Below are positions 1 to 64,000 of a stretch of 64,000 nucleotides of DNA, in pieces; within the stretch, counting starts at the first letter, position 1; every line of letters starts with the position of its first letter. A model generated the notes under the pieces. That model had not been told where the DNA came from, did not search any database, and saw only the letters and a list, made by a program, of their open reading frames with translations. The stretch comes from Chitinophaga sp. 180180018-3 (GTDB taxonomy: Bacteria; Bacteroidota; Bacteroidia; Chitinophagales; Chitinophagaceae): the NCBI RefSeq assembly GCF_037893185.1, contig NZ_CP140772.1, positions 3,968,001 through 4,032,000 of the forward strand, given 5' to 3'. A program made the position numbers and the translations under genes.

Positions 1-1549
1 GCCTGCCAAAGGTGCGGTTGTAATTCAGGGTGTTGGTCCATGTAACGCGGGAACTGTTGGAATAATTCATTGTTAACTGGTTCTCAGTACCTGTCAGGTA
101 CCCCGACTGATACTTTTTCTGAAAATTATCCGACAGGTAATTACCGTAATCAATACCCGCACTGGTACGCAGGTTCAGACCGTTTATAATAGACAGATCC
201 GCGTATACATTTCCGAATATCCTCAGGTACTTGTACCCATTTTGCTGATTATCCATTAACAGCCTGACAGGGTTCTGGCGATCGTTCATGCCGCCCCAGG
301 GGCCTCCCCAGCCTATGCCATCTACCGTATGCACCGGTACAATAGGTAAGGCTTGTAAAGAGAGATTTAATACGCCCGGATCCTGCACTTCCTTAGTACG
401 ATTGATGGTGAAATTCTCGCCAACCTGTAAACGTCCTTTGAGCAATTTGTAATTAGCGTTCATGCGTGCCGACAAGCGATTGAAACCGGTGGTTTTGATG
501 ACGCCTTTATTATCGAAATATCCGAGCGAGAAAAGGTAACTGCCTTTCTCTGTTCCGTTTGTAACAGACAAATCATAAGATTGTACAATGCCCGTCTGTG
601 AGATAGCGTCGAACCAGTTTGTATTGGCAGTACGCATGGTTCGTCTGTCTCCATCTATATACTCAGGTAATAAAATCTTATCCAGCACTGGTGTTCCGTT
701 ATTATCCGCATGCCACTGGAAATTGTACCCAATACTATTGGCATTGGGATCCCGGCCGGTGTTGACGGCGGCCTGCCAATAAGCTTGTCCATAGCCGCCT
801 GCATTCAGCATTTTAGGCTTTGTAGTGTAGGTTTGTACCGCAGTATAAGCATTCGCATTTACCTGCATTCTGCCGGAGCGGCCTTGTTTGGTAGTGATGA
901 TGATGACGCCATTAGCTGCGCGTGCTCCATAAATACTGGCTGCCGACGCATCTTTCAGTACCTGCATGGTTTCTATATCATTGGAGTTTAGCTCATGCAT
1001 GCCTGCTTTCGTAGGCACACCGTCGATGATATATAAAGGATCGTTGTCGTTCAGCGTACCAACTCCTCTTATGCGTACGGTTACCGGCGCGCTGGGAGAG
1101 CCGCTGGAAGTAATGAAAACACCAGGTACCTGTCCCTGCAATGCTTTAACAGGACTTGCCACAGCCTGTTTCTTTAAATCGCCTACATTTACCACACTCA
1201 CCGCTCCGGTAAGATCTGCTTTGCGTTGTGTTTGATAACCGGTGACAACCACCTGGTTCAGGTCTGAAATATTGGCTGATAATTCCGCAGCAATTTTCCC
1301 GGATGCGGGTACCGGTATGGTGATGGTATTCATACCAAGACACGAAATAGTGATCAGTTCCTTTGCGTCGGCTTTTAGTGAAAAGTGCCCGGTGCTGTCT
1401 GTGATGGCGGTCTGTTTCTGCGAGATGACAGTAGCACCAATAACCGGGGTGTGATTACTCTTGTCTGTTACGGTACCTTCGACCTTCATTTGCTGTGCAA
1501 AGCCATGAATGGTGATGCACAAAAAGATAATTGTTAAAAATTTTTTCAT
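1..1549 (-). CDS. SusC/RagA-type TonB-dependent outer-membrane transporter (C-terminus beyond window)
   Basis: About 516 codons are visible, from an ATG at 1549 to the window edge with no stop; the C-terminal barrel lies outside. Residues 1-19 form a Sec signal peptide (MKKFLTIIFLCITIHGFA). A carboxypeptidase-regulatory-like beta domain follows (EGTVTDKSNHTPVIGATV), then the TonB plug with the SusC hallmarks DNDPLYIIDGVP and ASIYGARAANGVI. SusC proteins import oligosaccharides across the outer membrane together with a SusD lipoprotein, which should lie just left of the window. The gene is 36 bp downstream of the PfkB kinase on the same strand, so it is probably co-transcribed with it. The substrate is inferred from the neighbours to be fructan- or fructose-containing. 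Confidence 0.93.
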   Translation of the reverse strand, partial: MKKFLTIIFLCITIHGFAQQMKVEGTVTDKSNHTPVIGATVISQKQTAITDSTGHFSLKADAKELITISCLGMNTITIPVPASGKIAAELSANISDLNQVVVTGYQTQRKADLTGAVSVVNVGDLKKQAVASPVKALQGQVPGVFITSSGSPSAPVTVRIRGVGTLNDNDPLYIIDGVPTKAGMHELNSNDIETMQVLKDASAASIYGARAANGVIIITTKQGRSGRMQVNANAYTAVQTYTTKPKMLNAGGYGQAYWQAAVNTGRDPNANSIGYNFQWHADNNGTPVLDKILLPEYIDGDRRTMRTANTNWFDAISQTGIVQSYDLSVTNGTEKGSYLFSLGYFDNKGVIKTTGFNRLSARMNANYKLLKGRLQVGENFTINRTKEVQDPGVLNLSLQALPIVPVHTVDGIGWGGPWGGMNDRQNPVRLLMDNQQNGYKYLRIFGNVYADLSIINGLNLRTSAGIDYGNYLSDNFQKKYQSGYLTGTENQLTMNYSNSSRVTWTNTLNYNRTFGR

Positions 1550-1585
1550 AGTCGTGGATCGTTTTGCAATGAAATAGTTCTTTAA

Positions 1586-2488
1586 TTAATCGTGGATAGA
1601 GCAGATGATGTTGGTCCTGTCTATATCACTGACATTATAATCAGGGCAGCCACCCTCCTTTGTGGCCACAAATGCCCCTACCTTGCAGGCAAATGTCAGT
1701 GCTGCTTCTACATCTTTATTTTCCATAAATTTTGAAAGAAATGCTGCCAGGAAACTATCGCCGCTACCAATGGTATCGGCTACCTGTACTTTAAAACCAT
1801 CATGCAGATAGCATTCGTTGTGATAGTTGATAGCTGCTCCTTTTGCGCCACGGGTAACAATGAGTGTTTCCATGTTGAACTTATCCTGCAGCAGGCGCAT
1901 CTTGTCTTCGATACCGATATAGTTGCCATACCAACCCGCTACGAGCCCCAGTTCTTCTTCATTCATCTTAACTACTTCCGCTTTCCCCAGCTGATAAGTG
2001 ATATGCTCCCTGTTAATAAAAGGCGCTCTCAGGTTAATGTCCAGCACTTTCCTGCAAGGCAGGTCCATTAAAGCGAGTAAAGTATCCCTTGATATTTTGC
2101 TGCGCATAGCCAGGCTGCCAAAAACAAAATAACGTGCCTGGGAGATGAGGGCTTCATGATCGGGCTGCAGCTGTATATAATCCCAGGCAACATCTTCCAC
2201 TATATCGTATTTCATGTCGCCTGCTTCATTGGGCGTAGCCAGCACGATGCTGGTGTTGTGGCTGGCATCTGTTTGTACGAAGCTGGTATCAATACCTTTG
2301 CCTTCAAAAATCTTTTTTAAAGCAATGCCTCTTTCATCCTCTCCTACTCTGGAAATGAGGGTCGCTTTCCGCCCAAGTTTCGACAGGTGGTAGGTAACAT
2401 TCATTGGTGCACCTCCGGGCAGTTCCCGGCCGGGCAATACATCCCACAGGATTTCACCAAAACAGACAACCTCGTTGTTTTTATTCAT
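1586..2488 (-). CDS. PfkB-family carbohydrate kinase, probable fructokinase
   Basis: A 300-residue cytosolic sugar kinase of the ribokinase/PfkB fold. The N-terminus has the GEILWDVLPG strand typical of fructokinases and an LPGGAPMNVTYHLSKLG sugar-binding segment. The C-terminal signature DTIGSGDSF (about residues 238-246) carries the catalytic Asp (244) and anion-hole glycines. Length is normal for the family. It lies between a sugar porter (29 bp upstream) and a SusC gene (36 bp downstream) on the same strand, which suggests phosphorylation of an imported monosaccharide. Fructose is the best guess because of the resemblance to fructokinases and the neighbouring regulator type. Another ketose or aldose cannot be excluded from sequence alone. 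Confidence 0.9.
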   Translation of the reverse strand: MNKNNEVVCFGEILWDVLPGRELPGGAPMNVTYHLSKLGRKATLISRVGEDERGIALKKIFEGKGIDTSFVQTDASHNTSIVLATPNEAGDMKYDIVEDVAWDYIQLQPDHEALISQARYFVFGSLAMRSKISRDTLLALMDLPCRKVLDINLRAPFINREHITYQLGKAEVVKMNEEELGLVAGWYGNYIGIEDKMRLLQDKFNMETLIVTRGAKGAAINYHNECYLHDGFKVQVADTIGSGDSFLAAFLSKFMENKDVEAALTFACKVGAFVATKEGGCPDYNVSDIDRTNIICSIHD

Positions 2489-2517
2489 CTTTATAATCGT
2501 TTCTTAATAATAAAATT

Positions 2518-3879
2518 TTACACCGGCCGGGTAACGCTTTCTGCGTTTTTAACGCCTAACTTTTCTTCCATCTCTTCCAGCGAAACGCCTTTGGTTTCCG
2601 GCATTCTGAACAATACCCAGAGCAATTGTCCGGTCATCATCACCATGAAGAACAGGAAGATCTTGGCGGGGCCGATGGCGGGATTATTGGCAAAAAATGG
2701 AAATACGCTGGTGATAAGCGCCGCCATGATCCAGTGAACGGAACTGCCCAGCGACTGACCGTAAGAGCGTACCTGGTTGGGGAAAATCTCGGAGATAAAT
2801 ACCCATATCACAGCACCCTGACCAATGGCATGAGAAGCAATGAAAAGAAATACCAATACCGGCACTACCATCCCGCCGAGGTATTGGAAGTAAAATGCGG
2901 CGGCGATGGCGCCTAAAGAAATGATGTATCCGACAGATCCGATCAGCATCAGGCTTCTGCGCCCCAGCTGATCTATCAGCCAAAGCCCCAGCATGGTAAA
3001 GATCATGTTTACAAGTCCTACTCCGGCGCTTTGCAGGAAGGCAGCACTTTTACCCATACCCGCCAGTTCAAAAACCCGCGGGGCGAAATAGATGATGGCA
3101 TTGATACCCGAGAGCTGGTTAAACATGGCTACCAGCACAGCCATGATAATAGGTTTGGCATAACGTTTTGAAAAGAAAACCGACAAACTGGCTCTTTCCC
3201 TGTCGGCGCTCACCTCCTGTTGAATCGCCCGGATAGCATCATCTACCCCCTCCGGATCCGATACCTCCAGGATTTTCCGGGCAGCGGCATAGTCATTCCG
3301 GTGCACCATTAACCAACGCGGACTTTCCGGTACAAACCAGAGCAACGCTACAAACAGGGCTGCCGGTATGGCCAGTACTCCCAGCATCCAGCGCCAGGCT
3401 TCAGCCCCCTGAGCCGTTAGCAGGAAGTTGGAAAAATAGGCGAGCAAAATCCCAAATACGATATTAAACTGGAAGGTGGCCACCAGTTTTCCGCGGCTTT
3501 TGGCAGGTGCAATTTCTGAAATAAACATCGGAGCCACTACAGAAGAAGCTCCCACTCCCAAACCGCCGATAAAGCGGAAAATCATAAAAGTAATAACATC
3601 ATGCGCCAACGCAGAACCCAGGGAAGATATAAAGAAGATAATACCAATCCAGAGCAATACTTTTTTGCGGCCGTACTTTTCCGCCGGGATGCCTCCCAGC
3701 AATGCGCCGATAATGGTGCCATATAATGCTGCAGCCAATGCCTGGCCGTGAACTACATCACTTAAATTCCAAACCTGTTGTATTTGTTGTTCGGCCCCGG
3801 AGATGACCGCTACGTCCATTCCAAAGAGCAAACCGCCGAGAGCGATCACAATGCTCCAAAATAAGAGTCTGTTTTTCAT
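2518..3879 (-). CDS. MFS sugar porter (sugar:H+ symporter family)
   Basis: A 453-residue inner-membrane transporter with 12 predicted helices. Sugar-porter motifs are clear: YGRKKVL after helix 2, PESPRWL before the central loop, GRRSLMLIG after helix 8, and PETKGVSLEEME near the C-terminus. I chose the ATG at 3879 (MKNRLLFWSIVIALGG) because the family normally starts right before helix 1. An in-frame ATG at 3945 would add 22 polar residues with no family counterpart. It is the first gene of the leftward operon porter-kinase-SusC and probably brings the monosaccharide released in the periplasm to the kinase. It is divergent from the hybrid regulator, with about 210 bp between starts. Confidence 0.92.
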   Translation of the reverse strand: MKNRLLFWSIVIALGGLLFGMDVAVISGAEQQIQQVWNLSDVVHGQALAAALYGTIIGALLGGIPAEKYGRKKVLLWIGIIFFISSLGSALAHDVITFMIFRFIGGLGVGASSVVAPMFISEIAPAKSRGKLVATFQFNIVFGILLAYFSNFLLTAQGAEAWRWMLGVLAIPAALFVALLWFVPESPRWLMVHRNDYAAARKILEVSDPEGVDDAIRAIQQEVSADRERASLSVFFSKRYAKPIIMAVLVAMFNQLSGINAIIYFAPRVFELAGMGKSAAFLQSAGVGLVNMIFTMLGLWLIDQLGRRSLMLIGSVGYIISLGAIAAAFYFQYLGGMVVPVLVFLFIASHAIGQGAVIWVFISEIFPNQVRSYGQSLGSSVHWIMAALITSVFPFFANNPAIGPAKIFLFFMVMMTGQLLWVLFRMPETKGVSLEEMEEKLGVKNAESVTRPV

Positions 3880-4088
3880 AACGTTGAATCCATCATTTTT
3901 TTGACAGCCTGAAAATAAACCCAGGCAACACTTCACTTGTTTCAATTTTGTTGCTATTACTTCTAAACTTTTAAAAACAATCTAATAAGATGATTATCAA
4001 CATTGTAAAAATATAAACTTCACAGCATTTTTAATTTTTGTATCAGCTTATTTTAAAATTGTATCTCTTTATTATATTTTTGGTTGTA

Positions 4089-6860
4089 ATGATGTCAAAA
4101 ACTGCTTTTGGTTGTCTGGTATGGCTTTCCCTGCTTACTGTATTGCTGCTCCCTGCCTGTCAGGAAAAGCAGGATAAGACCTTTATAATTGGGGTTTCCC
4201 AGTTAGGTGATGCAGATGCCTGGCGCAGGGAAATGAAAGAGGAGATCGACCGGGAACTGGTATTTAATCCTGATCTGAAAATTTTATACCGGCAGGCCGA
4301 CTATAACAGCCAGGAACAAGTGCAGCAGATCAGGGAGCTGGCAGCTCATAAAATTGACCTGCTGATTGTTTCGCCCAATGAAGCAGCGCCGCTCACACCT
4401 GTTATTGACAGTTTGTATAAACAAGGGATTCCTGTGGTGGTGGTAGACAGGAACATTTCGTCCGACTCCTATAACTCATTTATAGGAGCGGATAATATTG
4501 AAGTAGGCAGACTGGCCGGCCAATATGCTGCGAGCTATTTAAACAAAGCCGGTAACATTATTGAAATTACCGGTCTCCCTTCCTCTACGCCTGCCCTGCA
4601 GAGAGAAAAAGGTTTCGGCGACGAAATTGCTCATTATCCGCATATAAATATTACCGTCATAAAAGGCGACTGGCTGGAAGGCAGTGTACAACAGCAGCTG
4701 CCACAAATGAAAAAGGCGCTGCAAAATACCCGGCTCATTTTTGCACACAACGACGTGATGGCCAATACTGCCGCTACCATTTGCAGGCAACTGGGCTTCC
4801 CCGATATCAGGGTGATTGGAGTAGACGCACAACCCCGCACCGGTCTGGCTTTCGTGGAAAATAAATCATTGCTGGCATCCGTACTCTATCCTACCGGCGG
4901 AGGCGAGGCCATCAGGGCTGCCGCCAGGATCCTTCACGGCCGGGAAGCACCCAAACGGGATTTCCTGAGAACCATCATCGTAGACAGCACCAATGTGGTG
5001 ATGCTGCAACAACAGTTCAACAGGGTCATTGCGCAGCAAAAGGACATTGTACGCCAGGATGGCCTGTTAAAAGAACAGGCAAGGACTTTTAAGACCCAGA
5101 AAAACCTGATCCTTATTTTGATCGGGAACCTGGCCTTGCTGTTGATGCTTTCCGGGCTATTGATTTATTTGAGAAGAAAAAATATCAGGGCCTATAAGCT
5201 GCTCCAGTCGCAGAACAATGAAATCCGCTCCCAGAGTGAGCAGATCCAGGAAATGGCGCAGCAGGTGCAATTGGCCAGCGAACAAAAGAGTAACTTTTTT
5301 ACTAATATCTCGCACGAGCTGAAAACGCCGCTCACCCTCATTCTTGCCCCTACGGAAGAATGTCTGCAAAATCCTAAAACGCCCCCGCATATCCGCTCGC
5401 AGTTTACATTGATTAAGAAAAGCGCCTCCCGCCTGTCGTTGCTGGTCAATCAACTGATGGATTTTCGCAAGCTGGAGTTAAACAAAATGCGGCTGAAAAT
5501 ACAGGAAGTGGACATGCTTCCATTTATCAACGATATTCTCGATGCCTTTAAAGGATTGGCCAAACAACATCATATTGATTGCAGGATGATCACCCCGGAA
5601 GCATCGGTTAAACTCTGGATTGATCCGGAAAAAATAGAGAAAGTATTCTTTAATATACTTTCCAATGCTTTTAAGTTTACTGCAGATGCCGGCCATATTT
5701 ATGTGATCATCGAAAAAAACGAAGCCGCTGATCATGTCACGATAAAAGTAGCAGATTCGGGATTAGGGCTCAGTGCGCAGGATAAGGAACGTATTTTTGA
5801 TTTCTTTTACTACGGGGATGTACACAATCAAAATGGCAGCGGGATTGGCCTCGCATTGTCGAAAGAACTGGTAGAACTGCATCACGGAACCATTGTGGTA
5901 GACAGTGAAAAAGACAAGGGCTCCGCATTTACAATTACCCTCCCAATGGGTAACACTCACTACAGCGAGGAGCAAATCGTACCCGTCAAAGACTGGGGCT
6001 ACAACAGCGAAATGGATACCTGGATTGCGGATTACAATATTGGCGCTACTCCGGCAGCTGTTCTTCCTTCACTCGCTGAATCAGTACCAGCTTCCGGTAA
6101 CACGATTCTTGTTGTGGAAGATAACGATGACCTGAGGGCATTTTTGGCCAACCGCCTGAGTATACACTTTGCTGTTATCACCGCAAAAAATGGTACGGAA
6201 GGTATCCGCATGACCTTTGAGGAAATGCCGGACCTCATTATATCAGACATTATGATGCCGCAAACTGATGGCCTGCAGATGGCGCAGATACTCAAATCTG
6301 ATATCCGTACCTCACATATCCCCATCATTCTGTTGACGGCAAAAACCACCGACGAGCATAAAGTTGTAGGGTTGAAAACTAACGTAGACGCCTATATTAC
6401 CAAACCATTCAACAGTGAAGTGCTGGAAGAAACCATTAAGAACCTGCTGGAAAACCGCCAGCGCATGAAAACACATATTGCCGCCGACATTCCCAAAGAA
6501 GCCCTGCCACAGGCCAACAAGAGCGAAAAAGCATTCCTGGCAAATTTCAATGCGATCATAGAAAAGCATTTGTCTAACGAGAATTTTTCCATCCAGGATT
6601 TATGCGATGAAATGGGCTTGTCGAAGATTCAGCTGTACCGGAAAACAAAGCCGTTACTGGATGTAAGTATTACCGAATACATTCTCCTGCAACGGGTGCA
6701 GAAAGCGAAGTATTTAATACAGCATCAGGATTTGTCGTTCGCAGAAATAGCGTATGAGACAGGGTTTTCCACGCCGTCTTATTTTTCTACTTCGTTTAAA
6801 AAAATTACAGGGATGACGCCTAAGGCGTATAAGGAGAAGTATGGTGCGAAGGCCAGTTGA
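4089..6860 (+). CDS. Hybrid two-component system regulator with periplasmic sugar-binding (LacI-type) sensor domain
   Basis: About 923 residues combine a whole signalling pathway. After an N-terminal membrane/signal segment ending LLLPAC there is a Peripla_BP-type domain (about 30-335; GVSQLGDADAW, GADNIEVGRLAGQYAA). A transmembrane helix (about 339-361), a HisKA box SHELKTPLTL with His about 409, HATPase (GSGIGLALSKELVELH), a receiver domain (Asp about 720 in SDIMMPQTDG) and a C-terminal AraC HTH (FAEIAYETGFSTPSYFS) follow. An in-frame ATG at 4038 is possible but gives an odd hydrophobic extension. Known relatives with this sensor type include the fructose-binding BT1754 of B. thetaiotaomicron. 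It probably activates the divergent porter-kinase-SusC operon. Ligand identity is inference. Confidence 0.92.
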   Translation: MMSKTAFGCLVWLSLLTVLLLPACQEKQDKTFIIGVSQLGDADAWRREMKEEIDRELVFNPDLKILYRQADYNSQEQVQQIRELAAHKIDLLIVSPNEAAPLTPVIDSLYKQGIPVVVVDRNISSDSYNSFIGADNIEVGRLAGQYAASYLNKAGNIIEITGLPSSTPALQREKGFGDEIAHYPHINITVIKGDWLEGSVQQQLPQMKKALQNTRLIFAHNDVMANTAATICRQLGFPDIRVIGVDAQPRTGLAFVENKSLLASVLYPTGGGEAIRAAARILHGREAPKRDFLRTIIVDSTNVVMLQQQFNRVIAQQKDIVRQDGLLKEQARTFKTQKNLILILIGNLALLLMLSGLLIYLRRKNIRAYKLLQSQNNEIRSQSEQIQEMAQQVQLASEQKSNFFTNISHELKTPLTLILAPTEECLQNPKTPPHIRSQFTLIKKSASRLSLLVNQLMDFRKLELNKMRLKIQEVDMLPFINDILDAFKGLAKQHHIDCRMITPEASVKLWIDPEKIEKVFFNILSNAFKFTADAGHIYVIIEKNEAADHVTIKVADSGLGLSAQDKERIFDFFYYGDVHNQNGSGIGLALSKELVELHHGTIVVDSEKDKGSAFTITLPMGNTHYSEEQIVPVKDWGYNSEMDTWIADYNIGATPAAVLPSLAESVPASGNTILVVEDNDDLRAFLANRLSIHFAVITAKNGTEGIRMTFEEMPDLIISDIMMPQTDGLQMAQILKSDIRTSHIPIILLTAKTTDEHKVVGLKTNVDAYITKPFNSEVLEETIKNLLENRQRMKTHIAADIPKEALPQANKSEKAFLANFNAIIEKHLSNENFSIQDLCDEMGLSKIQLYRKTKPLLDVSITEYILLQRVQKAKYLIQHQDLSFAEIAYETGFSTPSYFSTSFKKITGMTPKAYKEKYGAKAS

Positions 6861-6874
6861 GAAATTGCGCTAAT

Positions 6875-7939
6875 TTACAATCCCGAGCTTTGGTAGGGTA
6901 ATTGAAACACCAGGGATGCGATTTTATCTGCCCGCTCAACAAGGTCGCCTTCCGACATATTACTTAGTAAAACAATGCAAAGATCAATATCAGGATAAAA
7001 TTGCAGGTTGGAAAGAAAGCCCGGAACCCCTCCGGCATGCGAAATACATTTACGTCCATATAAAGAATAGCTAAACCATCCATAGCCATAAAGCCATTGA
7101 TGAGGAGTGAATGCAAGTGCCCTTCTTGGGCTATCGATGAGCTGGTTTGCACAAAGTCCACGATAGAATTTATAGAGATCCATTGCGGTTGTAAAAGCAG
7201 ACCCGCAGCCCGGCGCATATGTCGAATCAAAATCTATTACAGGAGAGGGCTGTTTGTTGTCCAGGGTATAGCCCGTTGACTTATCCCTGTCTGCCAGGTG
7301 CAGGAAATCAAAACCGGAATGATCCATCTGCAAAGGTGTGAATATCATTTCTCTCACTACTTGTTCGAATTTTTTGCCCGTTACTTTCTCCGCAATGGCC
7401 GCCAATAGTATATAATTGGAGTTCGAATAAGCAAACTTTTTCCCTGGCTTGTCTCCCAACGGCTCATCTTTGAAATAAGATATCAGTCTATCCATTGATA
7501 CCGGTGGTGCTGAATCCGGAAGCTGTTGAACAGATTTCACTTCCAGGTAATCTTTGATGCCCGAACTATGGGTAAGTAAATTTTCGATTGTAATTGAATC
7601 TCCTTTCGGATAACCTGGAAGATAGGTCGACAAATTGTCACGAAGCCTCAGTTTGCCATCCTGGGACAGCCTCATGATGACGGTTGACGTAAACGGCTTA
7701 GACAACGAACCGATTCGATAAATGGTAGATGTATCTGCCGGTTTCCGGTTATCAATTTTCATATAGCCATATCCTTTATAGAGCAGAATATTGCCTTTAT
7801 AAGCAACTAATGCCGTTCCATTAAAAGGATGTCCTTTAGGGTCGACATGTAAATAGTTGTCGATTCTGGTGGATAGGGATTGGGCATGTGCAGATACAGA
7901 TAATATGGTTCCGGCAAAAATAAAATAGATCAGCTTCAT
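6875..7939 (-). CDS. Secreted serine hydrolase of the class C beta-lactamase / D-Ala-D-Ala peptidase family
   Basis: About 354 residues with a signal peptide (MKLIYFIFAGTILSVSAHAQ), exported to the periplasm or surface. The family triad of motifs is present: SLSK (SxxK, in GSLSKPFTST), YSN (YxN, in FAYSNSNY) and HAG (KTG equivalent, in SHAGGVPG). I chose the ATG at 7939 because it gives a clean signal peptide; an ATG at 7990 would add 17 residues. Such proteins are esterases, peptidases or beta-lactamase homologues, and the substrate cannot be assigned. Its stop is 14 bp from the stop of the convergent hybrid regulator, so it is not part of the sugar operon. Confidence 0.88.
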   Translation of the reverse strand: MKLIYFIFAGTILSVSAHAQSLSTRIDNYLHVDPKGHPFNGTALVAYKGNILLYKGYGYMKIDNRKPADTSTIYRIGSLSKPFTSTVIMRLSQDGKLRLRDNLSTYLPGYPKGDSITIENLLTHSSGIKDYLEVKSVQQLPDSAPPVSMDRLISYFKDEPLGDKPGKKFAYSNSNYILLAAIAEKVTGKKFEQVVREMIFTPLQMDHSGFDFLHLADRDKSTGYTLDNKQPSPVIDFDSTYAPGCGSAFTTAMDLYKFYRGLCANQLIDSPRRALAFTPHQWLYGYGWFSYSLYGRKCISHAGGVPGFLSNLQFYPDIDLCIVLLSNMSEGDLVERADKIASLVFQLPYQSSGL

Positions 7940-8114
7940 GGTTTGTAATGCTATTACACCATAAGCTATTATTTTTATATATCTGAACAAAAAAAAGGAT
8001 ATTATTTATATTTTATTTAACAGCCTGCAATTTTCTGTTCATCCCGTACATTATAGCAAGCATTCGCTTTAATGTACTGTGCAAAGGAGGCATGGCTGGT
8101 GTACTACCGTCATT

Positions 8115-10355
8115 CTAAAGCACCGGCATCACATAACTGTACACCGCATACCTTAGCTCGCTCCAGGCCTGCGTGCCCGGGAAAGGCTTACCGGGATACA
8201 ACTCCTGTTGCACAGGCACAAATACGATCTTTACCCTGACGGCTGCATGCCCCCGTGTAAGCTTTTCCGGCAATAAAAATTCATCATCGCGAAAACGGCG
8301 GTTGGAAGTTTGTACTTTGTATAAACGCTTATCCAGCTCACCTTTGGGATCAGAATACACACAGGTGTTGGCTCCTGCCAGGTACCAGATGCCGGCATAA
8401 TGCCATGTCACATTGCCGTGCTGTTTTTCTTTCCCGGCGTCTGCCACATAAACGACTGCTTTCTGATTCGGACAGCTGTAATCCAGGGTACGACGCAGTA
8501 AAGCGCCTCTGTTGCGGGCATCCAGCCTGACGGTAAACTCGGAAACACCGGTTGTATAGCGGCCGTCTTCTACCTGCTCCGGGTATATTTCCTGTCCGGG
8601 AACATATCCGGGTATCTTAGCCGGATTCATCCCCCAGGGATGCAGGGGCAGAGAATCTATTCCCCATTCGTAGCGGGAGTGGATCACGCTGACCGGGGAG
8701 GCTTTGGGAGACAGGTACTGGTGCGCTTTTTCGTCTGCCACATTGCCGATATCGAGGCTGTCTGTTAACAGGAGTGTTGCAGCCGGCAGGCCGTACCAAT
8801 AAGCCACTGTTTCATAATGTTCCGTAGAAAGGTTTTCCCCGCCGTGTTCCAGCCGGATAACAGCGCGGCGGCCAAACGGCATGCAATCTGCCAGCAGAAA
8901 ACGATAGGCAGAATGAATAAGATCCTTCTCCTGCTTAGCCTCTTCTTTTTTCCGCACACCGCAGGGATGACCGGCAAAAGGCAAACTCATGTTTTCTCCG
9001 CCCCAGTAGTCGCCGCCACCACCCCATTCCTCGGTGCCTGTGCCATAGGCCTGCGGCGTTTGACTGTCGTCGAAAAAGAAGCGGGGATCTCCTTCCAGCG
9101 TACCCAGGAAACCATCATGCGAAAAAATAAAAGAGGTACCTGCAAAATTACCTGACCAGGTTTCATGGTCTTCTATTCCTCGTGTATCCAATAACGTGAG
9201 ATCCTTTCCCAATTCAGGATGTGCAATATCCCGATAGGTAGCATGGAAATAACTGCTTTGCTCAGGCAACTGCCTGCTATGCTCAAAACGGATCTGGTAG
9301 CCAATTTCGGTATCATCCGGTGTTATTCCGGCCAGCTCAAACCTGGCCGAACGGAAGAAAGGCATCGGGTAATAACAGGCTAATTCCACGCGGTTATTCG
9401 GATAATCGTAGCGGATGCTGAGGGGAAATCCTTTCACCAGGTATTCGTGCTGCTCCCGGTTATACAAAGTGCCCGCACCAAAAAACAGGCAAAGTGGTGC
9501 ATCAATGGAAGGCGTGGTACGATCATCCCAGGTGACCAGTAACCGCAGCCGCTCCAGTTTTTCGGCCCGCTGTAACGGCAGCGTCAACCGGAAGGCACGT
9601 ACCACAGCGGATGCCCTGATATCTGCCAGCAGCAGTCTTTCTTTATCCAGTTTGATGCTCCCTTCCTTCTTCGGAATATGCTGAGGCGCAATATCCGTAC
9701 CAGCGCGACTGAGCAAGTGCACCACATCCGCAGGTGGCTGCTGGTTGCTGTTCCAGGATCGAATGGGTTGCGACAGGTATTGTTCATTTGCATACAGCTG
9801 GTAGATGTAATACCCGGTGCCATAACGGGTACGGGAGTACGCCAGCTGCATGGAATCACGGAAACCTATCGGTGTCCACACCAGGTCGGCGCCTTTGGTA
9901 GTGCTCCACGTATAAGCCAGCGGCTCAGGAAAAGCAGCTGCCGGAAGAAAGGTAGTTTTGCTGAATTTCTTTACCGCATTTACCGGATCTGCCGTGGCGG
10001 TTTCCTGTATGATATGATCTTTGCCATCTACTGTATAATGCCAGGGACTGCCATGCCAGTGATTGGTACGCACGAAATAAAGAACGCCTTTTCCTGCTAC
10101 ATCCAGCGTAATATTCCGGTCTTCGTCCTGCATGAACAGAAAATGACTGGCATCAGCAGATTCATTTCCCCCGCTGCGGTCGTATGTGCTACGCATATAG
10201 GCCCTGGCCCCAATCCGCTGATTGGGCCATAAATGCCACAAACGATAAGCATCTGTTCCAACAGGTATTACCGGCGGCTTTACAGATGATTGTGCGATAA
10301 CAGTTTGTATGGTAAACGGTGCAGCAAAAAGCAACAGGAGCATACGTGTCTTCAT
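8115..10355 (-). CDS. DUF2961 / glycoside hydrolase family 172 protein
   Basis: About 746 residues with a signal peptide (MKTRMLLLLFAAPFTIQTVIA). DUF2961 features are clear: RSTYDRSGGN near the N-terminus of the domain and a Glu-containing YGTGTEEWGGGGDYWGG segment in the centre. A second beta-rich portion follows (about residues 480-746), making it longer than a minimal DUF2961 domain. GH172 members characterised so far act on alpha-D-fructofuranosides or on alpha-D-arabinofuranosides. The nearby fructose-type operon makes a fructofuranoside plausible, but the gene is separately transcribed. The ATG at 10355 is preferred over 10454 because it yields the signal peptide and follows a promoter-like element at 10374-10404. 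Confidence 0.85.
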   Translation of the reverse strand: MKTRMLLLLFAAPFTIQTVIAQSSVKPPVIPVGTDAYRLWHLWPNQRIGARAYMRSTYDRSGGNESADASHFLFMQDEDRNITLDVAGKGVLYFVRTNHWHGSPWHYTVDGKDHIIQETATADPVNAVKKFSKTTFLPAAAFPEPLAYTWSTTKGADLVWTPIGFRDSMQLAYSRTRYGTGYYIYQLYANEQYLSQPIRSWNSNQQPPADVVHLLSRAGTDIAPQHIPKKEGSIKLDKERLLLADIRASAVVRAFRLTLPLQRAEKLERLRLLVTWDDRTTPSIDAPLCLFFGAGTLYNREQHEYLVKGFPLSIRYDYPNNRVELACYYPMPFFRSARFELAGITPDDTEIGYQIRFEHSRQLPEQSSYFHATYRDIAHPELGKDLTLLDTRGIEDHETWSGNFAGTSFIFSHDGFLGTLEGDPRFFFDDSQTPQAYGTGTEEWGGGGDYWGGENMSLPFAGHPCGVRKKEEAKQEKDLIHSAYRFLLADCMPFGRRAVIRLEHGGENLSTEHYETVAYWYGLPAATLLLTDSLDIGNVADEKAHQYLSPKASPVSVIHSRYEWGIDSLPLHPWGMNPAKIPGYVPGQEIYPEQVEDGRYTTGVSEFTVRLDARNRGALLRRTLDYSCPNQKAVVYVADAGKEKQHGNVTWHYAGIWYLAGANTCVYSDPKGELDKRLYKVQTSNRRFRDDEFLLPEKLTRGHAAVRVKIVFVPVQQELYPGKPFPGTQAWSELRYAVYSYVMPVL

Positions 10356-10373
10356 AACATGGAATACTTCCAA

Positions 10374-10404
10374 TAAACCTAATAAAAATCTGTTGCTTAT
10401 GCAA
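10374..10404 (-). promoter_or_regulatory. Candidate Bacteroidota promoter of the GH172 gene
   Basis: On the minus strand TTG (10404-10402) is followed after 20 bp by TAGGTTTA (10381-10374), one base off the TAnnTTTG consensus. The ATG at 10355 lies about 18 bp downstream of the -7 element. Confidence 0.45.
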
Positions 10405-10547
10405 TCCCCTTTTGCCCCGATGAGCATGTTATACCCCTTTTTGTCGCAATTCATCCCTCAACTTGTCGTTTTCATACCGTGTCAAACTCAAAAAGGAATT
10501 CCACCTTTGTATGGTCAATAAAATCCAAACTAAAAGTAAACAGCCTT

Positions 10548-11411
10548 ATGAAAAATATACTCAGGCTTAAATCGATACTATTACTAATTGCAATTATACT
10601 TACTGCATCACCATCAAACGCACAACAAATGAAACCTTCCGGCAGCGGCTATGCGCCTGTTAATGGCACCAAAGTTTACTATGAAGTATATGGCGAGGGC
10701 AGGCCTATCGTATTACTGCACGGCGCTTTTATGACCATTAATTCAAATTGGGGGGAATTGATCCCTGAGCTGTCAAAAACAAGGAAGGTGATTGCCATTG
10801 AATTACAAGGACATGGACATACACCGTTTTCAGAAAGAAAATTATCACATGCTACCTTAGCGAGCGATGTGGAAGGAGTAATGGACTACCTGAAAATTGA
10901 CAGTGCTGATGTTGCAGGATATAGTTTTGGCGGCGCTATAGCTTATAAATTCGCTATACAAAGCCCTAAGCGGTTAAGAAAACTGGTAATCATTTCTGCT
11001 ACTTATAAAAATACCGGCTGGCTACCTGCAGTAGGTAATGCGTTTAAAGCCATGAAACCCGAACTCTTTGCGAATAGCCCTATGCAAGTCGCATACGATG
11101 CTGTAGCACCTGATAAAACCAAATGGACAAAGTTCCTCGAGCAGATGATTGCTTACGCTAAGGAGCCATTCAACTTCGGTGACGCTAATATTTCAAAAAT
11201 TTCTGCGCCTGTATTAATCATATCCGGCGACAACGATGGGCTGGATAAAATTGAGCTGATAAAAACATATCAATTATTGGGAGGTGCTGTTGCTGCCGGT
11301 CTGGAGCCAATGCCAGCATCCCAGCTGGCCATTGTTCCTTCACAGGGGCATGTTACCCTGATGATGCAAACAGCAACGATTTTGGGTTATCTGGATGGCT
11401 TTTTGAAGTAA
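10548..11411 (+). CDS. Secreted alpha/beta hydrolase
   Basis: About 287 residues. The signal peptide ends SPSNAQQ, so the product is exported. The alpha/beta-hydrolase core has an oxyanion strand (IVLLHGAF), the nucleophile elbow GYSFGG (Ser), an acidic loop after strand 6 (SGDNDGLD) and the C-terminal His in SQGHVTL. The ATG at 10548 gives a proper signal peptide; an upstream in-frame ATG at 10479 adds 23 polar residues and is unlikely. The closest relative in the window is the hydrolase at 59120-59953, which shares the YAPVNG...YYEV.G.G.P.VLLHG start. Its substrate is unknown. It is convergent with the C39 exporter and divergent from the GH172 gene. Confidence 0.88.
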   Translation: MKNILRLKSILLLIAIILTASPSNAQQMKPSGSGYAPVNGTKVYYEVYGEGRPIVLLHGAFMTINSNWGELIPELSKTRKVIAIELQGHGHTPFSERKLSHATLASDVEGVMDYLKIDSADVAGYSFGGAIAYKFAIQSPKRLRKLVIISATYKNTGWLPAVGNAFKAMKPELFANSPMQVAYDAVAPDKTKWTKFLEQMIAYAKEPFNFGDANISKISAPVLIISGDNDGLDKIELIKTYQLLGGAVAAGLEPMPASQLAIVPSQGHVTLMMQTATILGYLDGFLK

Positions 11412-11436
11412 CCGGTCGCGCTATTGGCGGTTGTCG

Positions 11437-13620
11437 TTACCCCATCATCCCCTGATGATGGCTCCACAACTTCGCATATACGCTATCTTTCTTCATCAGC
11501 TGAAAATGTGTCCCTTCTTCCGCCAATAGCCCATTTTCCAATACCATAATCTTATCTGCATTCACCACAGTACTCAGCCGATGCGCAATCACAATCACTG
11601 TTTTTCCGGCATCACGCAGTTGCTGCATCACTTCCTGTACCATATGATCAGAGATAGGATCCAGCGATGACGTAGCTTCATCCATGATCAGCACCTGCGG
11701 ATCGCGGTAAAGCGCCCGGGCTATGGCCAGTCGCTGGCGCTGTCCCCCGGAAAGATTAGCGCCGTGCTCACCGAGCAGGGTATTGAAACCATCCGGCAGT
11801 TGTTCGATGAATCCCGTAATATCCAGCCACCTGGCTACTTCGAGCACACGTTGCATGTCAGGCTCAAATTCACCGACTGCAATATTGGAGGCCACGCTTC
11901 CATGAAAGAGATCGATGTGTTGCGGTACCACACCTACCCAGCGGCGCAGACTTTCGGGATGTATATACCGGATGTCCGTTTGCCCGATAGAGATATTCCC
12001 TTCCTTCAATGGATAAATATTCTGCAACAGCGCCATCAGCGTTGATTTTCCGGATCCGCTCTCTCCTACTATGGCCGTAATGCTTCCCTTTTGAATATGC
12101 ATGCTGAACTTCCGGAACACTTCTTTCCGGGTACCATAGCTGAAAGAAACATTGTTAAAAGTAATATCTCCGCTATGTTCCGGAGAGAGATCCATTTTAT
12201 TGACAGTATCTTCCTGTTGCAAATCCATGATCTCAAAAAGCCGGTCAGCCGCAATGAGCGCATCCTGCACGCTTCTGTTGGCGCCGATAAGACTGGCAGC
12301 GGGCCCTGTAAAGTAATTGATCAAAGCATAGAACGATAATAACGCACCTGCGCTCAGCTGTTGATCCAGCACATAAGTGGAGCCCGTCCACAGGATGATG
12401 ATCACAAAAAAGTTAGTGATAATACCCGCAAAGCTGCCGATATACAGGTTCGCCATAGATGAATGGTAGGTAGTTTGCAACACCTGCACGAAGCGGCTTT
12501 CCGTTCTCATATTGGCGTATTCTTCAAGTGCAAAGCGTTTGATCGTGGCTACGCTGTTCAGCGATTCTACGAGCTGACTGCCCAGTTCCGCGTTTTCTTC
12601 CATCAGCCGGCGCTGGTACTTCTTGTTTATCCTGTTACTTACCGCATAAATAATGAGGAACAACGGAATGATGAGCAACATGATCAACGATAATTTCCAG
12701 TTATAACTGAACATCAGCCCGAAAGAAAATACTACGATAAAACTATTCACCACCAGGGATATAGATACATCGTTGATGAAAGCCCGGATCTTGATGGCAT
12801 CATTAATACGGGAAGTTATCTCCCCTACCCGCATCGTATCGAAAAACTGCTGAGGCAGCAGGAGCAGATGCTTATAATAGCCGAGTATCAGCCGGGCATC
12901 CAGCTGCTGACCGGTTTTGAAGATGAAAATACTTTTCAGGTTACCGATGAACAGTTGTAATACGAGGATGATCAGCATAGCTACGCTAAGCATATTCAAC
13001 AGATTCCTGTTTCCATCTACCAAAACATTATCTACAATTTTTTGTACATAGATAGATGTAGACAGCCCCAGTACAGTATAGATCATCGCTCCGAAGATAG
13101 CCTGTATCACTACTGACCGGTGCGGGCGCATCAGGTACCAGAAACGTTGCAGGTGCGATACTTTCCTGTTACCGGCCTGGAACTCATCGCCGGGGAGCAG
13201 CAGCACCAGCACGTTGGTCCACATGGCTTTGAATGCCTCATGGGTAAGCTTATGATACTGGCCATCGCCCGGATCCATCACCACTACATGTTTGGCGGTT
13301 ACCTGGTAGATGACCACAAAATGTTGCAGCATTCCGTTCATCACCACATGAGCCACGGCAGGTTTAGGAATGCCGGCCAATGCCTCAAACGGGCCTTTCA
13401 CTCCTTTAGCCTGGAATCCCAGCTGCTGGGCGGCGGTGATCACCCCCAGCACATTGGTGCCCTTTTTATCAGTGCCGGCATATTGCCGGATCACCGCAAT
13501 GGGAATCCGGAGTTTATGCCAGGCGGCTACGGAAGCCAGACAGGCAGCACCGCAGTCGGTAATATCGTGTTGTTTGATCTTCGCCCCGCGTTTAAGCCGG
13601 GCAGAATGATTAGCGCTCAT
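11437..13620 (-). CDS. C39 peptidase-containing ABC exporter (bacteriocin/peptide processing transporter)
   Basis: A 727-residue single-chain processing exporter. Residues about 15-140 are a C39 cysteine protease with QHDITDCGAACL (Cys23), a His in LQHFVVIY and an Asp in VVMDPGDG. A six-helix ABC membrane domain follows (about 170-460), then the ATPase with Walker A GESGSGKST, signature LSGGQRQR and Walker B VLIMDEATSSLD. Such proteins cut double-glycine leaders and export the mature peptide. It lies 17 bp downstream of the HlyD gene and together they are divergent from two GG-leader peptides at 15117-15690, which are the obvious substrates. All catalytic residues needed appear present. Confidence 0.95.
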   Translation of the reverse strand: MSANHSARLKRGAKIKQHDITDCGAACLASVAAWHKLRIPIAVIRQYAGTDKKGTNVLGVITAAQQLGFQAKGVKGPFEALAGIPKPAVAHVVMNGMLQHFVVIYQVTAKHVVVMDPGDGQYHKLTHEAFKAMWTNVLVLLLPGDEFQAGNRKVSHLQRFWYLMRPHRSVVIQAIFGAMIYTVLGLSTSIYVQKIVDNVLVDGNRNLLNMLSVAMLIILVLQLFIGNLKSIFIFKTGQQLDARLILGYYKHLLLLPQQFFDTMRVGEITSRINDAIKIRAFINDVSISLVVNSFIVVFSFGLMFSYNWKLSLIMLLIIPLFLIIYAVSNRINKKYQRRLMEENAELGSQLVESLNSVATIKRFALEEYANMRTESRFVQVLQTTYHSSMANLYIGSFAGIITNFFVIIILWTGSTYVLDQQLSAGALLSFYALINYFTGPAASLIGANRSVQDALIAADRLFEIMDLQQEDTVNKMDLSPEHSGDITFNNVSFSYGTRKEVFRKFSMHIQKGSITAIVGESGSGKSTLMALLQNIYPLKEGNISIGQTDIRYIHPESLRRWVGVVPQHIDLFHGSVASNIAVGEFEPDMQRVLEVARWLDITGFIEQLPDGFNTLLGEHGANLSGGQRQRLAIARALYRDPQVLIMDEATSSLDPISDHMVQEVMQQLRDAGKTVIVIAHRLSTVVNADKIMVLENGLLAEEGTHFQLMKKDSVYAKLWSHHQGMMG

Positions 13621-13637
13621 GTTTCAGTGATAAAAGA

Positions 13638-14828
13638 TCAGTTCTTGTTTTCCGCTACACCAGCAACCACAGGGCTCTTCCGGTTATTCGGGTTGATCCA
13701 GTCGTCGGTTTTATCGTACAATAACTGGAACAGGCTGCGCTTCGTGAGGATGAACCTGGCCTGCAATGTCATGCCCTTTTTTAACGATGCGCTCACCCCA
13801 TGGGTGGTGCTAAGTGTGGTACTGGCAAAGCGGCATCGTACCTTAAATGCCGGCTGATTGTTGATGAGTACAAAGTCGTTATCGATAGATAGTATTTCGC
13901 CTTTCACCATCCCCCATTCGTTATAATTAAAAGCATCTACCTGGAACCTGACAGGCATTCCTTTTTTTAAGTAGCCAATATCCCTGGGAGAAACATAGCA
14001 TTCAGCGATCATATTGGAGTCTGGTGAAATCACTCCCAGCAGGTCGCCTGTTTGCACGTAGCCTCCGGCATACTTCCCGGTAAATTGTTGCAGGGTACCA
14101 CTCACGGGTGCTTTGATAAGGTTCCATTCTTTTTCTTTGGTGAGCTGCCGGTTATCCGCGCGCAGGCGATTATCGTCCAGTCGCAGCTGGTTGAGGTCAG
14201 TAGCCCAGGTACTGCGCTGTTGTTGTACGGCAGATGTATAAGCCGCTTTACTTTTTTCGTAGTCATATTTCCGGTCGAGGTATTCCTTTTTTGCGATTAC
14301 TTTTTCTTTGAAGAGCTTCTCGTACATCTCCAGGTCGAGTTTCAGCTTTTCTACGGTGGCGGCCTGTTCCTGCAGGGAGGCGTTGAAGCGGGCATATTGC
14401 TGCTGATACAATGAGGATTGCAGCCTGCTGCCACCGGCTACCAGTGTTTCGAGGTCCTTTATCTGGGTTTCCCGCTGCGATAGCTCGAAATTATTCTGCG
14501 TCAGTTTGCTGTTGCTGATATCTTCCTGTAAACGCAGGAGTACCTGTCCTTTTTGAACGCTGGCACCATCGGTTACCAGTATCTGTTCTATGGTACCTGC
14601 AACCAGGCTCCGCAACTCCGTTTTTTCGGTGATGGGCCGTACTATTCCGCTGGCGGCGATAGAAACATCTACCCTGATGAACGGCAAAGCTGCCAATATA
14701 CACAGGATAGCTAACAGTACGGTGATGTAAATGATCTGGGTATGAACACGTACCCTGGGCAGCCAGTTAAATACGGAACGCTGCATGATGGCAGCAGGAA
14801 AGAGCGCGGGCTTCATGAACGGGATCAA
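13638..14828 (-). CDS. HlyD-family membrane fusion (adaptor) protein
   Basis: A 396-residue periplasmic adaptor. One N-terminal transmembrane helix (about 30-53, IIYITVLLAILCILAALPF) is followed by a lipoyl-like half (VAGTIEQILVTDGASVQKGQ), a long coiled-coil hairpin (about 110-245, rich in Q, K, E and L), the second lipoyl half (IKAPVSGTLQQF) and a beta-barrel domain. It is first in a two-gene operon with the C39 exporter. It links that inner-membrane pump to an outer-membrane channel, which is not encoded here; the TolC homologue at 45667 belongs to another operon. It is the only adaptor of this exporter-associated kind in the window, so it could in principle also serve the second C39 exporter at 36959. 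Confidence 0.93.
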   Translation of the reverse strand: MIPFMKPALFPAAIMQRSVFNWLPRVRVHTQIIYITVLLAILCILAALPFIRVDVSIAASGIVRPITEKTELRSLVAGTIEQILVTDGASVQKGQVLLRLQEDISNSKLTQNNFELSQRETQIKDLETLVAGGSRLQSSLYQQQYARFNASLQEQAATVEKLKLDLEMYEKLFKEKVIAKKEYLDRKYDYEKSKAAYTSAVQQQRSTWATDLNQLRLDDNRLRADNRQLTKEKEWNLIKAPVSGTLQQFTGKYAGGYVQTGDLLGVISPDSNMIAECYVSPRDIGYLKKGMPVRFQVDAFNYNEWGMVKGEILSIDNDFVLINNQPAFKVRCRFASTTLSTTHGVSASLKKGMTLQARFILTKRSLFQLLYDKTDDWINPNNRKSPVVAGVAENKN

Positions 14829-15092
14829 ATGGTCTGATCTAATATAGCCAATTAGTGTTCAGGAGAGGCAGGGCGGTAGAACAAAGGATAAACTGAACAA
14901 CATAATTTAAAATGAATGAAAATGAACACCCTATCTGAGCGGAGTTAATCCTGAAGGGTTTAATTTAGAAATAGTAATAATGTTCAGAGAGTCGTGAACT
15001 GATAGTAGAGTTAATCGTCATTTATGCCTTCCTTCAATCTATAGCGGATTTATACGGTTGCCTCGTCATCGGAGGGCAAGTTTTTCACCGTA

Positions 15093-15116
15093 TTCCATCA
15101 CTTAAAAATAAATTAT
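15093..15116 (+). repeat. Conserved 5' element, copy 1, before first GG peptide
   Basis: The 24 bases directly before the ATG at 15117 (TTCCATCACTT, then AAAAATAAATTAT) closely match the 23 bases before the ATG of the second peptide at 15457, with one base missing and a few substitutions. Sequence farther upstream does not match. This suggests a duplicated translation-initiation region or a shared control site. Confidence 0.55.
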
Positions 15117-15359
15117 ATGAACAACTTCGAACAACTGACACAGTTAACAGAATTGAATGCTGAAGAGGCTATGGATATCAATGGAGGTGGCCTTGTGAGC
15201 GGCCTCCTATATGAACTGAATTCGGTTCTTCCTCAAGCGTATACACAAGCGTTGTCGAGAATCGTTGATGAGTTGCATAATGATCTCATGAAAGGATCGG
15301 AAGTCGTAGAGCATGATCTTTTGCTTGTGCTATCTGCTATCAAAAAAATAACACTTTAA
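15117..15359 (+). CDS. Double-glycine leader peptide 1 (bacteriocin-like precursor)
   Basis: An 80-residue peptide with a 24-residue leader ending AMDINGG, cut presumably after GG by the divergent C39 exporter. The leader has the acidic, Leu-spaced pattern of GG leaders (LTELNAEEAMDINGG). The 56-residue mature part starts with GLVSG, contains no Cys, and is amphipathic and charged (many Glu, Asp and Lys). GxxxG-type spacing around the cleavage site fits helix-helix packing as in two-peptide bacteriocins. The start is fixed by the conserved 5' element. A peptide signal rather than a toxin is also possible. No immunity gene was recognised beside it. Confidence 0.8.
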   Translation: MNNFEQLTQLTELNAEEAMDINGGGLVSGLLYELNSVLPQAYTQALSRIVDELHNDLMKGSEVVEHDLLLVLSAIKKITL

Positions 15360-15433
15360 TCAAAAAAATACGACAATACAGGGATCCCTTTGGGAAATGC
15401 GGAAGGCTTTTAATTCCAGAAACCGGGCTCTTA

Positions 15434-15456
15434 TTTCATCACCCAAAATAAATCAT
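15434..15456 (+). repeat. Conserved 5' element, copy 2, before second GG peptide
   Basis: TTTCATCACCC followed by AAAATAAATCAT directly precedes the ATG at 15457 and matches the element at 15093-15116. The match favours 15457 over the in-frame ATG at 15397 as the true start. Confidence 0.55.
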
Positions 15457-15690
15457 ATGAAAAACATTGAACTCCCCGAGCAATTTACAGCATTGAATGC
15501 CAGTGAAACCATGGATATCAATGGTGGCAGCCTGGGCTCTCTTGTGAGCACCCTTGGGAACGGGCTGGGCACTACGTCCGGCACCTTACAGAGCGGTACC
15601 AATAAACTGCTTGGTACAGCAACTGGTGGTATAGGCCAAACCCTCTCAACCCTGTGGTCTGCGTTGCATGTCCAGGTAACCGTAGGGTAA
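15457..15690 (+). CDS. Double-glycine leader peptide 2 (bacteriocin-like precursor)
   Basis: A 77-residue peptide. Its leader is also exactly 24 residues and ends TMDINGG; LNAxExMDINGG is shared with peptide 1. The 53-residue mature part is almost uncharged (one Lys, one His), rich in Gly, Ser, Thr and Leu, has no Cys, and contains several GxxxG steps (GTTSG, GTATG). This composition suits a membrane-inserting class IIb-like bacteriocin whose partner is the charged peptide 1. An in-frame ATG at 15397 would add 20 residues before a normal leader and is rejected. A rho-independent terminator follows directly. Function as a bacteriocin is inference. Confidence 0.8.
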   Translation: MKNIELPEQFTALNASETMDINGGSLGSLVSTLGNGLGTTSGTLQSGTNKLLGTATGGIGQTLSTLWSALHVQVTVG

Positions 15691-15697
15691 TGGACTG

Positions 15698-15730
15698 AAG
15701 AGGCTGTTCCGGGTAAAGGGCAGCCTCTTT
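15698..15730 (+). terminator. Rho-independent terminator after GG peptides
   Basis: AAGAGGCTG (15698-15706) and CAGCCTCTT (15721-15729) form a perfect 9-bp stem with a 14-base loop, starting 8 bases after the stop of peptide 2. It closes the two-peptide transcript. Confidence 0.75.
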
Positions 15731-15819
15731 AGATTCTGGCGATATTGCCTTCCGGTAAAATGCGGCGAAGATTATATAGCATTTCGAATACTGTATAATT
15801 TTCGCTACATTACTTCTCT

Positions 15820-16968
15820 ATGAAAAAACGCATTGCTTCTCTGGATATACTGCGAGGCATGATAATGGTAGTCATGGCGCTAGACCATGTCAGAGATTTC
15901 ACTACCAACACCCGGTTCAGCCCTACCGACCTGGCGCAAACCACCCCTGCCCTGTTTTTCACCCGGTGGATCACGCATTTCTGTGCTCCCGTATTTATAT
16001 TCCTCGCCGGTACCGGCGCTTTCTTTTATGGTGTAAAGCAGCATAACCCTGCGCAACTCTCCCGTTTTCTGTGGACCCGCGGCCTGATGCTGGTTATCTT
16101 TGAATTCACCATTATGAATTTTGCGAATACCTTTAATTTCAATTACAATCTTATTATACTGCTGGTACTCTGGGTGATTGGTATGTGCATGATCATTATG
16201 GCTGCACTGGTACGTCTCCCGGTTAAATGGATAGCTGCCATAGGCCTGCTGCTCATACTGGGACATAATGCGCTGGATGGCATTAAGGCAGAGCGCTTTG
16301 GCTCCCTGCGTGCAGTATGGATGATATTGCATGTGCCAGGGGTGTTAACCATCTTCGGAAAAACAACAGTGGTATTCGCGTATCCCATCATACCCTGGAT
16401 AGGCGTAATGGCCGTTGGTTATAGCTTCGGCCCTGTATTTCAGATGGAAGTGCGTCGAAGAAGAAAGATACTATGGCAGCTGGGTATTGCCACCATATTG
16501 GCATTTGTACTGATCAGGGGTATAAATATTTATGGAGATCCTGTACCGTGGTCTTCTCAAAAAAACACGTTGTTTACCTTTCTCTCTTTTCTCAATACCA
16601 ACAAATACCCGCCTTCTCTCTGTTTCCTGCTGATGACATTAGGGCCTGCATTTGTATTATTGGCTGTTATAGAGACAGGAACAGGCAAGGTGGGCGAATT
16701 TTTCATCGTGTATGGCAGGGTGCCGCTCTTTTATTATATCGTACATTTTTACCTGATCCATATTTTTTCACTGGTACTGGGCGTCATACAAGGCTTTCCT
16801 GCAACAAACTTCCTGCAATTCGTTGATGGCTTTCCGGCTGGTTACGGATTAAACCTGTGGGGGGTATATGGTGTGTGGATTTTAACGGTGCTGGTAATGT
16901 ATCCGCTCTGCAAATGGTATGGTGGTTTGAAAAGCAGGAGTAGTAGTGTGTTGTTGAGTTATGTTTGA
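15820..16968 (+). CDS. DUF1624 / heparan-alpha-glucosaminide N-acetyltransferase-like membrane protein
   Basis: A 382-residue polytopic inner-membrane protein. The N-terminal signature SLDILRGMIMVVMALDHVRDF is typical of DUF1624, the bacterial relatives of lysosomal HGSNAT. About ten hydrophobic helices follow, with a conserved FCAPVFIFLAGTGAF segment and a YYIVHFYLIH segment near the C-terminus. These proteins are thought to transfer acyl groups to sugars across the membrane; the substrate here is unknown. It is a single gene between the GG-peptide terminator and the ECF sigma gene and shows no link to either. Confidence 0.85.
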   Translation: MKKRIASLDILRGMIMVVMALDHVRDFTTNTRFSPTDLAQTTPALFFTRWITHFCAPVFIFLAGTGAFFYGVKQHNPAQLSRFLWTRGLMLVIFEFTIMNFANTFNFNYNLIILLVLWVIGMCMIIMAALVRLPVKWIAAIGLLLILGHNALDGIKAERFGSLRAVWMILHVPGVLTIFGKTTVVFAYPIIPWIGVMAVGYSFGPVFQMEVRRRRKILWQLGIATILAFVLIRGINIYGDPVPWSSQKNTLFTFLSFLNTNKYPPSLCFLLMTLGPAFVLLAVIETGTGKVGEFFIVYGRVPLFYYIVHFYLIHIFSLVLGVIQGFPATNFLQFVDGFPAGYGLNLWGVYGVWILTVLVMYPLCKWYGGLKSRSSSVLLSYV

Positions 16969-17043
16969 TGTCGTGGTATCCCCCTCCCCGCTCATCCCAA
17001 TTTAACTTTAAGGTAATATTCGCACAATACCTTAGCACCCAAT

Positions 17044-17610
17044 ATGGACCATCTGCATGATCAAGAGTTACTTGCATTGCTGAAAGAAGGCAACCACCAT
17101 GCTTATGAGCAATTATTTGTCCGTTACTGGAAGCTGGTCTTTACAATAGCGCACCATAAATGCGGCGATGAACATGCCGCCCTCGACATTGTCCAGGATA
17201 TATTTTTTCACCTATGGGAAAACAGGCAGCAGCTCCTTATTACCGGTAATTTTACTGCCTGGCTAACTGCCGTGGTCAAACATAAGGTGATCGACTGGTA
17301 CCGGGCAACAAAATCACGGGATCAACAGAAAGCAATGCTGCTGTTGCAATTACAGTCACAATCGGCCGGAGAAGAAAAAGCAGTTAACCACGCCGCTATC
17401 CGTCAGCTGCAGACCGATTTCCATAATGCTGTTGAACAGCTCCCCGAACGCATGAAAGCCGTCTACCTGATGAGCCATCATGCCAACCTGCCTATTGCAG
17501 AAATAGCGCGTAAGCTGTCGCTAAAACCTCAAAGCGTAAAGAATCATTTGCAAAAAGCAAAGGAGAAACTCCGTAAAATGCTGGAGCATCACTTATCATT
17601 GTTCTGGTAA
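17044..17610 (+). CDS. ECF RNA polymerase sigma factor (FecI-like)
   Basis: A 188-residue sigma-70 family protein with region 2 (ALDIVQDIFFHLWENRQ, then FTAWLTAVVKHKVIDWYR) and region 4 (LPERMKAVYLMSHH and IAEIARKLSLKPQSVKNHLQKAKEKLR). It is followed 58 bp later by a FecR anti-sigma gene and a TonB receptor with an STN domain, the standard Bacteroidota trans-envelope signalling arrangement. Substrate binding at the receptor is expected to release this sigma factor, which then transcribes the receptor operon. Confidence 0.93.
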   Translation: MDHLHDQELLALLKEGNHHAYEQLFVRYWKLVFTIAHHKCGDEHAALDIVQDIFFHLWENRQQLLITGNFTAWLTAVVKHKVIDWYRATKSRDQQKAMLLLQLQSQSAGEEKAVNHAAIRQLQTDFHNAVEQLPERMKAVYLMSHHANLPIAEIARKLSLKPQSVKNHLQKAKEKLRKMLEHHLSLFW

Positions 17611-17668
17611 CAATTTCGTAACATACCTGATAGGGTACTCTCAGCTATTCCCTCCGAGATAACAGGGT

Positions 17669-18616
17669 ATGGAACAATCACCGCAACCCATTAACGACCT
17701 GTTGCAAAAGTATCTGCAGGGAGCATGCACGCCAGCCGAGGAAAAAATGGTGGATGAATGGTACGATCAACTGGCCATCACATCCGGCACGTTTACCGAC
17801 GAGCAAAGCAGGCTTAAAGAGGCTTACCTCCGCGAACGCCTGCCTGCCCTGCCTGCCCGATTGCGCGTTTCCCGCAAACGCATATTAGCACGGGTGAGCA
17901 TAGCGGCAGCCCTTACCGGCATACTGGTCACCACCTCCATATACGGCTATCGCTACCTTCGCAGCCGCACTGAAAAAAACTATACCTGGCAACTGGCATC
18001 CACCAATAATCAACAGAAAAAGATCCTGCTGCCCGATGGTACGGAGGTATGGCTCAACAGGTTCTCTCAGCTGGAGTGGCAGGAACCATCAACTGATAGC
18101 ATCCGGCTCGTAAAGTTGCAGGGGGAAGCGCTATTCCGCGTTTCCACTCATCCAACACGGCCGTTTGTAGTGCAGGCTGCCGGCACGCGTACCATTGTGC
18201 TGGGTACAGCGTTTAACGTAGAAGCCTATACGGATGAAAAACAGGTGAAGGTAGCGCTGCTGAGTGGGAAAGTCCGCTTCCACCCTGCGGATACTGTTGC
18301 TGATGCCCTGCTCCAACCGGGTAAAATGGCGATCTGGTCAAAAGAACTTAACAGTATGCAGGTAACAAATGTGAGTGATAATGTAAGTGCCTGGACAACC
18401 GGCTTCACCGTATTTAATGAAGTACCGCTGTCAGAAGCTATTGAAAGGCTGGCAAAACGCAATAACTGGCAAGTGATCTGGAAGAATAAAAACCGCCCGC
18501 AAACGCCTGTATCCGCCACTTTTGCAAGGGAAACACCCGCTCAGATGCTGGCAGGCATTACTTTCATACATCAACTGAAATACCGCTTACAGGGAAATAC
18601 ATTAGTCATCTATTAA
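17669..18616 (+). CDS. FecR-family anti-sigma factor
   Basis: 315 residues. An N-terminal cytoplasmic part binds sigma (DLLQKYLQGACTPAEEKMVDEWY), one transmembrane helix follows (about 77-95, IAAALTGILVTTSIYGY), then the periplasmic FecR domain (LPDGTEVWLNRFSQLEW and LQGEALFRVSTHPTRPFVV) and a C-terminal DUF4974-like domain (VFNEVPLSEAIERLAKRNNW). It passes the signal from the STN domain of the downstream receptor to the upstream ECF sigma factor. Domain order and length are normal for the family. Confidence 0.93.
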   Translation: MEQSPQPINDLLQKYLQGACTPAEEKMVDEWYDQLAITSGTFTDEQSRLKEAYLRERLPALPARLRVSRKRILARVSIAAALTGILVTTSIYGYRYLRSRTEKNYTWQLASTNNQQKKILLPDGTEVWLNRFSQLEWQEPSTDSIRLVKLQGEALFRVSTHPTRPFVVQAAGTRTIVLGTAFNVEAYTDEKQVKVALLSGKVRFHPADTVADALLQPGKMAIWSKELNSMQVTNVSDNVSAWTTGFTVFNEVPLSEAIERLAKRNNWQVIWKNKNRPQTPVSATFARETPAQMLAGITFIHQLKYRLQGNTLVIY

Positions 18617-18636
18617 TCACATACTAACAGAAAAAA

Positions 18637-18659
18637 GGGAGCTGCTACGAACAGCCCCC
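18637..18659 (+). other. Hairpin between fecR-like and receptor genes
   Basis: GGGAGCTG (18637-18644) pairs with CAGCCCCC (18652-18659) with one mismatch and a 7-base loop. There is no T-tract. It may be an attenuator or mRNA-stability hairpin that adjusts receptor against FecR levels. Confidence 0.3.
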
Positions 18660-18676
18660 GGAGAAAATTAAAAAAA

Positions 18677-21600
18677 ATGATAAGCAAATGTAACATGATT
18701 TTGGGGCAATCCCAAAAACGGATGTGTCGTGCCTGTTGGCGTCCATGGTGGGGATATATCCTTTTATGCCTGTTGTACTGCCCCGTTGCCGCGGTGGCGC
18801 AAACCTATCAGCTGTCTGAAAAGATCTCGCTGTCTCTTACCGGCACTAATGCAGCGGCGGTACTGGAAGCGGTAGACAAACAAACCAATTTCAGTTTCAC
18901 TTATTCAAAAGCAGATTGCCGGGCCATCTCCATTGAAAAGATCAACTGGCACATGGTACCGCTGCAACAGGTATTAACGGAGCTGAAAGACAGGTACCAC
19001 CTGCAATATCTTGTGGTAGGAGGCACTATTTCTTTTAGCCTGTCCGCTAACACAGGTACTGATCAAAAAAAGCATGCTGTCAGCTCCTCCGTCCTGAAAG
19101 GAAGAGTGGTAGATATGGAAACTGCGCAACCCCTGCCCGGCGCCACCGTACAGCTGGAAGGTACCAGCAAAGGCGCGGCTGCAGATACCCGCGGTTATTA
19201 TGAGTTGAAAGATGTTCCTGCAGGTAAGTATACTTTACTGGTATCTTTTATCGGTTATCAGCATAACCAGGTACCTGATATCAGGGTGGATTCTGGCCGT
19301 ACCACTGTATACAATGTGCGGCTAACTGCCGGTAAATCGTTAGATGCCGTAGTGGTAACCGCCGGCCCACACAGGCTCAAAGCGGTATCCTATTCCACTG
19401 AACGTGAAATCATCAGCGAGATACGGGGCGCCAATGCAGTGGTATCAGGTATATCCAATGAACTTATCAATAAACTGGCCGACCGTAATGCAGCGGAAAT
19501 TGTAAAGCGAATGCCCGGTATAACGGTAACGGATGAACGTTTTATTGTGGTACGCGGCATGAATGCCCGCTATAACCAAACTTACCTGAATGGCAGTCTT
19601 GCTCCAGGTACAGAGCTTTATACACACGCCTTTGCGCTGGATCTGCTGCCCTCTCCCATTATCGACCGCATCCTGGTTTATAAATCTCCTACCCCCGATC
19701 TGTTTGGTGATGTAACGGGTGGTTCAGTGAAAATCTTCACCAAAAACGCCAGGCCGGTACGCCACTTCGATGTAGGCGTACAAGTGGCAGGAAGAAGCAC
19801 TACCACTTTTAAAAACGGCGCAACCTACGACGGCGGAAAGCTGGATTGGCTGGGCTTCGACGACGGCATCCGCACGCATGCCACTGGTATACGGCCGGCT
19901 TCCGGTCAAAAAGACTTCTCCCAACAACCACTGTTGCAGGCTTTTTCTCCGGATCTGCAAACCGGCAACAAACGCATGGGGCCCGATATCCAGGCCTTTG
20001 CCAACTACTTCGACAACTTCAGACTGGGTACTGCCCGTCTTTATAATTTCACGATGGTGAATTATACACGGGAATACCGGATACAACAGGTATATCGTCA
20101 AACCGGTAACCTGTATTCACTCAGCTTTGGCGACTACGGACTTACTACCGATGAAAACAAGATCAGCCGCGCTAATCAGTCGATCGAGAAAGGCCGGATC
20201 AACATCATGGAAAACCTGCTGCTGAAATTAAATAGCCGCCACTCCATTGAATGGAAGAATTTCATACTGAATGAAGGCAATAAGAATACGTCCATTGCGC
20301 TGTCGCAGCCTAATATGCTGCCGGTGCAGGATAGCTCGCAGCGGCTCCGCAATAAAGAAATACTGGAATCGTTTGAGCAGCGAACCCTTTATTCAGGCAG
20401 TCTTACGGGAACGCATACACTGGATAAAAGAGCACAACATTCTTTGCAATGGGGCGCGGGCTATAACTACTATAAGCAACAGGTACCCGATCAAAGAAAC
20501 ATCCGGTTCTTCGGACAGCAGGGGCTGCTGGCAGCAGCCGGCAGCAATGGCTCCAGCTATCGCGATGTATACCTCGGGATGATGAACCGGAGCTTTATCA
20601 CCAACAACGAAGAAAACTACTATGCTTCGCTGGATTATACATTCACCCCGTTTTCACTGCTGCAGCTCAGGGCAGGGACCTATCAGCTGTTCAAGAATCG
20701 CCGGGTAGACCGCCGCTTCTTCCGGGTGAACAGAGCCGGACTGGAAGGCATAGATCCCGCAGGATTCGGGAACCTTGATCCCGGTATCCACGACAATTTT
20801 GGCAAGAGTGATCCGAACCTGCTGAATTTCCGCGAAGAAGATCTGGGCCGGGTATGGACGAATACCTACTTCCGGCAGGATGGTACAGGGCTCGCCATCT
20901 ACGACGCTACACAACCTACCGATAGCTATGTGGCGGATGAAAAGTGCAGTGCATTTTATCTGATGGGAGATGCACAGTTATTGAACCGGCGCCTGAATCT
21001 GGTAGGCGGGTTGCGCGTGGAAAACGATCATCAACGTTTATCCGCTGCCGTTATTGACAACGGCGCCTTCGTACCCTTGTTGATCAAAAAGCCGCTTATA
21101 GTATGGCTTCCATCCCTGAATGCCACCTATACCTTTGCTGACTCAGCGCTGGTAATCCGCGCAGGGTACGGCAAAACCATCAACAGGCCCGAGTTCCGGG
21201 AGCTTTCTCCATTTTCCGACTACGACTTTATGAATGACGTAACGATCACCGGAAATCCTACCCTGGTAACGGCGAAAATAGACAACTATGATCTGCGCTT
21301 CGAATGGTACCCACGCCAACAACAGGAAATGATCAGTGCAGGCGTGTTTTACAAGCGGCTGAAAAACCCAATAGAACAGATACGCAATGATAAATCTGGC
21401 GCGGTTTCTTTTATGCCCACCAATATCAGCTACTGGAATGCCGACGAAGCATCTGTATTGGGCGTGGAAGCAGAAATACGCAAGAGTCTTTCATTCCTGC
21501 CCGGAAGTTTCTTCAGGCAGCTGTCTGTCATGATAAATGGTGCATGGATACGTAGCAGAGCCAATAAAAGCATGAAGGGCGACAGTACCGGATATACGGC

Positions 21601-22105
21601 GCTTTACAGCACCTTCAAAGACCGGCAGCTGCAGGGCCAGGCTCCCTATGTGCTGAATGCCGGCCTGTTCTACGACAACCCCGGCTGGGGACTGAAGGCA
21701 TCCGCCACCTATAACGTTTCCGGACCTACGATATATGCAGTATCCATGGTATCAACGAAGGAAGCACACGGTAGCAGCGACAAAGATCCCAATGGCAATC
21801 CAACGGATCAATCCTTCATACGTCCTAATTTGCTGGAACTGCCGCGACAGCAACTCGATATTGCTGTTACACAAAGACTTTACCGCTCGCTTAATATGAA
21901 GGTCAGCATTCAGAACCTGCTGGATCAGGCAGTGCGTATTGCGGAAGATCATGATTACGACAATAAATATACGCCTGAGAAAAATACAGGCATCGCCAAA
22001 GGCAGCGGGGGCACTTTTGAAGGACCACTATACAAAGGAGATAACATTTTCAGAAGTTACAAGCCCGGGCGTTACCTGTTGTTTTCGTTTATATACTCCT
22101 TTTAA
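18677..22105 (+). CDS. TonB-dependent receptor with STN signalling domain
   Basis: Up to 1142 residues. After a signal sequence ending VAAVAQ there is an STN domain (about 50-115, LEAVDKQTNFSFTYSKADC), a carboxypeptidase-regulatory-like domain (LKGRVVDMETAQPLPGATVQLEG), the plug (about 225-350) and a long beta-barrel ending in an aromatic residue (FSFIYSF). It lacks the SusC-specific YIIDGVP motif and no SusD gene follows, so I call it a general TonB receptor rather than SusC. The start is uncertain; Met codons at positions 1, 7 and 16 all precede the signal peptide. It forms an operon with FecR upstream and two lipoproteins downstream; the ligand is unknown. Confidence 0.9.
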   Translation: MISKCNMILGQSQKRMCRACWRPWWGYILLCLLYCPVAAVAQTYQLSEKISLSLTGTNAAAVLEAVDKQTNFSFTYSKADCRAISIEKINWHMVPLQQVLTELKDRYHLQYLVVGGTISFSLSANTGTDQKKHAVSSSVLKGRVVDMETAQPLPGATVQLEGTSKGAAADTRGYYELKDVPAGKYTLLVSFIGYQHNQVPDIRVDSGRTTVYNVRLTAGKSLDAVVVTAGPHRLKAVSYSTEREIISEIRGANAVVSGISNELINKLADRNAAEIVKRMPGITVTDERFIVVRGMNARYNQTYLNGSLAPGTELYTHAFALDLLPSPIIDRILVYKSPTPDLFGDVTGGSVKIFTKNARPVRHFDVGVQVAGRSTTTFKNGATYDGGKLDWLGFDDGIRTHATGIRPASGQKDFSQQPLLQAFSPDLQTGNKRMGPDIQAFANYFDNFRLGTARLYNFTMVNYTREYRIQQVYRQTGNLYSLSFGDYGLTTDENKISRANQSIEKGRINIMENLLLKLNSRHSIEWKNFILNEGNKNTSIALSQPNMLPVQDSSQRLRNKEILESFEQRTLYSGSLTGTHTLDKRAQHSLQWGAGYNYYKQQVPDQRNIRFFGQQGLLAAAGSNGSSYRDVYLGMMNRSFITNNEENYYASLDYTFTPFSLLQLRAGTYQLFKNRRVDRRFFRVNRAGLEGIDPAGFGNLDPGIHDNFGKSDPNLLNFREEDLGRVWTNTYFRQDGTGLAIYDATQPTDSYVADEKCSAFYLMGDAQLLNRRLNLVGGLRVENDHQRLSAAVIDNGAFVPLLIKKPLIVWLPSLNATYTFADSALVIRAGYGKTINRPEFRELSPFSDYDFMNDVTITGNPTLVTAKIDNYDLRFEWYPRQQQEMISAGVFYKRLKNPIEQIRNDKSGAVSFMPTNISYWNADEASVLGVEAEIRKSLSFLPGSFFRQLSVMINGAWIRSRANKSMKGDSTGYTALYSTFKDRQLQGQAPYVLNAGLFYDNPGWGLKASATYNVSGPTIYAVSMVSTKEAHGSSDKDPNGNPTDQSFIRPNLLELPRQQLDIAVTQRLYRSLNMKVSIQNLLDQAVRIAEDHDYDNKYTPEKNTGIAKGSGGTFEGPLYKGDNIFRSYKPGRYLLFSFIYSF

Positions 22106-22114
22106 AAATAGCTT

Positions 22115-23926
22115 ATGTATCATACAACATCTTACAAAATAAATAATATCATTTGCTGGGGACTATTGCTGTTCCTGGGATTGGGATGCAAAAAGGTTGA
22201 TAAAAATGATGCCCTGCTGCATAAGATTTATTCAGTACTTAGAGAAGGTAATCTCTATCGTGCAGATGGCTCTTTCTTTTATTATCAATACGGCAATACT
22301 GCCAACACAATAGTGCCTGGTGATACACTTACCATAGGAGGAATATTGGGCGGTGCAGACGCTCACCGGGTGGTTAGCATCGGCGACAGTACACTGGATA
22401 TTATTTACCAGACCCAATTCAGAAGACCCAATAAAAGTATCGGGGACACTGCGTGGATCACAATAGACTATCTGAAATGTATCGTTAAAAAAGGTTTACT
22501 CACCGGCAACAATGTACCCGTGACTATCACGGTTAATGGCACTACTGTAGATGCGCCATCCATCAAACTCCAGCAGTTCACCAGTATTCCGGGGGCTACC
22601 GATACCACGCTGGTAGTTGAAAAAGTGGCTGCCTGGATGCCTGATAACCCGGATACCTATGCAGGGCTTTCACTCTGGCGTAGCGGCGTTGTAACCAGTG
22701 CCGGTAATATCTGGTTCTACAATCAACCTGGCGGTATCTTTAAAATAAGTAATGGAGCCACTTCATCTGTATTACGTACAGGCACTCACGTTACTCCTTC
22801 TACCGGAACTGCGTTTGACGTGGTAAGTATTATAGGTTTTACGGTAGACATGGATGAAACAGCTGTCTATTTTTCAGCGTCTACCAAAGAAGCGACTGCT
22901 GATACGGCACTATACTACATCACCCGCTTTTGCAGGATGGATCCGGCTTCGGGGGCTGTAACAGTACTGAACCGTTCTTTATTCATGAAACCGGCGGCCT
23001 CCTATCAGCGTTCCAGTGATCTGGTTACGCTGCAATATGATCCGTCGAAAAATTACCTGCCTGCTGAAGGGAATCTGGCTGATGCAAAACTGGCGCTGGG
23101 CAATCTGCAGGTGGCATTGGATGGTACGTTACTGGCTTCAAATTTTGCCTATAACACCGTTGTCACACCTAAAAGTCCACTCGCAGGTAATCCTAAATTC
23201 CCGCAATTCAGCGACCCGGCCTGGTATGCCTCCCGCGATTCTTTTGCTGCACGTACCTGGTATGGATATGGAACTGGCAATATCACAAGCGGTGTGAATA
23301 ATTTTGTTCGTATACGGGGCGGACAAGTAAAATCGCTGGCGAAACCTTATGCCAGTGCACCCGTTCCCGGAAACGCTATTTTCTTTTATAGTGGTCAGCA
23401 AATGAGTCCGGATGGCCGGTTTATTTATCAGGTGTACTCTCCTGCTGCTCAATTGCATATTATTTCAACGGAAGATATGGAAGAAGAAGTGGTTGGTCAG
23501 CCTGGTTATGAATTTTCCTTTTCATCTGTCGACGCCACTGCTACCGGGTATCATCACCCTACCGTCATGCTCCAGAGTGCCAATTTTGTGAACTATTACA
23601 TACTGTCTAACGGCGACGGTGTTTTCTTTCCGGGTGGATACGGCTATCCCGGCAAATCTTTGCTGAGCGTCAATTTCAGCAAACATAACGCTTACGCCTA
23701 TGCGGGAACGGAAATAGGTATTAACAGGGATGATGTACCCGGGCAGGATCAAACAACCGGCAAAACTAAATGGGTCAATTTCTCACCGCTCAGGCGTGGA
23801 CTGGAAGGCGCCAACTTCTTCATCGGTTTCGATCGCCATAATAACCTTTATTTCAGATCTATGAACACTACAGGTTTTGGGGCAAAAGTTCAGCCCATGG
23901 AGATTTACAGGATTAAAAAACATTAA
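22115..23926 (+). CDS. Surface or periplasmic lipoprotein of unknown function
   Basis: 603 residues. A lipoprotein signal peptide ends LLFLGLGC, giving Cys25 as lipid attachment. An N-terminal beta-sandwich-like region (about 30-150, with GDTLTIGGILGGADAHRV and VPVTITVNGTTV) looks like an IPT/TIG-type domain. The rest is beta-rich with repeated short blocks (SPDGRFIYQVYSP and similar) suggesting a propeller-like fold. It starts 10 bp after the TonB receptor and 10 bp before the next lipoprotein, so it is probably a surface partner that binds the receptor's ligand. I do not recognise a family. Confidence 0.78.
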   Translation: MYHTTSYKINNIICWGLLLFLGLGCKKVDKNDALLHKIYSVLREGNLYRADGSFFYYQYGNTANTIVPGDTLTIGGILGGADAHRVVSIGDSTLDIIYQTQFRRPNKSIGDTAWITIDYLKCIVKKGLLTGNNVPVTITVNGTTVDAPSIKLQQFTSIPGATDTTLVVEKVAAWMPDNPDTYAGLSLWRSGVVTSAGNIWFYNQPGGIFKISNGATSSVLRTGTHVTPSTGTAFDVVSIIGFTVDMDETAVYFSASTKEATADTALYYITRFCRMDPASGAVTVLNRSLFMKPAASYQRSSDLVTLQYDPSKNYLPAEGNLADAKLALGNLQVALDGTLLASNFAYNTVVTPKSPLAGNPKFPQFSDPAWYASRDSFAARTWYGYGTGNITSGVNNFVRIRGGQVKSLAKPYASAPVPGNAIFFYSGQQMSPDGRFIYQVYSPAAQLHIISTEDMEEEVVGQPGYEFSFSSVDATATGYHHPTVMLQSANFVNYYILSNGDGVFFPGGYGYPGKSLLSVNFSKHNAYAYAGTEIGINRDDVPGQDQTTGKTKWVNFSPLRRGLEGANFFIGFDRHNNLYFRSMNTTGFGAKVQPMEIYRIKKH

Positions 23927-23935
23927 GCTTATTTC

Positions 23936-24760
23936 ATGAATACACGATTTATTTTCTTACTTGTTCCGGGCATTATTGCGCTGTCGGCCTGCAGCAAGGT
24001 TTCATATGAAAAAGATGCGGCTTATGCGGAACTGGCTTTTTTTAATGCCTCTTATACATTGGATGCTTTTCTGCCCGCTAACCCTGGCAGCAACGAAAGG
24101 GTATTCCTGCCAGTTACAAATGCCGGAAAACAGTCGGCTTTACTCACGGGGAAGATGCCTTATTTTACACCCGATGAACGGGGCGCCCGCCAGGATTTTC
24201 CGGCTATTAATCCTCAGAACACTATCCCCTGGTCGGTATTTGATCATTGCATGCCGGGTAACTATAATATGGATATTCGTCTGCATACTCCGGATGCCAC
24301 CAGTAGTTTTACTTTTCCAATTGCAATACAGCAGCAACAGCGCTATACCTGCCTGTTATCTGACAGTCTTGGGAATTATGCAGCTACCCTCCTGTTACAA
24401 GAGTCAGCCACTCCCATTGCCGGGGTTAGGTTACGGCTCGTACAGCTCTGTCCGGATGCGGATTCGGTGAATGTACGCGTCGGGAATAACCTGGTAAACG
24501 GTCTGCGGAATATGCGTTACGGCAGTACGTCTTCTTATATCAACTATCCTTTGGCGGCAGACAGTGTACTAAAGATCCGGATTTTCAATGCCCGTGATAC
24601 TTCAACCGTCATCGCCAGAAATGATCTTGCAGCAAGCCCCGGGCAGTCTTATCTACTCATTCTTAAGTACTACAGAAACCCGCATCAGTACGTAACCTCT
24701 ACTGGTAAAACGGTGAATATTATACCAAATGCACAGCTGGATATACGAAAAACAGAATAG
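23936..24760 (+). CDS. DUF4397-like lipoprotein
   Basis: 274 residues. The lipoprotein signal peptide ends IIALSAC (Cys19). Two beta-rich halves follow; the second contains RLVQLCPDADSVNVRVGNNLV, typical of DUF4397 domains found in Bacteroidota lipoproteins. It is the last gene of the ECF-FecR-receptor operon and is followed by a strong bidirectional terminator. The likely location is the outer membrane. A role as accessory to the receptor is inferred from the operon only. Confidence 0.78.
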   Translation: MNTRFIFLLVPGIIALSACSKVSYEKDAAYAELAFFNASYTLDAFLPANPGSNERVFLPVTNAGKQSALLTGKMPYFTPDERGARQDFPAINPQNTIPWSVFDHCMPGNYNMDIRLHTPDATSSFTFPIAIQQQQRYTCLLSDSLGNYAATLLLQESATPIAGVRLRLVQLCPDADSVNVRVGNNLVNGLRNMRYGSTSSYINYPLAADSVLKIRIFNARDTSTVIARNDLAASPGQSYLLILKYYRNPHQYVTSTGKTVNIIPNAQLDIRKTE

Positions 24761-24774
24761 TATCAAATGCCGTC

Positions 24775-24805
24775 GCCGGCTTTCACTTTTTAAGTGAGAG
24801 CCGGC
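24775..24805. terminator. Bidirectional terminator
   Basis: GCCGGCTTTCACTT and AAGTGAGAGCCGGC form a 14-bp stem with one mismatch around a tight T-rich loop (24775-24805). It lies between the convergent ends of the receptor operon and the VOC gene and can serve both strands. Confidence 0.7.
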
Positions 24806-24823
24806 CAGCCGGTGAATTATCAG

Positions 24824-25249
24824 TTAAGACCTCGCTGGGCTTGGGTAGTAGCCAATTGTCCATTTAACGCCGAACTTGTCGCGAAGCACACCCATCCTCC
24901 CTGCAAAAAAATCGTGCAGGGGAAATATGACACTACCGCCACCTGAAAGATTGGAGAAATAGTTTTTCAGCTCCTCTTCAGAACCGCAACTGAGCGACAG
25001 GGAGAAGGCGTTATCCGCAGGGTTTACGGCCTCTTCAAGGCCTCGCCCGTCGGATGCTAAGAGCACCATTTCGCCCTTCGTAAGACTGGAATGCAGGATA
25101 CTGTCTGCCGTATTGGCCGGGAACTGGTTCCCCATGGGTGACTCGCCTACTGTTATAATATCAAGCGTTGCGCCAAGCGCATCCTTATAAAATGTCATGG
25201 CTTCGCGGCAGTTGCCGTTGAATGTGATGTGAGGATTAATCTGTGACAT
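24824..25249 (-). CDS. VOC-superfamily (PhnB/glyoxalase-like) protein
   Basis: A 141-residue small cytosolic protein with paired beta-alpha-beta-beta-beta modules. It has the PhnB-like start (INPHITFNGNCREAMTFYKDALGA) and end (GRMGVLRDKFGVKWTIGY). Family members are metal- or non-metal-dependent VOC proteins, often annotated as 3-demethylubiquinone methyltransferase-like without proof. It is monocistronic. A -7-like TAAATTTG at 25289-25282 supports the ATG at 25249. The substrate is unknown. Confidence 0.85.
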   Translation of the reverse strand: MSQINPHITFNGNCREAMTFYKDALGATLDIITVGESPMGNQFPANTADSILHSSLTKGEMVLLASDGRGLEEAVNPADNAFSLSLSCGSEEELKNYFSNLSGGGSVIFPLHDFFAGRMGVLRDKFGVKWTIGYYPSPARS

Positions 25250-25281
25250 GTTAGTTTATTTTTGGTTATCTATCGTCTCTA

Positions 25282-25289
25282 CAAATTTA
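25282..25289 (-). promoter_or_regulatory. Candidate -7 element of the VOC gene
   Basis: TAAATTTG on the minus strand matches TAnnTTTG, 32 bp before the ATG at 25249. No matching TTG was found at the usual distance, so only the -7 half is supported. Confidence 0.4.
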
Positions 25290-25362
25290 TTAAGAGCAAA
25301 AAAATTGTAGGGGGTTGGACACGACAAAAAAGGGGAGTTTTGCGATATTCTGCAGAAACTGC

Positions 25363-25393
25363 AACGCCCGGTAGCTAAAAGCCACCGGGCGTT
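25363..25393 (-). terminator. GC-rich hairpin, probable terminator of the SusD operon
   Basis: AACGCCCGGT (25363-25372) and ACCGGGCGTT (25384-25393) form a perfect 10-bp stem, extended inside by GCT/AGC. It lies 138 bp past the SusD stop. No clear T-tract follows on the minus strand. Confidence 0.5.
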
Positions 25394-25530
25394 ATTTATA
25401 TCAAAATAAAATCCTTACTACACCTCAATAAGAGTAACGGCCTCACTTCATCTTCTTCTCAAAAATCTCCTTAATACACTCCGGCTCATTCGCAGTTTCA
25501 GCCTCCCCCTGCAATCATCTGCCAGATTTA

Positions 25531-26892
25531 CTATTCATTCCTGGGCATATCCGGATTAAAATACAAAACGCTCATAGGTATCTGTAATGTATACCGGGCG
25601 CTTTTCGGTGGCAAAGTAGCACGTACTTCATTATTAGCACCATATCGTACCACGGCCGGCATCTTTCCCTCCGCGTCCAGACGGCGCATATCAATCCATC
25701 TGAATCCACGGAAGGCCAGTTCAAATCCGCGTTCCCGCATCACCCAATCGAGTACTTCGTTCTTATCTGCTGACGTAAGTGGTTTCCAGGCAGATTTCCG
25801 GATCCTGTTTTTGCGGATATCGTTCAACTGTCCGAGTGCGGCATCCATATCGCCTTTGCGTGCTGCCACTTCTGCAATGATCAGTTTCATTTCTTCCACC
25901 GATGTACCGAAGTTGGGTACCGGTGTTCCGTTTACCGCAAAGTAAGATACTCCCCTTTTTTGAAAACTCAGGTCGCCCAATGACGTGTAAAAGAGGCGCA
26001 GGCGGAGATCGCTGGTATCAAAGCGTTTCAGGAAGTTGAGTGTAGGATACTCCCAGGACGAGGGATAGGTAGAATACCGTGCATACAGCTCAGTAGGGCG
26101 GTCGACCATTTTAGGCAACTGTGATGATTTCGTCACCGTATTATAATCAATCAATGCCGGCGGATTATCACCCATAGCCATCTTTGCATATTTCGCTGCA
26201 TCATCGTAACGTCCGCAATACAGGCTGGCCCTTGCCAGTATACTGTACGCCGCCGGTACCGATCCGCGGAAACGGTTAGCTGCATTGCTGGCTGATAGGC
26301 CGGGAATAGCTTCATTGATATCAGCAAAGATATGATTATAGATCTCTTCCACAGTGCTCCGGGTCGGTGTTTTCTCCGACACATCTACGGACACCATAAA
26401 TGGCACCGCCAGATCTTTATCGGCCGTTGTACTATTATATGGTTTTGCATAGAGATTTACCAGATACAGGTATTCAAATGCACGCCCCAACAAAGCTTCC
26501 GACCGGATACGCTTTTTATCCGCGTCCGTACCGTTGCGGGCAGCATTAATGCCCAGCAACACCGCATTATACTTGTATATATTGCCATAATGTTTTCCCC
26601 AGATAACCGGAACATCCTTCGTATCGGTATTGTACTGCTCAGCCCAAAGGTATACCAGGTCTTCCGGTCGGGTGGGCACCAACGGAATGGCAGGTACATC
26701 AGCCTCATCAGAAAGCAGGTTAAGTTCCCGTGCACCACTGGCTGTCAGCGATGAACTATTCAGGAACAGGTCGAAATCATTGACGGTACTTAGAATTACT
26801 TTTCCTTTCGGTTCCACATCCAGGTACTTCCGGCAGGAAGTCGCAGCGAACATCAGTCCTGCCATTCCGAATATTGCAATAATATGTTTCAT
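25531..26892 (-). CDS. SusD/RagB-family nutrient-binding lipoprotein
   Basis: 453 residues. The lipoprotein signal peptide ends FAATSC (Cys20), followed by RKYLDVEPKGKV, the usual SusD start. The TPR-rich fold is evident (GRAFEYLYLVNLYAKPYN, ASLYCGRYDDAAKYAKMAM) and the C-terminal RGFELAFRGFRWIDMRRL segment is a strong SusD marker. It lids the SusC barrel encoded 14 bp upstream (26907-30356). No glycosidase lies in the operon, so this pair may import peptides, glycoconjugates or a scavenged oligomer; the substrate is unknown. Confidence 0.93.
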   Translation of the reverse strand: MKHIIAIFGMAGLMFAATSCRKYLDVEPKGKVILSTVNDFDLFLNSSSLTASGARELNLLSDEADVPAIPLVPTRPEDLVYLWAEQYNTDTKDVPVIWGKHYGNIYKYNAVLLGINAARNGTDADKKRIRSEALLGRAFEYLYLVNLYAKPYNSTTADKDLAVPFMVSVDVSEKTPTRSTVEEIYNHIFADINEAIPGLSASNAANRFRGSVPAAYSILARASLYCGRYDDAAKYAKMAMGDNPPALIDYNTVTKSSQLPKMVDRPTELYARYSTYPSSWEYPTLNFLKRFDTSDLRLRLFYTSLGDLSFQKRGVSYFAVNGTPVPNFGTSVEEMKLIIAEVAARKGDMDAALGQLNDIRKNRIRKSAWKPLTSADKNEVLDWVMRERGFELAFRGFRWIDMRRLDAEGKMPAVVRYGANNEVRATLPPKSARYTLQIPMSVLYFNPDMPRNE

Positions 26893-26906
26893 CTTTTTAC
26901 CTGCTG

Positions 26907-29900
26907 TTAAAAGTTGGTGAATAAACCTATCGTATAAGAAGGAACAAGATGCCTTCTCGCAAAACTGCCTGTAGCAAGGCTGTAATCATATTTGTTCAGG
27001 CCTATGGTAGTCAGATTGCTGGCCTGCAGCTTCAGTTCGAAGCTGGAGAAACCAAGCCTTTTGATTTGTTCCACATTTCTGAAATCGTAAGAGAGGGTTA
27101 TATCGCGCAGTACGAAGTAAGCGCCATTCACCACATTTCTGTCTGCATTATTGTAAACATAAAAATGATAATTATTATACAACCAATAAGGATAAAGCCC
27201 CATAACATCTGTCTTCTTCTCATCGCCGGGATGACGGAAGTAATTTTCGCTTCCCTCCAGTGGCCTGGTATTATATATCGATGGCGCAGGTACTCTTGTT
27301 TTAAATCCTCCGTAATAATCAATCATACAGTACACGTAAAAGTTACCAATGTCTACCCGGTTGCTCAGCCCGGCACTCATGGAAGGGATACTGTTTCCAT
27401 TATACACCAGATCCCTGAACCCTTCATTGAGTGCGCCGTAACCAGGTTGTTTGATTTTCCCGTTCACATCGTACATCAACGGAAGACCAGTAGTATCGAG
27501 GCCTGCATAACGGTAGCTAAACATAGCGCCTACCGGGTACCCTACTACGTAGTTATTAGAGATAAATGAATAAGAATCTGCCTGGTTGTTTACATACAGG
27601 CTCAGCACCTTATTGGTGTTAACAGAAAGTGCAATACCGGTATTCCAGTTAAAACGCTTATGGGAGATCCAGTCGGCATGCAGGTTTAGCTCTACTCCGT
27701 TATTCCGGATAGACGCTGCATTCAACACCGCACTGCTGGATCCTTTAGTAGGATCAATCTGCGACGCAGCGAGCAGGTCTTTACTTTTCTTCAGGTAATA
27801 ATCGAGGCTGCCGTAAATCCTTCCAATAAACCGGAAATCCAGCCCAACGTTCAGATTCTGGGTCTGCTCCCATCGCAGTGCCGCATTCTGCATAGATGCC
27901 AGGTCCAGCGCAGTGGAAGGCGGGTTGGTTCTCAGGTTGGTGGCATAAGCCGCCACTATCTGCGGAATACTGGCTTTGGAGGTATTCCCGTTAAATCCAT
28001 ATGCTGCACGCAGCTTCAAAGCATCCAGCCATTTTGCGCCCTGCATAAAACGTTCCTGGTCTATATTCCATCCCGCTCCCAGCGACCAGAGCGGCTTGTA
28101 GCGATACTTCGGATCTGTTCCGAATAAATTCGACTGGTCGATGCGTACACTACCCGACAAAGAATATTTTCCGCGGTAAGCATACACCCCGTTAAAATAG
28201 CCCGATACAAAGCGATCGTCAGAATATCCCTTGCCAAATAAATCGCTGTAGTTCAGCCGCGGGTTTCCGCCGGCAAATGTAGATACCCAGTATCCTGTAA
28301 AAATCTTATTGTAGTCAACCGGCAGCTGCAATAATGTTTGATCATTATAACCAAAAACAGCGCTCTTGCTTGATTCATTGGTCACCTTTCTGTTTTCCGC
28401 GCCCAGAATCAGGTTAAACGAATGCTGGTCGTTCAGTATTTTATTATAGTCCAGCTGCGCTCTCAGCGTATAACTCAGGGTGTTATTGGTTGCCTGCCTG
28501 ATGTACCCGCCTCTCGGTATATTATAGATGATCCCGTTGGTTCCCTGCTCCGCATATTCGTTCACATACTGACGGGCCTCGGACGATTTTTCACTGGCAT
28601 AGTGTTTCAGATCTGCCCGTGAGTTTTCGTAGATACCACCGAAACGCAAACTGAATCCGTGTCCCAACTGATAAGTAAAGTTGGCAATGATCTTATTATT
28701 GACGGTTTTCGTAAGATCACTGATCTCGTTAACATCCACGAGCGGATAAGCCAGGTTATCATAAAGTCCCAGCTTACGGATAGAATCATTGAATACAGGA
28801 TTCATTCTCGAACCTGCGAAAACAGGCAGCGGATTCCCGTTCTTATCCTGGAAACGCTCGTACCCATAAACATTCATAAAATCAGGTACCGGCGCTGTCC
28901 TGTTTTGTGTTTCAAGGTAATCCGTAGTCAACTCCAATGCGAAACGCCTGTTGAACTTATAGTTTGCCCTGCCTGACAATAAAAAGCGGCTGTCGTTGTT
29001 ATTGATCTGCGATAAACGATCTCCTTTATAGTTCGCGGAAACATAATAAGTAGCCCTTTCACTGCCGCCGGAAAAATTCAGATCGTATTGTTGCGTAACG
29101 GCTGTACGCAGAAACAGCCGGCTATAATCCGCCGCATTATTGTACCCCCCCAACTCAGCAAACCTTTTCTCCAACCCACTTTGATTAATAAGCCCGGCAT
29201 TTCTGTCGAGCAGAATTTCGTATCCGGGTTGATAGTTATAATACCGTGTCTTATAGTAACTCCAGTCGACCGGCATATCTGTTCCGTCTTTGTAATTATC
29301 CCGCAAATAGTCCAGCACCGCTGTGTTAGGCCCGAGCCGGTAGGTGTTATACTTTTCTTTGCCGGTAAATCCCAGCGTAGTGCGGAAAGCAAACTTCGTG
29401 CGGCCAATCTCTGCCTGTTTCCGTTCTATGATCACCACACCGTTGGAAGCGCGTACACCATAAATAGTAGCAGCCGCTGCATCCTTCAGCACTGTCACTG
29501 ATTTGATTTCATTGGGATTGATAGCATCGAGCGACAATTCAGTAGGGTATCCATCCACCACTATCAGTGGTTGTTTGTTAGCGGAGATAGTAGATAATCC
29601 ACGGATCTGGAACAATGAGTTCCCTTCAAATTTCATGTCGTTATTGATCAGTACTCCCGGTAATTTATTCTGGATGCCCGACAAAAAGTCCGTACTGATC
29701 CGCGACTCGTATTCCTTTGTGGTGATAGACGCGATAGCACCTGTACTTTGTTCCGGGCGTATGCGCTGATAAGCCGTAGTCACTTCCACCGTTCCCAAAT
29801 TATGCCGGCCGAACTTCATGACTACGTCTTTCATATCCGCCAGCTCCTGAGCTTTCAGGGTAATAGTTTCGTAGCCCATGCAGGAAATGCGAACTACTGC

Positions 29901-30356
29901 ACCGGCTGGCACATTGCGTAGCATATAAGCACCGGTACTGTTGGTGATTACGCCGCCGGTGCTTACCTGTACGGTTACATAGGCCAATGGTGCTCCCTGT
30001 TCATTTCTTACTATACCCGCCAGATTTACTGCCGGCTCCTGAGGTAACAATGGTCCTGTTTTTACATAAACGACAACAGTGCCGGAAACACTCTTGAAAT
30101 CAAGAGCTGTTCCTTCCAGCATCTGTTGCAGGGCCTCCCCCAGTGGCTTATTAACACAATGGACACTAACGTCGTTCTTTCCGGCAACTTCTTCGGCCGG
30201 AAATGAAATTTTACATCCTGCCTGTTTGGCTGCTTCTGTAAGCAGGGTGGCCAGGGGTTGATGTTGCTTCGATAAACTGATGTTCTTTTGCAGGATCTGG
30301 GCATGACTGTACAGGCCATAGACGGCCAGCATCAGCAGCAGACATACTTTCCTCAT
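26907..30356 (-). CDS. SusC/RagA-type TonB-dependent transporter with STN domain
   Basis: 1149 residues. The signal peptide ends GLYSHAQ. An STN domain (about 35-95, TLLTEAAKQAGCKISFPAEEV) allows signalling to FecR. A carboxypeptidase-regulatory-like domain and the plug follow, with the SusC hallmark in variant form (QPLIVVDGYPTE, then ATIYGVRASNGVVII). The barrel ends SYTIGLFTNF. The operon order on the minus strand is FecR, SusC, SusD. With the divergent ECF sigma gene at 31537 it forms one signalling and uptake unit. Confidence 0.94.
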   Translation of the reverse strand: MRKVCLLLMLAVYGLYSHAQILQKNISLSKQHQPLATLLTEAAKQAGCKISFPAEEVAGKNDVSVHCVNKPLGEALQQMLEGTALDFKSVSGTVVVYVKTGPLLPQEPAVNLAGIVRNEQGAPLAYVTVQVSTGGVITNSTGAYMLRNVPAGAVVRISCMGYETITLKAQELADMKDVVMKFGRHNLGTVEVTTAYQRIRPEQSTGAIASITTKEYESRISTDFLSGIQNKLPGVLINNDMKFEGNSLFQIRGLSTISANKQPLIVVDGYPTELSLDAINPNEIKSVTVLKDAAAATIYGVRASNGVVIIERKQAEIGRTKFAFRTTLGFTGKEKYNTYRLGPNTAVLDYLRDNYKDGTDMPVDWSYYKTRYYNYQPGYEILLDRNAGLINQSGLEKRFAELGGYNNAADYSRLFLRTAVTQQYDLNFSGGSERATYYVSANYKGDRLSQINNNDSRFLLSGRANYKFNRRFALELTTDYLETQNRTAPVPDFMNVYGYERFQDKNGNPLPVFAGSRMNPVFNDSIRKLGLYDNLAYPLVDVNEISDLTKTVNNKIIANFTYQLGHGFSLRFGGIYENSRADLKHYASEKSSEARQYVNEYAEQGTNGIIYNIPRGGYIRQATNNTLSYTLRAQLDYNKILNDQHSFNLILGAENRKVTNESSKSAVFGYNDQTLLQLPVDYNKIFTGYWVSTFAGGNPRLNYSDLFGKGYSDDRFVSGYFNGVYAYRGKYSLSGSVRIDQSNLFGTDPKYRYKPLWSLGAGWNIDQERFMQGAKWLDALKLRAAYGFNGNTSKASIPQIVAAYATNLRTNPPSTALDLASMQNAALRWEQTQNLNVGLDFRFIGRIYGSLDYYLKKSKDLLAASQIDPTKGSSSAVLNAASIRNNGVELNLHADWISHKRFNWNTGIALSVNTNKVLSLYVNNQADSYSFISNNYVVGYPVGAMFSYRYAGLDTTGLPLMYDVNGKIKQPGYGALNEGFRDLVYNGNSIPSMSAGLSNRVDIGNFYVYCMIDYYGGFKTRVPAPSIYNTRPLEGSENYFRHPGDEKKTDVMGLYPYWLYNNYHFYVYNNADRNVVNGAYFVLRDITLSYDFRNVEQIKRLGFSSFELKLQASNLTTIGLNKYDYSLATGSFARRHLVPSYTIGLFTNF

Positions 30357-30403
30357 GTTAAAGGCGGTTTGGTTGATTTTTGATATGCTATAAGCGACGA
30401 CTA

Positions 30404-31387
30404 TTAAACTGTAATAGTGACAATGCTATCTGTGACTGTATATGTATATCCTAAAGTTGTACAAACGATATCCAGGATTTCGGTTAGCGGTTCTGTTCCA
30501 TTAAATGCATCCGTAATAGTTACCCGTTTGCTCTTATCTATTGGTTCATTGAATTTGAATGTAACCTGGTAGCGGTCCGACAGCCGGCTACATACCTCAT
30601 TCAGTGTCATATTATTAAACAACAATCCCTTTGCCAGCCAATCCGGCTGCCGGCCTGTATTAACCGGTACAGCTGTTTCAACAGGCATATTTTCTTTCAA
30701 TACCACTTCCTGTCTTTTAGTAAGGATAGCTAACTTTTTACTATCTTTTTCCACCCTTACCTTTCCACTGGAAACAGTGACAGTAACTCTACCTGAGGCG
30801 ACATCCGATTTGATATTAAATGCAGTACCTAACACATAGGTATAGATGCCAGCTGCCTTCACAATAAAAGGCTTCCGGGCATCTGTACGAATATCGAAGT
30901 AAGCCTCCCCCTGTAATGTCAGCCGCCTTTCTTTTGTATTGAAATCCGGCGCCGGTGAAATTGTACTTCCCGCGCGTAGTACCACTACCGAACTGTCGGG
31001 TAGCACCAGGTGCCGGTCATATCCCGTAGCTTCCTGCATTCCGGGAACCCTGGCCGATTTTAAATCAGCTACTGCATTTGCAGGTGCAGTAACAGCTGAT
31101 GGCGCCACGGCATTAAAATGCCTGACCATCCATAAGACGCCAGCCAGCACAGCTGCCGCAGCGATGCCGCCATACAGCCGGCGATACCTGGTTCGCTGTT
31201 CAGGTATGCGCTGCCGGAACTCCTTATATCTTGTATCAAGGTAGGCCGTATCATACACATCCCAACCGGGAAGTGCAGTTCCTTCTTCCAGGGAATCATA
31301 CCAACTGCGAAGCTGCTCCAGCTCCTCATCCGTACACCGCCCTGCTTTGTATTTTTCCAGCAACAACCTTAGTTCTTCCTCTTGCAT
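30404..31387 (-). CDS. FecR-family anti-sigma factor
   Basis: About 327 residues. It has an N-terminal sigma-binding part (LLLEKYKAGRCTDEELEQL), a transmembrane helix (about 80-98, YGGIAAAAVLAGVLWMV), the periplasmic FecR domain (LPDSSVVVLRAGSTISPAP and LQGEAYFDIRTDARKPFIV) and a C-terminal DUF4974-like domain (LLFNNMTLNEVCSRLSDRYQV). The ATG at 31387 is preferred over 31417 since the family begins close to this acidic helix. It is 47 bp before the SusC gene and divergent from its ECF sigma partner, which is less usual than the collinear order. Confidence 0.92.
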   Translation of the reverse strand: MQEEELRLLLEKYKAGRCTDEELEQLRSWYDSLEEGTALPGWDVYDTAYLDTRYKEFRQRIPEQRTRYRRLYGGIAAAAVLAGVLWMVRHFNAVAPSAVTAPANAVADLKSARVPGMQEATGYDRHLVLPDSSVVVLRAGSTISPAPDFNTKERRLTLQGEAYFDIRTDARKPFIVKAAGIYTYVLGTAFNIKSDVASGRVTVTVSSGKVRVEKDSKKLAILTKRQEVVLKENMPVETAVPVNTGRQPDWLAKGLLFNNMTLNEVCSRLSDRYQVTFKFNEPIDKSKRVTITDAFNGTEPLTEILDIVCTTLGYTYTVTDSIVTITV

Positions 31388-31480
31388 GTATAATCGATAT
31401 AGATATTGACGAAGCAAAAATGCGCCACCGTTACTCTCTTTTTAAATATTTTTTATCTTAATACAACATAAGGAGACTGA

Positions 31481-31511
31481 TTTGTTTTACACATATTTTA
31501 TTCTATCTTTA
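31481..31511 (+). promoter_or_regulatory. Candidate promoter of the ECF sigma gene
   Basis: TTTG (31481-31484), 19 bp spacer, TATCTTTA (31504-31511): one base off the Bacteroidota TTTG-N19-TAnnTTTG consensus. It lies 25 bp before the TTG start at 31537. Confidence 0.5.
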
Positions 31512-31536
31512 ACCCGAACAGAACAGGGGAATCACG

Positions 31537-32106
31537 TTGAGGTGCAACCAATCAAATACGACAGACCAGTCATTATTATCGCTTTGGGAAAAGGGCGATG
31601 AAACAGCATTCGAACAAATCTACCGCAGATATTTCCCGCAGCTGGTTACCATTGCTTACCATAAAACCAAAGATCGCTTTCTTGCCGAAGAGCTTGCACA
31701 GGAGAGCCTGCTGGCATTTTATTGCAAGAGAGATTACCACGTCAGTAACATTCCCGCCTATCTCCAGGTGATCCTGCGTCATAAAACATATGATCATTTC
31801 AGGAAGATGTTGATCGACAAACAACATGCGGAACAGGCAATCCTTGCGAAGCCAGCTTCAATAGAAGACACTCCTCACCAGCTATACCACTCGGATCTGC
31901 TAAAATCTCTGCACCGCCAGGTATTGGAACTTCCTCTGCAATGCCGTACTGTTTTCCTGCTGAGCCGCGAGAAACATATGTCTAATCATGAAATTGCAGC
32001 CACTCTCGGCATTTCAGTTAATACTGTGGAACAGCATATGCGCAAAGCGCTGAAAAGGCTGCGGGAAGGAATGCTGATGGCATTCCTGATGTGGGTAATC
32101 TCATAG
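31537..32106 (+). CDS. ECF RNA polymerase sigma factor (FecI-like), TTG start
   Basis: A 189-residue sigma-70 protein. Region 2 is FLAEELAQESLLAFYCKRD with NIPAYLQVILRHKTYDHFRK; region 4 is LPLQCRTVFLLSREKHMSNHEI with TLGISVNTVEQHMRKALKRLR. No ATG lies near the start; TTG at 31537 follows an AGGGGAA stretch by a few bases and is the likely initiator, since the next Met is inside region 2. It is divergent from the FecR-SusC-SusD operon and presumably controls it. Downstream lies a long non-coding stretch. Confidence 0.9.
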   Translation: MRCNQSNTTDQSLLSLWEKGDETAFEQIYRRYFPQLVTIAYHKTKDRFLAEELAQESLLAFYCKRDYHVSNIPAYLQVILRHKTYDHFRKMLIDKQHAEQAILAKPASIEDTPHQLYHSDLLKSLHRQVLELPLQCRTVFLLSREKHMSNHEIAATLGISVNTVEQHMRKALKRLREGMLMAFLMWVIS

Positions 32107-32258
32107 AAAATCAGAGATTAACAGCTATCCCATCCAAGAATTAGCGGCAGTATAAATAATCAGGTCAACTATTATCAGTCAACTATTCAAACAATATTTC
32201 TATTTTTTTTTATTTTAAAAAAAAACTCCTACTTTAGTCTCATTAAACCCAACTCCAC

Positions 32259-32381
32259 ATGAAATCAGCCCAATTTTGTTTGTCGGCCTATTGCCTGCTT
32301 GCAATAATCGCAGATTTACACTACAAAAAGGATGAGCTATCTGACGTACGGAGAACGATTCAACCTCTTATTAAACATTAA
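32259..32381 (+). CDS. Possible 40-residue peptide
   Basis: ATG at 32259 to TAA at 32381. The product begins with a hydrophobic stretch (MKSAQFCLSAYCLLAIIAD) and ends basic (DVRRTIQPLIKH). TACTTTAG at 32230-32237 resembles a -7 element. It has no GG leader and no recognised relative. It could be a chance frame or the remnant of a secreted protein. Confidence 0.2.
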   Translation: MKSAQFCLSAYCLLAIIADLHYKKDELSDVRRTIQPLIKH

Positions 32382-32702
32382 TAAACCCTTACTAAAACCT
32401 GTAGAAATCCAAAAAAAGACAATAATCCCGTGTTAATAAAATTCGCGAGCAACCCAAAGCGCTTCAGTACACAATTTTAGAAAGATATAGGTTCCCTGTA
32501 GTTTTAAAAAGCCCTTTTGGATAAAGTTCGTTAGTCATTGGGAGACACGCCATTCAGTATACTGGTAGCTAATCTGCCGCGAATTCTATTTCCCCTTTTT
32601 ACATAAGACGACGCCCTTGTACTATCCAAAGAAAAGAAGAACGTTAGACCTGTCTTAGCACAATATCAAATCACCAATGGTATCTCCATATAAGGAAAAA
32701 TA

Positions 32703-32861
32703 TTGAAAGGAAAAGTTCAGGAGAAGTTACAAACCCAGATTCCCGCTTATGCTGATAATTTGATCGCTACATCAGCCTTCGAATTGAAGGATTCGCATGC
32801 CGATACTTATGTTATACCCAGAATCTATCGACTTGCTATAGAAGTAGTTATCTCTGTATAA
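32703..32861 (+). pseudogene. Possible remnant of a decayed gene
   Basis: A 52-codon open frame starting TTG and ending TAA with protein-like composition (KGKVQEKLQTQIPAYADNL and IPRIYRLAIEVVISV). It has no ATG and the frame is closed just upstream. It may be a gene fragment. No family recognised. Confidence 0.2.
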
Positions 32862-32974
32862 TAGCATCAGTAAATAATAAAAAAAATTGCCGCACACATC
32901 TGCAGCATCTTCGCTAAAGCAGCGGAAAGGACATTATTTGCCAATCAATTTCCATAGCATCAAAGAAAAATAAA

Positions 32975-35326
32975 ATGAATAAACTGATAACAATGGTAGC
33001 AGCAGGCATAGTCATTATGTACAGTGGAGATTCATTTGGTCAATTTAAAGTTACCGGTAAAGTAACGGATACTACTTTTCATGCGCTTACATTTGCTACT
33101 ATTGAATTGTACAAAGATAGCCTCCGTCTCAAATCATCTGTGACAGATAGCGCCGGCGGGTATACCCTCGAAAATATTCAGTCAGGCATCTATAGCCTGC
33201 GATGCAGCTACCTGGGCAACAAACCATGGACGAAAGAAATAAATGTAACAAATGATATTGTAGTCAATATAACATATAGAACGAGCAGTAAAAACCTTGC
33301 TGGCATTACCGTTACAGGAAGAACTATTGAGCAGGTAGGCGACAAACTTTATTTCAATGTCGAAAACAGCATGCTGTCCAGGGGGTATAATGGAATAGAG
33401 GTTCTTCAACGTAGTCCCAAGTTGAATATTGGCCCGGATGGCGAAATCCTGTTGTCAAATAAAGCAGCTATCGTATTAATCAATGGCAGGAAGATGCCTC
33501 TACAGGGGGCAGCATTAAACACTTATTTATCCGGCTTAAATGCAGAGGAGATCAGGCGGATTGAAATACAGGATGTAGCCTCTTCTGAACAGGATGCAAC
33601 GTCTGGGGGCGGCGTCATTAACATTATTACAAAAAAGAATCCACATGGATTCAAAGTGATTGCAAAAGCATCTTACCTCTTTAGAAAGAACAGCTATAGC
33701 ACGGAAAACGGCGCTTTAAATCTGAACTATGGCACAGAAAAATGGGCGGTATATGGCGCTGTTAATTATAATAAAGATAAAGATTTGGGAAAATCCACCG
33801 GGGCTTTCAATTATAAATCCGGAGTTAAAAATAACAATGCAGAGGTATTTGATCAAAATGAAAAGAGCACGGATTATAGAGCAGGGATTATCTACTACCC
33901 TGATAAAAAACAAGAGACAGGTATTGAAGGCTATTACAATCAATACCACTCCAACTTTGATGGATATGGTACCCAGCAACTCGATCAGGTGGGATTACCT
34001 GCCATCAACAGTGAGATACACTCAATATCGGGGTCGAACGATTGCCTTTGGTACCTGACATTTAATTACGTCTATAAGACAGACGAAAAAGGCAGTAATT
34101 TTAAATTCATCGGCGATGTAGGCAACAATAAAAACCTACCCTATAATGACGTTCAAACAAATTACAGAAATGACGCGGCAAAAGACAGCCATGATCAATA
34201 TAATACTACGGCTCTTTCCAATTATTATACGCTGCAGATTGACTGGACAAAAAAGTTAGCAGGTAATTTCGACTTCCAATCCGGAATTAAATACGGAAGG
34301 GTGAAGAGAAATAATGAATTAATCTCCCAATATCTCGAAAATGGAAGTTGGATATACAATAAAAATCAGTATCAAAAATTTGACAATCAGGAAGGCATTC
34401 TTGCCTGGTATGCCAGTGCAAGTAAACAATGGCAAAAACAGTATTTGAAGATTGGTTTGCGGATTGAGAATACTGATATCAAAGGGTTAAATAAGATCAA
34501 TGATAAAAACGTTAAACAGAACTACACGAGGCTCTTCCCAAGTCTCTATTACAATTACAGCCTGAAAAACGATATGGGTTTCTCCATCAGCTACAAAAGG
34601 AGTATCACAAGGCCATTCTTCTCGGACCTAAATCCATATACGATTAAACAGAATGACTATCTGTACTTCATCGGCAATCCATATCTACAGCCTTTATATA
34701 TGGATGCAATAAGGATAGCTTTCGATTTCCCCCAACAATCCATTTCAATTTTTGCCAGAAAAACGACAAACACGATTCAGGGTGCCTATTATACTGATAG
34801 TAATCTGGTAAACTATTTCCAACCACAGAATTTCGGAAAATTTTGTGAAACCGGCATTGATTATACCTATGCCGGTAATATTTCAAAATGGTGGTATGCC
34901 AGTATAAATACGGGGGTTTTCTACAATTCTTTTGATGCCATTGATGGAGTAAACACAGCCGGATTGTCATTCTATAATAATATTTATTGCCAGTTCAAAA
35001 TTAGCAAGGCATGGTCGGTAGATCTATCTAACTTCTATCAGCATCGTTACAAAAATAAAAACCTTCTGGGAGAGCCCAAATACAAAACAGATCTATCCAT
35101 AAGAAATACTTCCATAAAAAACATCATTCTCACACTAAGATCAAGTGACATTTTTAATACCCGCATCGATGAGAACACTTCTTACTACAAAAACTTCGAC
35201 TCCTATTTCCGGTTAAAAAAACTGACGCGGTCATTTATGTTTTCTATCCAATACACATTCGACAACAAGAAAAAACTGAACACAAAAACTGTGAAATCAG
35301 ACAATGAAAGCCGGCAAAGGCTCTGA
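32975..35326 (+). CDS. Outer-membrane beta-barrel (TonB receptor-like) protein
   Basis: 783 residues. The signal peptide ends SGDSFGQ. A carboxypeptidase-regulatory-like domain (VTGKVTDTTFHALTFATIEL) precedes a plug-like domain (VLINGRKMPLQG and GGGVINIITKKNP) and a barrel ending MFSIQYTF. It belongs to the outer-membrane beta-barrel group common in Bacteroidota (OMP_b-brl_3-like), without STN domain and without the SusC motif. Codon use is more AT-rich than in the flanks. It is 80 bp before the RiPP precursor and on the same strand, so it may act in export, uptake or self-recognition of the peptide. That role is inference. Confidence 0.85.
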   Translation: MNKLITMVAAGIVIMYSGDSFGQFKVTGKVTDTTFHALTFATIELYKDSLRLKSSVTDSAGGYTLENIQSGIYSLRCSYLGNKPWTKEINVTNDIVVNITYRTSSKNLAGITVTGRTIEQVGDKLYFNVENSMLSRGYNGIEVLQRSPKLNIGPDGEILLSNKAAIVLINGRKMPLQGAALNTYLSGLNAEEIRRIEIQDVASSEQDATSGGGVINIITKKNPHGFKVIAKASYLFRKNSYSTENGALNLNYGTEKWAVYGAVNYNKDKDLGKSTGAFNYKSGVKNNNAEVFDQNEKSTDYRAGIIYYPDKKQETGIEGYYNQYHSNFDGYGTQQLDQVGLPAINSEIHSISGSNDCLWYLTFNYVYKTDEKGSNFKFIGDVGNNKNLPYNDVQTNYRNDAAKDSHDQYNTTALSNYYTLQIDWTKKLAGNFDFQSGIKYGRVKRNNELISQYLENGSWIYNKNQYQKFDNQEGILAWYASASKQWQKQYLKIGLRIENTDIKGLNKINDKNVKQNYTRLFPSLYYNYSLKNDMGFSISYKRSITRPFFSDLNPYTIKQNDYLYFIGNPYLQPLYMDAIRIAFDFPQQSISIFARKTTNTIQGAYYTDSNLVNYFQPQNFGKFCETGIDYTYAGNISKWWYASINTGVFYNSFDAIDGVNTAGLSFYNNIYCQFKISKAWSVDLSNFYQHRYKNKNLLGEPKYKTDLSIRNTSIKNIILTLRSSDIFNTRIDENTSYYKNFDSYFRLKKLTRSFMFSIQYTFDNKKKLNTKTVKSDNESRQRL

Positions 35327-35406
35327 CACGCAGTATAAAATAGTTGCAACGAAGGAGATTGCTGAAAATCCTAAAAAGAGTAAGCGTAGTTCAAAACTGA
35401 AAAAAA

Positions 35407-35592
35407 ATGAAAAACTTAAAATCCCTTGACAAAAAAGTGACCCCACTGAAACAAACAGAGTTACGTAAACTCAAAGGAGGTTTCTCTGCATTCGGCGGCT
35501 CTGTAAACGTAGTTAAAGAACCCGTAAATGTGAACGTGGATGTAGCTGCAGGACACCAATGCGCCTGTGCATGTAGCCCAGGATCAAATTAA
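35407..35592 (+). CDS. GG-leader RiPP precursor peptide (radical SAM target)
   Basis: 61 residues. The leader of 25 residues ends LKQTELRKLKGG, the pattern of Bacteroidota GG-leader natural-product precursors (TIGR04149-like). The 36-residue core starts FSAFGGS, contains alternating Val-Asn blocks (SVNVV, VNVNVDV) and ends HQCACACSPGSN with three Cys spaced by single Ala. Encoded next to a radical SAM/SPASM enzyme (63 bp) and a C39 exporter, so modification followed by leader cleavage after GG is expected. An in-frame TGA lies two codons before the ATG, so no longer start exists. The product structure is unknown; thioether or other Cys-based crosslinks are possible. Confidence 0.82.
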   Translation: MKNLKSLDKKVTPLKQTELRKLKGGFSAFGGSVNVVKEPVNVNVDVAAGHQCACACSPGSN

Positions 35593-35655
35593 CCCAGAGG
35601 CCGGTCTTAAGACTATAAGACCGGCCCTTATACCTTGACCTATAAACCTAATATT

Positions 35656-36957
35656 ATGAAATTAAGTAGATTTAATACTGCTGTTCCATATGACGGTGCA
35701 GTTGTATATCACAACTCATACTCAAACAGATTCCTCTTACTGGACCAGATGCTATACGACATGATTGCCATTATAAGGACACCCTCAGATTTAGAAGACT
35801 TAAGGGAAATCCACGAAGAGTTCTACAATGCACTAACTGAATATGGATTTATAGTAGAAGAAGATACAGATGAAATAGCAAAAGCCAGGACGCTGATAGA
35901 ATCTATCGATAATCAGGACTCATATTTCCATTTAATTGTCAATCCAACGATGAATTGTAATTTCAGCTGTTGGTATTGTTACGAAAATCATGAAAAAAAA
36001 TCAAGAATAACCGACGAGGTTATAGACAAGATAGAAGCACTAATCGAAAATATATTTGTAAGCAAGCCTGGTATCCAAATATTCAGTCTATCATTTTTTG
36101 GAGGAGAACCGTTGCTATTTTATGACAAAATGAGTATTCTCATGAAGAAAGCAAAGATACTGTCGGATAAGTATGGAAAGGAATTACAGATCTCCATTAC
36201 CTCTAACGGCCTGCTCATTGATGAGAAAATAATTGAGGAATTAAAAGGTTATACTGTAGCGGGATTTCAGATAACACTGGATGGAAATAAAGACAAACAT
36301 GACCTGGTACGATTCGTCTCAAAATCAAGAGGATCCTATGAGAAAATCATGGACAATATCAGGGCCCTCGTCCGCAATGGCTTTTTTATAACTATGAGAG
36401 TAAATTTCACAAAAGAAAACCTGATTGGATTGGAAGATATAATTGATGATCTGAGAGACTTAACTGAAGAAGAAAAGAAACTCATATCGCTATCCATGCA
36501 AAAGGTATTTCAGGAACCAAGCACACAGGAATTAATTGACGACGTGGGCAAATTCAAGGAATATGCCCGCAAAAATGGCATATCCCATCGGAGTGCAATT
36601 CTTGCAGATACTGTCAGAAGCTCCTGCTATGCAGATAAGCAGAATGAAGCCGTAATTAACTACAATGGTGATGTATATAAATGTAATGCCAGAGATTTCA
36701 ACCAAAAAAATAAAGAAGGTATATTAAATGAAAAAGGAGAGATTATCTGGAACGAACAGCACAATAAAAGGTTAATACCTAAATTGACCAATAAGCCATG
36801 CCTGGAATGCTCCATTATGCCGATTTGTGGTGGAGGTTGCAGCCAGATGATAGTGGAGAATATTGGCAGAGACTATTGCGTGCATGATTTTGACGAAAAA
36901 AGCAAGAAACGACTAGTACTCGAAATGTTTTTAGATCAGGAAACAATAAAAATTTAA
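35656..36957 (+). CDS. Radical SAM/SPASM peptide maturase
   Basis: About 433 residues. The radical SAM cluster motif CNFSCWYC (Cys101, 105 and 108) follows an N-terminal part (1-90) that looks like a peptide-recognition segment. FFGGEPLLF and ITSNGLL are further radical SAM core motifs. The C-terminal SPASM region has SSCYADKQNE, YKCNARDF, PCLECSIMPICGGGC and DYCVHDF, enough Cys for auxiliary Fe-S clusters. The ATG at 35656 is chosen because family members start near KLSRFNT; an in-frame start at 35635 adds 7 residues. It lies between the precursor and the C39 exporter, with 1 bp to the latter. The modification type cannot be read from sequence. Confidence 0.92.
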   Translation: MKLSRFNTAVPYDGAVVYHNSYSNRFLLLDQMLYDMIAIIRTPSDLEDLREIHEEFYNALTEYGFIVEEDTDEIAKARTLIESIDNQDSYFHLIVNPTMNCNFSCWYCYENHEKKSRITDEVIDKIEALIENIFVSKPGIQIFSLSFFGGEPLLFYDKMSILMKKAKILSDKYGKELQISITSNGLLIDEKIIEELKGYTVAGFQITLDGNKDKHDLVRFVSKSRGSYEKIMDNIRALVRNGFFITMRVNFTKENLIGLEDIIDDLRDLTEEEKKLISLSMQKVFQEPSTQELIDDVGKFKEYARKNGISHRSAILADTVRSSCYADKQNEAVINYNGDVYKCNARDFNQKNKEGILNEKGEIIWNEQHNKRLIPKLTNKPCLECSIMPICGGGCSQMIVENIGRDYCVHDFDEKSKKRLVLEMFLDQETIKI

Positions 36958-36958
36958 A

Positions 36959-39178
36959 ATGATCTTCTTTCCACAACATGATCAGATGGATTGCGGGCCG
37001 GCCTGCCTCGCAATGGTGGCTTCCAGCTACGGTAAGATCTACGGCCTGAATTATTTACGGGAACAATCATTTCTCTCCCGGGAGGGAGTATCCCTATTGG
37101 GAATAAGTGATGCTGCCCAGCAAATCGGCATGGAAACACTGCCAGCAAAGGTTTCTCCCGACATGCTTGCGGAAAAAGAAACGCCGCTTCCCGCCATCCT
37201 TCATTGGAATCAAAACCATTTTGTTGTACTTGAAAAGATACAGCGAAATCCTTTCACAAAAGAATTACGATATAAGATAGCTGACCCGGCACATGGATTC
37301 ATCACATTATCCAGAAAACGCTTTGAAAAACACTGGCTTTCAGCAGATGAAGAAGGAGTAGCATTGTTTCTGCATCCCACTGAACATTTCTACAAACAGG
37401 ATCCATCAAAAGAGGAAAAGGCATCTATCCGGTTTTTATTAAGTTATCTTATCCCTTACAAACGTTCTCTGATCTGGATGCTGGTATTATTACTGATAGG
37501 GTCAATAATTTCACTGGCCTTTCCGCTTCTTAATCAAGTGCTGATAGACAAAGGCGTTAATGGAAAAAATCTCAATTTCATTACGTTGATACTATCGGCG
37601 CAACTCAGTCTTTATCTGGGCAGCCTGGTGATGGAATTATTCCGTAACTGGATTACACTTGTAGTAGGCACCAAGGTGAATATCCAGATCATTTCGGACT
37701 TCTTAAGAAAACTAATGAAACTACCCATTAAGTTTTTCGACACAAAATTAATGGGTGATTTTAATCAACGGATTACGGATCACGATCGTATAGAGAATTT
37801 CCTTACCTCTCAAAGCCTGCTCACTTTCTTCTCTATGATCACCTTTATAGTTTTCTTTGGGGTGCTCTGGTACTACAATCCGCAACTATTGTTAGTTTAT
37901 CTGGGACTTAGTATTGTCGCCGTATTATGGTCATTATACTGGCTGAAACGGAGAAAGATACTAGATTATTTCCGCTTTCAGTTGCGCAGCGAAAATCAGC
38001 AATCCATTTATGAAATAATGAATGGTGTAACAGAAATGAAACTAAACCAATTTGAAGAATATAAACGCAAAGAATGGGAAACAATTCAGCAGAAAATATT
38101 TAAAACGAATATCCGCACGCTAAGACTTAACCAAATACAATTAACGGGATTTGAGTTTTTCAACCAATGTAAAAATATATTCGTCACATTTCTTGCAGCA
38201 TCATTTGTCGTTCACGGACAAATGACACTAGGAGCATTATTGAGCGTATCATACATCATCGGCCAGATGAACTCCCCCATCAATCAACTGGTAAATTTTT
38301 TCCGATCATTGCAAGATGCCAAACTGAGCCTGGCCCGGCTCAATGAAGTGCAGCAGCATCCGGAAGAAGACGCCCAGGCTGAACATACTTCGGGAACTAT
38401 GCCACCTCATAGGAACGATAACATGAATGCCTTCAACGGAAAAGATTTTAAGTTATCCTGCATAGATTTCCAATATGAAGGGCCGAGGTCTCCCTTTGTT
38501 CTGAAGGATATATCCCTTCATATCCCTCAGGGAAAAATAACCGCTATCGTAGGTGCCAGCGGAAGCGGAAAAACTACGCTAATGAAGCTGTTGCTGAAAT
38601 TTTATGATCCTGTGAATGGTAGTATCCATCTTGGCGATCATCCTTTAAACGAGGTACCTCATCTATGGTTGCGTAAACACAGCGGAGTAGTATTGCAAGA
38701 TGGCTTTATTTTTGGAGACACCATTGAACGTAACATTGTATGCGGTGATGAACATATCAACAAAGAAAGATTACATCAAGCACTTCATATCGCTAACATT
38801 GACTCATTTATTGATGGTCTTCCACTGGGCTTGAATACAAAGATCGGTTCTTCGGGCAATGGCCTTTCCGGAGGACAGCGTCAACGTATATTGATAGCTC
38901 GTGCCGTATACAAAAATCCCCTCTTCCTGTTTCTGGACGAGGCAACATCCGCCCTGGATGCAGAAAATGAAAAGGTCATTCATGATAACCTACAATCTTT
39001 CTTTACGGGAAAAACCGTAGTAATTATTGCCCACAGACTTTCTACCGTTAAAAATGCAGATCAGATCGTTGTACTAAAAGAAGGACAGATTGTAGAAAGC
39101 GGCACTCATCATCAACTTGTAGGAAAGAAGATGAACTACTACAACCTGGTGAAGAATCAACTGGAACTGGGAAGCTAA
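36959..39178 (+). CDS. C39 peptidase-containing ABC exporter of the RiPP cluster
   Basis: 739 residues. N-terminal C39 protease: QHDQMDCGPACLAM with Cys12, His in NHFVVLEKI, Asp in KIADPAHG. A six-helix membrane domain spans about 160-430, with a Cys-poor linker (about 460-490). The ATPase has Walker A GASGSGKTT, signature LSGGQRQR and Walker B FLFLDEATSALD. It starts directly after the maturase stop, so it is co-transcribed and probably cleaves the GG leader of the 61-residue precursor and exports the product. No HlyD adaptor follows, unlike the first locus. Sequence differs clearly from the exporter at 11437, so this is not a recent duplication. Confidence 0.94.
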   Translation: MIFFPQHDQMDCGPACLAMVASSYGKIYGLNYLREQSFLSREGVSLLGISDAAQQIGMETLPAKVSPDMLAEKETPLPAILHWNQNHFVVLEKIQRNPFTKELRYKIADPAHGFITLSRKRFEKHWLSADEEGVALFLHPTEHFYKQDPSKEEKASIRFLLSYLIPYKRSLIWMLVLLLIGSIISLAFPLLNQVLIDKGVNGKNLNFITLILSAQLSLYLGSLVMELFRNWITLVVGTKVNIQIISDFLRKLMKLPIKFFDTKLMGDFNQRITDHDRIENFLTSQSLLTFFSMITFIVFFGVLWYYNPQLLLVYLGLSIVAVLWSLYWLKRRKILDYFRFQLRSENQQSIYEIMNGVTEMKLNQFEEYKRKEWETIQQKIFKTNIRTLRLNQIQLTGFEFFNQCKNIFVTFLAASFVVHGQMTLGALLSVSYIIGQMNSPINQLVNFFRSLQDAKLSLARLNEVQQHPEEDAQAEHTSGTMPPHRNDNMNAFNGKDFKLSCIDFQYEGPRSPFVLKDISLHIPQGKITAIVGASGSGKTTLMKLLLKFYDPVNGSIHLGDHPLNEVPHLWLRKHSGVVLQDGFIFGDTIERNIVCGDEHINKERLHQALHIANIDSFIDGLPLGLNTKIGSSGNGLSGGQRQRILIARAVYKNPLFLFLDEATSALDAENEKVIHDNLQSFFTGKTVVIIAHRLSTVKNADQIVVLKEGQIVESGTHHQLVGKKMNYYNLVKNQLELGS

Positions 39179-39181
39179 CAG

Positions 39182-39212
39182 TTGAAACTAAACCCTATAT
39201 TAACTATCTTTA
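39182..39212 (+). promoter_or_regulatory. Candidate promoter of the 3-methyladenine glycosylase gene
   Basis: TTG (39182-39184), 20 bp, TATCTTTA (39205-39212). It has the same TAnnTTTA variant as at 31504 and lies 20 bp before the GTG start at 39233. Confidence 0.45.
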
Positions 39213-39232
39213 GCGCCACAAAACACAACACC

Positions 39233-39850
39233 GTGGCTAAAATCAACGCTTCATTCTACCAGCGGGAAGATGTACTGCTGATTGCGCAACAATTATTGGG
39301 AAGTACACTGGTGACAAACATCAACGGAGTGAGAACGGCTGGTATTATCGTGGAAACCGAAGCCTATGCCGGCGTCACAGACAGGGCATCACATGCCTGG
39401 AACAACCGCCGTACTAACCGTACCGCCGTTATGTATGAACCAGGCGGCGTTGCTTATGTTTATCTCTGCTATGGTATACATTACCTGTTCAACATCGTTA
39501 CCAATGTCCGCGATACGCCGCAGGCTGTATTGGTAAGAGCGCTGGAGCCGGTAGATGGGCTGGAGATCATGAAAGAAAGAACCGGAAACAAAAATCCCCT
39601 GCTTACCGCTGGTCCGGGTGCACTCAGCAAAGCAATGGGCATAGATCTCCACCTCAACGGTTCCCGTCTCTCCGGTAATAAAATTTGGGTAGAGCAACAC
39701 TCCCCGGTCAGCCATATCGATATGGCCGCTGATACCCGTGTGGGCGTTCAATACGCCGGTGCCGATGCATTTCTTCCTTATCGTTTCTATATAAAAAACA
39801 ATAAATGGGTCAGCAAAGGAAAAGGATTAACACTGCCGTTGTCAACATAA
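39233..39850 (+). CDS. mpg: DNA-3-methyladenine glycosylase (AAG/MPG family)
   Basis: About 205 residues. Family motifs are clear: AQQLLGSTLVT, VETEAYAGVTDRASHAWN, NRTAVMYEPGGVAYVYLCYG, HYLFNIVTN and AGPGALSKAMGI. It removes alkylated purines from DNA in base-excision repair. I prefer GTG at 39233 because the family begins at about this point and a promoter-like element overlaps the alternative TTG at 39182. It follows the exporter stop closely but has its own promoter and GC-richer codon use, so it marks the right border of the AT-rich island. Confidence 0.92.
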   Translation: MAKINASFYQREDVLLIAQQLLGSTLVTNINGVRTAGIIVETEAYAGVTDRASHAWNNRRTNRTAVMYEPGGVAYVYLCYGIHYLFNIVTNVRDTPQAVLVRALEPVDGLEIMKERTGNKNPLLTAGPGALSKAMGIDLHLNGSRLSGNKIWVEQHSPVSHIDMAADTRVGVQYAGADAFLPYRFYIKNNKWVSKGKGLTLPLST

Positions 39851-39975
39851 ATACATCTTTTTTGTTACTGTTTATAACGAATATATTTCTACTTTTAACT
39901 TTCATTTTGAATGTTGGGTCCCTTATGAAATAAGACAGTAACATGCCCTCATGTTGCGGGTTTAAATAATCGAAT

Positions 39976-41307
39976 ATGTCAGGAGTGTATGCGACTACTG
40001 CTATGCCACGCAAATGGGCCATAGCAGCATTATTGATATTTATTCTTGCCGGTTGCACTTCTTCATCCACCTCTACTCACCAGCGTAAAGTGTATATCGG
40101 CAAGCTGAACGGAAAATATACCATCTACCGCAACGATCAACCTTTCCTGGTGAAAGGGGCTGCGGGAACAGACGACTTGCTTAAACTCCGCGATGCCGGA
40201 GGCAATACAATTCGCACATGGGATACCACGCACCTGGGCCAGCTGCTCGATAGCGCCTACGCTAACAATATAGCGGTTATTGCCGGCCTCTCCATCCCTC
40301 CCAGTATTTATAAGGAATTTTATGAAGATACGGCTAAAGTAGCGGCACAATATAACGGGGTCAGGGATATAGTAACCCGTTACAAATCGCATCCTGCATT
40401 ACTGATGTGGTGCCTGGGCAATGAAGTCGATTTCCCCTACCGGCCGCAATACGCCAACTTCTACAGGGCATACAACCGCCTGCTGAAAACGATACACGAA
40501 CAGGACCCCGATCATCCGGTCACTACAGCGCTCGTTAACTTCAACAAGCGCTGCCTTTTTAACATCCGGCTCAAAGTATCCGGCCTGGATCTTATTTCCA
40601 TGAACATCTTCGGCGATCTCCGGAACCTCCATAAAAACCTGGACGATTTTTCCTGGTGGTGGAATGGCCCTTTCCTCATCACCGAATGGGGTATCAACGG
40701 GCCCTGGGAATCTGAGTTTACTGCCTGGGGAGCTCCTATTGAAAATACCACTACCAAAAAAGCGGCGCAATACCAGGAGCTCTATGAGCAGCATATGCCG
40801 GTAAATAATCCCCGCTTCCTCGGCGCCTGTATTTTCTACTGGGGCAATAAACAGGAGGTTACGCATACGTGGTACAGCCTGTTCAGTGCGGATGGCGCCG
40901 CCTCAGCAACCGCTGGTGTCATGCAATACCTGTGGACCGGCAACTGGCCTGCCCATAAGGCACCGGAATTGAAGTATATGCTGCTGGGCGGCAAAGGTGC
41001 AAGGGATAATATCATTTGCCTTCCCGATACCCTGCAAACGGCGGAAGTCTTTTTTCAAAATACGCCCGACAGCAGCTTGCGTATCGAATGGGAATTGCTG
41101 GCGGAAGACTGGTATTCAAAGGATCGCTTCGTTCCTAATACCGCAAAACCGGCGTCATTTAATACACATTTTACCAGCATCAACGGGAACAAGGCAACCT
41201 TCCGGACGCCATCGAAAGAAGGACCATACCGGATATTTGCCACTGTCTATAATAAATACGGGCAGTTTGCTGCTACCAATACACCTTTTTACGTAATCGG
41301 CCGATGA
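39976..41307 (+). CDS. GH-A-clan (GH2 TIM-barrel-like) glycosidase lipoprotein
   Basis: 443 residues. The lipoprotein signal peptide ends IFILAGC. A (beta/alpha)8 barrel follows with two plausible catalytic glutamates: LMWCLGNEVDF (acid/base) and FLITEWGINGPW (nucleophile). A C-terminal beta-sandwich ends the protein (about 330-443). The start could also be the ATG at 40003, which still gives a full signal peptide. Its stop overlaps the ATG of the GT2 gene by 4 bp, so the two are translationally coupled. It probably trims or remodels the glycan made by the synthase. Specificity is unknown. Confidence 0.82.
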   Translation: MSGVYATTAMPRKWAIAALLIFILAGCTSSSTSTHQRKVYIGKLNGKYTIYRNDQPFLVKGAAGTDDLLKLRDAGGNTIRTWDTTHLGQLLDSAYANNIAVIAGLSIPPSIYKEFYEDTAKVAAQYNGVRDIVTRYKSHPALLMWCLGNEVDFPYRPQYANFYRAYNRLLKTIHEQDPDHPVTTALVNFNKRCLFNIRLKVSGLDLISMNIFGDLRNLHKNLDDFSWWWNGPFLITEWGINGPWESEFTAWGAPIENTTTKKAAQYQELYEQHMPVNNPRFLGACIFYWGNKQEVTHTWYSLFSADGAASATAGVMQYLWTGNWPAHKAPELKYMLLGGKGARDNIICLPDTLQTAEVFFQNTPDSSLRIEWELLAEDWYSKDRFVPNTAKPASFNTHFTSINGNKATFRTPSKEGPYRIFATVYNKYGQFAATNTPFYVIGR

Positions 41308-44231
41308 TCCAAAAAACCGAAATGATTTCTCCTCCTTCCAGGAGAGAAAGATTTACCCTGAGACTCATGATAATCCTGGGCGTCTGCAGCCTGGGCTACA
41401 TGATGTATTATCTATTGGATAAAAAACAGATTAACTATGCTCCTTTCTATTGGGTGCTGATAATAGGGATTGCTTTCAACTGCCTGCGTGTGCTGCATGA
41501 ATGGTATCACTATTTTTCAATTACTGTTCCCGCTCCTGCCGAAAAGAAACAGGATTTTACAGTAGATATACTCACTACCTTCTGCTCCGGGGAACCTTAT
41601 CCCATGATAGTGAAAACGCTTACCGCAATCAAAGCCGTTCAATATCCGCATACCACGTGGCTTTGCGATGAAGCAAATGATCCTTACCTCATCGAAATAT
41701 GCCAGCAGCTGGGCGTGCGTCATGTTACCCGCACCACCCACGAAAATGCCAAGGCCGGCAACATTAACAACGCGCTAAAACAGGCCACCGGAGAGCTTTG
41801 TGTGGTGATGGACCCGGATCATGTACCCGCTCCCGGTTTCCTGGATCCGATTGTAGATCACTTCAACGATCCGGCAGTAGGGTTTGTTCAGGTCGTGCAG
41901 GCATACAGCAACCTGGGCGACAGCCTCGTGGCTAAAGGTGCTGCGCAGCAAACCTTCCAGTTCTATGGGCCGATAATGGCCACCATGAACAGTTACGGCA
42001 CCGTGCTGGCCATCGGCGCCAACTGCACGTTCCGCAGGAAAGCACTGGATTCTATCGGCGGCCACGCAGCAGGGTTATCGGAAGACATGCACACCGCCAT
42101 GCAGCTGCATGCAAAAGGCTGGAAATCCATTTACGTGCCTGCTGTACTTACACGCGGACTGGTACCATCTACCATGTCGGCCTACTACGCACAACAGCTC
42201 AAATGGGCCAGAGGCACCGCAGAACTACTGGTTACCTCCTACGTTAAACTGTTCCCGAATTTTACCTGGCGCCAGCAATTGCACTACGGTACTATTCCTT
42301 TTCATTATTTGTCGGGGTTCATATTCCTGATCAATTTTCTCATCCCCATCCTATCGCTCATTACCGGCCGCATTCCGTTTCATGTAGACATGGTAGATTT
42401 TGCCGTGATATGCCTCCCTGCTATTGCATCCATTTTCCTCGTCCGCCATTTTGTACAAAGGTGGGTAATGGAAGAAGAGGAACGGGGGTTTCATGTGGTA
42501 GGCGGACTATTGCTGATTGGCACCTGGTGGATATATATCCTGGGTATCGTATATACAATTATCCGGAAAAAGGTACCGTATATACCTACCCCTAAAGACG
42601 ACAGCGGGGCGGATAACTGGTGGCTGAATATTCCCAATATGATGGTACTGCTGGCTAGTCTGGGCGCCATCATCTACGGGCTGGGGTATGACTGGAATCC
42701 CTATTCCATTGCGATGGCAACGTTCGCAGGCGTCAATTGTTTTATCATGGCGTTTAATATCATTGCCAGTTTTCGCCTGCACCGGTTACTGGCACAATGG
42801 CCCCTTGCAGGTACTATTTTACGCTACCCCCTGCCGCTGAAAAAACAGCTCTGGCTTTTCCGTCATCTTCACCTGTATACACTTGTACGAAAGCTGGGCT
42901 TACCGCTGCTGCTGGCGGTGGTGTTCGCAACCTGGTATACCATGCAACGTAATCCGGAACCAAAGGCCGGGAGCATGCCCACTCATATGGAAACCGGTGA
43001 TAAAGTAAGGTGGTCCGACCTCGTAGCGGCCGACGACCCGCCAGTTTCCGTCCGTAGCCATTTTCATGCGCTTCCGGATACGATCCGCGGATTGAGTTAC
43101 AACAAAGGCGTTCCCTGGTTCAAGAACCGCTATGCACTCACCCGGTATGAGGTAAACAGGGATTTTACCGCCATGAAAGCCCTGGGCGTAAATACCATCC
43201 GTTTTTTTGGTCCGGGTATATACGATCGTAACGTACTCCGTGTGGCCGCAGAGCAGGGCATACACCTGCATTACGGTTTCTGGATCCCTGATATCAGGGA
43301 TATGAAGGAAGACAGGAGCATGCTGAATGACCTGCACTCCACGATCCTTGACGCGGTTACTTCCCTGAAGAACAATCCGCAGATCACCGCGTGGAATATA
43401 GGTAATAGCGCCTTACAACGTCTCTCCCAACAATACTATACACCTGATCAGCCATACCAGCAAAAAGCCTGGCTCAACTGGCTTCAAACGCTAACAGCAG
43501 CCATCAAAACCACCGATAGCAGCAGGCCGCTTACCCTGGAAGTGGAACTGACAAATCATATCAATACCGACCTGCAGCAACTGCAACAGCTATTACCTGC
43601 CGTTGATGCCTTTGGTATCGTAGCGGGCGCCGACAGTAGCGGTAGCTACCAGCTTGCCACCAGCAGTGTGCCTCACTATATCAGCGAGGCGCCGGTGCCG
43701 TGGTATACCCGCCTCACACCCGCTGCCAGAAACGGTTTTGTTGCCCCCTGGCAGGATCTGGAAACGAGGGACTATGTTACATTCAACGGGTTAACGGATC
43801 ACAGCGGCCGTTTCAAACCGGCTTATTATCAGCTGGGCCGCGTGTGGGGCCAACTACCCGCAGCAGCTGCGCTGTTGCCGGAGCTCCACATCCTGCGTCC
43901 CGCACGGGCTACGTATCCCGGCAGTCGGCTCACCTACTATGCGCTGGTGAAACACGATGGGCAATGGACATTTCCCGGCGACCCCGAAAAAGGTATTTCG
44001 TTTGAATGGTATCTTGTAAAATCAGATCTCTATGGTAATAATATCTTCAGGAAAAAAATGGGAACCGGCACGTCAGTTACCTTCCCAATTCCGGAGAAAC
44101 CTGACCAACACTGGCTGTATCTGGAAGCAGTAAAAAACGGACAGGTAATTACTACGTCGTCGCCCCTGAATACACCGGTATGGCCCGTTTCAGGGCGCCA
44201 ACAACTATCAGCGAAACCACTGCGGGAATAA
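41304..44231 (+). CDS. Membrane GT2 glycosyltransferase fused to a degenerate GH-A-like domain
   Basis: 975 residues. Two N-terminal helices precede a processive GT2 domain with VVMDPDHVPAPGF (DxD-like), AGLSEDMHTAM (TED-like) and QQLKWARGTAE (QxxRW-like). Four to six helices follow (about 330-555). Residues about 590-860 form a barrel-like domain related to the upstream lipoprotein: NTIRFFGPGIYD matches NTIRTWDTTHL there. In it the expected acid/base Glu is replaced (WNIGNSALQ), while a Glu remains in HYISEAPVPW. A beta domain ends the chain. The protein probably polymerises and exports a beta-glucan-like polysaccharide; the fused domain may bind rather than cut it. Confidence 0.85.
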   Translation: MIQKTEMISPPSRRERFTLRLMIILGVCSLGYMMYYLLDKKQINYAPFYWVLIIGIAFNCLRVLHEWYHYFSITVPAPAEKKQDFTVDILTTFCSGEPYPMIVKTLTAIKAVQYPHTTWLCDEANDPYLIEICQQLGVRHVTRTTHENAKAGNINNALKQATGELCVVMDPDHVPAPGFLDPIVDHFNDPAVGFVQVVQAYSNLGDSLVAKGAAQQTFQFYGPIMATMNSYGTVLAIGANCTFRRKALDSIGGHAAGLSEDMHTAMQLHAKGWKSIYVPAVLTRGLVPSTMSAYYAQQLKWARGTAELLVTSYVKLFPNFTWRQQLHYGTIPFHYLSGFIFLINFLIPILSLITGRIPFHVDMVDFAVICLPAIASIFLVRHFVQRWVMEEEERGFHVVGGLLLIGTWWIYILGIVYTIIRKKVPYIPTPKDDSGADNWWLNIPNMMVLLASLGAIIYGLGYDWNPYSIAMATFAGVNCFIMAFNIIASFRLHRLLAQWPLAGTILRYPLPLKKQLWLFRHLHLYTLVRKLGLPLLLAVVFATWYTMQRNPEPKAGSMPTHMETGDKVRWSDLVAADDPPVSVRSHFHALPDTIRGLSYNKGVPWFKNRYALTRYEVNRDFTAMKALGVNTIRFFGPGIYDRNVLRVAAEQGIHLHYGFWIPDIRDMKEDRSMLNDLHSTILDAVTSLKNNPQITAWNIGNSALQRLSQQYYTPDQPYQQKAWLNWLQTLTAAIKTTDSSRPLTLEVELTNHINTDLQQLQQLLPAVDAFGIVAGADSSGSYQLATSSVPHYISEAPVPWYTRLTPAARNGFVAPWQDLETRDYVTFNGLTDHSGRFKPAYYQLGRVWGQLPAAAALLPELHILRPARATYPGSRLTYYALVKHDGQWTFPGDPEKGISFEWYLVKSDLYGNNIFRKKMGTGTSVTFPIPEKPDQHWLYLEAVKNGQVITTSSPLNTPVWPVSGRQQLSAKPLRE

Positions 44232-44285
44232 CGGTATAGCCATCCCGTTTTTTTCAGTTAACTTCATACGCAAAGTTTTATATCC

Positions 44286-45071
44286 ATGAAGATAGCTACT
44301 TACAATATCAACGGAGTTAACGGCCACTTACCGGTGCTGCTCCGCTGGCTGGAAGAAAGCGCACCCGATATTGCGTGTTTGCAGGAACTGAAAGCCCCGC
44401 AGGAAAAATTCCCGGAACAGGCCATACAGGAAGCAGGCTACACGGCCATCTGGCATGGACAAAAAAGCTGGAACGGTGTTGCCATACTTTCGCGCATCGG
44501 GCAACCGGAGGAGCTGCGGCGCGCACTGCCCGGCGATCCGGACGATGTAAACAGCAGATATATCGAAGCCGCTATCAACGGAATCGTTATCGGATGCCTC
44601 TACCTGCCTAACGGTAATCCCGCTCCCGGCCCGAAGTTCGATTATAAACTCAACTGGTTCCAACGGCTTACCGGTCATGCACAATCACTGCTCGATCAGC
44701 AAACACCTGTCATACTCACCGGCGATTTCAATGTAATGCCTACCGAACAGGATGTATACAAACCCGAAAAATGGGTGGATGATGCACTGTTCCGGCCGGA
44801 AACCAGGGCTGCTTTTCATAACCTCGCCGGGCAGGGCTGGACGGACGCCATCCGTACATTATACCCCAACGAAAAGATCTATACCTTCTGGGACTATTTC
44901 CGCAATGCGTACGGACGCGATGCAGGCCTGCGGATAGACCACTTCCTGCTTAGTCCGCAGCTGGGGCCACGCCTCCGCGCCGGCGGTGTAGACCGTAATG
45001 TGCGGGGCTGGGAAAAAAGCAGTGACCACGCTCCCGTTTGGATTGAACTCGCTGATGTACCTGGAAAATAA
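44286..45071 (+). CDS. xth: Exodeoxyribonuclease III (XthA family)
   Basis: 261 residues of the endonuclease/exonuclease/phosphatase fold. Motifs: KIATYNINGVNGHL at the start, CLQELKAP (metal-binding Glu), NGVAILSR, GDFNVMP, and the C-terminal LRIDHFLLS and KSSDHAPV (catalytic His). It repairs abasic sites and 3' ends in DNA. Length is typical. It is monocistronic and unrelated to the neighbouring glycan genes; a functional link to the base-excision glycosylase 4.4 kb upstream is only thematic. Confidence 0.94.
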   Translation: MKIATYNINGVNGHLPVLLRWLEESAPDIACLQELKAPQEKFPEQAIQEAGYTAIWHGQKSWNGVAILSRIGQPEELRRALPGDPDDVNSRYIEAAINGIVIGCLYLPNGNPAPGPKFDYKLNWFQRLTGHAQSLLDQQTPVILTGDFNVMPTEQDVYKPEKWVDDALFRPETRAAFHNLAGQGWTDAIRTLYPNEKIYTFWDYFRNAYGRDAGLRIDHFLLSPQLGPRLRAGGVDRNVRGWEKSSDHAPVWIELADVPGK

Positions 45072-45072
45072 G

Positions 45073-45096
45073 TTTGTTTTCTTTTTGAAGAACCAA
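45073..45096. promoter_or_regulatory. Candidate GbsR/MarR operator 1 (autoregulatory)
   Basis: TTTGTTTT-N8-AGAACCAA, with arms matching 6 of 8. The right arm differs by one base from the perfect repeat at 45623-45646 and the 8-base spacing is identical. It overlaps the -33 region of the regulator's own promoter, as expected for autorepression. Confidence 0.5.
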
Positions 45097-45113
45097 CTTT
45101 TTATCTACCTTTG
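45084..45113 (+). promoter_or_regulatory. Promoter of the GbsR/MarR regulator
   Basis: TTTG (45084-45087), 18 bp, TACCTTTG (45106-45113): a full match to the Bacteroidota -7 consensus. It lies 25 bp before the TTG start at 45139. Confidence 0.65.
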
Positions 45114-45138
45114 TTAAGGCATTTTTTAAAGCAAGGAA

Positions 45139-45600
45139 TTGGAACAATACAGAGATAAGATAGAAGAACATGCTGCTGCTATGGAGCGAATGGGGCTCAC
45201 CCCTGTGGCTGCCCGCGTGTTTGTTTACCTGTTACTCAGTGAGGAGCATCAGGCTACCTTCGAACAAATGGTCACCTATTTCCGGGTAAGCAAAAGCGCG
45301 GTATCCAACGCACTGAAAATGCTGGAGTCGACTAAGATGGTAGGCTCCAAAACCGTTGGGGGCCAGCGTAAACGCTACTTCTATGCCAGTCTGCGAAGCC
45401 TCTTCGGAGAAGATTATATGACCGCCAGGATGAAACAATTCATTACCCTGCTCGATGATATCCGGATAGTACGCAACACTAAAGACGACTTCAGCCAGGA
45501 GCTTTCCGACGTAGGTACATTCTACAAAATGATGCTGTTTGAAATTCCGTTGATATTAGAGCGATGGAGAAGAACAGTTGAAATGAATAGAGAAAGATAA
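45139..45600 (+). CDS. GbsR/MarR-family transcriptional regulator, TTG start
   Basis: A 153-residue winged-helix protein: TPVAARVFVYLLLSEEHQATFEQM followed by the recognition region YFRVSKSAVSNALKMLES and a wing (GGQRKRYFYAS). The C-terminal helices form the dimer interface. TTG at 45139 is the only start that includes the full N-terminal helix and sits at a proper distance from a strong promoter. It is 66 bp before the TolC-adaptor-permease-ATPase operon. Two related inverted repeats, one at its own promoter and one before that operon, suggest it represses both. The inducer is unknown, probably an exported compound. Confidence 0.9.
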   Translation: MEQYRDKIEEHAAAMERMGLTPVAARVFVYLLLSEEHQATFEQMVTYFRVSKSAVSNALKMLESTKMVGSKTVGGQRKRYFYASLRSLFGEDYMTARMKQFITLLDDIRIVRNTKDDFSQELSDVGTFYKMMLFEIPLILERWRRTVEMNRER

Positions 45601-45622
45601 TATTTCTCTTTTTTTTGCTCAG

Positions 45623-45646
45623 TTAGTTCTTAAAGTTCAGAACTAA
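45623..45646. promoter_or_regulatory. Candidate GbsR/MarR operator 2 (efflux operon)
   Basis: A perfect inverted repeat TTAGTTCT-N8-AGAACTAA lies 20 bp before the ATG of the TolC gene. It shares spacing and arm sequence with 45073-45096. Confidence 0.6.
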
Positions 45647-45666
45647 AAGAAATATAATGACATAAG

Positions 45667-47001
45667 ATGAAAACGGGTATGCTTTTACCGCTGCTGGCCA
45701 TCTGTATCCGGGTGGGCGCGGTTATTCCTTTGCCCCAGGCCGACACCTCCGCTCCTGCTTCCGGCCCCTGGCCACTCGATAAATGCCTGGAATATGCCGG
45801 TAGTCATAATCATGAACTATTGGCCGGCGCTGCATCCGGCGCGGCCGATAATACCGGTACCAAAGCAGCTTTGGCTCAGCTGGCGCCCTCCCTTTCTGTT
45901 AAAGGAGGCCTCGACAACTACTGGAAAATACCCGTACAGGTATTTCCCGGGGAACTGGTAGGAAAGCCTCCCGGCACTTTCGTGCCTGTGAGAATGGGAA
46001 CACCCTGGATGGGTAATTACAGTGTGGAAGCCAATGTACCTCTGGTTGATCCGAAAATATGGCAGGATATACGCATGGCCCGCCTCCGGCAACAGGCCGG
46101 CACCGCGGAGTATAGCGCGTTACAGCAACATCTCATTGAAAATGTAAGCATGGCCTGGTACATGGTACAACTCCAGGAGGCATACCTCGCGGTCATGTCT
46201 TCTTCCTACCAAAACTACCAGGAAATACATACACTCATCGGCCAGCAGTTGCAAAAAGGATTGACGGATAAGATCACCTTTAACCAGTCGGCCGTACTGC
46301 TGAAAACCCGGGAAGACGCCCTCCTGAAAGCCGGCGCTGCGCTGCAGGAAGCCAGCACCGACCTGAAATTCCGGATGGGTTATCCTATGTACGACAGCCT
46401 TGCAGTACCTCCTCTCGCCGAACTGCCTACTCCCGTTGTTGCCGGTTTCAATAGTGCATTGCTGCCCGATTATGCGGCAGAAACGCTGAAGGTGAAACTG
46501 GCGGAACACCGCTACCGGTCAGCACGCACCTCGTGGTATCCGTCGCTCCGCTTCACCGGCTCGTTGCAGCAACTGGGCTTTGGCAATCAGCTGAACTTCA
46601 TCACGAAATCACCCTGGTATACGGTAGGTTTTGCGGGCATACAGCTGCAGGTACCTTTATCTGTGGCTGATATATGGCATAAGCCACATCAGCAGAAACA
46701 GCTGTGGCAGCAGGCCGTCGAAACATTTAAACAATATGAATCAACACAGCAAAAAGCGTGTATCCGTGAAAAGCTGCAGCTGGAGCAGGCGATGAGCAGT
46801 GTACGGTTGCAAGAGGAAAAAGTAACACTGGCCGAAGAAAACGAAGCATTAAGCACACAAAAGATCCGCAAAGGCATTATTGATATGATACAGTTGCGGG
46901 AAGTCCAGAAAGATCTTTACGAAGCACAAGCCCGGCTGAACGAAGCCCGGCAAGACTTCTTCCGGCATTATACCACACTTAACTACCTACAAAATAAATA
47001 A
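45667..47001 (+). CDS. TolC-family outer-membrane efflux channel
   Basis: 444 residues. After a signal peptide the protein has the two long-helix repeats of TolC proteins: LDKCLEYAGSHNHELLAG opens the first half, and the second half ends with LEQAMSSVRLQEEKVTLAEE and KIRKGIIDMIQLREVQKDLYEAQ. The beta-barrel segments contain VEANVPLVDPKIW and GIQLQVPL. It is the first gene of a four-gene operon (gaps 7, 3 and 3 bp) with adaptor, permease and ATPase, forming a MacB-type tripartite exporter across both membranes. Confidence 0.92.
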   Translation: MKTGMLLPLLAICIRVGAVIPLPQADTSAPASGPWPLDKCLEYAGSHNHELLAGAASGAADNTGTKAALAQLAPSLSVKGGLDNYWKIPVQVFPGELVGKPPGTFVPVRMGTPWMGNYSVEANVPLVDPKIWQDIRMARLRQQAGTAEYSALQQHLIENVSMAWYMVQLQEAYLAVMSSSYQNYQEIHTLIGQQLQKGLTDKITFNQSAVLLKTREDALLKAGAALQEASTDLKFRMGYPMYDSLAVPPLAELPTPVVAGFNSALLPDYAAETLKVKLAEHRYRSARTSWYPSLRFTGSLQQLGFGNQLNFITKSPWYTVGFAGIQLQVPLSVADIWHKPHQQKQLWQQAVETFKQYESTQQKACIREKLQLEQAMSSVRLQEEKVTLAEENEALSTQKIRKGIIDMIQLREVQKDLYEAQARLNEARQDFFRHYTTLNYLQNK

Positions 47002-47008
47002 GCCCTGC

Positions 47009-48100
47009 ATGAAAAAGTATATAATGATGGCAGGTATTGCAATGATGGCCATAGCCTGTAAAAAGAAAACGCAACATTATACGGTACAAACACGGATGAT
47101 CAGTGATGCCGTATATGCTTCCGGAGAGATCATGCCGGAATCGTATCATTTCCTGAAATCCAATTCAGCGGACCTGTTACTAAAAATGCTGGTAACGGAG
47201 GGCGACAGTATCCGCAGTAACCAGGAAGTGGCCATACTGGGCACTCCCAGCCAGTTAACACAACTAAACCTCCTGAGCAAACAGGCCACGCTGGCAGAAC
47301 GCAATACCAGCAGCAACGCGGCTGCTTTGGTGGAGCTGCAGGAAAACATAGCACTGGCGAAAACAAAACATGAACAGGATCTCATCAATGCCACCCGGTA
47401 TACAGAGCTGGCCAGCACCCAGGCGGTGTCTGCAAAAGATGCTGAACAGGCACGGCTTCAGGCCAGCCAGAGCGCTACCAGCTACCAGGCTTTGCAACAA
47501 CAATACCGCACTAAAAAGAATGAGCTGGATGAAAAATCGCTCCAGGTGCAACAACAATTAGCAGCTATTGCACAAAGCCGGGAAGGAAAAGTATTGAAAA
47601 GCCCCGTCGATGGCCGTGTTTTCAAGGTATACCTCAAGGAAGGCGACCTTGCTCCACTGAATGAGCCGGTAGCCATGATCGGCACACCCGGCCACTTCAA
47701 ACTGGAATTGCTCGTCGACGAGCGCGATATCAGCCGCATTGCCGCCGGCCAAACCGTTTATTTCGAAACAGAGGTATACAACAATCAGCAGTTCAGCGCA
47801 ACGATCAGTAAAATCATTCCCCTGCTGCAAAAAGAAAGTCGCAGTTTCCAGGTGGAGGCAACGGTAACGGATAAACGAACATTCTATCCGCAATCGTCTG
47901 TAGAAGCCAATATCATTGTGAGGGACAGTGCGCGCGCATTGGTGATTCCGGCGGCTTACCTGCTGAAGGGCGACAGTGTATACCTGCAACAGCCTGGCGG
48001 ACTGCGGAAAACAGCCGTTACTACCGGCGTAAAAAACGACAACTGGATAGAGATTAAGCAGGGCCTGAAAGCAGGAGACGTCATCGCACAAAACGAGTAA
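47009..48100 (+). CDS. Periplasmic adaptor (RND/MacA-like membrane fusion) lipoprotein
   Basis: 363 residues. The short signal ends MMAIAC, so it is probably lipid-anchored to the inner membrane. A lipoyl half (LLKMLVTEGDSIRSNQEVAIL), a helical hairpin (about 75-180, rich in Q, A and L), the second lipoyl half (KSPVDGRVFKVYLKEGDLA), a beta-barrel (DERDISRIAAGQTVYFE) and a membrane-proximal domain follow. It bridges the TolC channel and the FtsX-type permease encoded on either side. Confidence 0.92.
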   Translation: MKKYIMMAGIAMMAIACKKKTQHYTVQTRMISDAVYASGEIMPESYHFLKSNSADLLLKMLVTEGDSIRSNQEVAILGTPSQLTQLNLLSKQATLAERNTSSNAAALVELQENIALAKTKHEQDLINATRYTELASTQAVSAKDAEQARLQASQSATSYQALQQQYRTKKNELDEKSLQVQQQLAAIAQSREGKVLKSPVDGRVFKVYLKEGDLAPLNEPVAMIGTPGHFKLELLVDERDISRIAAGQTVYFETEVYNNQQFSATISKIIPLLQKESRSFQVEATVTDKRTFYPQSSVEANIIVRDSARALVIPAAYLLKGDSVYLQQPGGLRKTAVTTGVKNDNWIEIKQGLKAGDVIAQNE

Positions 48101-48103
48101 TGT

Positions 48104-49366
48104 ATGAAACTATTCACCAACATTTCGCTGGCTGCTTCGATTGCGTTCACCCATATGCGTACCCGGTTGAAACAGACAGTAATCGCCACTGTGGGCGTTA
48201 CCTTCGGTATTACGGTTTTTATTTTTATGGTGAGTTTCATTCAGGGTAGTAACGAATACCTGAAGAATATTGCGTTCGAACAATCGCCGCACCTGCGCCT
48301 GTACAACGAGGTACATACCTCCGAAGAAAGTGTGCTGGACAGGGCAAGGCCGCAGGCATTGAATTTCGTGAGCCATGTGAAGCCGAAAGATCTGCTGCCC
48401 AACCTGAAAGACGGCGGGCATATCCTGCAGCAACTCCGGCAGGATCCCAGAGTAGCAGCCATTTCCGGCGTTATCAATACGCAGGTATTTTACCGGCTGG
48501 GCTCCAGTAGCGTCAATGGGATGATAAATGGTATACATTGGGAAGATGAGAACGCGTTGTTCAACCTGCAATCGAAGCTGCTTTCAGGCAGCCTCCGTGA
48601 GCTGGCCGTACGTCCGAACAGCATTGTAATGGGCACCGGGCTGGCCAAACGGCTGAATGTCAAAACCGGCGACCGCCTCATGATCACTACTGAAAAAGGG
48701 AACAACTACTATGTAACGGTAACGGGTATATTTAAAACCGGCATGTCTGATATTGATAAGCTGCATAGCTATGCCAGTCTGGCTACGGTACAACGTTTCC
48801 TGGAAGTACCCGCCTCCTATATCACCGATATCAGGATAAAGCTGCACGACATGGAGCTGGCTCCGGCCATGGCGAAGGAACTGCAGGCCAGGTATGGCTT
48901 CCAGGGGAGCGACTGGCAGCAGGATAATGCCGTTATCCTGGAAGGTGATGTTATCAGGAACATGATCGTATATGGTGTAGCCGTTACCATATTGCTCGTC
49001 GCGGGTTTCGGCATTTTCAACATACTAACGATGATGATATACGAAAAGATGAAAGACATCGCGATACTGAAAGCCATGGGATTCTCGGACACGGATATAC
49101 GTAGTATTTTTCTCGTACAGGCGTTGGTGATAGGTGTAGCCGGATCTTTGCTGGGATTGCTGTTCGGGCTGTTATCGGCCTATGGTATTTCTAAAGTACC
49201 TTACAAGAGCGATGTGATGGTCACCCTGGATCATCTTCCGGTAAGCTTCAGTATTGTTTATTACATCACAGGGTTTTCTTTCGGCATTCTTACCACTACG
49301 CTGGCAGGTTATCTGCCCTCCCGTAAGGCCGCGCATGTAGATCCTATCACTATTTTAAGAGGATAG
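48104..49366 (+). CDS. MacB/FtsX-type ABC transporter permease
   Basis: 420 residues. Four transmembrane helices in the MacB/LolC order: one at about 23-44 (TVIATVGVTFGITVFIFMVSF), then a large periplasmic domain (MacB_PCD), then three helices from about 285 on (YGVAVTILLVAGFGIFNIL, LVIGVAGSLLGLLFGLL, ITGFSFGILTTTLAGYLPS). KDIAILKAMGFSDTDI is the conserved cytosolic loop. It couples ATP hydrolysis by the next gene's product to periplasmic extrusion rather than moving substrate through the inner membrane. Confidence 0.92.
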   Translation: MKLFTNISLAASIAFTHMRTRLKQTVIATVGVTFGITVFIFMVSFIQGSNEYLKNIAFEQSPHLRLYNEVHTSEESVLDRARPQALNFVSHVKPKDLLPNLKDGGHILQQLRQDPRVAAISGVINTQVFYRLGSSSVNGMINGIHWEDENALFNLQSKLLSGSLRELAVRPNSIVMGTGLAKRLNVKTGDRLMITTEKGNNYYVTVTGIFKTGMSDIDKLHSYASLATVQRFLEVPASYITDIRIKLHDMELAPAMAKELQARYGFQGSDWQQDNAVILEGDVIRNMIVYGVAVTILLVAGFGIFNILTMMIYEKMKDIAILKAMGFSDTDIRSIFLVQALVIGVAGSLLGLLFGLLSAYGISKVPYKSDVMVTLDHLPVSFSIVYYITGFSFGILTTTLAGYLPSRKAAHVDPITILRG

Positions 49367-49369
49367 ATT

Positions 49370-50041
49370 ATGAACCTGATTGAAGTACGTCATATCAATA
49401 AATATTTCTACCAGCCCGCGGAGATGCAGGTATTGAAAGATATCAGTTTTGATATAGAGAAGGGGAAATTTGTTTCCATCACCGGTAAATCCGGCAGTGG
49501 TAAATCTACCCTATTATATCTGCTGTCTACCATGGACACCACTTTTGATGGTAGTATCCGGATCAATAACGAAGAAATGCGGGGCAAGAGCAATCGCTGG
49601 CTGGCCGATTTCAGGAATCATCATATCGGCTTTGTGTTCCAGTTTCACTACCTGCTGCCGGAATTTACCGCGCTGCGGAATGTGATGTTACCGGCGCTGA
49701 AGCAGGGGAAATACCGTAGTGATGAAATTGAGCAACAGGCCTTGGACCTGCTGCAGCTGCTCGGTGTCGGCGACCAGGCCGGCAAGCGGGCGTCGCTGCT
49801 CTCCGGCGGCCAGCAGCAGCGCGTAGCTATTGCCCGCGCACTGATCAATGAACCGCTGATCATCATGGGCGATGAACCCACCGGCAACCTCGACAGCCAC
49901 AACGCTGCGCTGGTATTTGACCTTTTTAAAAAGCTCTCTGCAGAAAAGGGACAAACGATACTAACGGTCACGCATGATGAAGATTTTGCGCGGCGTTCGG
50001 ATCATATTATCCATATGGTGGATGGAGAGATTATTGCGTAG
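49370..50041 (+). CDS. LolD/MacB-type ABC transporter ATP-binding protein
   Basis: 223 residues, one ATPase domain: Walker A GKSGSGKSTL, Q-loop VFQFHYLLPEFTALRNV, signature LSGGQQQRVAIARAL, Walker B IIMGDEPTGNLDS and switch His in LTVTHDEDFA. It is the last gene of the efflux operon and ends 2 bp from the stop of the convergent Sel1 gene. Substrates of such systems include antibiotics, peptides and lipids; nothing in the sequence decides which. Confidence 0.94.
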   Translation: MNLIEVRHINKYFYQPAEMQVLKDISFDIEKGKFVSITGKSGSGKSTLLYLLSTMDTTFDGSIRINNEEMRGKSNRWLADFRNHHIGFVFQFHYLLPEFTALRNVMLPALKQGKYRSDEIEQQALDLLQLLGVGDQAGKRASLLSGGQQQRVAIARALINEPLIIMGDEPTGNLDSHNAALVFDLFKKLSAEKGQTILTVTHDEDFARRSDHIIHMVDGEIIA

Positions 50042-50043
50042 GA

Positions 50044-50664
50044 TCACCGGTATACCATCTTGTTCAACCGCCTCATTTCCTGAGAAGATTTTTTATGCCC
50101 GGCGGCAGCAGCGCGGCTGAAGTAATGCCGCTCCCAACGGGTAGACCTGGAAACACCTGTTCCATTTTTATAACAGAGGCCAAGGTTGTAGCAGGCCAGT
50201 TCCTCGCCCTGCCTGGCAGCTCTTCTGTACCAGTATATCGCCCGGTGCTCATCTGTTTTCACTCCTTCGCCATAGAAATATGCATAACCGAGGCTAACCT
50301 GTGCTGCTCTAATACCCTGAGCTGCCGCCAGCTTATACCACTTCACCATTTCCTTTTTATTCATGGGTACCACTTCTCCCTCACTGTAAAAAGTTCCGAT
50401 ATTGAACTGGGCATCCGGGTGCCCTTGCTTCGCCGCTTTCATATACCAGCGGAAGGCTTTTTTCTTATCTTCCTTTACTCCCTTCCCAAAATCATAACAG
50501 GTCCCGATATAAAACTGCGCCCGCCGGTGCCCATTCGATGCCGCATCATGCCAACATGCGTATATCAGCCGCCAGTTGCGCTTGTCAGCCTCCGCCTCAA
50601 ATGCCAGGTAGTAAGCATAGCGAAAGAAATGATTTTGTTCTCTTTTTGATGATTTATTTGCCAT
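50044..50664 (-). CDS. Sel1-repeat protein
   Basis: 206 residues built of about four Sel1 repeats of 36 residues (AQFYIGTCYDFGKGV, AQFNIGTFYSEGEVV, AQVSLGYAYFYGEGV and CYNLGLCYKNGTGV). No signal peptide is seen, so it is probably cytosolic. Sel1 repeats form helical solenoids used for protein-protein contacts; the partner is unknown. A -7-like TATATTTG lies just upstream. Confidence 0.88.
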   Translation of the reverse strand: MANKSSKREQNHFFRYAYYLAFEAEADKRNWRLIYACWHDAASNGHRRAQFYIGTCYDFGKGVKEDKKKAFRWYMKAAKQGHPDAQFNIGTFYSEGEVVPMNKKEMVKWYKLAAAQGIRAAQVSLGYAYFYGEGVKTDEHRAIYWYRRAARQGEELACYNLGLCYKNGTGVSRSTRWERHYFSRAAAAGHKKSSQEMRRLNKMVYR

Positions 50665-50686
50665 CGCTTCTTCATTAAAAGCCGCG

Positions 50687-50694
50687 CAAATATA
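50687..50694 (-). promoter_or_regulatory. Candidate -7 element of the Sel1 gene
   Basis: TATATTTG on the minus strand matches TAnnTTTG, 22 bp before the ATG at 50664. No well-placed TTG is seen. Confidence 0.4.
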
Positions 50695-50740
50695 ATATAC
50701 AACACGCTCCCGGCCGTTCCCTTCCGGCAGCCCGGCAACG

Positions 50741-53236
50741 TTACCTTTTATACGCCAGCAATCGCAGTGCGTTAAAAACCACTACCAGCGTGGATCCTTC
50801 ATGCGCCATTACTGCCGGCCCTATGGAAGCAATGCCCAGGATGGTAAGCGGTATGAGAATAGCCACCATACCTAAACTTATCCAGAGGTTTTGTTTGATG
50901 ATCCGGCTGGCTTTGCGGGAAAGTCCGATCGCAAAGGGTAAGAGCTCCAGCTTATCGCCCATCAGGGCGATATCTGCTGTTTCCAGTGCTACGTCGGAGC
51001 CAGCGGCACCCATGGCAATACCTACGGTGCTGTTGGCCATGGCCGGGGCATCGTTTACGCCATCGCCCACCATTGCTACCTTGTTTTCCTGCTCCCGCAG
51101 CTTTTTAATAGCTGCTACTTTCTGTTCCGGCAGCAAGCCTCCCCAGGCGTCTGTGATACCGATTTCTTTTGCAACGGCATCTGCTACCTGCTGGTTATCG
51201 CCGGTGAGCATGATCATACGGCGAACACCTACGCTCTTCAGCTGTTCCAGTGCACGGCGGGCTTCTTCCCGTGGCGTATCCATCACTGCAATGATGCCCA
51301 GGTACACCTTACCTTTGCGGATCACCATGGTAGTGTTACCGGTTGCTTCCAGTTCCTGCACCCGGCGTTTCAGCTCCGGCGAGGGTTTATCGCTATCCAG
51401 TTCATCGAACAGGGCGAGGTTGCCGATAAAAACAGATTCGTTATTCAGCGTGGCTTTGATTCCTTTTCCCAATAGCGCTTCCAGCTGCTCTGCCTGCGGA
51501 ATGATGGCGCCGTTGAGTTTCGCCCGACCGTCTCTTACAATGGCCTTCGCCAGCGGGTGATCGCTTAATGCTTCCACGGCAACGGCAAGCTCCAGCAGAC
51601 TGTTTTCGCTGGCGCCATTTACCGGTATCACCTGTGTTAACCGGGGCTTTCCTTCTGTAAGGGTGCCGGTTTTATCAAACGCTACGGCTGTTAAATTGCC
51701 CAGGTCTTCCAGCGGACGGCCACCTTTCACCAGCACGCCCATGCGGGCTGCCCTTGCTACCCCGCTCAATACAGCACTGGGAGTAGAAATGGCCAGGGCA
51801 CAGGGGCTGGCAGCTACCAATACGGCCATGGCCCGGTAGAAACTCTGGCTGAAGGTCTCATCTCTCACTAAAAAAACAAAACAAAGGAGGAATACCAGGA
51901 TCAAAACGGCCGGAACAAAGAATTTTTCAAATCTGTCCGTAAACTGCTGGGTAGGCGATTTCTGCGTCTGCGCTTCATTCACCATTTTCACCAGTCGCGA
52001 TATGGTGGAATCCGCGGCTGTTCTGGTCACTTTTACTTCGAGGGAGCCATTGCCATTGATGGTTCCGGAAAATACCCTGTACTTCGCATCCAGCGTTTCT
52101 GCCTGTTGCAGGTTAATATTGCTGTCGGCCACCGCTGTTTTATCAACCGGCACGCTTTCCCCTGTGATAGGGGCCTGATTCACGCTGCTGCTACCGCTTA
52201 CGACTACCCCATCTGCAGATATTTTCGTATTGGGTCTTACTACAATTATATCACCTGCTTTGAGCTGCTCTATTTTCACTTCCGTTACATTATCGCCCTG
52301 CTTCAGAAACGCCGTTTTAGGCGCCAGATCCGTCAGTGCCGCTATAGATTTACGCGCTTTCTCCATCGCATAATGTTCGAGTGAATGCCCGAGGCTGAAC
52401 AGGAACAGCAACAGCGCGCCTTCTTCCCACTGGCCTAAAATAGCTGCGCCGATGGCCGCTACCAGCATGAGAAAATCTATTTCAAAGCCGCCTTTGGCAA
52501 TGGTTTCAATGGCTTCTTTCGCAGTGAAGAATCCTCCGAAGAAATAGGCGCCGATAATTAATATCAGCGGAACCAGGGAAGGCACTGCGCCCGAAAGCGA
52601 CAGCAGGTAACCGATACCCAGCAAAGCCCCGCAGATCAGGCTGAAGAAGAGTTCTGTATTCTTTCCAAATATGCCACCATGACTATGCCCGTGCGCTCCG
52701 CCCTCACCATGTGCATGATCATGTTTGGACTCCTTATGGTCATGCCCTTCATGCGAATGATCATGATGTGCATGATCATGCGGCGCTTCCGGTTCCCGTT
52801 TGCGGATATGCTCTTTTTCCAGGAAATCCAGCACCGCCTGCCGGGTGGTCAGGTTATTGTCGAATTCCACATGAATGGCGCCGGTGCCAGCCACATAAGC
52901 GTCTATAATACCTTTTCTGCGCCTAAGTAACTCCTCAATAAAACGAGCACGGCGAGGTTCTCTGATTCCTTCCATTTCCAGATTCAGGTGGCCGTAACGC
53001 CTGGTAATTTCGGCTCCTGCCGCAATGGCCATCGCCTCTACCCTGCTCAGTGTGATCTTGTCGGGGTCGTAATGAAAACAAAGCTTCTCTTTTGATTCCC
53101 CATCTGCCGGTACAAAATGTACTTTTTCTATCCCGTCCCGTCCTTCCAGCATACTGCTGATGAGGCGTATACACTGATCTCTTTCATCTGCCACTTCCGG
53201 CAGGATAAGGTTAAGATCTATTTTGAGTTTCTTCAT
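50741..53236 (-). CDS. P1B-4-type heavy-metal transporting ATPase with His-rich N-terminus
   Basis: 831 residues. Two weak HMA-like segments (1-150) lack a CxxC motif. A His-rich stretch follows (14 His in 37 residues, about 150-190). The core has the metal-site helix with SPCALAIS (SPC rather than CPC), DKTGTLTEGKP (phosphorylated Asp), TGDNQQVADAVA and GDGVNDAPAM, and a last helix with HEGSTLVV. SPC plus HEGxT is the P1B-4 signature; members export Co, Zn, Fe or related ions. It is monocistronic, with a promoter-like element and an operator-like palindrome about 120-160 bp upstream. Confidence 0.92.
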   Translation of the reverse strand: MKKLKIDLNLILPEVADERDQCIRLISSMLEGRDGIEKVHFVPADGESKEKLCFHYDPDKITLSRVEAMAIAAGAEITRRYGHLNLEMEGIREPRRARFIEELLRRRKGIIDAYVAGTGAIHVEFDNNLTTRQAVLDFLEKEHIRKREPEAPHDHAHHDHSHEGHDHKESKHDHAHGEGGAHGHSHGGIFGKNTELFFSLICGALLGIGYLLSLSGAVPSLVPLILIIGAYFFGGFFTAKEAIETIAKGGFEIDFLMLVAAIGAAILGQWEEGALLLFLFSLGHSLEHYAMEKARKSIAALTDLAPKTAFLKQGDNVTEVKIEQLKAGDIIVVRPNTKISADGVVVSGSSSVNQAPITGESVPVDKTAVADSNINLQQAETLDAKYRVFSGTINGNGSLEVKVTRTAADSTISRLVKMVNEAQTQKSPTQQFTDRFEKFFVPAVLILVFLLCFVFLVRDETFSQSFYRAMAVLVAASPCALAISTPSAVLSGVARAARMGVLVKGGRPLEDLGNLTAVAFDKTGTLTEGKPRLTQVIPVNGASENSLLELAVAVEALSDHPLAKAIVRDGRAKLNGAIIPQAEQLEALLGKGIKATLNNESVFIGNLALFDELDSDKPSPELKRRVQELEATGNTTMVIRKGKVYLGIIAVMDTPREEARRALEQLKSVGVRRMIMLTGDNQQVADAVAKEIGITDAWGGLLPEQKVAAIKKLREQENKVAMVGDGVNDAPAMANSTVGIAMGAAGSDVALETADIALMGDKLELLPFAIGLSRKASRIIKQNLWISLGMVAILIPLTILGIASIGPAVMAHEGSTLVVVFNALRLLAYKR

Positions 53237-53357
53237 AAATTAATAGCTTTTCGTCCCTGGATGTCAGCCAGGGAAAATATCATTTAATCATTGTGCTGAT
53301 GTTAGTTGGTAAGTTACGCTAACCCGGGGGCTGCCAGCAGGTTACAAAGAGACTAAG

Positions 53358-53376
53358 ATTCAATATGACATTGAAT
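53358..53376. promoter_or_regulatory. Candidate operator of the metal ATPase gene
   Basis: A perfect inverted repeat ATTCAAT-N5-ATTGAAT lies just downstream of the expected transcription start set by TAGCTTTG at 53397-53390. The position suits repression by a metal-sensing regulator, which is not encoded nearby. Confidence 0.45.
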
Positions 53377-53389
53377 AACCTCATGTATA

Positions 53390-53397
53390 CAAAGCTA
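53390..53397 (-). promoter_or_regulatory. Candidate -7 element of the metal ATPase gene
   Basis: TAGCTTTG on the minus strand matches TAnnTTTG. It would give a leader of about 150 bases that includes a 7-bp hairpin at 53254-53274. No good TTG partner was found. Confidence 0.4.
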
Positions 53398-53703
53398 AGT
53401 ATTCCGGTGTTTAAAGAGTATAAAAATTTTTAAACTATAGTTGCAAAAAAGACGTAGATATAGTAGGTCACTGCCCATATCCGGGGGTAAACAGCAGACA
53501 TTAAAAAAAATATGTTATCCGGCTAAACAGAGGACTGTCCGGTTATCCGAAAATGGAAAAGAAAGCTTAATATTGATATGTGAGAAGGAGGTCTTTGTAA
53601 TTGAATCAACCGTATCCTGCATATACTGTCATGTTAATCTTCCGGGATTAGCCATGTTCAGCTATAGTTTTTACAGTTACAGCAGACGATATACAGATGA
53701 GGT

Positions 53704-56079
53704 ATGGCTAAACCTATCTTACGAATGAAGAACACACTACTGCCCCATAGTAATCACGAGCAATTTTTCAAGGACGCATTGCAACATGCACCAATGGGTG
53801 CTTTTCTGTCCGGACTGGACGGGAATTGTTATTTTGTTAACCAGGAATGGGAAGATATCTCCGGGCTTTCTGCAGCTGAATCAGCTGGGACGGGTTGGCT
53901 GAAGGCCATAGTGGAAGAAGACATTCCCGTGGTGAACGAAGTGATACAGAATGCACTCGCTAACCGGCAGTCGACCTTCAATTTTTCCTACCGTGTCTGT
54001 CATCCGGAAAAGGGTGTTCGCCACTGTAAAATATATGCCCGCATTTTTTCCGAGGATTCCGAAGAGCGCCAATATTTTATTGGTTATGTAGAGGATATAA
54101 CGGAGGATGTGCAGCATGAGAAATACCGGCAACAGACCAGCCAGCAGCTGGAGCAGGCTAAAAGTCTGCTGGATTACAGCCAACAACTGAGTAAAACAGG
54201 AGGCTGGGAATACAACCTCCGTACAGGAGAAGTTTTCTGGTCCAGGCAATCCTATCGCATATATGGCGTTCCCGACGATTTTGTGCCGGATTTTAAAAAG
54301 GTAATAAATCTTTATGAACCTGAATCAGGCCTTATACTGGCAGAACTGGTACGCCGGGCAGTGGAAGAAAAAATACCGTATGATATTGAGTTGAGAAGAC
54401 AAACACCTGCAGGGGTGCAATGGGTCAGGAGTCTTTGCGACGTTGTTGTTGAAGATGAAAAGGTAGTGATGTTGAGAGGTGCGGTAATGGATGTTACCGA
54501 GAAAAAAGAAAATGAACTGGCTCTTCAACAGGCAGAATTAACGCTGAAACAACGAAATTTTCTACTGGATATCAGCCAGGAGCTGAGTAAAACCGGTGGT
54601 TGGGAAATGAACCTGGAAACGGGCCAGAATTTCTGGACCAAACAAACATACACGATTCATGATGTGGATGATAGTTTTGATCCCACTATGCAAAATATCC
54701 TGGAATTGTATGACGAAGAAGAACGGGAGAATATTACCAAATCACTGAATGAAAACCTACAAAGCGGAGAAACCTTTACCAGCGATATCCGTTTCAAAGA
54801 ACGGAAATGGCTGAGATTTGTCGGAGCGCCAGTATTCAGGGACGGGAAAATCGTTATGCTGAGGGGCGCCGTTATGGATATCACACAACGCAGGAAAGAT
54901 GAGCAGACATTGGTGGACGCCAAGAACGCTGCAGAAGATGCGGCTAAAGCAAAATCAGATTTCCTGTCGATCATGAGCCATGAAATACGTACTCCTTTAA
55001 ATGGCATCATCGGCATTGCTAATCTTTTAAAATTAAGCTATACGCCGGATCAGGAGGAATATATCACCAATCTTGCCTTCTCCTCAGATCACCTGCTTCA
55101 GCTGATCAATGACATACTTGATCTGAACAAGATGGAAAGCGACAATCTGGAGCTGGTACAGGCAGAAGTGGATCTTCCGGAATTGGTGAAGCATATAAAA
55201 AACCAGTTCCGTTCCCTTGCTGAACACAAGGGGATCCGGCTGCAGACAGAGTTGGATAAAGAGATTCCGAAAAAGATCCTCGCCGATCCCATCCGGCTCA
55301 GCCAGATACTCAATAATCTTGTCAGTAATGCGCTGAAGTATACAGATGAAGGCAGCGTAACAATATCTATCAACCTGAAATCAATAGAGAAAGATAAAGT
55401 GACCCTGCATTTTGAGGTTAAAGATACCGGAATTGGTATCCCTGAAGCCCTGCACCAGACGATATTTGAGAGCTTCCGGCAGGTGCCGCAGTCGCCCGGA
55501 CGGGAACAATCCGGCACGGGTCTGGGTCTCACCATTACCCAGAAACTCATTCGGCTGCACAACAGCGAAATCTTCCTGGAAAGCAGTCCTGGTAAAGGCA
55601 CTACGTTCCATTTCGATCTCATCTTTGTAAAAGCTACCCGGAAGAATACACCTGCGAAAAGCTCCACGCCGTCCGACATTTCTGCCTACGCCAATAAATT
55701 CGCGGGAATGTCCGTACTGTTTGTGGAAGACAATCCGGTGAACATCATGGTAGCCCAAAAGCAGCTGCGGTATTTTGGTATTGTTCCTCATGGCGTACAA
55801 AGCGGCAGAGAGGCCCTGGCGCTACTGGAAGATACCTCTTTCGATGTGGCGTTCATCGACCTGCACATGCCGGAAATGGACGGTTATGAGCTGACCGCCG
55901 CGATCCGGCAGCAATACCCGGATATGCATATCGTAATTTTCACGGCAGATATTCTGGCCACTGTTCGACGCAGATTTGCCAAAATGGGGATCTTCGATAT
56001 TCTGAATAAACCATTTTTCCCCCGTGAGATGTTGTCAACCCTGCTTAAAATTGCCCAGATAAAAAAAATGAAGATCTGA
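53704..56079 (+). CDS. PAS-domain hybrid histidine kinase with C-terminal receiver
   Basis: 791 residues with no transmembrane segment, so cytosolic. Three PAS/PAC modules (about 20-140, 155-275 and 285-400; the second and third share SQxLSKTGGWExNLxTG). HisKA follows with IMSHEIRTPLNG (His), then HATPase (DTGIGIPEALHQ and GTGLGLTITQKL) and a receiver with VLFVEDNPVN and FIDLHMPEMDGYE (Asp). No DNA-binding output domain is present, so a separate response regulator or phosphotransfer protein must act downstream. An ATG at 53725 is an alternative start. The neighbours give no hint of the signal. Confidence 0.92.
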   Translation: MAKPILRMKNTLLPHSNHEQFFKDALQHAPMGAFLSGLDGNCYFVNQEWEDISGLSAAESAGTGWLKAIVEEDIPVVNEVIQNALANRQSTFNFSYRVCHPEKGVRHCKIYARIFSEDSEERQYFIGYVEDITEDVQHEKYRQQTSQQLEQAKSLLDYSQQLSKTGGWEYNLRTGEVFWSRQSYRIYGVPDDFVPDFKKVINLYEPESGLILAELVRRAVEEKIPYDIELRRQTPAGVQWVRSLCDVVVEDEKVVMLRGAVMDVTEKKENELALQQAELTLKQRNFLLDISQELSKTGGWEMNLETGQNFWTKQTYTIHDVDDSFDPTMQNILELYDEEERENITKSLNENLQSGETFTSDIRFKERKWLRFVGAPVFRDGKIVMLRGAVMDITQRRKDEQTLVDAKNAAEDAAKAKSDFLSIMSHEIRTPLNGIIGIANLLKLSYTPDQEEYITNLAFSSDHLLQLINDILDLNKMESDNLELVQAEVDLPELVKHIKNQFRSLAEHKGIRLQTELDKEIPKKILADPIRLSQILNNLVSNALKYTDEGSVTISINLKSIEKDKVTLHFEVKDTGIGIPEALHQTIFESFRQVPQSPGREQSGTGLGLTITQKLIRLHNSEIFLESSPGKGTTFHFDLIFVKATRKNTPAKSSTPSDISAYANKFAGMSVLFVEDNPVNIMVAQKQLRYFGIVPHGVQSGREALALLEDTSFDVAFIDLHMPEMDGYELTAAIRQQYPDMHIVIFTADILATVRRRFAKMGIFDILNKPFFPREMLSTLLKIAQIKKMKI

Positions 56080-56123
56080 CCCAAATCTAATTGCTAATTT
56101 TTCACGCTAAACTTAACCCGGGA

Positions 56124-57104
56124 ATGACAAAAACAAAATGGCTTGTTGAGCCCAACCGTATCATTATTTATCCTTCCTTTATACTGCGCCTGATTGCGCT
56201 CATCAGCGGCGGCATATTGACCGGCATCTGGCTTTTTTTCATTATTTCCACGATGCAATACGGCGTTAACCCTGGAATATTCCTCGGGCTTATTTTCATA
56301 CTGATCATGGTGCTGATAATGATCGCAGCCGGTAATACTACGCTGACTTTCGATGCAGCCACCCGCAGGATGTATAAAAGGCCATTTGGCATATTAAGCG
56401 CGCAAACGCTCGACTTCGACCAGATTGCCGCCATACAGAGCGTTGGCGGCACCACAGGAATGACCTACCGGGCTTATCTCAAAAGCGACCGCCATGGCAA
56501 AGGCATCATCATATCTCCCGGTTTTAGAGATGCACAGGATAAGAATGCTATCCGCTTCCGGCAGGAAGTGCTGCCCCAGCTGGAAGCAATGGTAGCAGGC
56601 GGACAGCCAACCGCTGCCAACACAGCGCCTCTGCCAATTACCACCTTTGAATATTATGATGAGAAAGACAATGTATATACCCTGAAACAATCGAAGACAG
56701 GGAACATTGTGCTGGTTATTATCCTGCTGGCAGTATGGGGCTGGATGTGGTATATGCCCGGCATTAGCAAAACAAACAGTCAAAAAATGTGGCCGCTGGT
56801 ACTATTGGCCATTCCTATCTTGTTAATCATCTATGGCCTGTTCACCACCATATCACTGGATAAAAATAACCGGAAAATTGTTCGTGCTTCTTTTGGCAGT
56901 CTTTTCAGAAAGGAATATTCCTTTGATGATTTCGTTCGTTTCCTCATCGTACGGAAAACAACTAATCTGGTGTACGCAGGAACAGATGTACGCATGCAGC
57001 TGAACGTCCGTAACCAGTCCAGGGAACTCAATCTCCGCTCCTTCCAAAAAACAAATAAAATAGAACGTTTCCTTGAGGAAACGGGCAGTATACTTGAACG
57101 ATAA
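56124..57104 (+). CDS. Membrane protein of unknown function
   Basis: About 326 residues. Two helices near the N-terminus (about 20-75), a soluble part (about 80-190), two more helices (about 200-250) and a soluble C-terminal part. The two soluble parts look alike (LTFDAATRRMYKRPFGIL and ISLDKNNRKIVRASFGSL), suggesting an internal duplication of a two-helix plus PH-like beta unit. The ATG at 56124 is preferred over 56091. It is 12 bp before a lipoprotein gene, probably one transcript. No family recognised. Confidence 0.75.
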   Translation: MTKTKWLVEPNRIIIYPSFILRLIALISGGILTGIWLFFIISTMQYGVNPGIFLGLIFILIMVLIMIAAGNTTLTFDAATRRMYKRPFGILSAQTLDFDQIAAIQSVGGTTGMTYRAYLKSDRHGKGIIISPGFRDAQDKNAIRFRQEVLPQLEAMVAGGQPTAANTAPLPITTFEYYDEKDNVYTLKQSKTGNIVLVIILLAVWGWMWYMPGISKTNSQKMWPLVLLAIPILLIIYGLFTTISLDKNNRKIVRASFGSLFRKEYSFDDFVRFLIVRKTTNLVYAGTDVRMQLNVRNQSRELNLRSFQKTNKIERFLEETGSILER

Positions 57105-57116
57105 ACGCTCACCTGT

Positions 57117-57584
57117 ATGACCAGATATCTATGGCTATGCCTGCTCGCGATGGCATGCAAACAAAAGCCTGCACCGCATTCCGGTGGTACTGAAACCGCG
57201 GATGTAATAAAAGAGATTGAATTCAGTCAGGCTGGAGGCGACCTCGGTTTCGCACAATCCCTGTCAATATCCCGGGATTCAGTGCACTATCATTATTTGC
57301 TTGGCGCCAAAAATGAGACCTGGAGCCTGGATACGCTTAGTTCCCCGGAGTTGTGGAATGAATTAATCAGCAAGGCGGATACGGTGAAATTTGCAGCGTT
57401 AAAGAGTGGCGGGAGCAATCAGCCGGCGGATGGGATTGATACGAAGGTTACAATAAGCATGCAATCGGGGAAACGTTTGGAAGTAACGAATGCGCAGGAG
57501 CCTGGGAATCGGGAGTTGATGCCTTTTTTTGATCAGTTGTCGCGGATAGCGGGCGGATATGTGAGGAGAGCGATGAAGTTATAA
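57117..57584 (+). CDS. Small lipoprotein of unknown function
   Basis: 155 residues. The signal ends CLLAMAC (Cys14), so it is a lipoprotein. The mature part begins with a polar linker and has a mixed alpha/beta pattern (EIEFSQAGGDLGFAQSLSIS and KVTISMQSGKRLEVTN). It resembles uncharacterised Bacteroidota lipoproteins with no known role. It is probably co-transcribed with the preceding membrane protein. Confidence 0.7.
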   Translation: MTRYLWLCLLAMACKQKPAPHSGGTETADVIKEIEFSQAGGDLGFAQSLSISRDSVHYHYLLGAKNETWSLDTLSSPELWNELISKADTVKFAALKSGGSNQPADGIDTKVTISMQSGKRLEVTNAQEPGNRELMPFFDQLSRIAGGYVRRAMKL

Positions 57585-57670
57585 AGGAGTGGTGGCGGCT
57601 ATGATGCAATCCGGCACTTATAAAATTATACTTCCGCACATCGCCCGACAACGAGCTTCAGCATTCATAT

Positions 57671-57733
57671 AAGAGCAACAGCGAAAATTCCAGCGTATTA
57701 TTATTACCCGCTAAAATCTTCGCTGTTGCTCTT
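57671..57733. terminator. Long hairpin between convergent genes
   Basis: Perfect 15-bp arms AAGAGCAACAGCGAA (57671-57685) and TTCGCTGTTGCTCTT (57719-57733) enclose a 33-base loop. It lies between the lipoprotein and the MFS gene, which end toward each other, so it can act as a terminator for both. The loop is unusually large for a simple terminator. Confidence 0.55.
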
Positions 57734-57756
57734 GATTCTTTATTTCCGGCGCTCCA

Positions 57757-59037
57757 TTAATGCACCTGCACATCCTTCATCTCCGGCGACCCCTCAATCA
57801 CATTCACCAACTCAGGATGCTCCTTCTTTTCACGGCTCAGTATCCTTCTGATAAGCAAAAGGCTCAGCAACATACATAAGGCACCAATCAGGAAGTGTAT
57901 ACCCGGGAAATAGAAAGGCGCCCGGTCACTCGTGAAATAACTAAATGTACCATTCATGATAAGCGGACCAATGATCGTAGTCAGACTCATCAGGCTGGTT
58001 AGCGCTCCCTGCAGCTCTCCCTGCTGATTACCCGGCACATGACCGGAAATAACGGATTGCAGAGAGGGACCACAGATCCCGCCAAGACAGTAAGGTACCA
58101 GGAAAGCGAACATCATCCAACCTTCTGTGGCAAAGGCAAATAATACCAGCCCCAGGGTATAGAGAGACAGCCCCATATAGATGCTTTTCTCATTCCCGAA
58201 TTTTGGCACCACTACTCTTGTCAGACCAGCCTGTACAGCTCCCACGAGCACGCCTACTACTGCCAGCGACATTCCTACCATGCCTTCTGTCCAGTGAAAA
58301 CGATAGATCGTGAAGAAGTTCCAGTTACCCTGAATAGCCTGTGCGCCAAGGTAAATGAGGAAAAAGCTGAGCGACAGTGCACTGATCTCCGGATGTCGTG
58401 TCAGGAATTTCAGCGATCCAAAAGGATTGGCTCGTTTCCAGTCGAACGGACGGCGGTTCTCTTTACTCAATGATTCAGGCAGGAAGAAAAACCCATACAA
58501 ACAGTTGAGCAGGCAAAGCACAGCCGCTGCATAAAAAGGCGCTCTCAGGCCCCAGTGTGCCAGCAGGCCACCAAGTGCAGGGCCCAATACGAAACCCAGT
58601 CCGAATGCAGCTCCGATCAATCCGAAGTTCTTAGCCTTCGTGGTTTCATCAACGCTCACATCAGCAATATAGGCGGTAGCTGTAGTGAAGCTGGCGCCTG
58701 TGATACCTGCTACTACCCTTCCGATGAACAACCAGCCATAAGCCGGGGCCAGCGCAAGGATGATGTAATCGATACCAAACCCCAGCAGGGAAACCAGCAA
58801 TACCGGCCGGCGGCCAAACCGGTCGCTCAGGTTACCTACCACCGGGGCAAACATAAATTGTGTAATGGCAAAAACGGATAATAACATCGCACCGTAGGTA
58901 CTGGCCTGATTCACCGGAATGCCTTTCAGCTGGGCAATCAGATCCGCCATTACCGGGATGATTAATCCCCATCCCATTACGTCGATCAATAATGTGATAA
59001 AAATAAAGCCCATTGCAGACTTCCTGGATGTTTGCAT
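57757..59037 (-). CDS. MFS drug exporter, TetA-like (DHA1 family)
   Basis: 426 residues with 12 helices. Motif A of the family is present (GNLSDRFGRRPVLLVSL), and the first helix carries IDVMGWGLIIPVM, as in class A/B tetracycline exporters. A GxxxGPxxGG motif C is present (GFVLGPALGG). It is a probable drug:H+ antiporter; many such TetA-like proteins in soil Bacteroidota have no proven tetracycline activity. No TetR regulator is adjacent. It lies downstream of and on the same strand as the alpha/beta hydrolase, with an 82-bp gap. Confidence 0.88.
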   Translation of the reverse strand: MQTSRKSAMGFIFITLLIDVMGWGLIIPVMADLIAQLKGIPVNQASTYGAMLLSVFAITQFMFAPVVGNLSDRFGRRPVLLVSLLGFGIDYIILALAPAYGWLFIGRVVAGITGASFTTATAYIADVSVDETTKAKNFGLIGAAFGLGFVLGPALGGLLAHWGLRAPFYAAAVLCLLNCLYGFFFLPESLSKENRRPFDWKRANPFGSLKFLTRHPEISALSLSFFLIYLGAQAIQGNWNFFTIYRFHWTEGMVGMSLAVVGVLVGAVQAGLTRVVVPKFGNEKSIYMGLSLYTLGLVLFAFATEGWMMFAFLVPYCLGGICGPSLQSVISGHVPGNQQGELQGALTSLMSLTTIIGPLIMNGTFSYFTSDRAPFYFPGIHFLIGALCMLLSLLLIRRILSREKKEHPELVNVIEGSPEMKDVQVH

Positions 59038-59119
59038 AGTATGAGTGGTTTAGAAAATTTGAATGTAAGGCGATCTGCTTATTACAACGGGCATTGATCC
59101 GGAAGTACTGCGGCAATAG

Positions 59120-59953
59120 CTATCGCAGGAACTCACTGATCATCGCCATCGTGAGTGCAACGACCGCTTTGTTATTTTGTGGTGTACAAACCTCTGCCAG
59201 GCATTCACCATGCCCGCCTGGCAATATGGCGAGTTTTGCATGTGGTAATGTTTGTGCCAGTTGCAGGGTGTGTCGCGGCTGTATGACATCTGCATCACCT
59301 CCTATCACGAATGCAGGCGCCTGAATAGATTTTATGTCAGCATCGCTGATATCTTTAAATGCCATCATTCTCGCCACATCCCTGTGGAACATGGCTTCCA
59401 GCCCTTTCTGATCCGGATTCGCCTTCAGATAAGCCGCCTGTAAAGGTTTAGGCATCGTGTTCAGCGTAGCCCCGCTAAATCCTTCAAAGAAACCCGCCGG
59501 TACGCCATCTCTTTTGTAGAGCGCAGCCACCAGTACCAGCCGGTTCACCAGCTCCGGATGACGGATTCCCATCTGTAAGGCCGTAGTAGCACCATTGCTG
59601 AAGCCCATGATATCTGCCTTCTCTATCTTCAATTGCTTCAACAGCGCTGCTACATCATCTGCATCCTGCTCGAAACTAAGTGGGCGGTCGATATCTTTGG
59701 TATGTCCATGCGCCTGCAATTCTATGGCTATTACCTGATGTTCTTTCGCAAGCATGGGTAACACCCCGCCATAATTAGATTCAATGGTGGATCCACCGCC
59801 ATGCAGCAATACCAATGGATAGCCACTGCCATGTACTTCGTAATATAGCTGTAACCCGTTTACCGGTGCATAATGGCCTGTTTGCTGCTGGGCATTCATA
59901 TAAACAGATGTCATCATCAACAGAAAAATAATAAATACAGATCTCAATTGCAT
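59120..59953 (-). CDS. Secreted alpha/beta hydrolase
   Basis: 277 residues. The signal peptide ends SVYMNAQ. The core has LVLLHGGG, the nucleophile elbow GFSNGA (Ser), VIGGDADVI (acid) and PGGHGEC (His). It is a paralogue of the hydrolase at 10548-11411, sharing the HYAPVNGLQLYYEVHG-type start. It may be a homologue of BioH/chloroperoxidase-like esterases; the substrate is unknown. A -7-like TAGGTTTG lies 18 bp before the ATG. Confidence 0.88.
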   Translation of the reverse strand: MQLRSVFIIFLLMMTSVYMNAQQQTGHYAPVNGLQLYYEVHGSGYPLVLLHGGGSTIESNYGGVLPMLAKEHQVIAIELQAHGHTKDIDRPLSFEQDADDVAALLKQLKIEKADIMGFSNGATTALQMGIRHPELVNRLVLVAALYKRDGVPAGFFEGFSGATLNTMPKPLQAAYLKANPDQKGLEAMFHRDVARMMAFKDISDADIKSIQAPAFVIGGDADVIQPRHTLQLAQTLPHAKLAILPGGHGECLAEVCTPQNNKAVVALTMAMISEFLR

Positions 59954-60337
59954 ATGTCAGATTTTATGCAACAAACCTACATCGAAATACATCAACATCT
60001 CGGGGCGAATACGCCAATTAACGGGGCGATCGCGTCATTGGAACTGACGTCGGGCATGGTTAAAAAAACACCATTGACATCTACATTCAGCTGCTATAGT
60101 TGTATAAGTTTTTCTTTTGTCACGGCGAAGATTTTTTTGTGAGGGGCAGCAAATATACTGGTTTCATTCAAAATAACAACAAAAAAATATTCCGTGTTAT
60201 CACGGCTATTTATTTAACTGGTGCTGCAAATATGATATTCGCAAGATGTACAATAATTGAACTCATTCACCGTTTGGATCATAACCAGGATCTTTATTCA
60301 GACCACTGAGAGCCGGTGGTCAAAATCATACAACCAT
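59954..60337. other. 384-bp divergent intergenic region
   Basis: Between the hydrolase and the SUKH gene. Apart from the -7 element at 59972-59979 I see nothing that supports a gene; the short frames have no start signals or protein-like composition. Confidence 0.4.
59972..59979 (-). promoter_or_regulatory. Candidate -7 element of the alpha/beta hydrolase gene
   Basis: TAGGTTTG on the minus strand matches TAnnTTTG, 18 bp before the ATG at 59953. Confidence 0.45.
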
Positions 60338-60937
60338 ATGGATATCTTTGAAAAGATAACCAGACTGGGAGGAGTAAAACAATCCGGCAAACGCCCGGTA
60401 ACCTCCGACCTGCCTGCGTTTCGAAAAACCATCGCCAATATCATGGGAAACCTGCCGGAAGAAGATGTACTCTCTTTCGCCAGCACCTTCGGATTTACAA
60501 GCTTCAATAAAAATGTGGTCAGTTCTGTTATTGAACACTCCTCATTCCTGAAAAGCGGCACAGTTGATATAGGCATGCTCTTCGGTATCGGCCAGCAACG
60601 GAACAGTGTGCTGAGCATCATTGATACCTATTTTTTTCCGGAACAGATCAGGCACCACTTCTTCCCTATCTGCGCCGGTTATCCGGGCGATATTATTTTT
60701 TATTCGCTGGAAAAAGAAACCTTTGGCAAAATATATTACTGGCATCATGAATCGCCCGCCAGCGCAGCCCCCGGGCTTGTTGCACATTCGTTTGACAGCT
60801 TCCTGGCCGGACTGATGGTGAATGATACGAAAGAAACAAACGAAGTATTAACCCCTGAAGAACTGATAAAGATTAATGAGAGAAGGAAAAAAGTAGGGCT
60901 TCCGCTGATAGATCAGTTCAGGAACAATGGGAACTAA
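60338..60937 (+). CDS. SMI1/KNR4 (SUKH) family protein, possible orphan immunity protein
   Basis: About 199 residues. The SUKH pattern is visible: LPEEDVLSFASTFGF in the N-terminal half, then ICAGYPGDIIFYSLEKE and GKIYYWHHES, and a C-terminal SFDSFLAGL. SUKH proteins are common immunity proteins against nuclease toxins in polymorphic toxin systems, but some have other roles. No toxin gene lies next to it in the window. The ATG at 60338 is chosen since the upstream in-frame ATG at 60257 adds residues of no family character. Its stop is 13 bp from that of the convergent sigma remnant. Confidence 0.75.
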   Translation: MDIFEKITRLGGVKQSGKRPVTSDLPAFRKTIANIMGNLPEEDVLSFASTFGFTSFNKNVVSSVIEHSSFLKSGTVDIGMLFGIGQQRNSVLSIIDTYFFPEQIRHHFFPICAGYPGDIIFYSLEKETFGKIYYWHHESPASAAPGLVAHSFDSFLAGLMVNDTKETNEVLTPEELIKINERRKKVGLPLIDQFRNNGN

Positions 60938-60950
60938 CAAACCATCTCGG

Positions 60951-62016
60951 TTATTGCTGAGAGCGGGTAAATTCACTTATCTTCTTTTGCACAAACTCCC
61001 GATCGATCTGCGACCGGGCCGCTGCCAGCGCTTCTTTATAACATCCCGGCACCAGTGACATTTCACCTTCCTGCTGATAAAGATGCGCTTTCGTTAGCCA
61101 GTACAATAGCCCGTATCCTGCTGTGAACAAGGGCTCCAGCCCGCTTAACTCTTCTGCCAGCCCCACTACGGTACCGGTGTAACTCTCCGCGATGATCCTG
61201 TTGAGTGTAATTACCGGATCACCCGGCAGCATCTTCTCCAGCTGTCCGTACAATGCTGCAATCTTTGTCCAGTCAGTGTCTTCAAATCTTTCTGTAGTGC
61301 AGTGAATGGATGAAATCAGCGCTTCTATATAAAACTGACCGGGAAAATTTTCCATTCCTGCTTTATCAAGATAAAACAAACCCGTTCCTATGAGTGCCCG
61401 GTTCCATAAGCGCCTGTCCTGCTGCGCAAGCGTCAGCCACTCATCCCGCGCTGAAATACGTGCCGGAAATCGCGAAACATTCAGGAACATTAGCGATAAC
61501 AGCGCATGTGCGTCGTGACAGGGATCTTCCATAGCTATCAACTGCAACAGCCGGGTGGCTTCATAGCAAAGGTCTATATTGATTCCTCCCTGTCTGCGGG
61601 TTGTTTTGTATCCTTCGTTGAACAACAGATACAGGATGGTATGAATAACATGCCGGTGTTGCACCAGCTGCTTTTTCAATACGCCCGGCATCGTCAGCCC
61701 GGAGGCACGCAGCGTAGCCTTTATCCGGGTGATGGCCTTCTTCACGGCCTCTTCTTTCATAAAAAGCGCATTCGCAATCTCCGGAACGCCAAAGCCGGAT
61801 ACCAAATGCAGCGTAATGATGATCTTATAGCGTACCGACAAGCCAGGCTGACAACAAAGCAGCAACAAATGCATCCTGTACGGCATCCGTAATCTGATCC
61901 AGGTATCCTATTCCGTACAAACGCACAAGGATTCCCGTCATCTTCCCGGAACTTTCCCGGAAGAGGTGGGCTGTCAGCAGATGCACATTACGGGTATCAT
62001 CAGTTTTCCTGGTCAT
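60951..62016 (-). pseudogene. Disrupted ECF42-type sigma factor gene
   Basis: Two overlapping frames encode the two ends of one sigma factor. The first (62016-61825) has region 2 start up to DAVQDAFVAALL and then a stop. The second (61886-60951) resumes in another frame at LLLLCCQPGLS, with region 4 (GFGVPEIANALFMKEEAVKKAITR) and the long C-terminal DUF6596 extension (LYLLFNEGYK). The rest of region 2 and the linker, usually about 80-100 residues, are missing, so an internal deletion with frame change is the best explanation. Its start overlaps the DGPF/YCII gene by 17 bp, the usual ECF42 pairing. It is probably inactive as a sigma factor. Confidence 0.75.
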
Positions 62017-62347
62017 TCAGATTGGTCATTTCCCTAACTTCCAATGTACACCCCATCGCCAGGTCAGGGCATCCCTTTGCAATTGTAATCGCCTCTTCCA
62101 GTGAACCCGCCAGCAGAATATAGTACCCGCTTACACATTCCTTGCTTTCGATATACGGCCCGTCTGTTACCATATTGCCCCTGATCACTGCGCCAACAGT
62201 TTCCAGCGGATTCGCATCCTTGTACTGCCCTTTTTGAGTAAGACTGTTAACCCACTCAACATGTTTGGCAACACAGGCCTGCATTTCCTCGGGCGACATC
62301 TGGTCGTACGCTGCTCCTTCGCGGATAAGCATTAAAAACTCTTTCAT
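62000..62347 (-). CDS. YCII-related / DGPF-domain protein
   Basis: About 115 residues. The DGPF-like motif is MVTDGPYIESKECVSGYYIL and the start MKEFLMLIREG is typical. These small cytosolic proteins are co-conserved with ECF42 sigma factors; their molecular role is not settled. The ATG at 62347 is preferred to 62395, which adds 16 polar residues. The end overlaps the start of the sigma gene (stop TGA inside the sigma frame), suggesting translational coupling, although that sigma gene is broken here. Confidence 0.88.
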   Translation of the reverse strand: MKEFLMLIREGAAYDQMSPEEMQACVAKHVEWVNSLTQKGQYKDANPLETVGAVIRGNMVTDGPYIESKECVSGYYILLAGSLEEAITIAKGCPDLAMGCTLEVREMTNLNDQEN

Positions 62348-62422
62348 AGTTTTTTCATTTTGAGATGATATTTTTGATTGTCTGCAGTAAGACAAACAGG
62401 CTCCCGAAAAAGGGACAAATTA

Positions 62423-62537
62423 AATTACGAATTACGAATTATGAATTACGAAATGCATAAGAGATATAAGCGAATTATTACTCCATTCGCTTATATCTCT
62501 TATGCATTTCGTAATTCTTAATTCTTAATTCGTAATT
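62423..62537. repeat. Large intergenic palindrome (53-bp arms, 9-base loop)
   Basis: The left arm (62423-62475) and right arm (62485-62537) match at 51 of 53 positions; the loop is TATTACTCC. The outer half consists of imperfect tandem GAATTAC-type 7-mers. The right arm covers the stop codon and last residues of the GH106-like gene (ending VVITN). It may be a dispersed palindromic or MITE-like element that inserted at the gene end; it could also act as a terminator. No transposase is nearby. Confidence 0.8.
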
Positions 62538-64000
62538 ACTACGGGGCCATGCAGGCCGGAAGGCAACAGCGGGGAGTCTTTCGTATAAAATTTCCAGGTC
62601 GAAAATGTAAACCGGCCACTGTTACGCGGCTCATTTTTCAGTAGCCAGTCCGGCCACTGGCCGTTCCGGATACCATCATCAGGCCGTTGCTCATCTCCAA
62701 TCAGCCTGTTAGGCCAGCGATTGGCAACCGTGATCTCGAGCTGATTATTTTTTTCCTTCAGCGCCGGCGTGATATCTATCTGCCAGGGCGCCGCCCACAA
62801 GGTTCCCAGCGTTTTTCCATTCAGCGTTACGCTGGCCAGGTTATCAACGCTGCCGAGTTGCAACAGGTACGTTGCATGGCTGTTGAGCGCTTTCAGATCA
62901 AAGGTTTTGCGATAAACGGCCATGCCCGAATAGTACCTGATACCGGGTTCGGGCCGGTTAATCCAGTCCTGAAGTGTATCGAATGCTACCTCTCCCGGCC
63001 CACCCCATTTGGGGTCAAATGTAACTTTCCAGGGCCCTTGCAGGGTAAGTATTTCGCGGCTTGCCGGGAAGTTTTCGGGAGATGAGAACCGCGGTGCAGC
63101 TTCCCTGTCAAAGACGATGAAATAGCTTTCTCCGGCGTTAAACTGCAACGGTATTGCCGTACGAACGTTATCCGGGGTAGTATATTCAGGCAATGCCCGC
63201 ATGTTTCCGGTCATAGGATCCCATAACTGAGGTTTTCCGCCGTGACTGCGGAAAACAGCGGTGGTGCGGATAGTGGTGCTGGTTTTGTTGGAAAGAAAAT
63301 AAACATCGGTGTTCCCTACACGGCGATGTGCGTAGCGGATATCCGTTCCTGCTTCCAGGTCAGGCGCTACTTTCATCGCCTGCAGGATAGCAGCGGTACT
63401 GTCGTAATACGGATACAGCGCTCCCTCCGGTACAGTGCTGCGGATGATACGCCTGCCAATAGCGGATGATGGCTCCCATAACTGCCGGGCAATGGCCCGT
63501 ACCATTACGTCACAGGCCGGGTAGCCGGTGAGGCCGGGCGAATACCGGGGTGGCACACCGGTAACAACTGCCCCGGCATTCACCAGCGATTGTATTTTTT
63601 TCAACAGCTGTGGTGTCATGGCTGCCACGGCAGGTAACACCAGTATACGATAACTGGCGCCGCCGGGAAATACGATACGTCCGTTCTGCACGGTGGCTTT
63701 GTATAACTGCCCGGGCGAACATCCGTCGAAGTTGTAGCCTTTACGGTCGGGCAATACAGGATCGCCCGATAAAGCGGAAGCCGGAGGCTGAAATACATGC
63801 GGGGCACCTTCAGGCGTCAGGTAGAGGATGTCGGCCACGGAAGTTCCCTGCTGGAGTACAAACTGGCAACGCGACAAATAATCATGATACCCTCCTACCA
63901 GCGGCCACCAGGTCTGATGACGGTCCCAGTGCACACCGTAGGGGCCCATGGTCATTCCGGGGCGCAGGGCTTCGTTCAGCATCTGACTTTGAAAGGTGTG
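62525..64000 (-). CDS. GH106-like glycosidase (alpha-L-rhamnosidase family), N-terminus beyond window
   Basis: About 491 codons are visible; the frame is open to the right edge (residues HTFQSQMLNEALRPGMTM at the border). LRPGMTMGPYGVHWDRHQTWW and YLSRCQFVLQQGTSVADILYL are typical of GH106-type proteins. A C-terminal sugar-binding beta-sandwich follows (YRKTFDLKALNSHATYLLQL, TLNGKTLGTLWAAPWQIDIT). It probably releases rhamnose from plant or microbial glycans; specificity is inference. The visible C-terminus ends inside the palindrome at 62423-62537. Confidence 0.82.
   Translation of the reverse strand, partial: HTFQSQMLNEALRPGMTMGPYGVHWDRHQTWWPLVGGYHDYLSRCQFVLQQGTSVADILYLTPEGAPHVFQPPASALSGDPVLPDRKGYNFDGCSPGQLYKATVQNGRIVFPGGASYRILVLPAVAAMTPQLLKKIQSLVNAGAVVTGVPPRYSPGLTGYPACDVMVRAIARQLWEPSSAIGRRIIRSTVPEGALYPYYDSTAAILQAMKVAPDLEAGTDIRYAHRRVGNTDVYFLSNKTSTTIRTTAVFRSHGGKPQLWDPMTGNMRALPEYTTPDNVRTAIPLQFNAGESYFIVFDREAAPRFSSPENFPASREILTLQGPWKVTFDPKWGGPGEVAFDTLQDWINRPEPGIRYYSGMAVYRKTFDLKALNSHATYLLQLGSVDNLASVTLNGKTLGTLWAAPWQIDITPALKEKNNQLEITVANRWPNRLIGDEQRPDDGIRNGQWPDWLLKNEPRNSGRFTFSTWKFYTKDSPLLPSGLHGPVVITN

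Follow-up and report, generated by a model that had tools for sequence, protein, structure and literature searches.

A conserved four-gene cassette from Chitinophaga sp. 180180018-3 with a GG-leader precursor, a radical SAM/SPASM maturase, a C39 exporter and a TonB-type outer-membrane protein

Several described peptide-modifying systems resemble the locus reported here. The ranthipeptides (NxxcA/NxxcB, freyrasin/PapB and SCIFF/CteB) combine a radical SAM/SPASM maturase with an Asn or Asp placed a short, constant number of residues from a Cys. In hairpin-type sactipeptides, thioethers cross a hairpin, and according to the accessible part of one source (PMC8326336) the donor cysteines lie in the N-terminal part, with two exceptions. 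The TIGR04149 group of GG-Bacteroidales precursors has a GG leader, a radical SAM neighbour and an origin in Bacteroidota. From in silico mining, Fernandez-Cantos et al. 2023 (PMC10352776) described clusters of Bacteroidales with a radical SAM enzyme, a GG precursor and a C39 exporter, as in the present locus, and the general kind is therefore already known. The accessible part of that article presents nine selected clusters, some of which have an exporter and an outer-membrane protein but no membrane fusion protein.

The window, a stretch of 64,000 nucleotides from the 8.13 Mb single-contig genome of the soil-type bacterium Chitinophaga sp. 180180018-3, carries at 32975–39178 a cassette of four genes on the plus strand, in the order outer-membrane protein, GG-leader precursor, radical SAM/SPASM maturase and C39 exporter. 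Its features, with the evidence for each in brackets, are as follows.

32975..35326, plus strand: outer-membrane protein resembling TonB-dependent transporters, 783 aa, with a carboxypeptidase-regulatory-like domain at about residues 24–101, a plug-like part at about 118–219 and then the barrel (Pfam, AlphaFold2, fold matches)
35407..35592, plus strand: precursor peptide, 61 aa, leader 1–25 ending in GG, core 26–61 (sequence; five homologues)
35527..35574, plus strand: core motif N41-V-N43-V-D45-V-A-A-G-H-Q-C52-A-C54-A-C56 (invariant positions, residue places, mirror-spacing test)
35656..36957, plus strand: radical SAM/SPASM maturase with an RRE-like N-terminus, 433 aa (starts of relatives, Cys set, model)
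36959..39178, plus strand: C39 peptidase-containing ABC exporter, 739 aa (Pfam, C12/H87/D109, match to PCAT transporters)

The maturase start was moved to ATG 35656 because the four closest relatives begin with MKLS[RK]FNTAV; the listed start, TTG 35635, is probably wrong. With this start, the intergenic gaps are 80, 63 and 1 nt. An earlier description made from the letters alone (hereafter the sequence-only reading) had reported four same-strand genes, including a 61-residue GG precursor, a radical SAM/SPASM enzyme and a C39 exporter with intact Cys/His/Asp, and all of these were found again, with the one corrected start. Its interpretation of the locus as a modified-peptide cassette is now backed by family, structural and comparative evidence, the modification itself being predicted from sequence and models. 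A short leader–core precursor adjoins the radical SAM gene and is conserved together with it, as in radical SAM-modified RiPP clusters, and we hold with high confidence that the locus is a genuine, conserved RiPP cassette.

Three other Chitinophaga loci (L017, L018 and L019) and Empedobacter brevis (L020), a member of another family, carry all four genes in this order, with maturases 79%, 76%, 76% and 69% identical to that of the window, respectively. Because the order is kept in four other genomes with different flanking genes, the cassette behaves as a single unit, and the arrangement is more than chance. In the host genome, the window maturase was the sole match of its own protein (E ≤ 0.001). 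Relatives were detected in 16 of 394 genomes of the window's family (E ≤ 1e-40), 15 of 79 sampled Chitinophaga genomes (E ≤ 1e-60; four, the window's included, at least 77% identical), 5 of 395 genomes of its class, 32 of 320 sampled genomes of the Empedobacter family and, with the maturase of L023 as the query, 19 of 349 genomes of the Phocaeicola family; these counts include the query genome and are lower bounds, since the large searches scored few candidates per genome. When named genomes were scanned, 58 loci were returned, nearly all from Bacteroidota by record title; the exceptions are L063 (a Eubacteriaceae MAG) and the weak L074 (a Nanoarchaeota MAG). Relatives of the cassette occur widely in Bacteroidota. 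A plasmid search with the maturase gave five records, the best at 42.3% identity. One relative, on a 30,333-base contig (L081), has a match position that agrees with a plasmid record of Rhizosphaericola mali, so such cassettes can apparently be plasmid-borne.

Around the cassette, a DNA-3-methyladenine glycosylase gene begins at 39182 with a TTG 3 nt behind the exporter. It was rejected as a cassette member because it and the next two genes (39182–44231) keep their order in two loci of the same genus without the cassette (L225 and L226), as expected had the cassette come in beside them. In L017–L019, each a 17-kb locus, no glycosylase was found. Upstream, inspection by eye suggested genes for a SusD-like protein (25531–26892, minus strand), a SusC-like protein (26907–30356, minus strand), a FecR-type anti-sigma factor (30404–31417, minus strand) and an ECF-type sigma factor (31537–32106, plus strand). 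Promoter and terminator scans stayed at the level of shuffled sequence (25 vs 23.0, sd 5.4, and 5 vs 6.3, sd 2.4, respectively).

Gene content across the wider family was counted only where a locus extended for 3.5 kb or more in both directions. The sequence-only reading had named homologous maturases that consistently lack a GG precursor as the pattern that would contradict it; precursor candidates were instead present at 47 of 52 qualifying loci in the first set (79 loci), 15 of 17 in the Empedobacter family (20 loci) and all six in the Phocaeicola family (14 loci). A C39 exporter accompanied 49 of the 52 first-set loci, an outer-membrane protein 40, and both together 40; the corresponding figures were 17 exporters and 16 outer-membrane proteins in the Empedobacter family. 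The Phocaeicola-family (Bacteroidaceae) branch, with one outer-membrane protein and zero C39 exporters at its six loci, speaks against a fixed four-gene unit there. In this branch (L202–L212), most precursor candidates directly follow the maturase and an exporter was not found nearby, possibly a different layout with the exporter elsewhere. Among the 12 first-set loci without both partners, five (L025, L030, L035, L044 and L067) have a frame of 696–988 aa between maturase and exporter and one (L064) has a 693-aa frame behind the exporter; Pfam detected an OMP_b-brl_3 barrel in two of these six frames (L035 and L067) and nothing in the other four. At other loci, the slot between maturase and exporter holds an S41 peptidase (L046: 5612–7216) or a Porph_ging-family protein (L165: 3691–4527), and the C39 exporter is split into two separate frames at L023 (9269–11466) and L079 (8813–10992). 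Four loci (L079, L081, L082 and L083) have five or six tandem precursor candidates before one maturase, with near-constant leaders and varied cores, resembling a peptide library.

Building on the computed gene content, conservation, catalytic residues, family-wide Asn/Asp–Cys spacing, outer-membrane protein fold and co-divergence of that protein with the maturase, we propose the following account, to which as a whole we assign a probability of about 0.5. The cassette would make a ribosomal peptide, whose leader would be bound by the radical SAM/SPASM enzyme, probably through its RRE-like N-terminus. The enzyme would then join core cysteines to upstream Asn or Asp residues by thioether bonds, and three nested bonds (D45–C52, N43–C54 and N41–C56) would hold the core together as a beta-hairpin that turns at A-A-G-H. 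Cleavage after Gly25 and export of the core would fall to the C39 exporter, and the outer-membrane protein would be the dedicated partner of the product, most likely as a receptor or uptake route.

The assignment of the maturase was supported by its cysteines. In 48 aligned maturases, including that of the window, C101, C105 and C108 (CX3CX2C), C324, and C382, C385, C391, C395 and C408 were invariant, and G338 and C343 were conserved in at least 90%. We take this set of Cys and Gly residues to be the SPASM pattern, so the window protein carries both the CX3CX2C motif and the cysteines of a SPASM maturase; the Pfam SPASM model scored 19.4 on it, just under the cut-off of 21.5. In the AlphaFold2 model of the whole protein (pLDDT 90.3), residues 7–62 contain three strands and three helices, a composition like that of an RRE. 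The nearest solved structure by sequence was CteB (5wgg, 54.9 bits), and in a fold search CteB and TigE aligned over nearly the full length, whereas ChlB and anSME scored alike but only from about residue 86 on. Filing the system under TIGR04149, PapB, SCIFF or TIGR04463 was rejected because the curated cut-offs were not reached: the maturase scored 165.7 bits against a cut-off of 525 for TIGR04463, 127.8 against 340 for the PapB family NF047865 and 80.9 against 425 for the SCIFF maturase TIGR03974, and was far below every curated cut-off among the 25 NCBIfam matches listed. The precursor scored 14.9 bits against a cut-off of 25 for TIGR04149, which sets it apart from that group despite the shared features, and six related precursors had zero NCBIfam matches at E up to 1.

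The precursor leader ends in LKGG and has L-12, E-8, L-7, L-4, G-2 and G-1, in line with the double-glycine consensus. Across the five precursors of the window and L017–L020, 30 positions were invariant, including the Gly-Gly, the FSAF behind it, NVNVDVA, GH, CAC and the last Cys. Asn four residues before Cys was far above chance in 100 family cores, and a later set of 45 cores had Asn three or four residues before Cys as the leading spacing; the published Asn–Cys beta-thioether in NxxcA has the N-x2-C spacing. Before C-x-C, two Asn/Asp residues spaced by two mirrored the Cys pair in family cores, in a mirror-spacing test that was framed after examples had been seen. This spacing in the wider family suggests an Asn/Asp–Cys chemistry, and we consider Cys-to-Asn/Asp thioethers the probable modification. 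Neither N-x3-C nor N-x2-C is present in the window's own clade. Its core, NVNVDVAAGHQCACAC, fits a hairpin with the nested pairs given above, and these exact pairs are put forward tentatively; in the CxCxC cores of L046 and L055, the third Cys has no matching third Asn/Asp. As in the sequence-only reading, the core could be linked to no described product, here in searches of the open-licence PMC literature.

The same observations bear on other chemistries. The maturase might form sactipeptide-like alpha-carbon thioethers, or pair the cysteines differently or in smaller number, with the mirrored register reflecting a folding preference. The residue at -6 that faces the second Cys of SKCxC peptides varies (D, E, G, I or T), as alpha-linkage would allow, and hairpins and a wide variety of acceptor residues are likewise found in sactipeptides, according to the accessible part of PMC8326336. 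However, the strong Asn/Asp preference at fixed distances from Cys argues against this reading, as do the models of PapB, QhpD and SCIFF, makers of non-alpha thioethers, which matched 48, 48 and 46 of the 48 maturases, respectively (E ≤ 1e-10), and we regard it as unlikely. A further candidate role for the maturase is that of an epimerase placing D-residues in the alternating NVNVDV strand. EpeE was among its fold matches, and the alternation of N and V is reminiscent of proteusin cores. This role appears highly improbable, although the absence of an epimerase family model from the 25 NCBIfam matches listed does not in itself count against it. The preferred Asn/Asp–Cys reading suggests that the cassette works like a thioether, ranthipeptide-type system, a class assignment for which residue spacing is the sole basis. 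The closest matches of the maturase include the PapB and SCIFF models and the CteB structure, yet its scores, given above, lie far below the PapB and SCIFF cut-offs; the window set also has a GG leader, a C39 exporter and an outer-membrane partner, and the predicted bonds would have a longer, nested spacing.

The exporter contains the Pfam domains Peptidase_C39, ABC_membrane and ABC_tran, with C12/H87/D109, Walker A, LSGGQ and Walker B in its sequence. It matched PCAT entries such as 4ry2 over the full length, and its C39 domain with the Cys/His/Asp set is fused to the ABC membrane and ATPase domains, as in these transporters. The Pfam domains of the outer-membrane protein are CarboxypepD_reg and OMP_b-brl_3. 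Its AlphaFold2 model (pLDDT 84.7; residues 105–114 of low confidence) and the fold matches show the plug and large barrel of a TonB-dependent transporter. A search by sequence against solved structures gave no match, and neither Pfam Plug nor TonB_dep_Rec_b-barrel was found in the window protein; among 28 relatives, Plug was found in seven and TonB_dep_Rec_b-barrel in eight. The divergence of the outer-membrane protein followed that of the maturase (rho 0.84) more closely than that of the exporter (0.42), with partial correlations of 0.80 and 0.19, respectively. Nearest-neighbour agreement was equal for the two pairings (30/55 each) and gave no separation. The outer-membrane protein–maturase pairing is broken at L167, where the outer-membrane protein is nearest to L020 (51%), the maturase to L161 (54%) and the exporter to L162 (83%), indicating that parts of the cassette have been exchanged.

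These data weigh on whether the outer-membrane protein is simply the exit duct of the exporter, without a receptor role. A TolC-like or membrane-fusion gene was not found within the four-gene cassette, and BGC6-9 of Bacteroidales likewise pair a C39 exporter with an outer-membrane protein without a fusion protein in the accessible part of PMC10352776. Nevertheless, the plugged TonB-dependent fold and the weak tracking of the exporter make a mere duct improbable. Because of this fold and of a divergence that tracks the maturase over the exporter, the protein more likely serves the product than acts as an export channel, a role that the sequence-only reading had inferred and that the co-divergence now backs; a receptor-like function is somewhat favoured. 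The product might instead be a metal ligand, whose GHxCACAC tail would bind copper, zinc or iron with thiols free or partly modified, and the outer-membrane protein a metallophore receptor. The three alternating cysteines and the invariant His of the precursor are consistent with this possibility, and transporters of siderophores, heme, zinc (ZnuD) and copper (OprC) are among the fold matches; however, these matches reflect the general fold, a metal-responsive gene was not noticed beside the cassette and the His is no general feature of family cores, and we judge metal binding to be a decidedly unlikely function.

Compared with the published Bacteroidales clusters, the Asn–Cys spacing and the receptor reading of the outer-membrane protein do not appear in the accessible part of that article (PMC10352776). 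The cysteines of the window precursor would lie in the C-terminal part, unlike those of most sactipeptides. The family could represent a new class of Bacteroidota RiPPs, with mirror-register beta-hairpins, nested Asn/Asp-to-Cys C-beta thioethers and a dedicated TonB-dependent transporter that returns or senses the product, although we consider this full combination rather doubtful. In such a class, strand 1 would hold the acceptors and strand 2 the cysteines, an arrangement opposite to that of most sactipeptide hairpins. If the proposed account is right, the family would make Asn/Asp–Cys-linked peptides with bond positions readable from sequence, and most members would come with a candidate receptor, so that for a Bacteroidota RiPP both chemistry and purpose would become directly testable.
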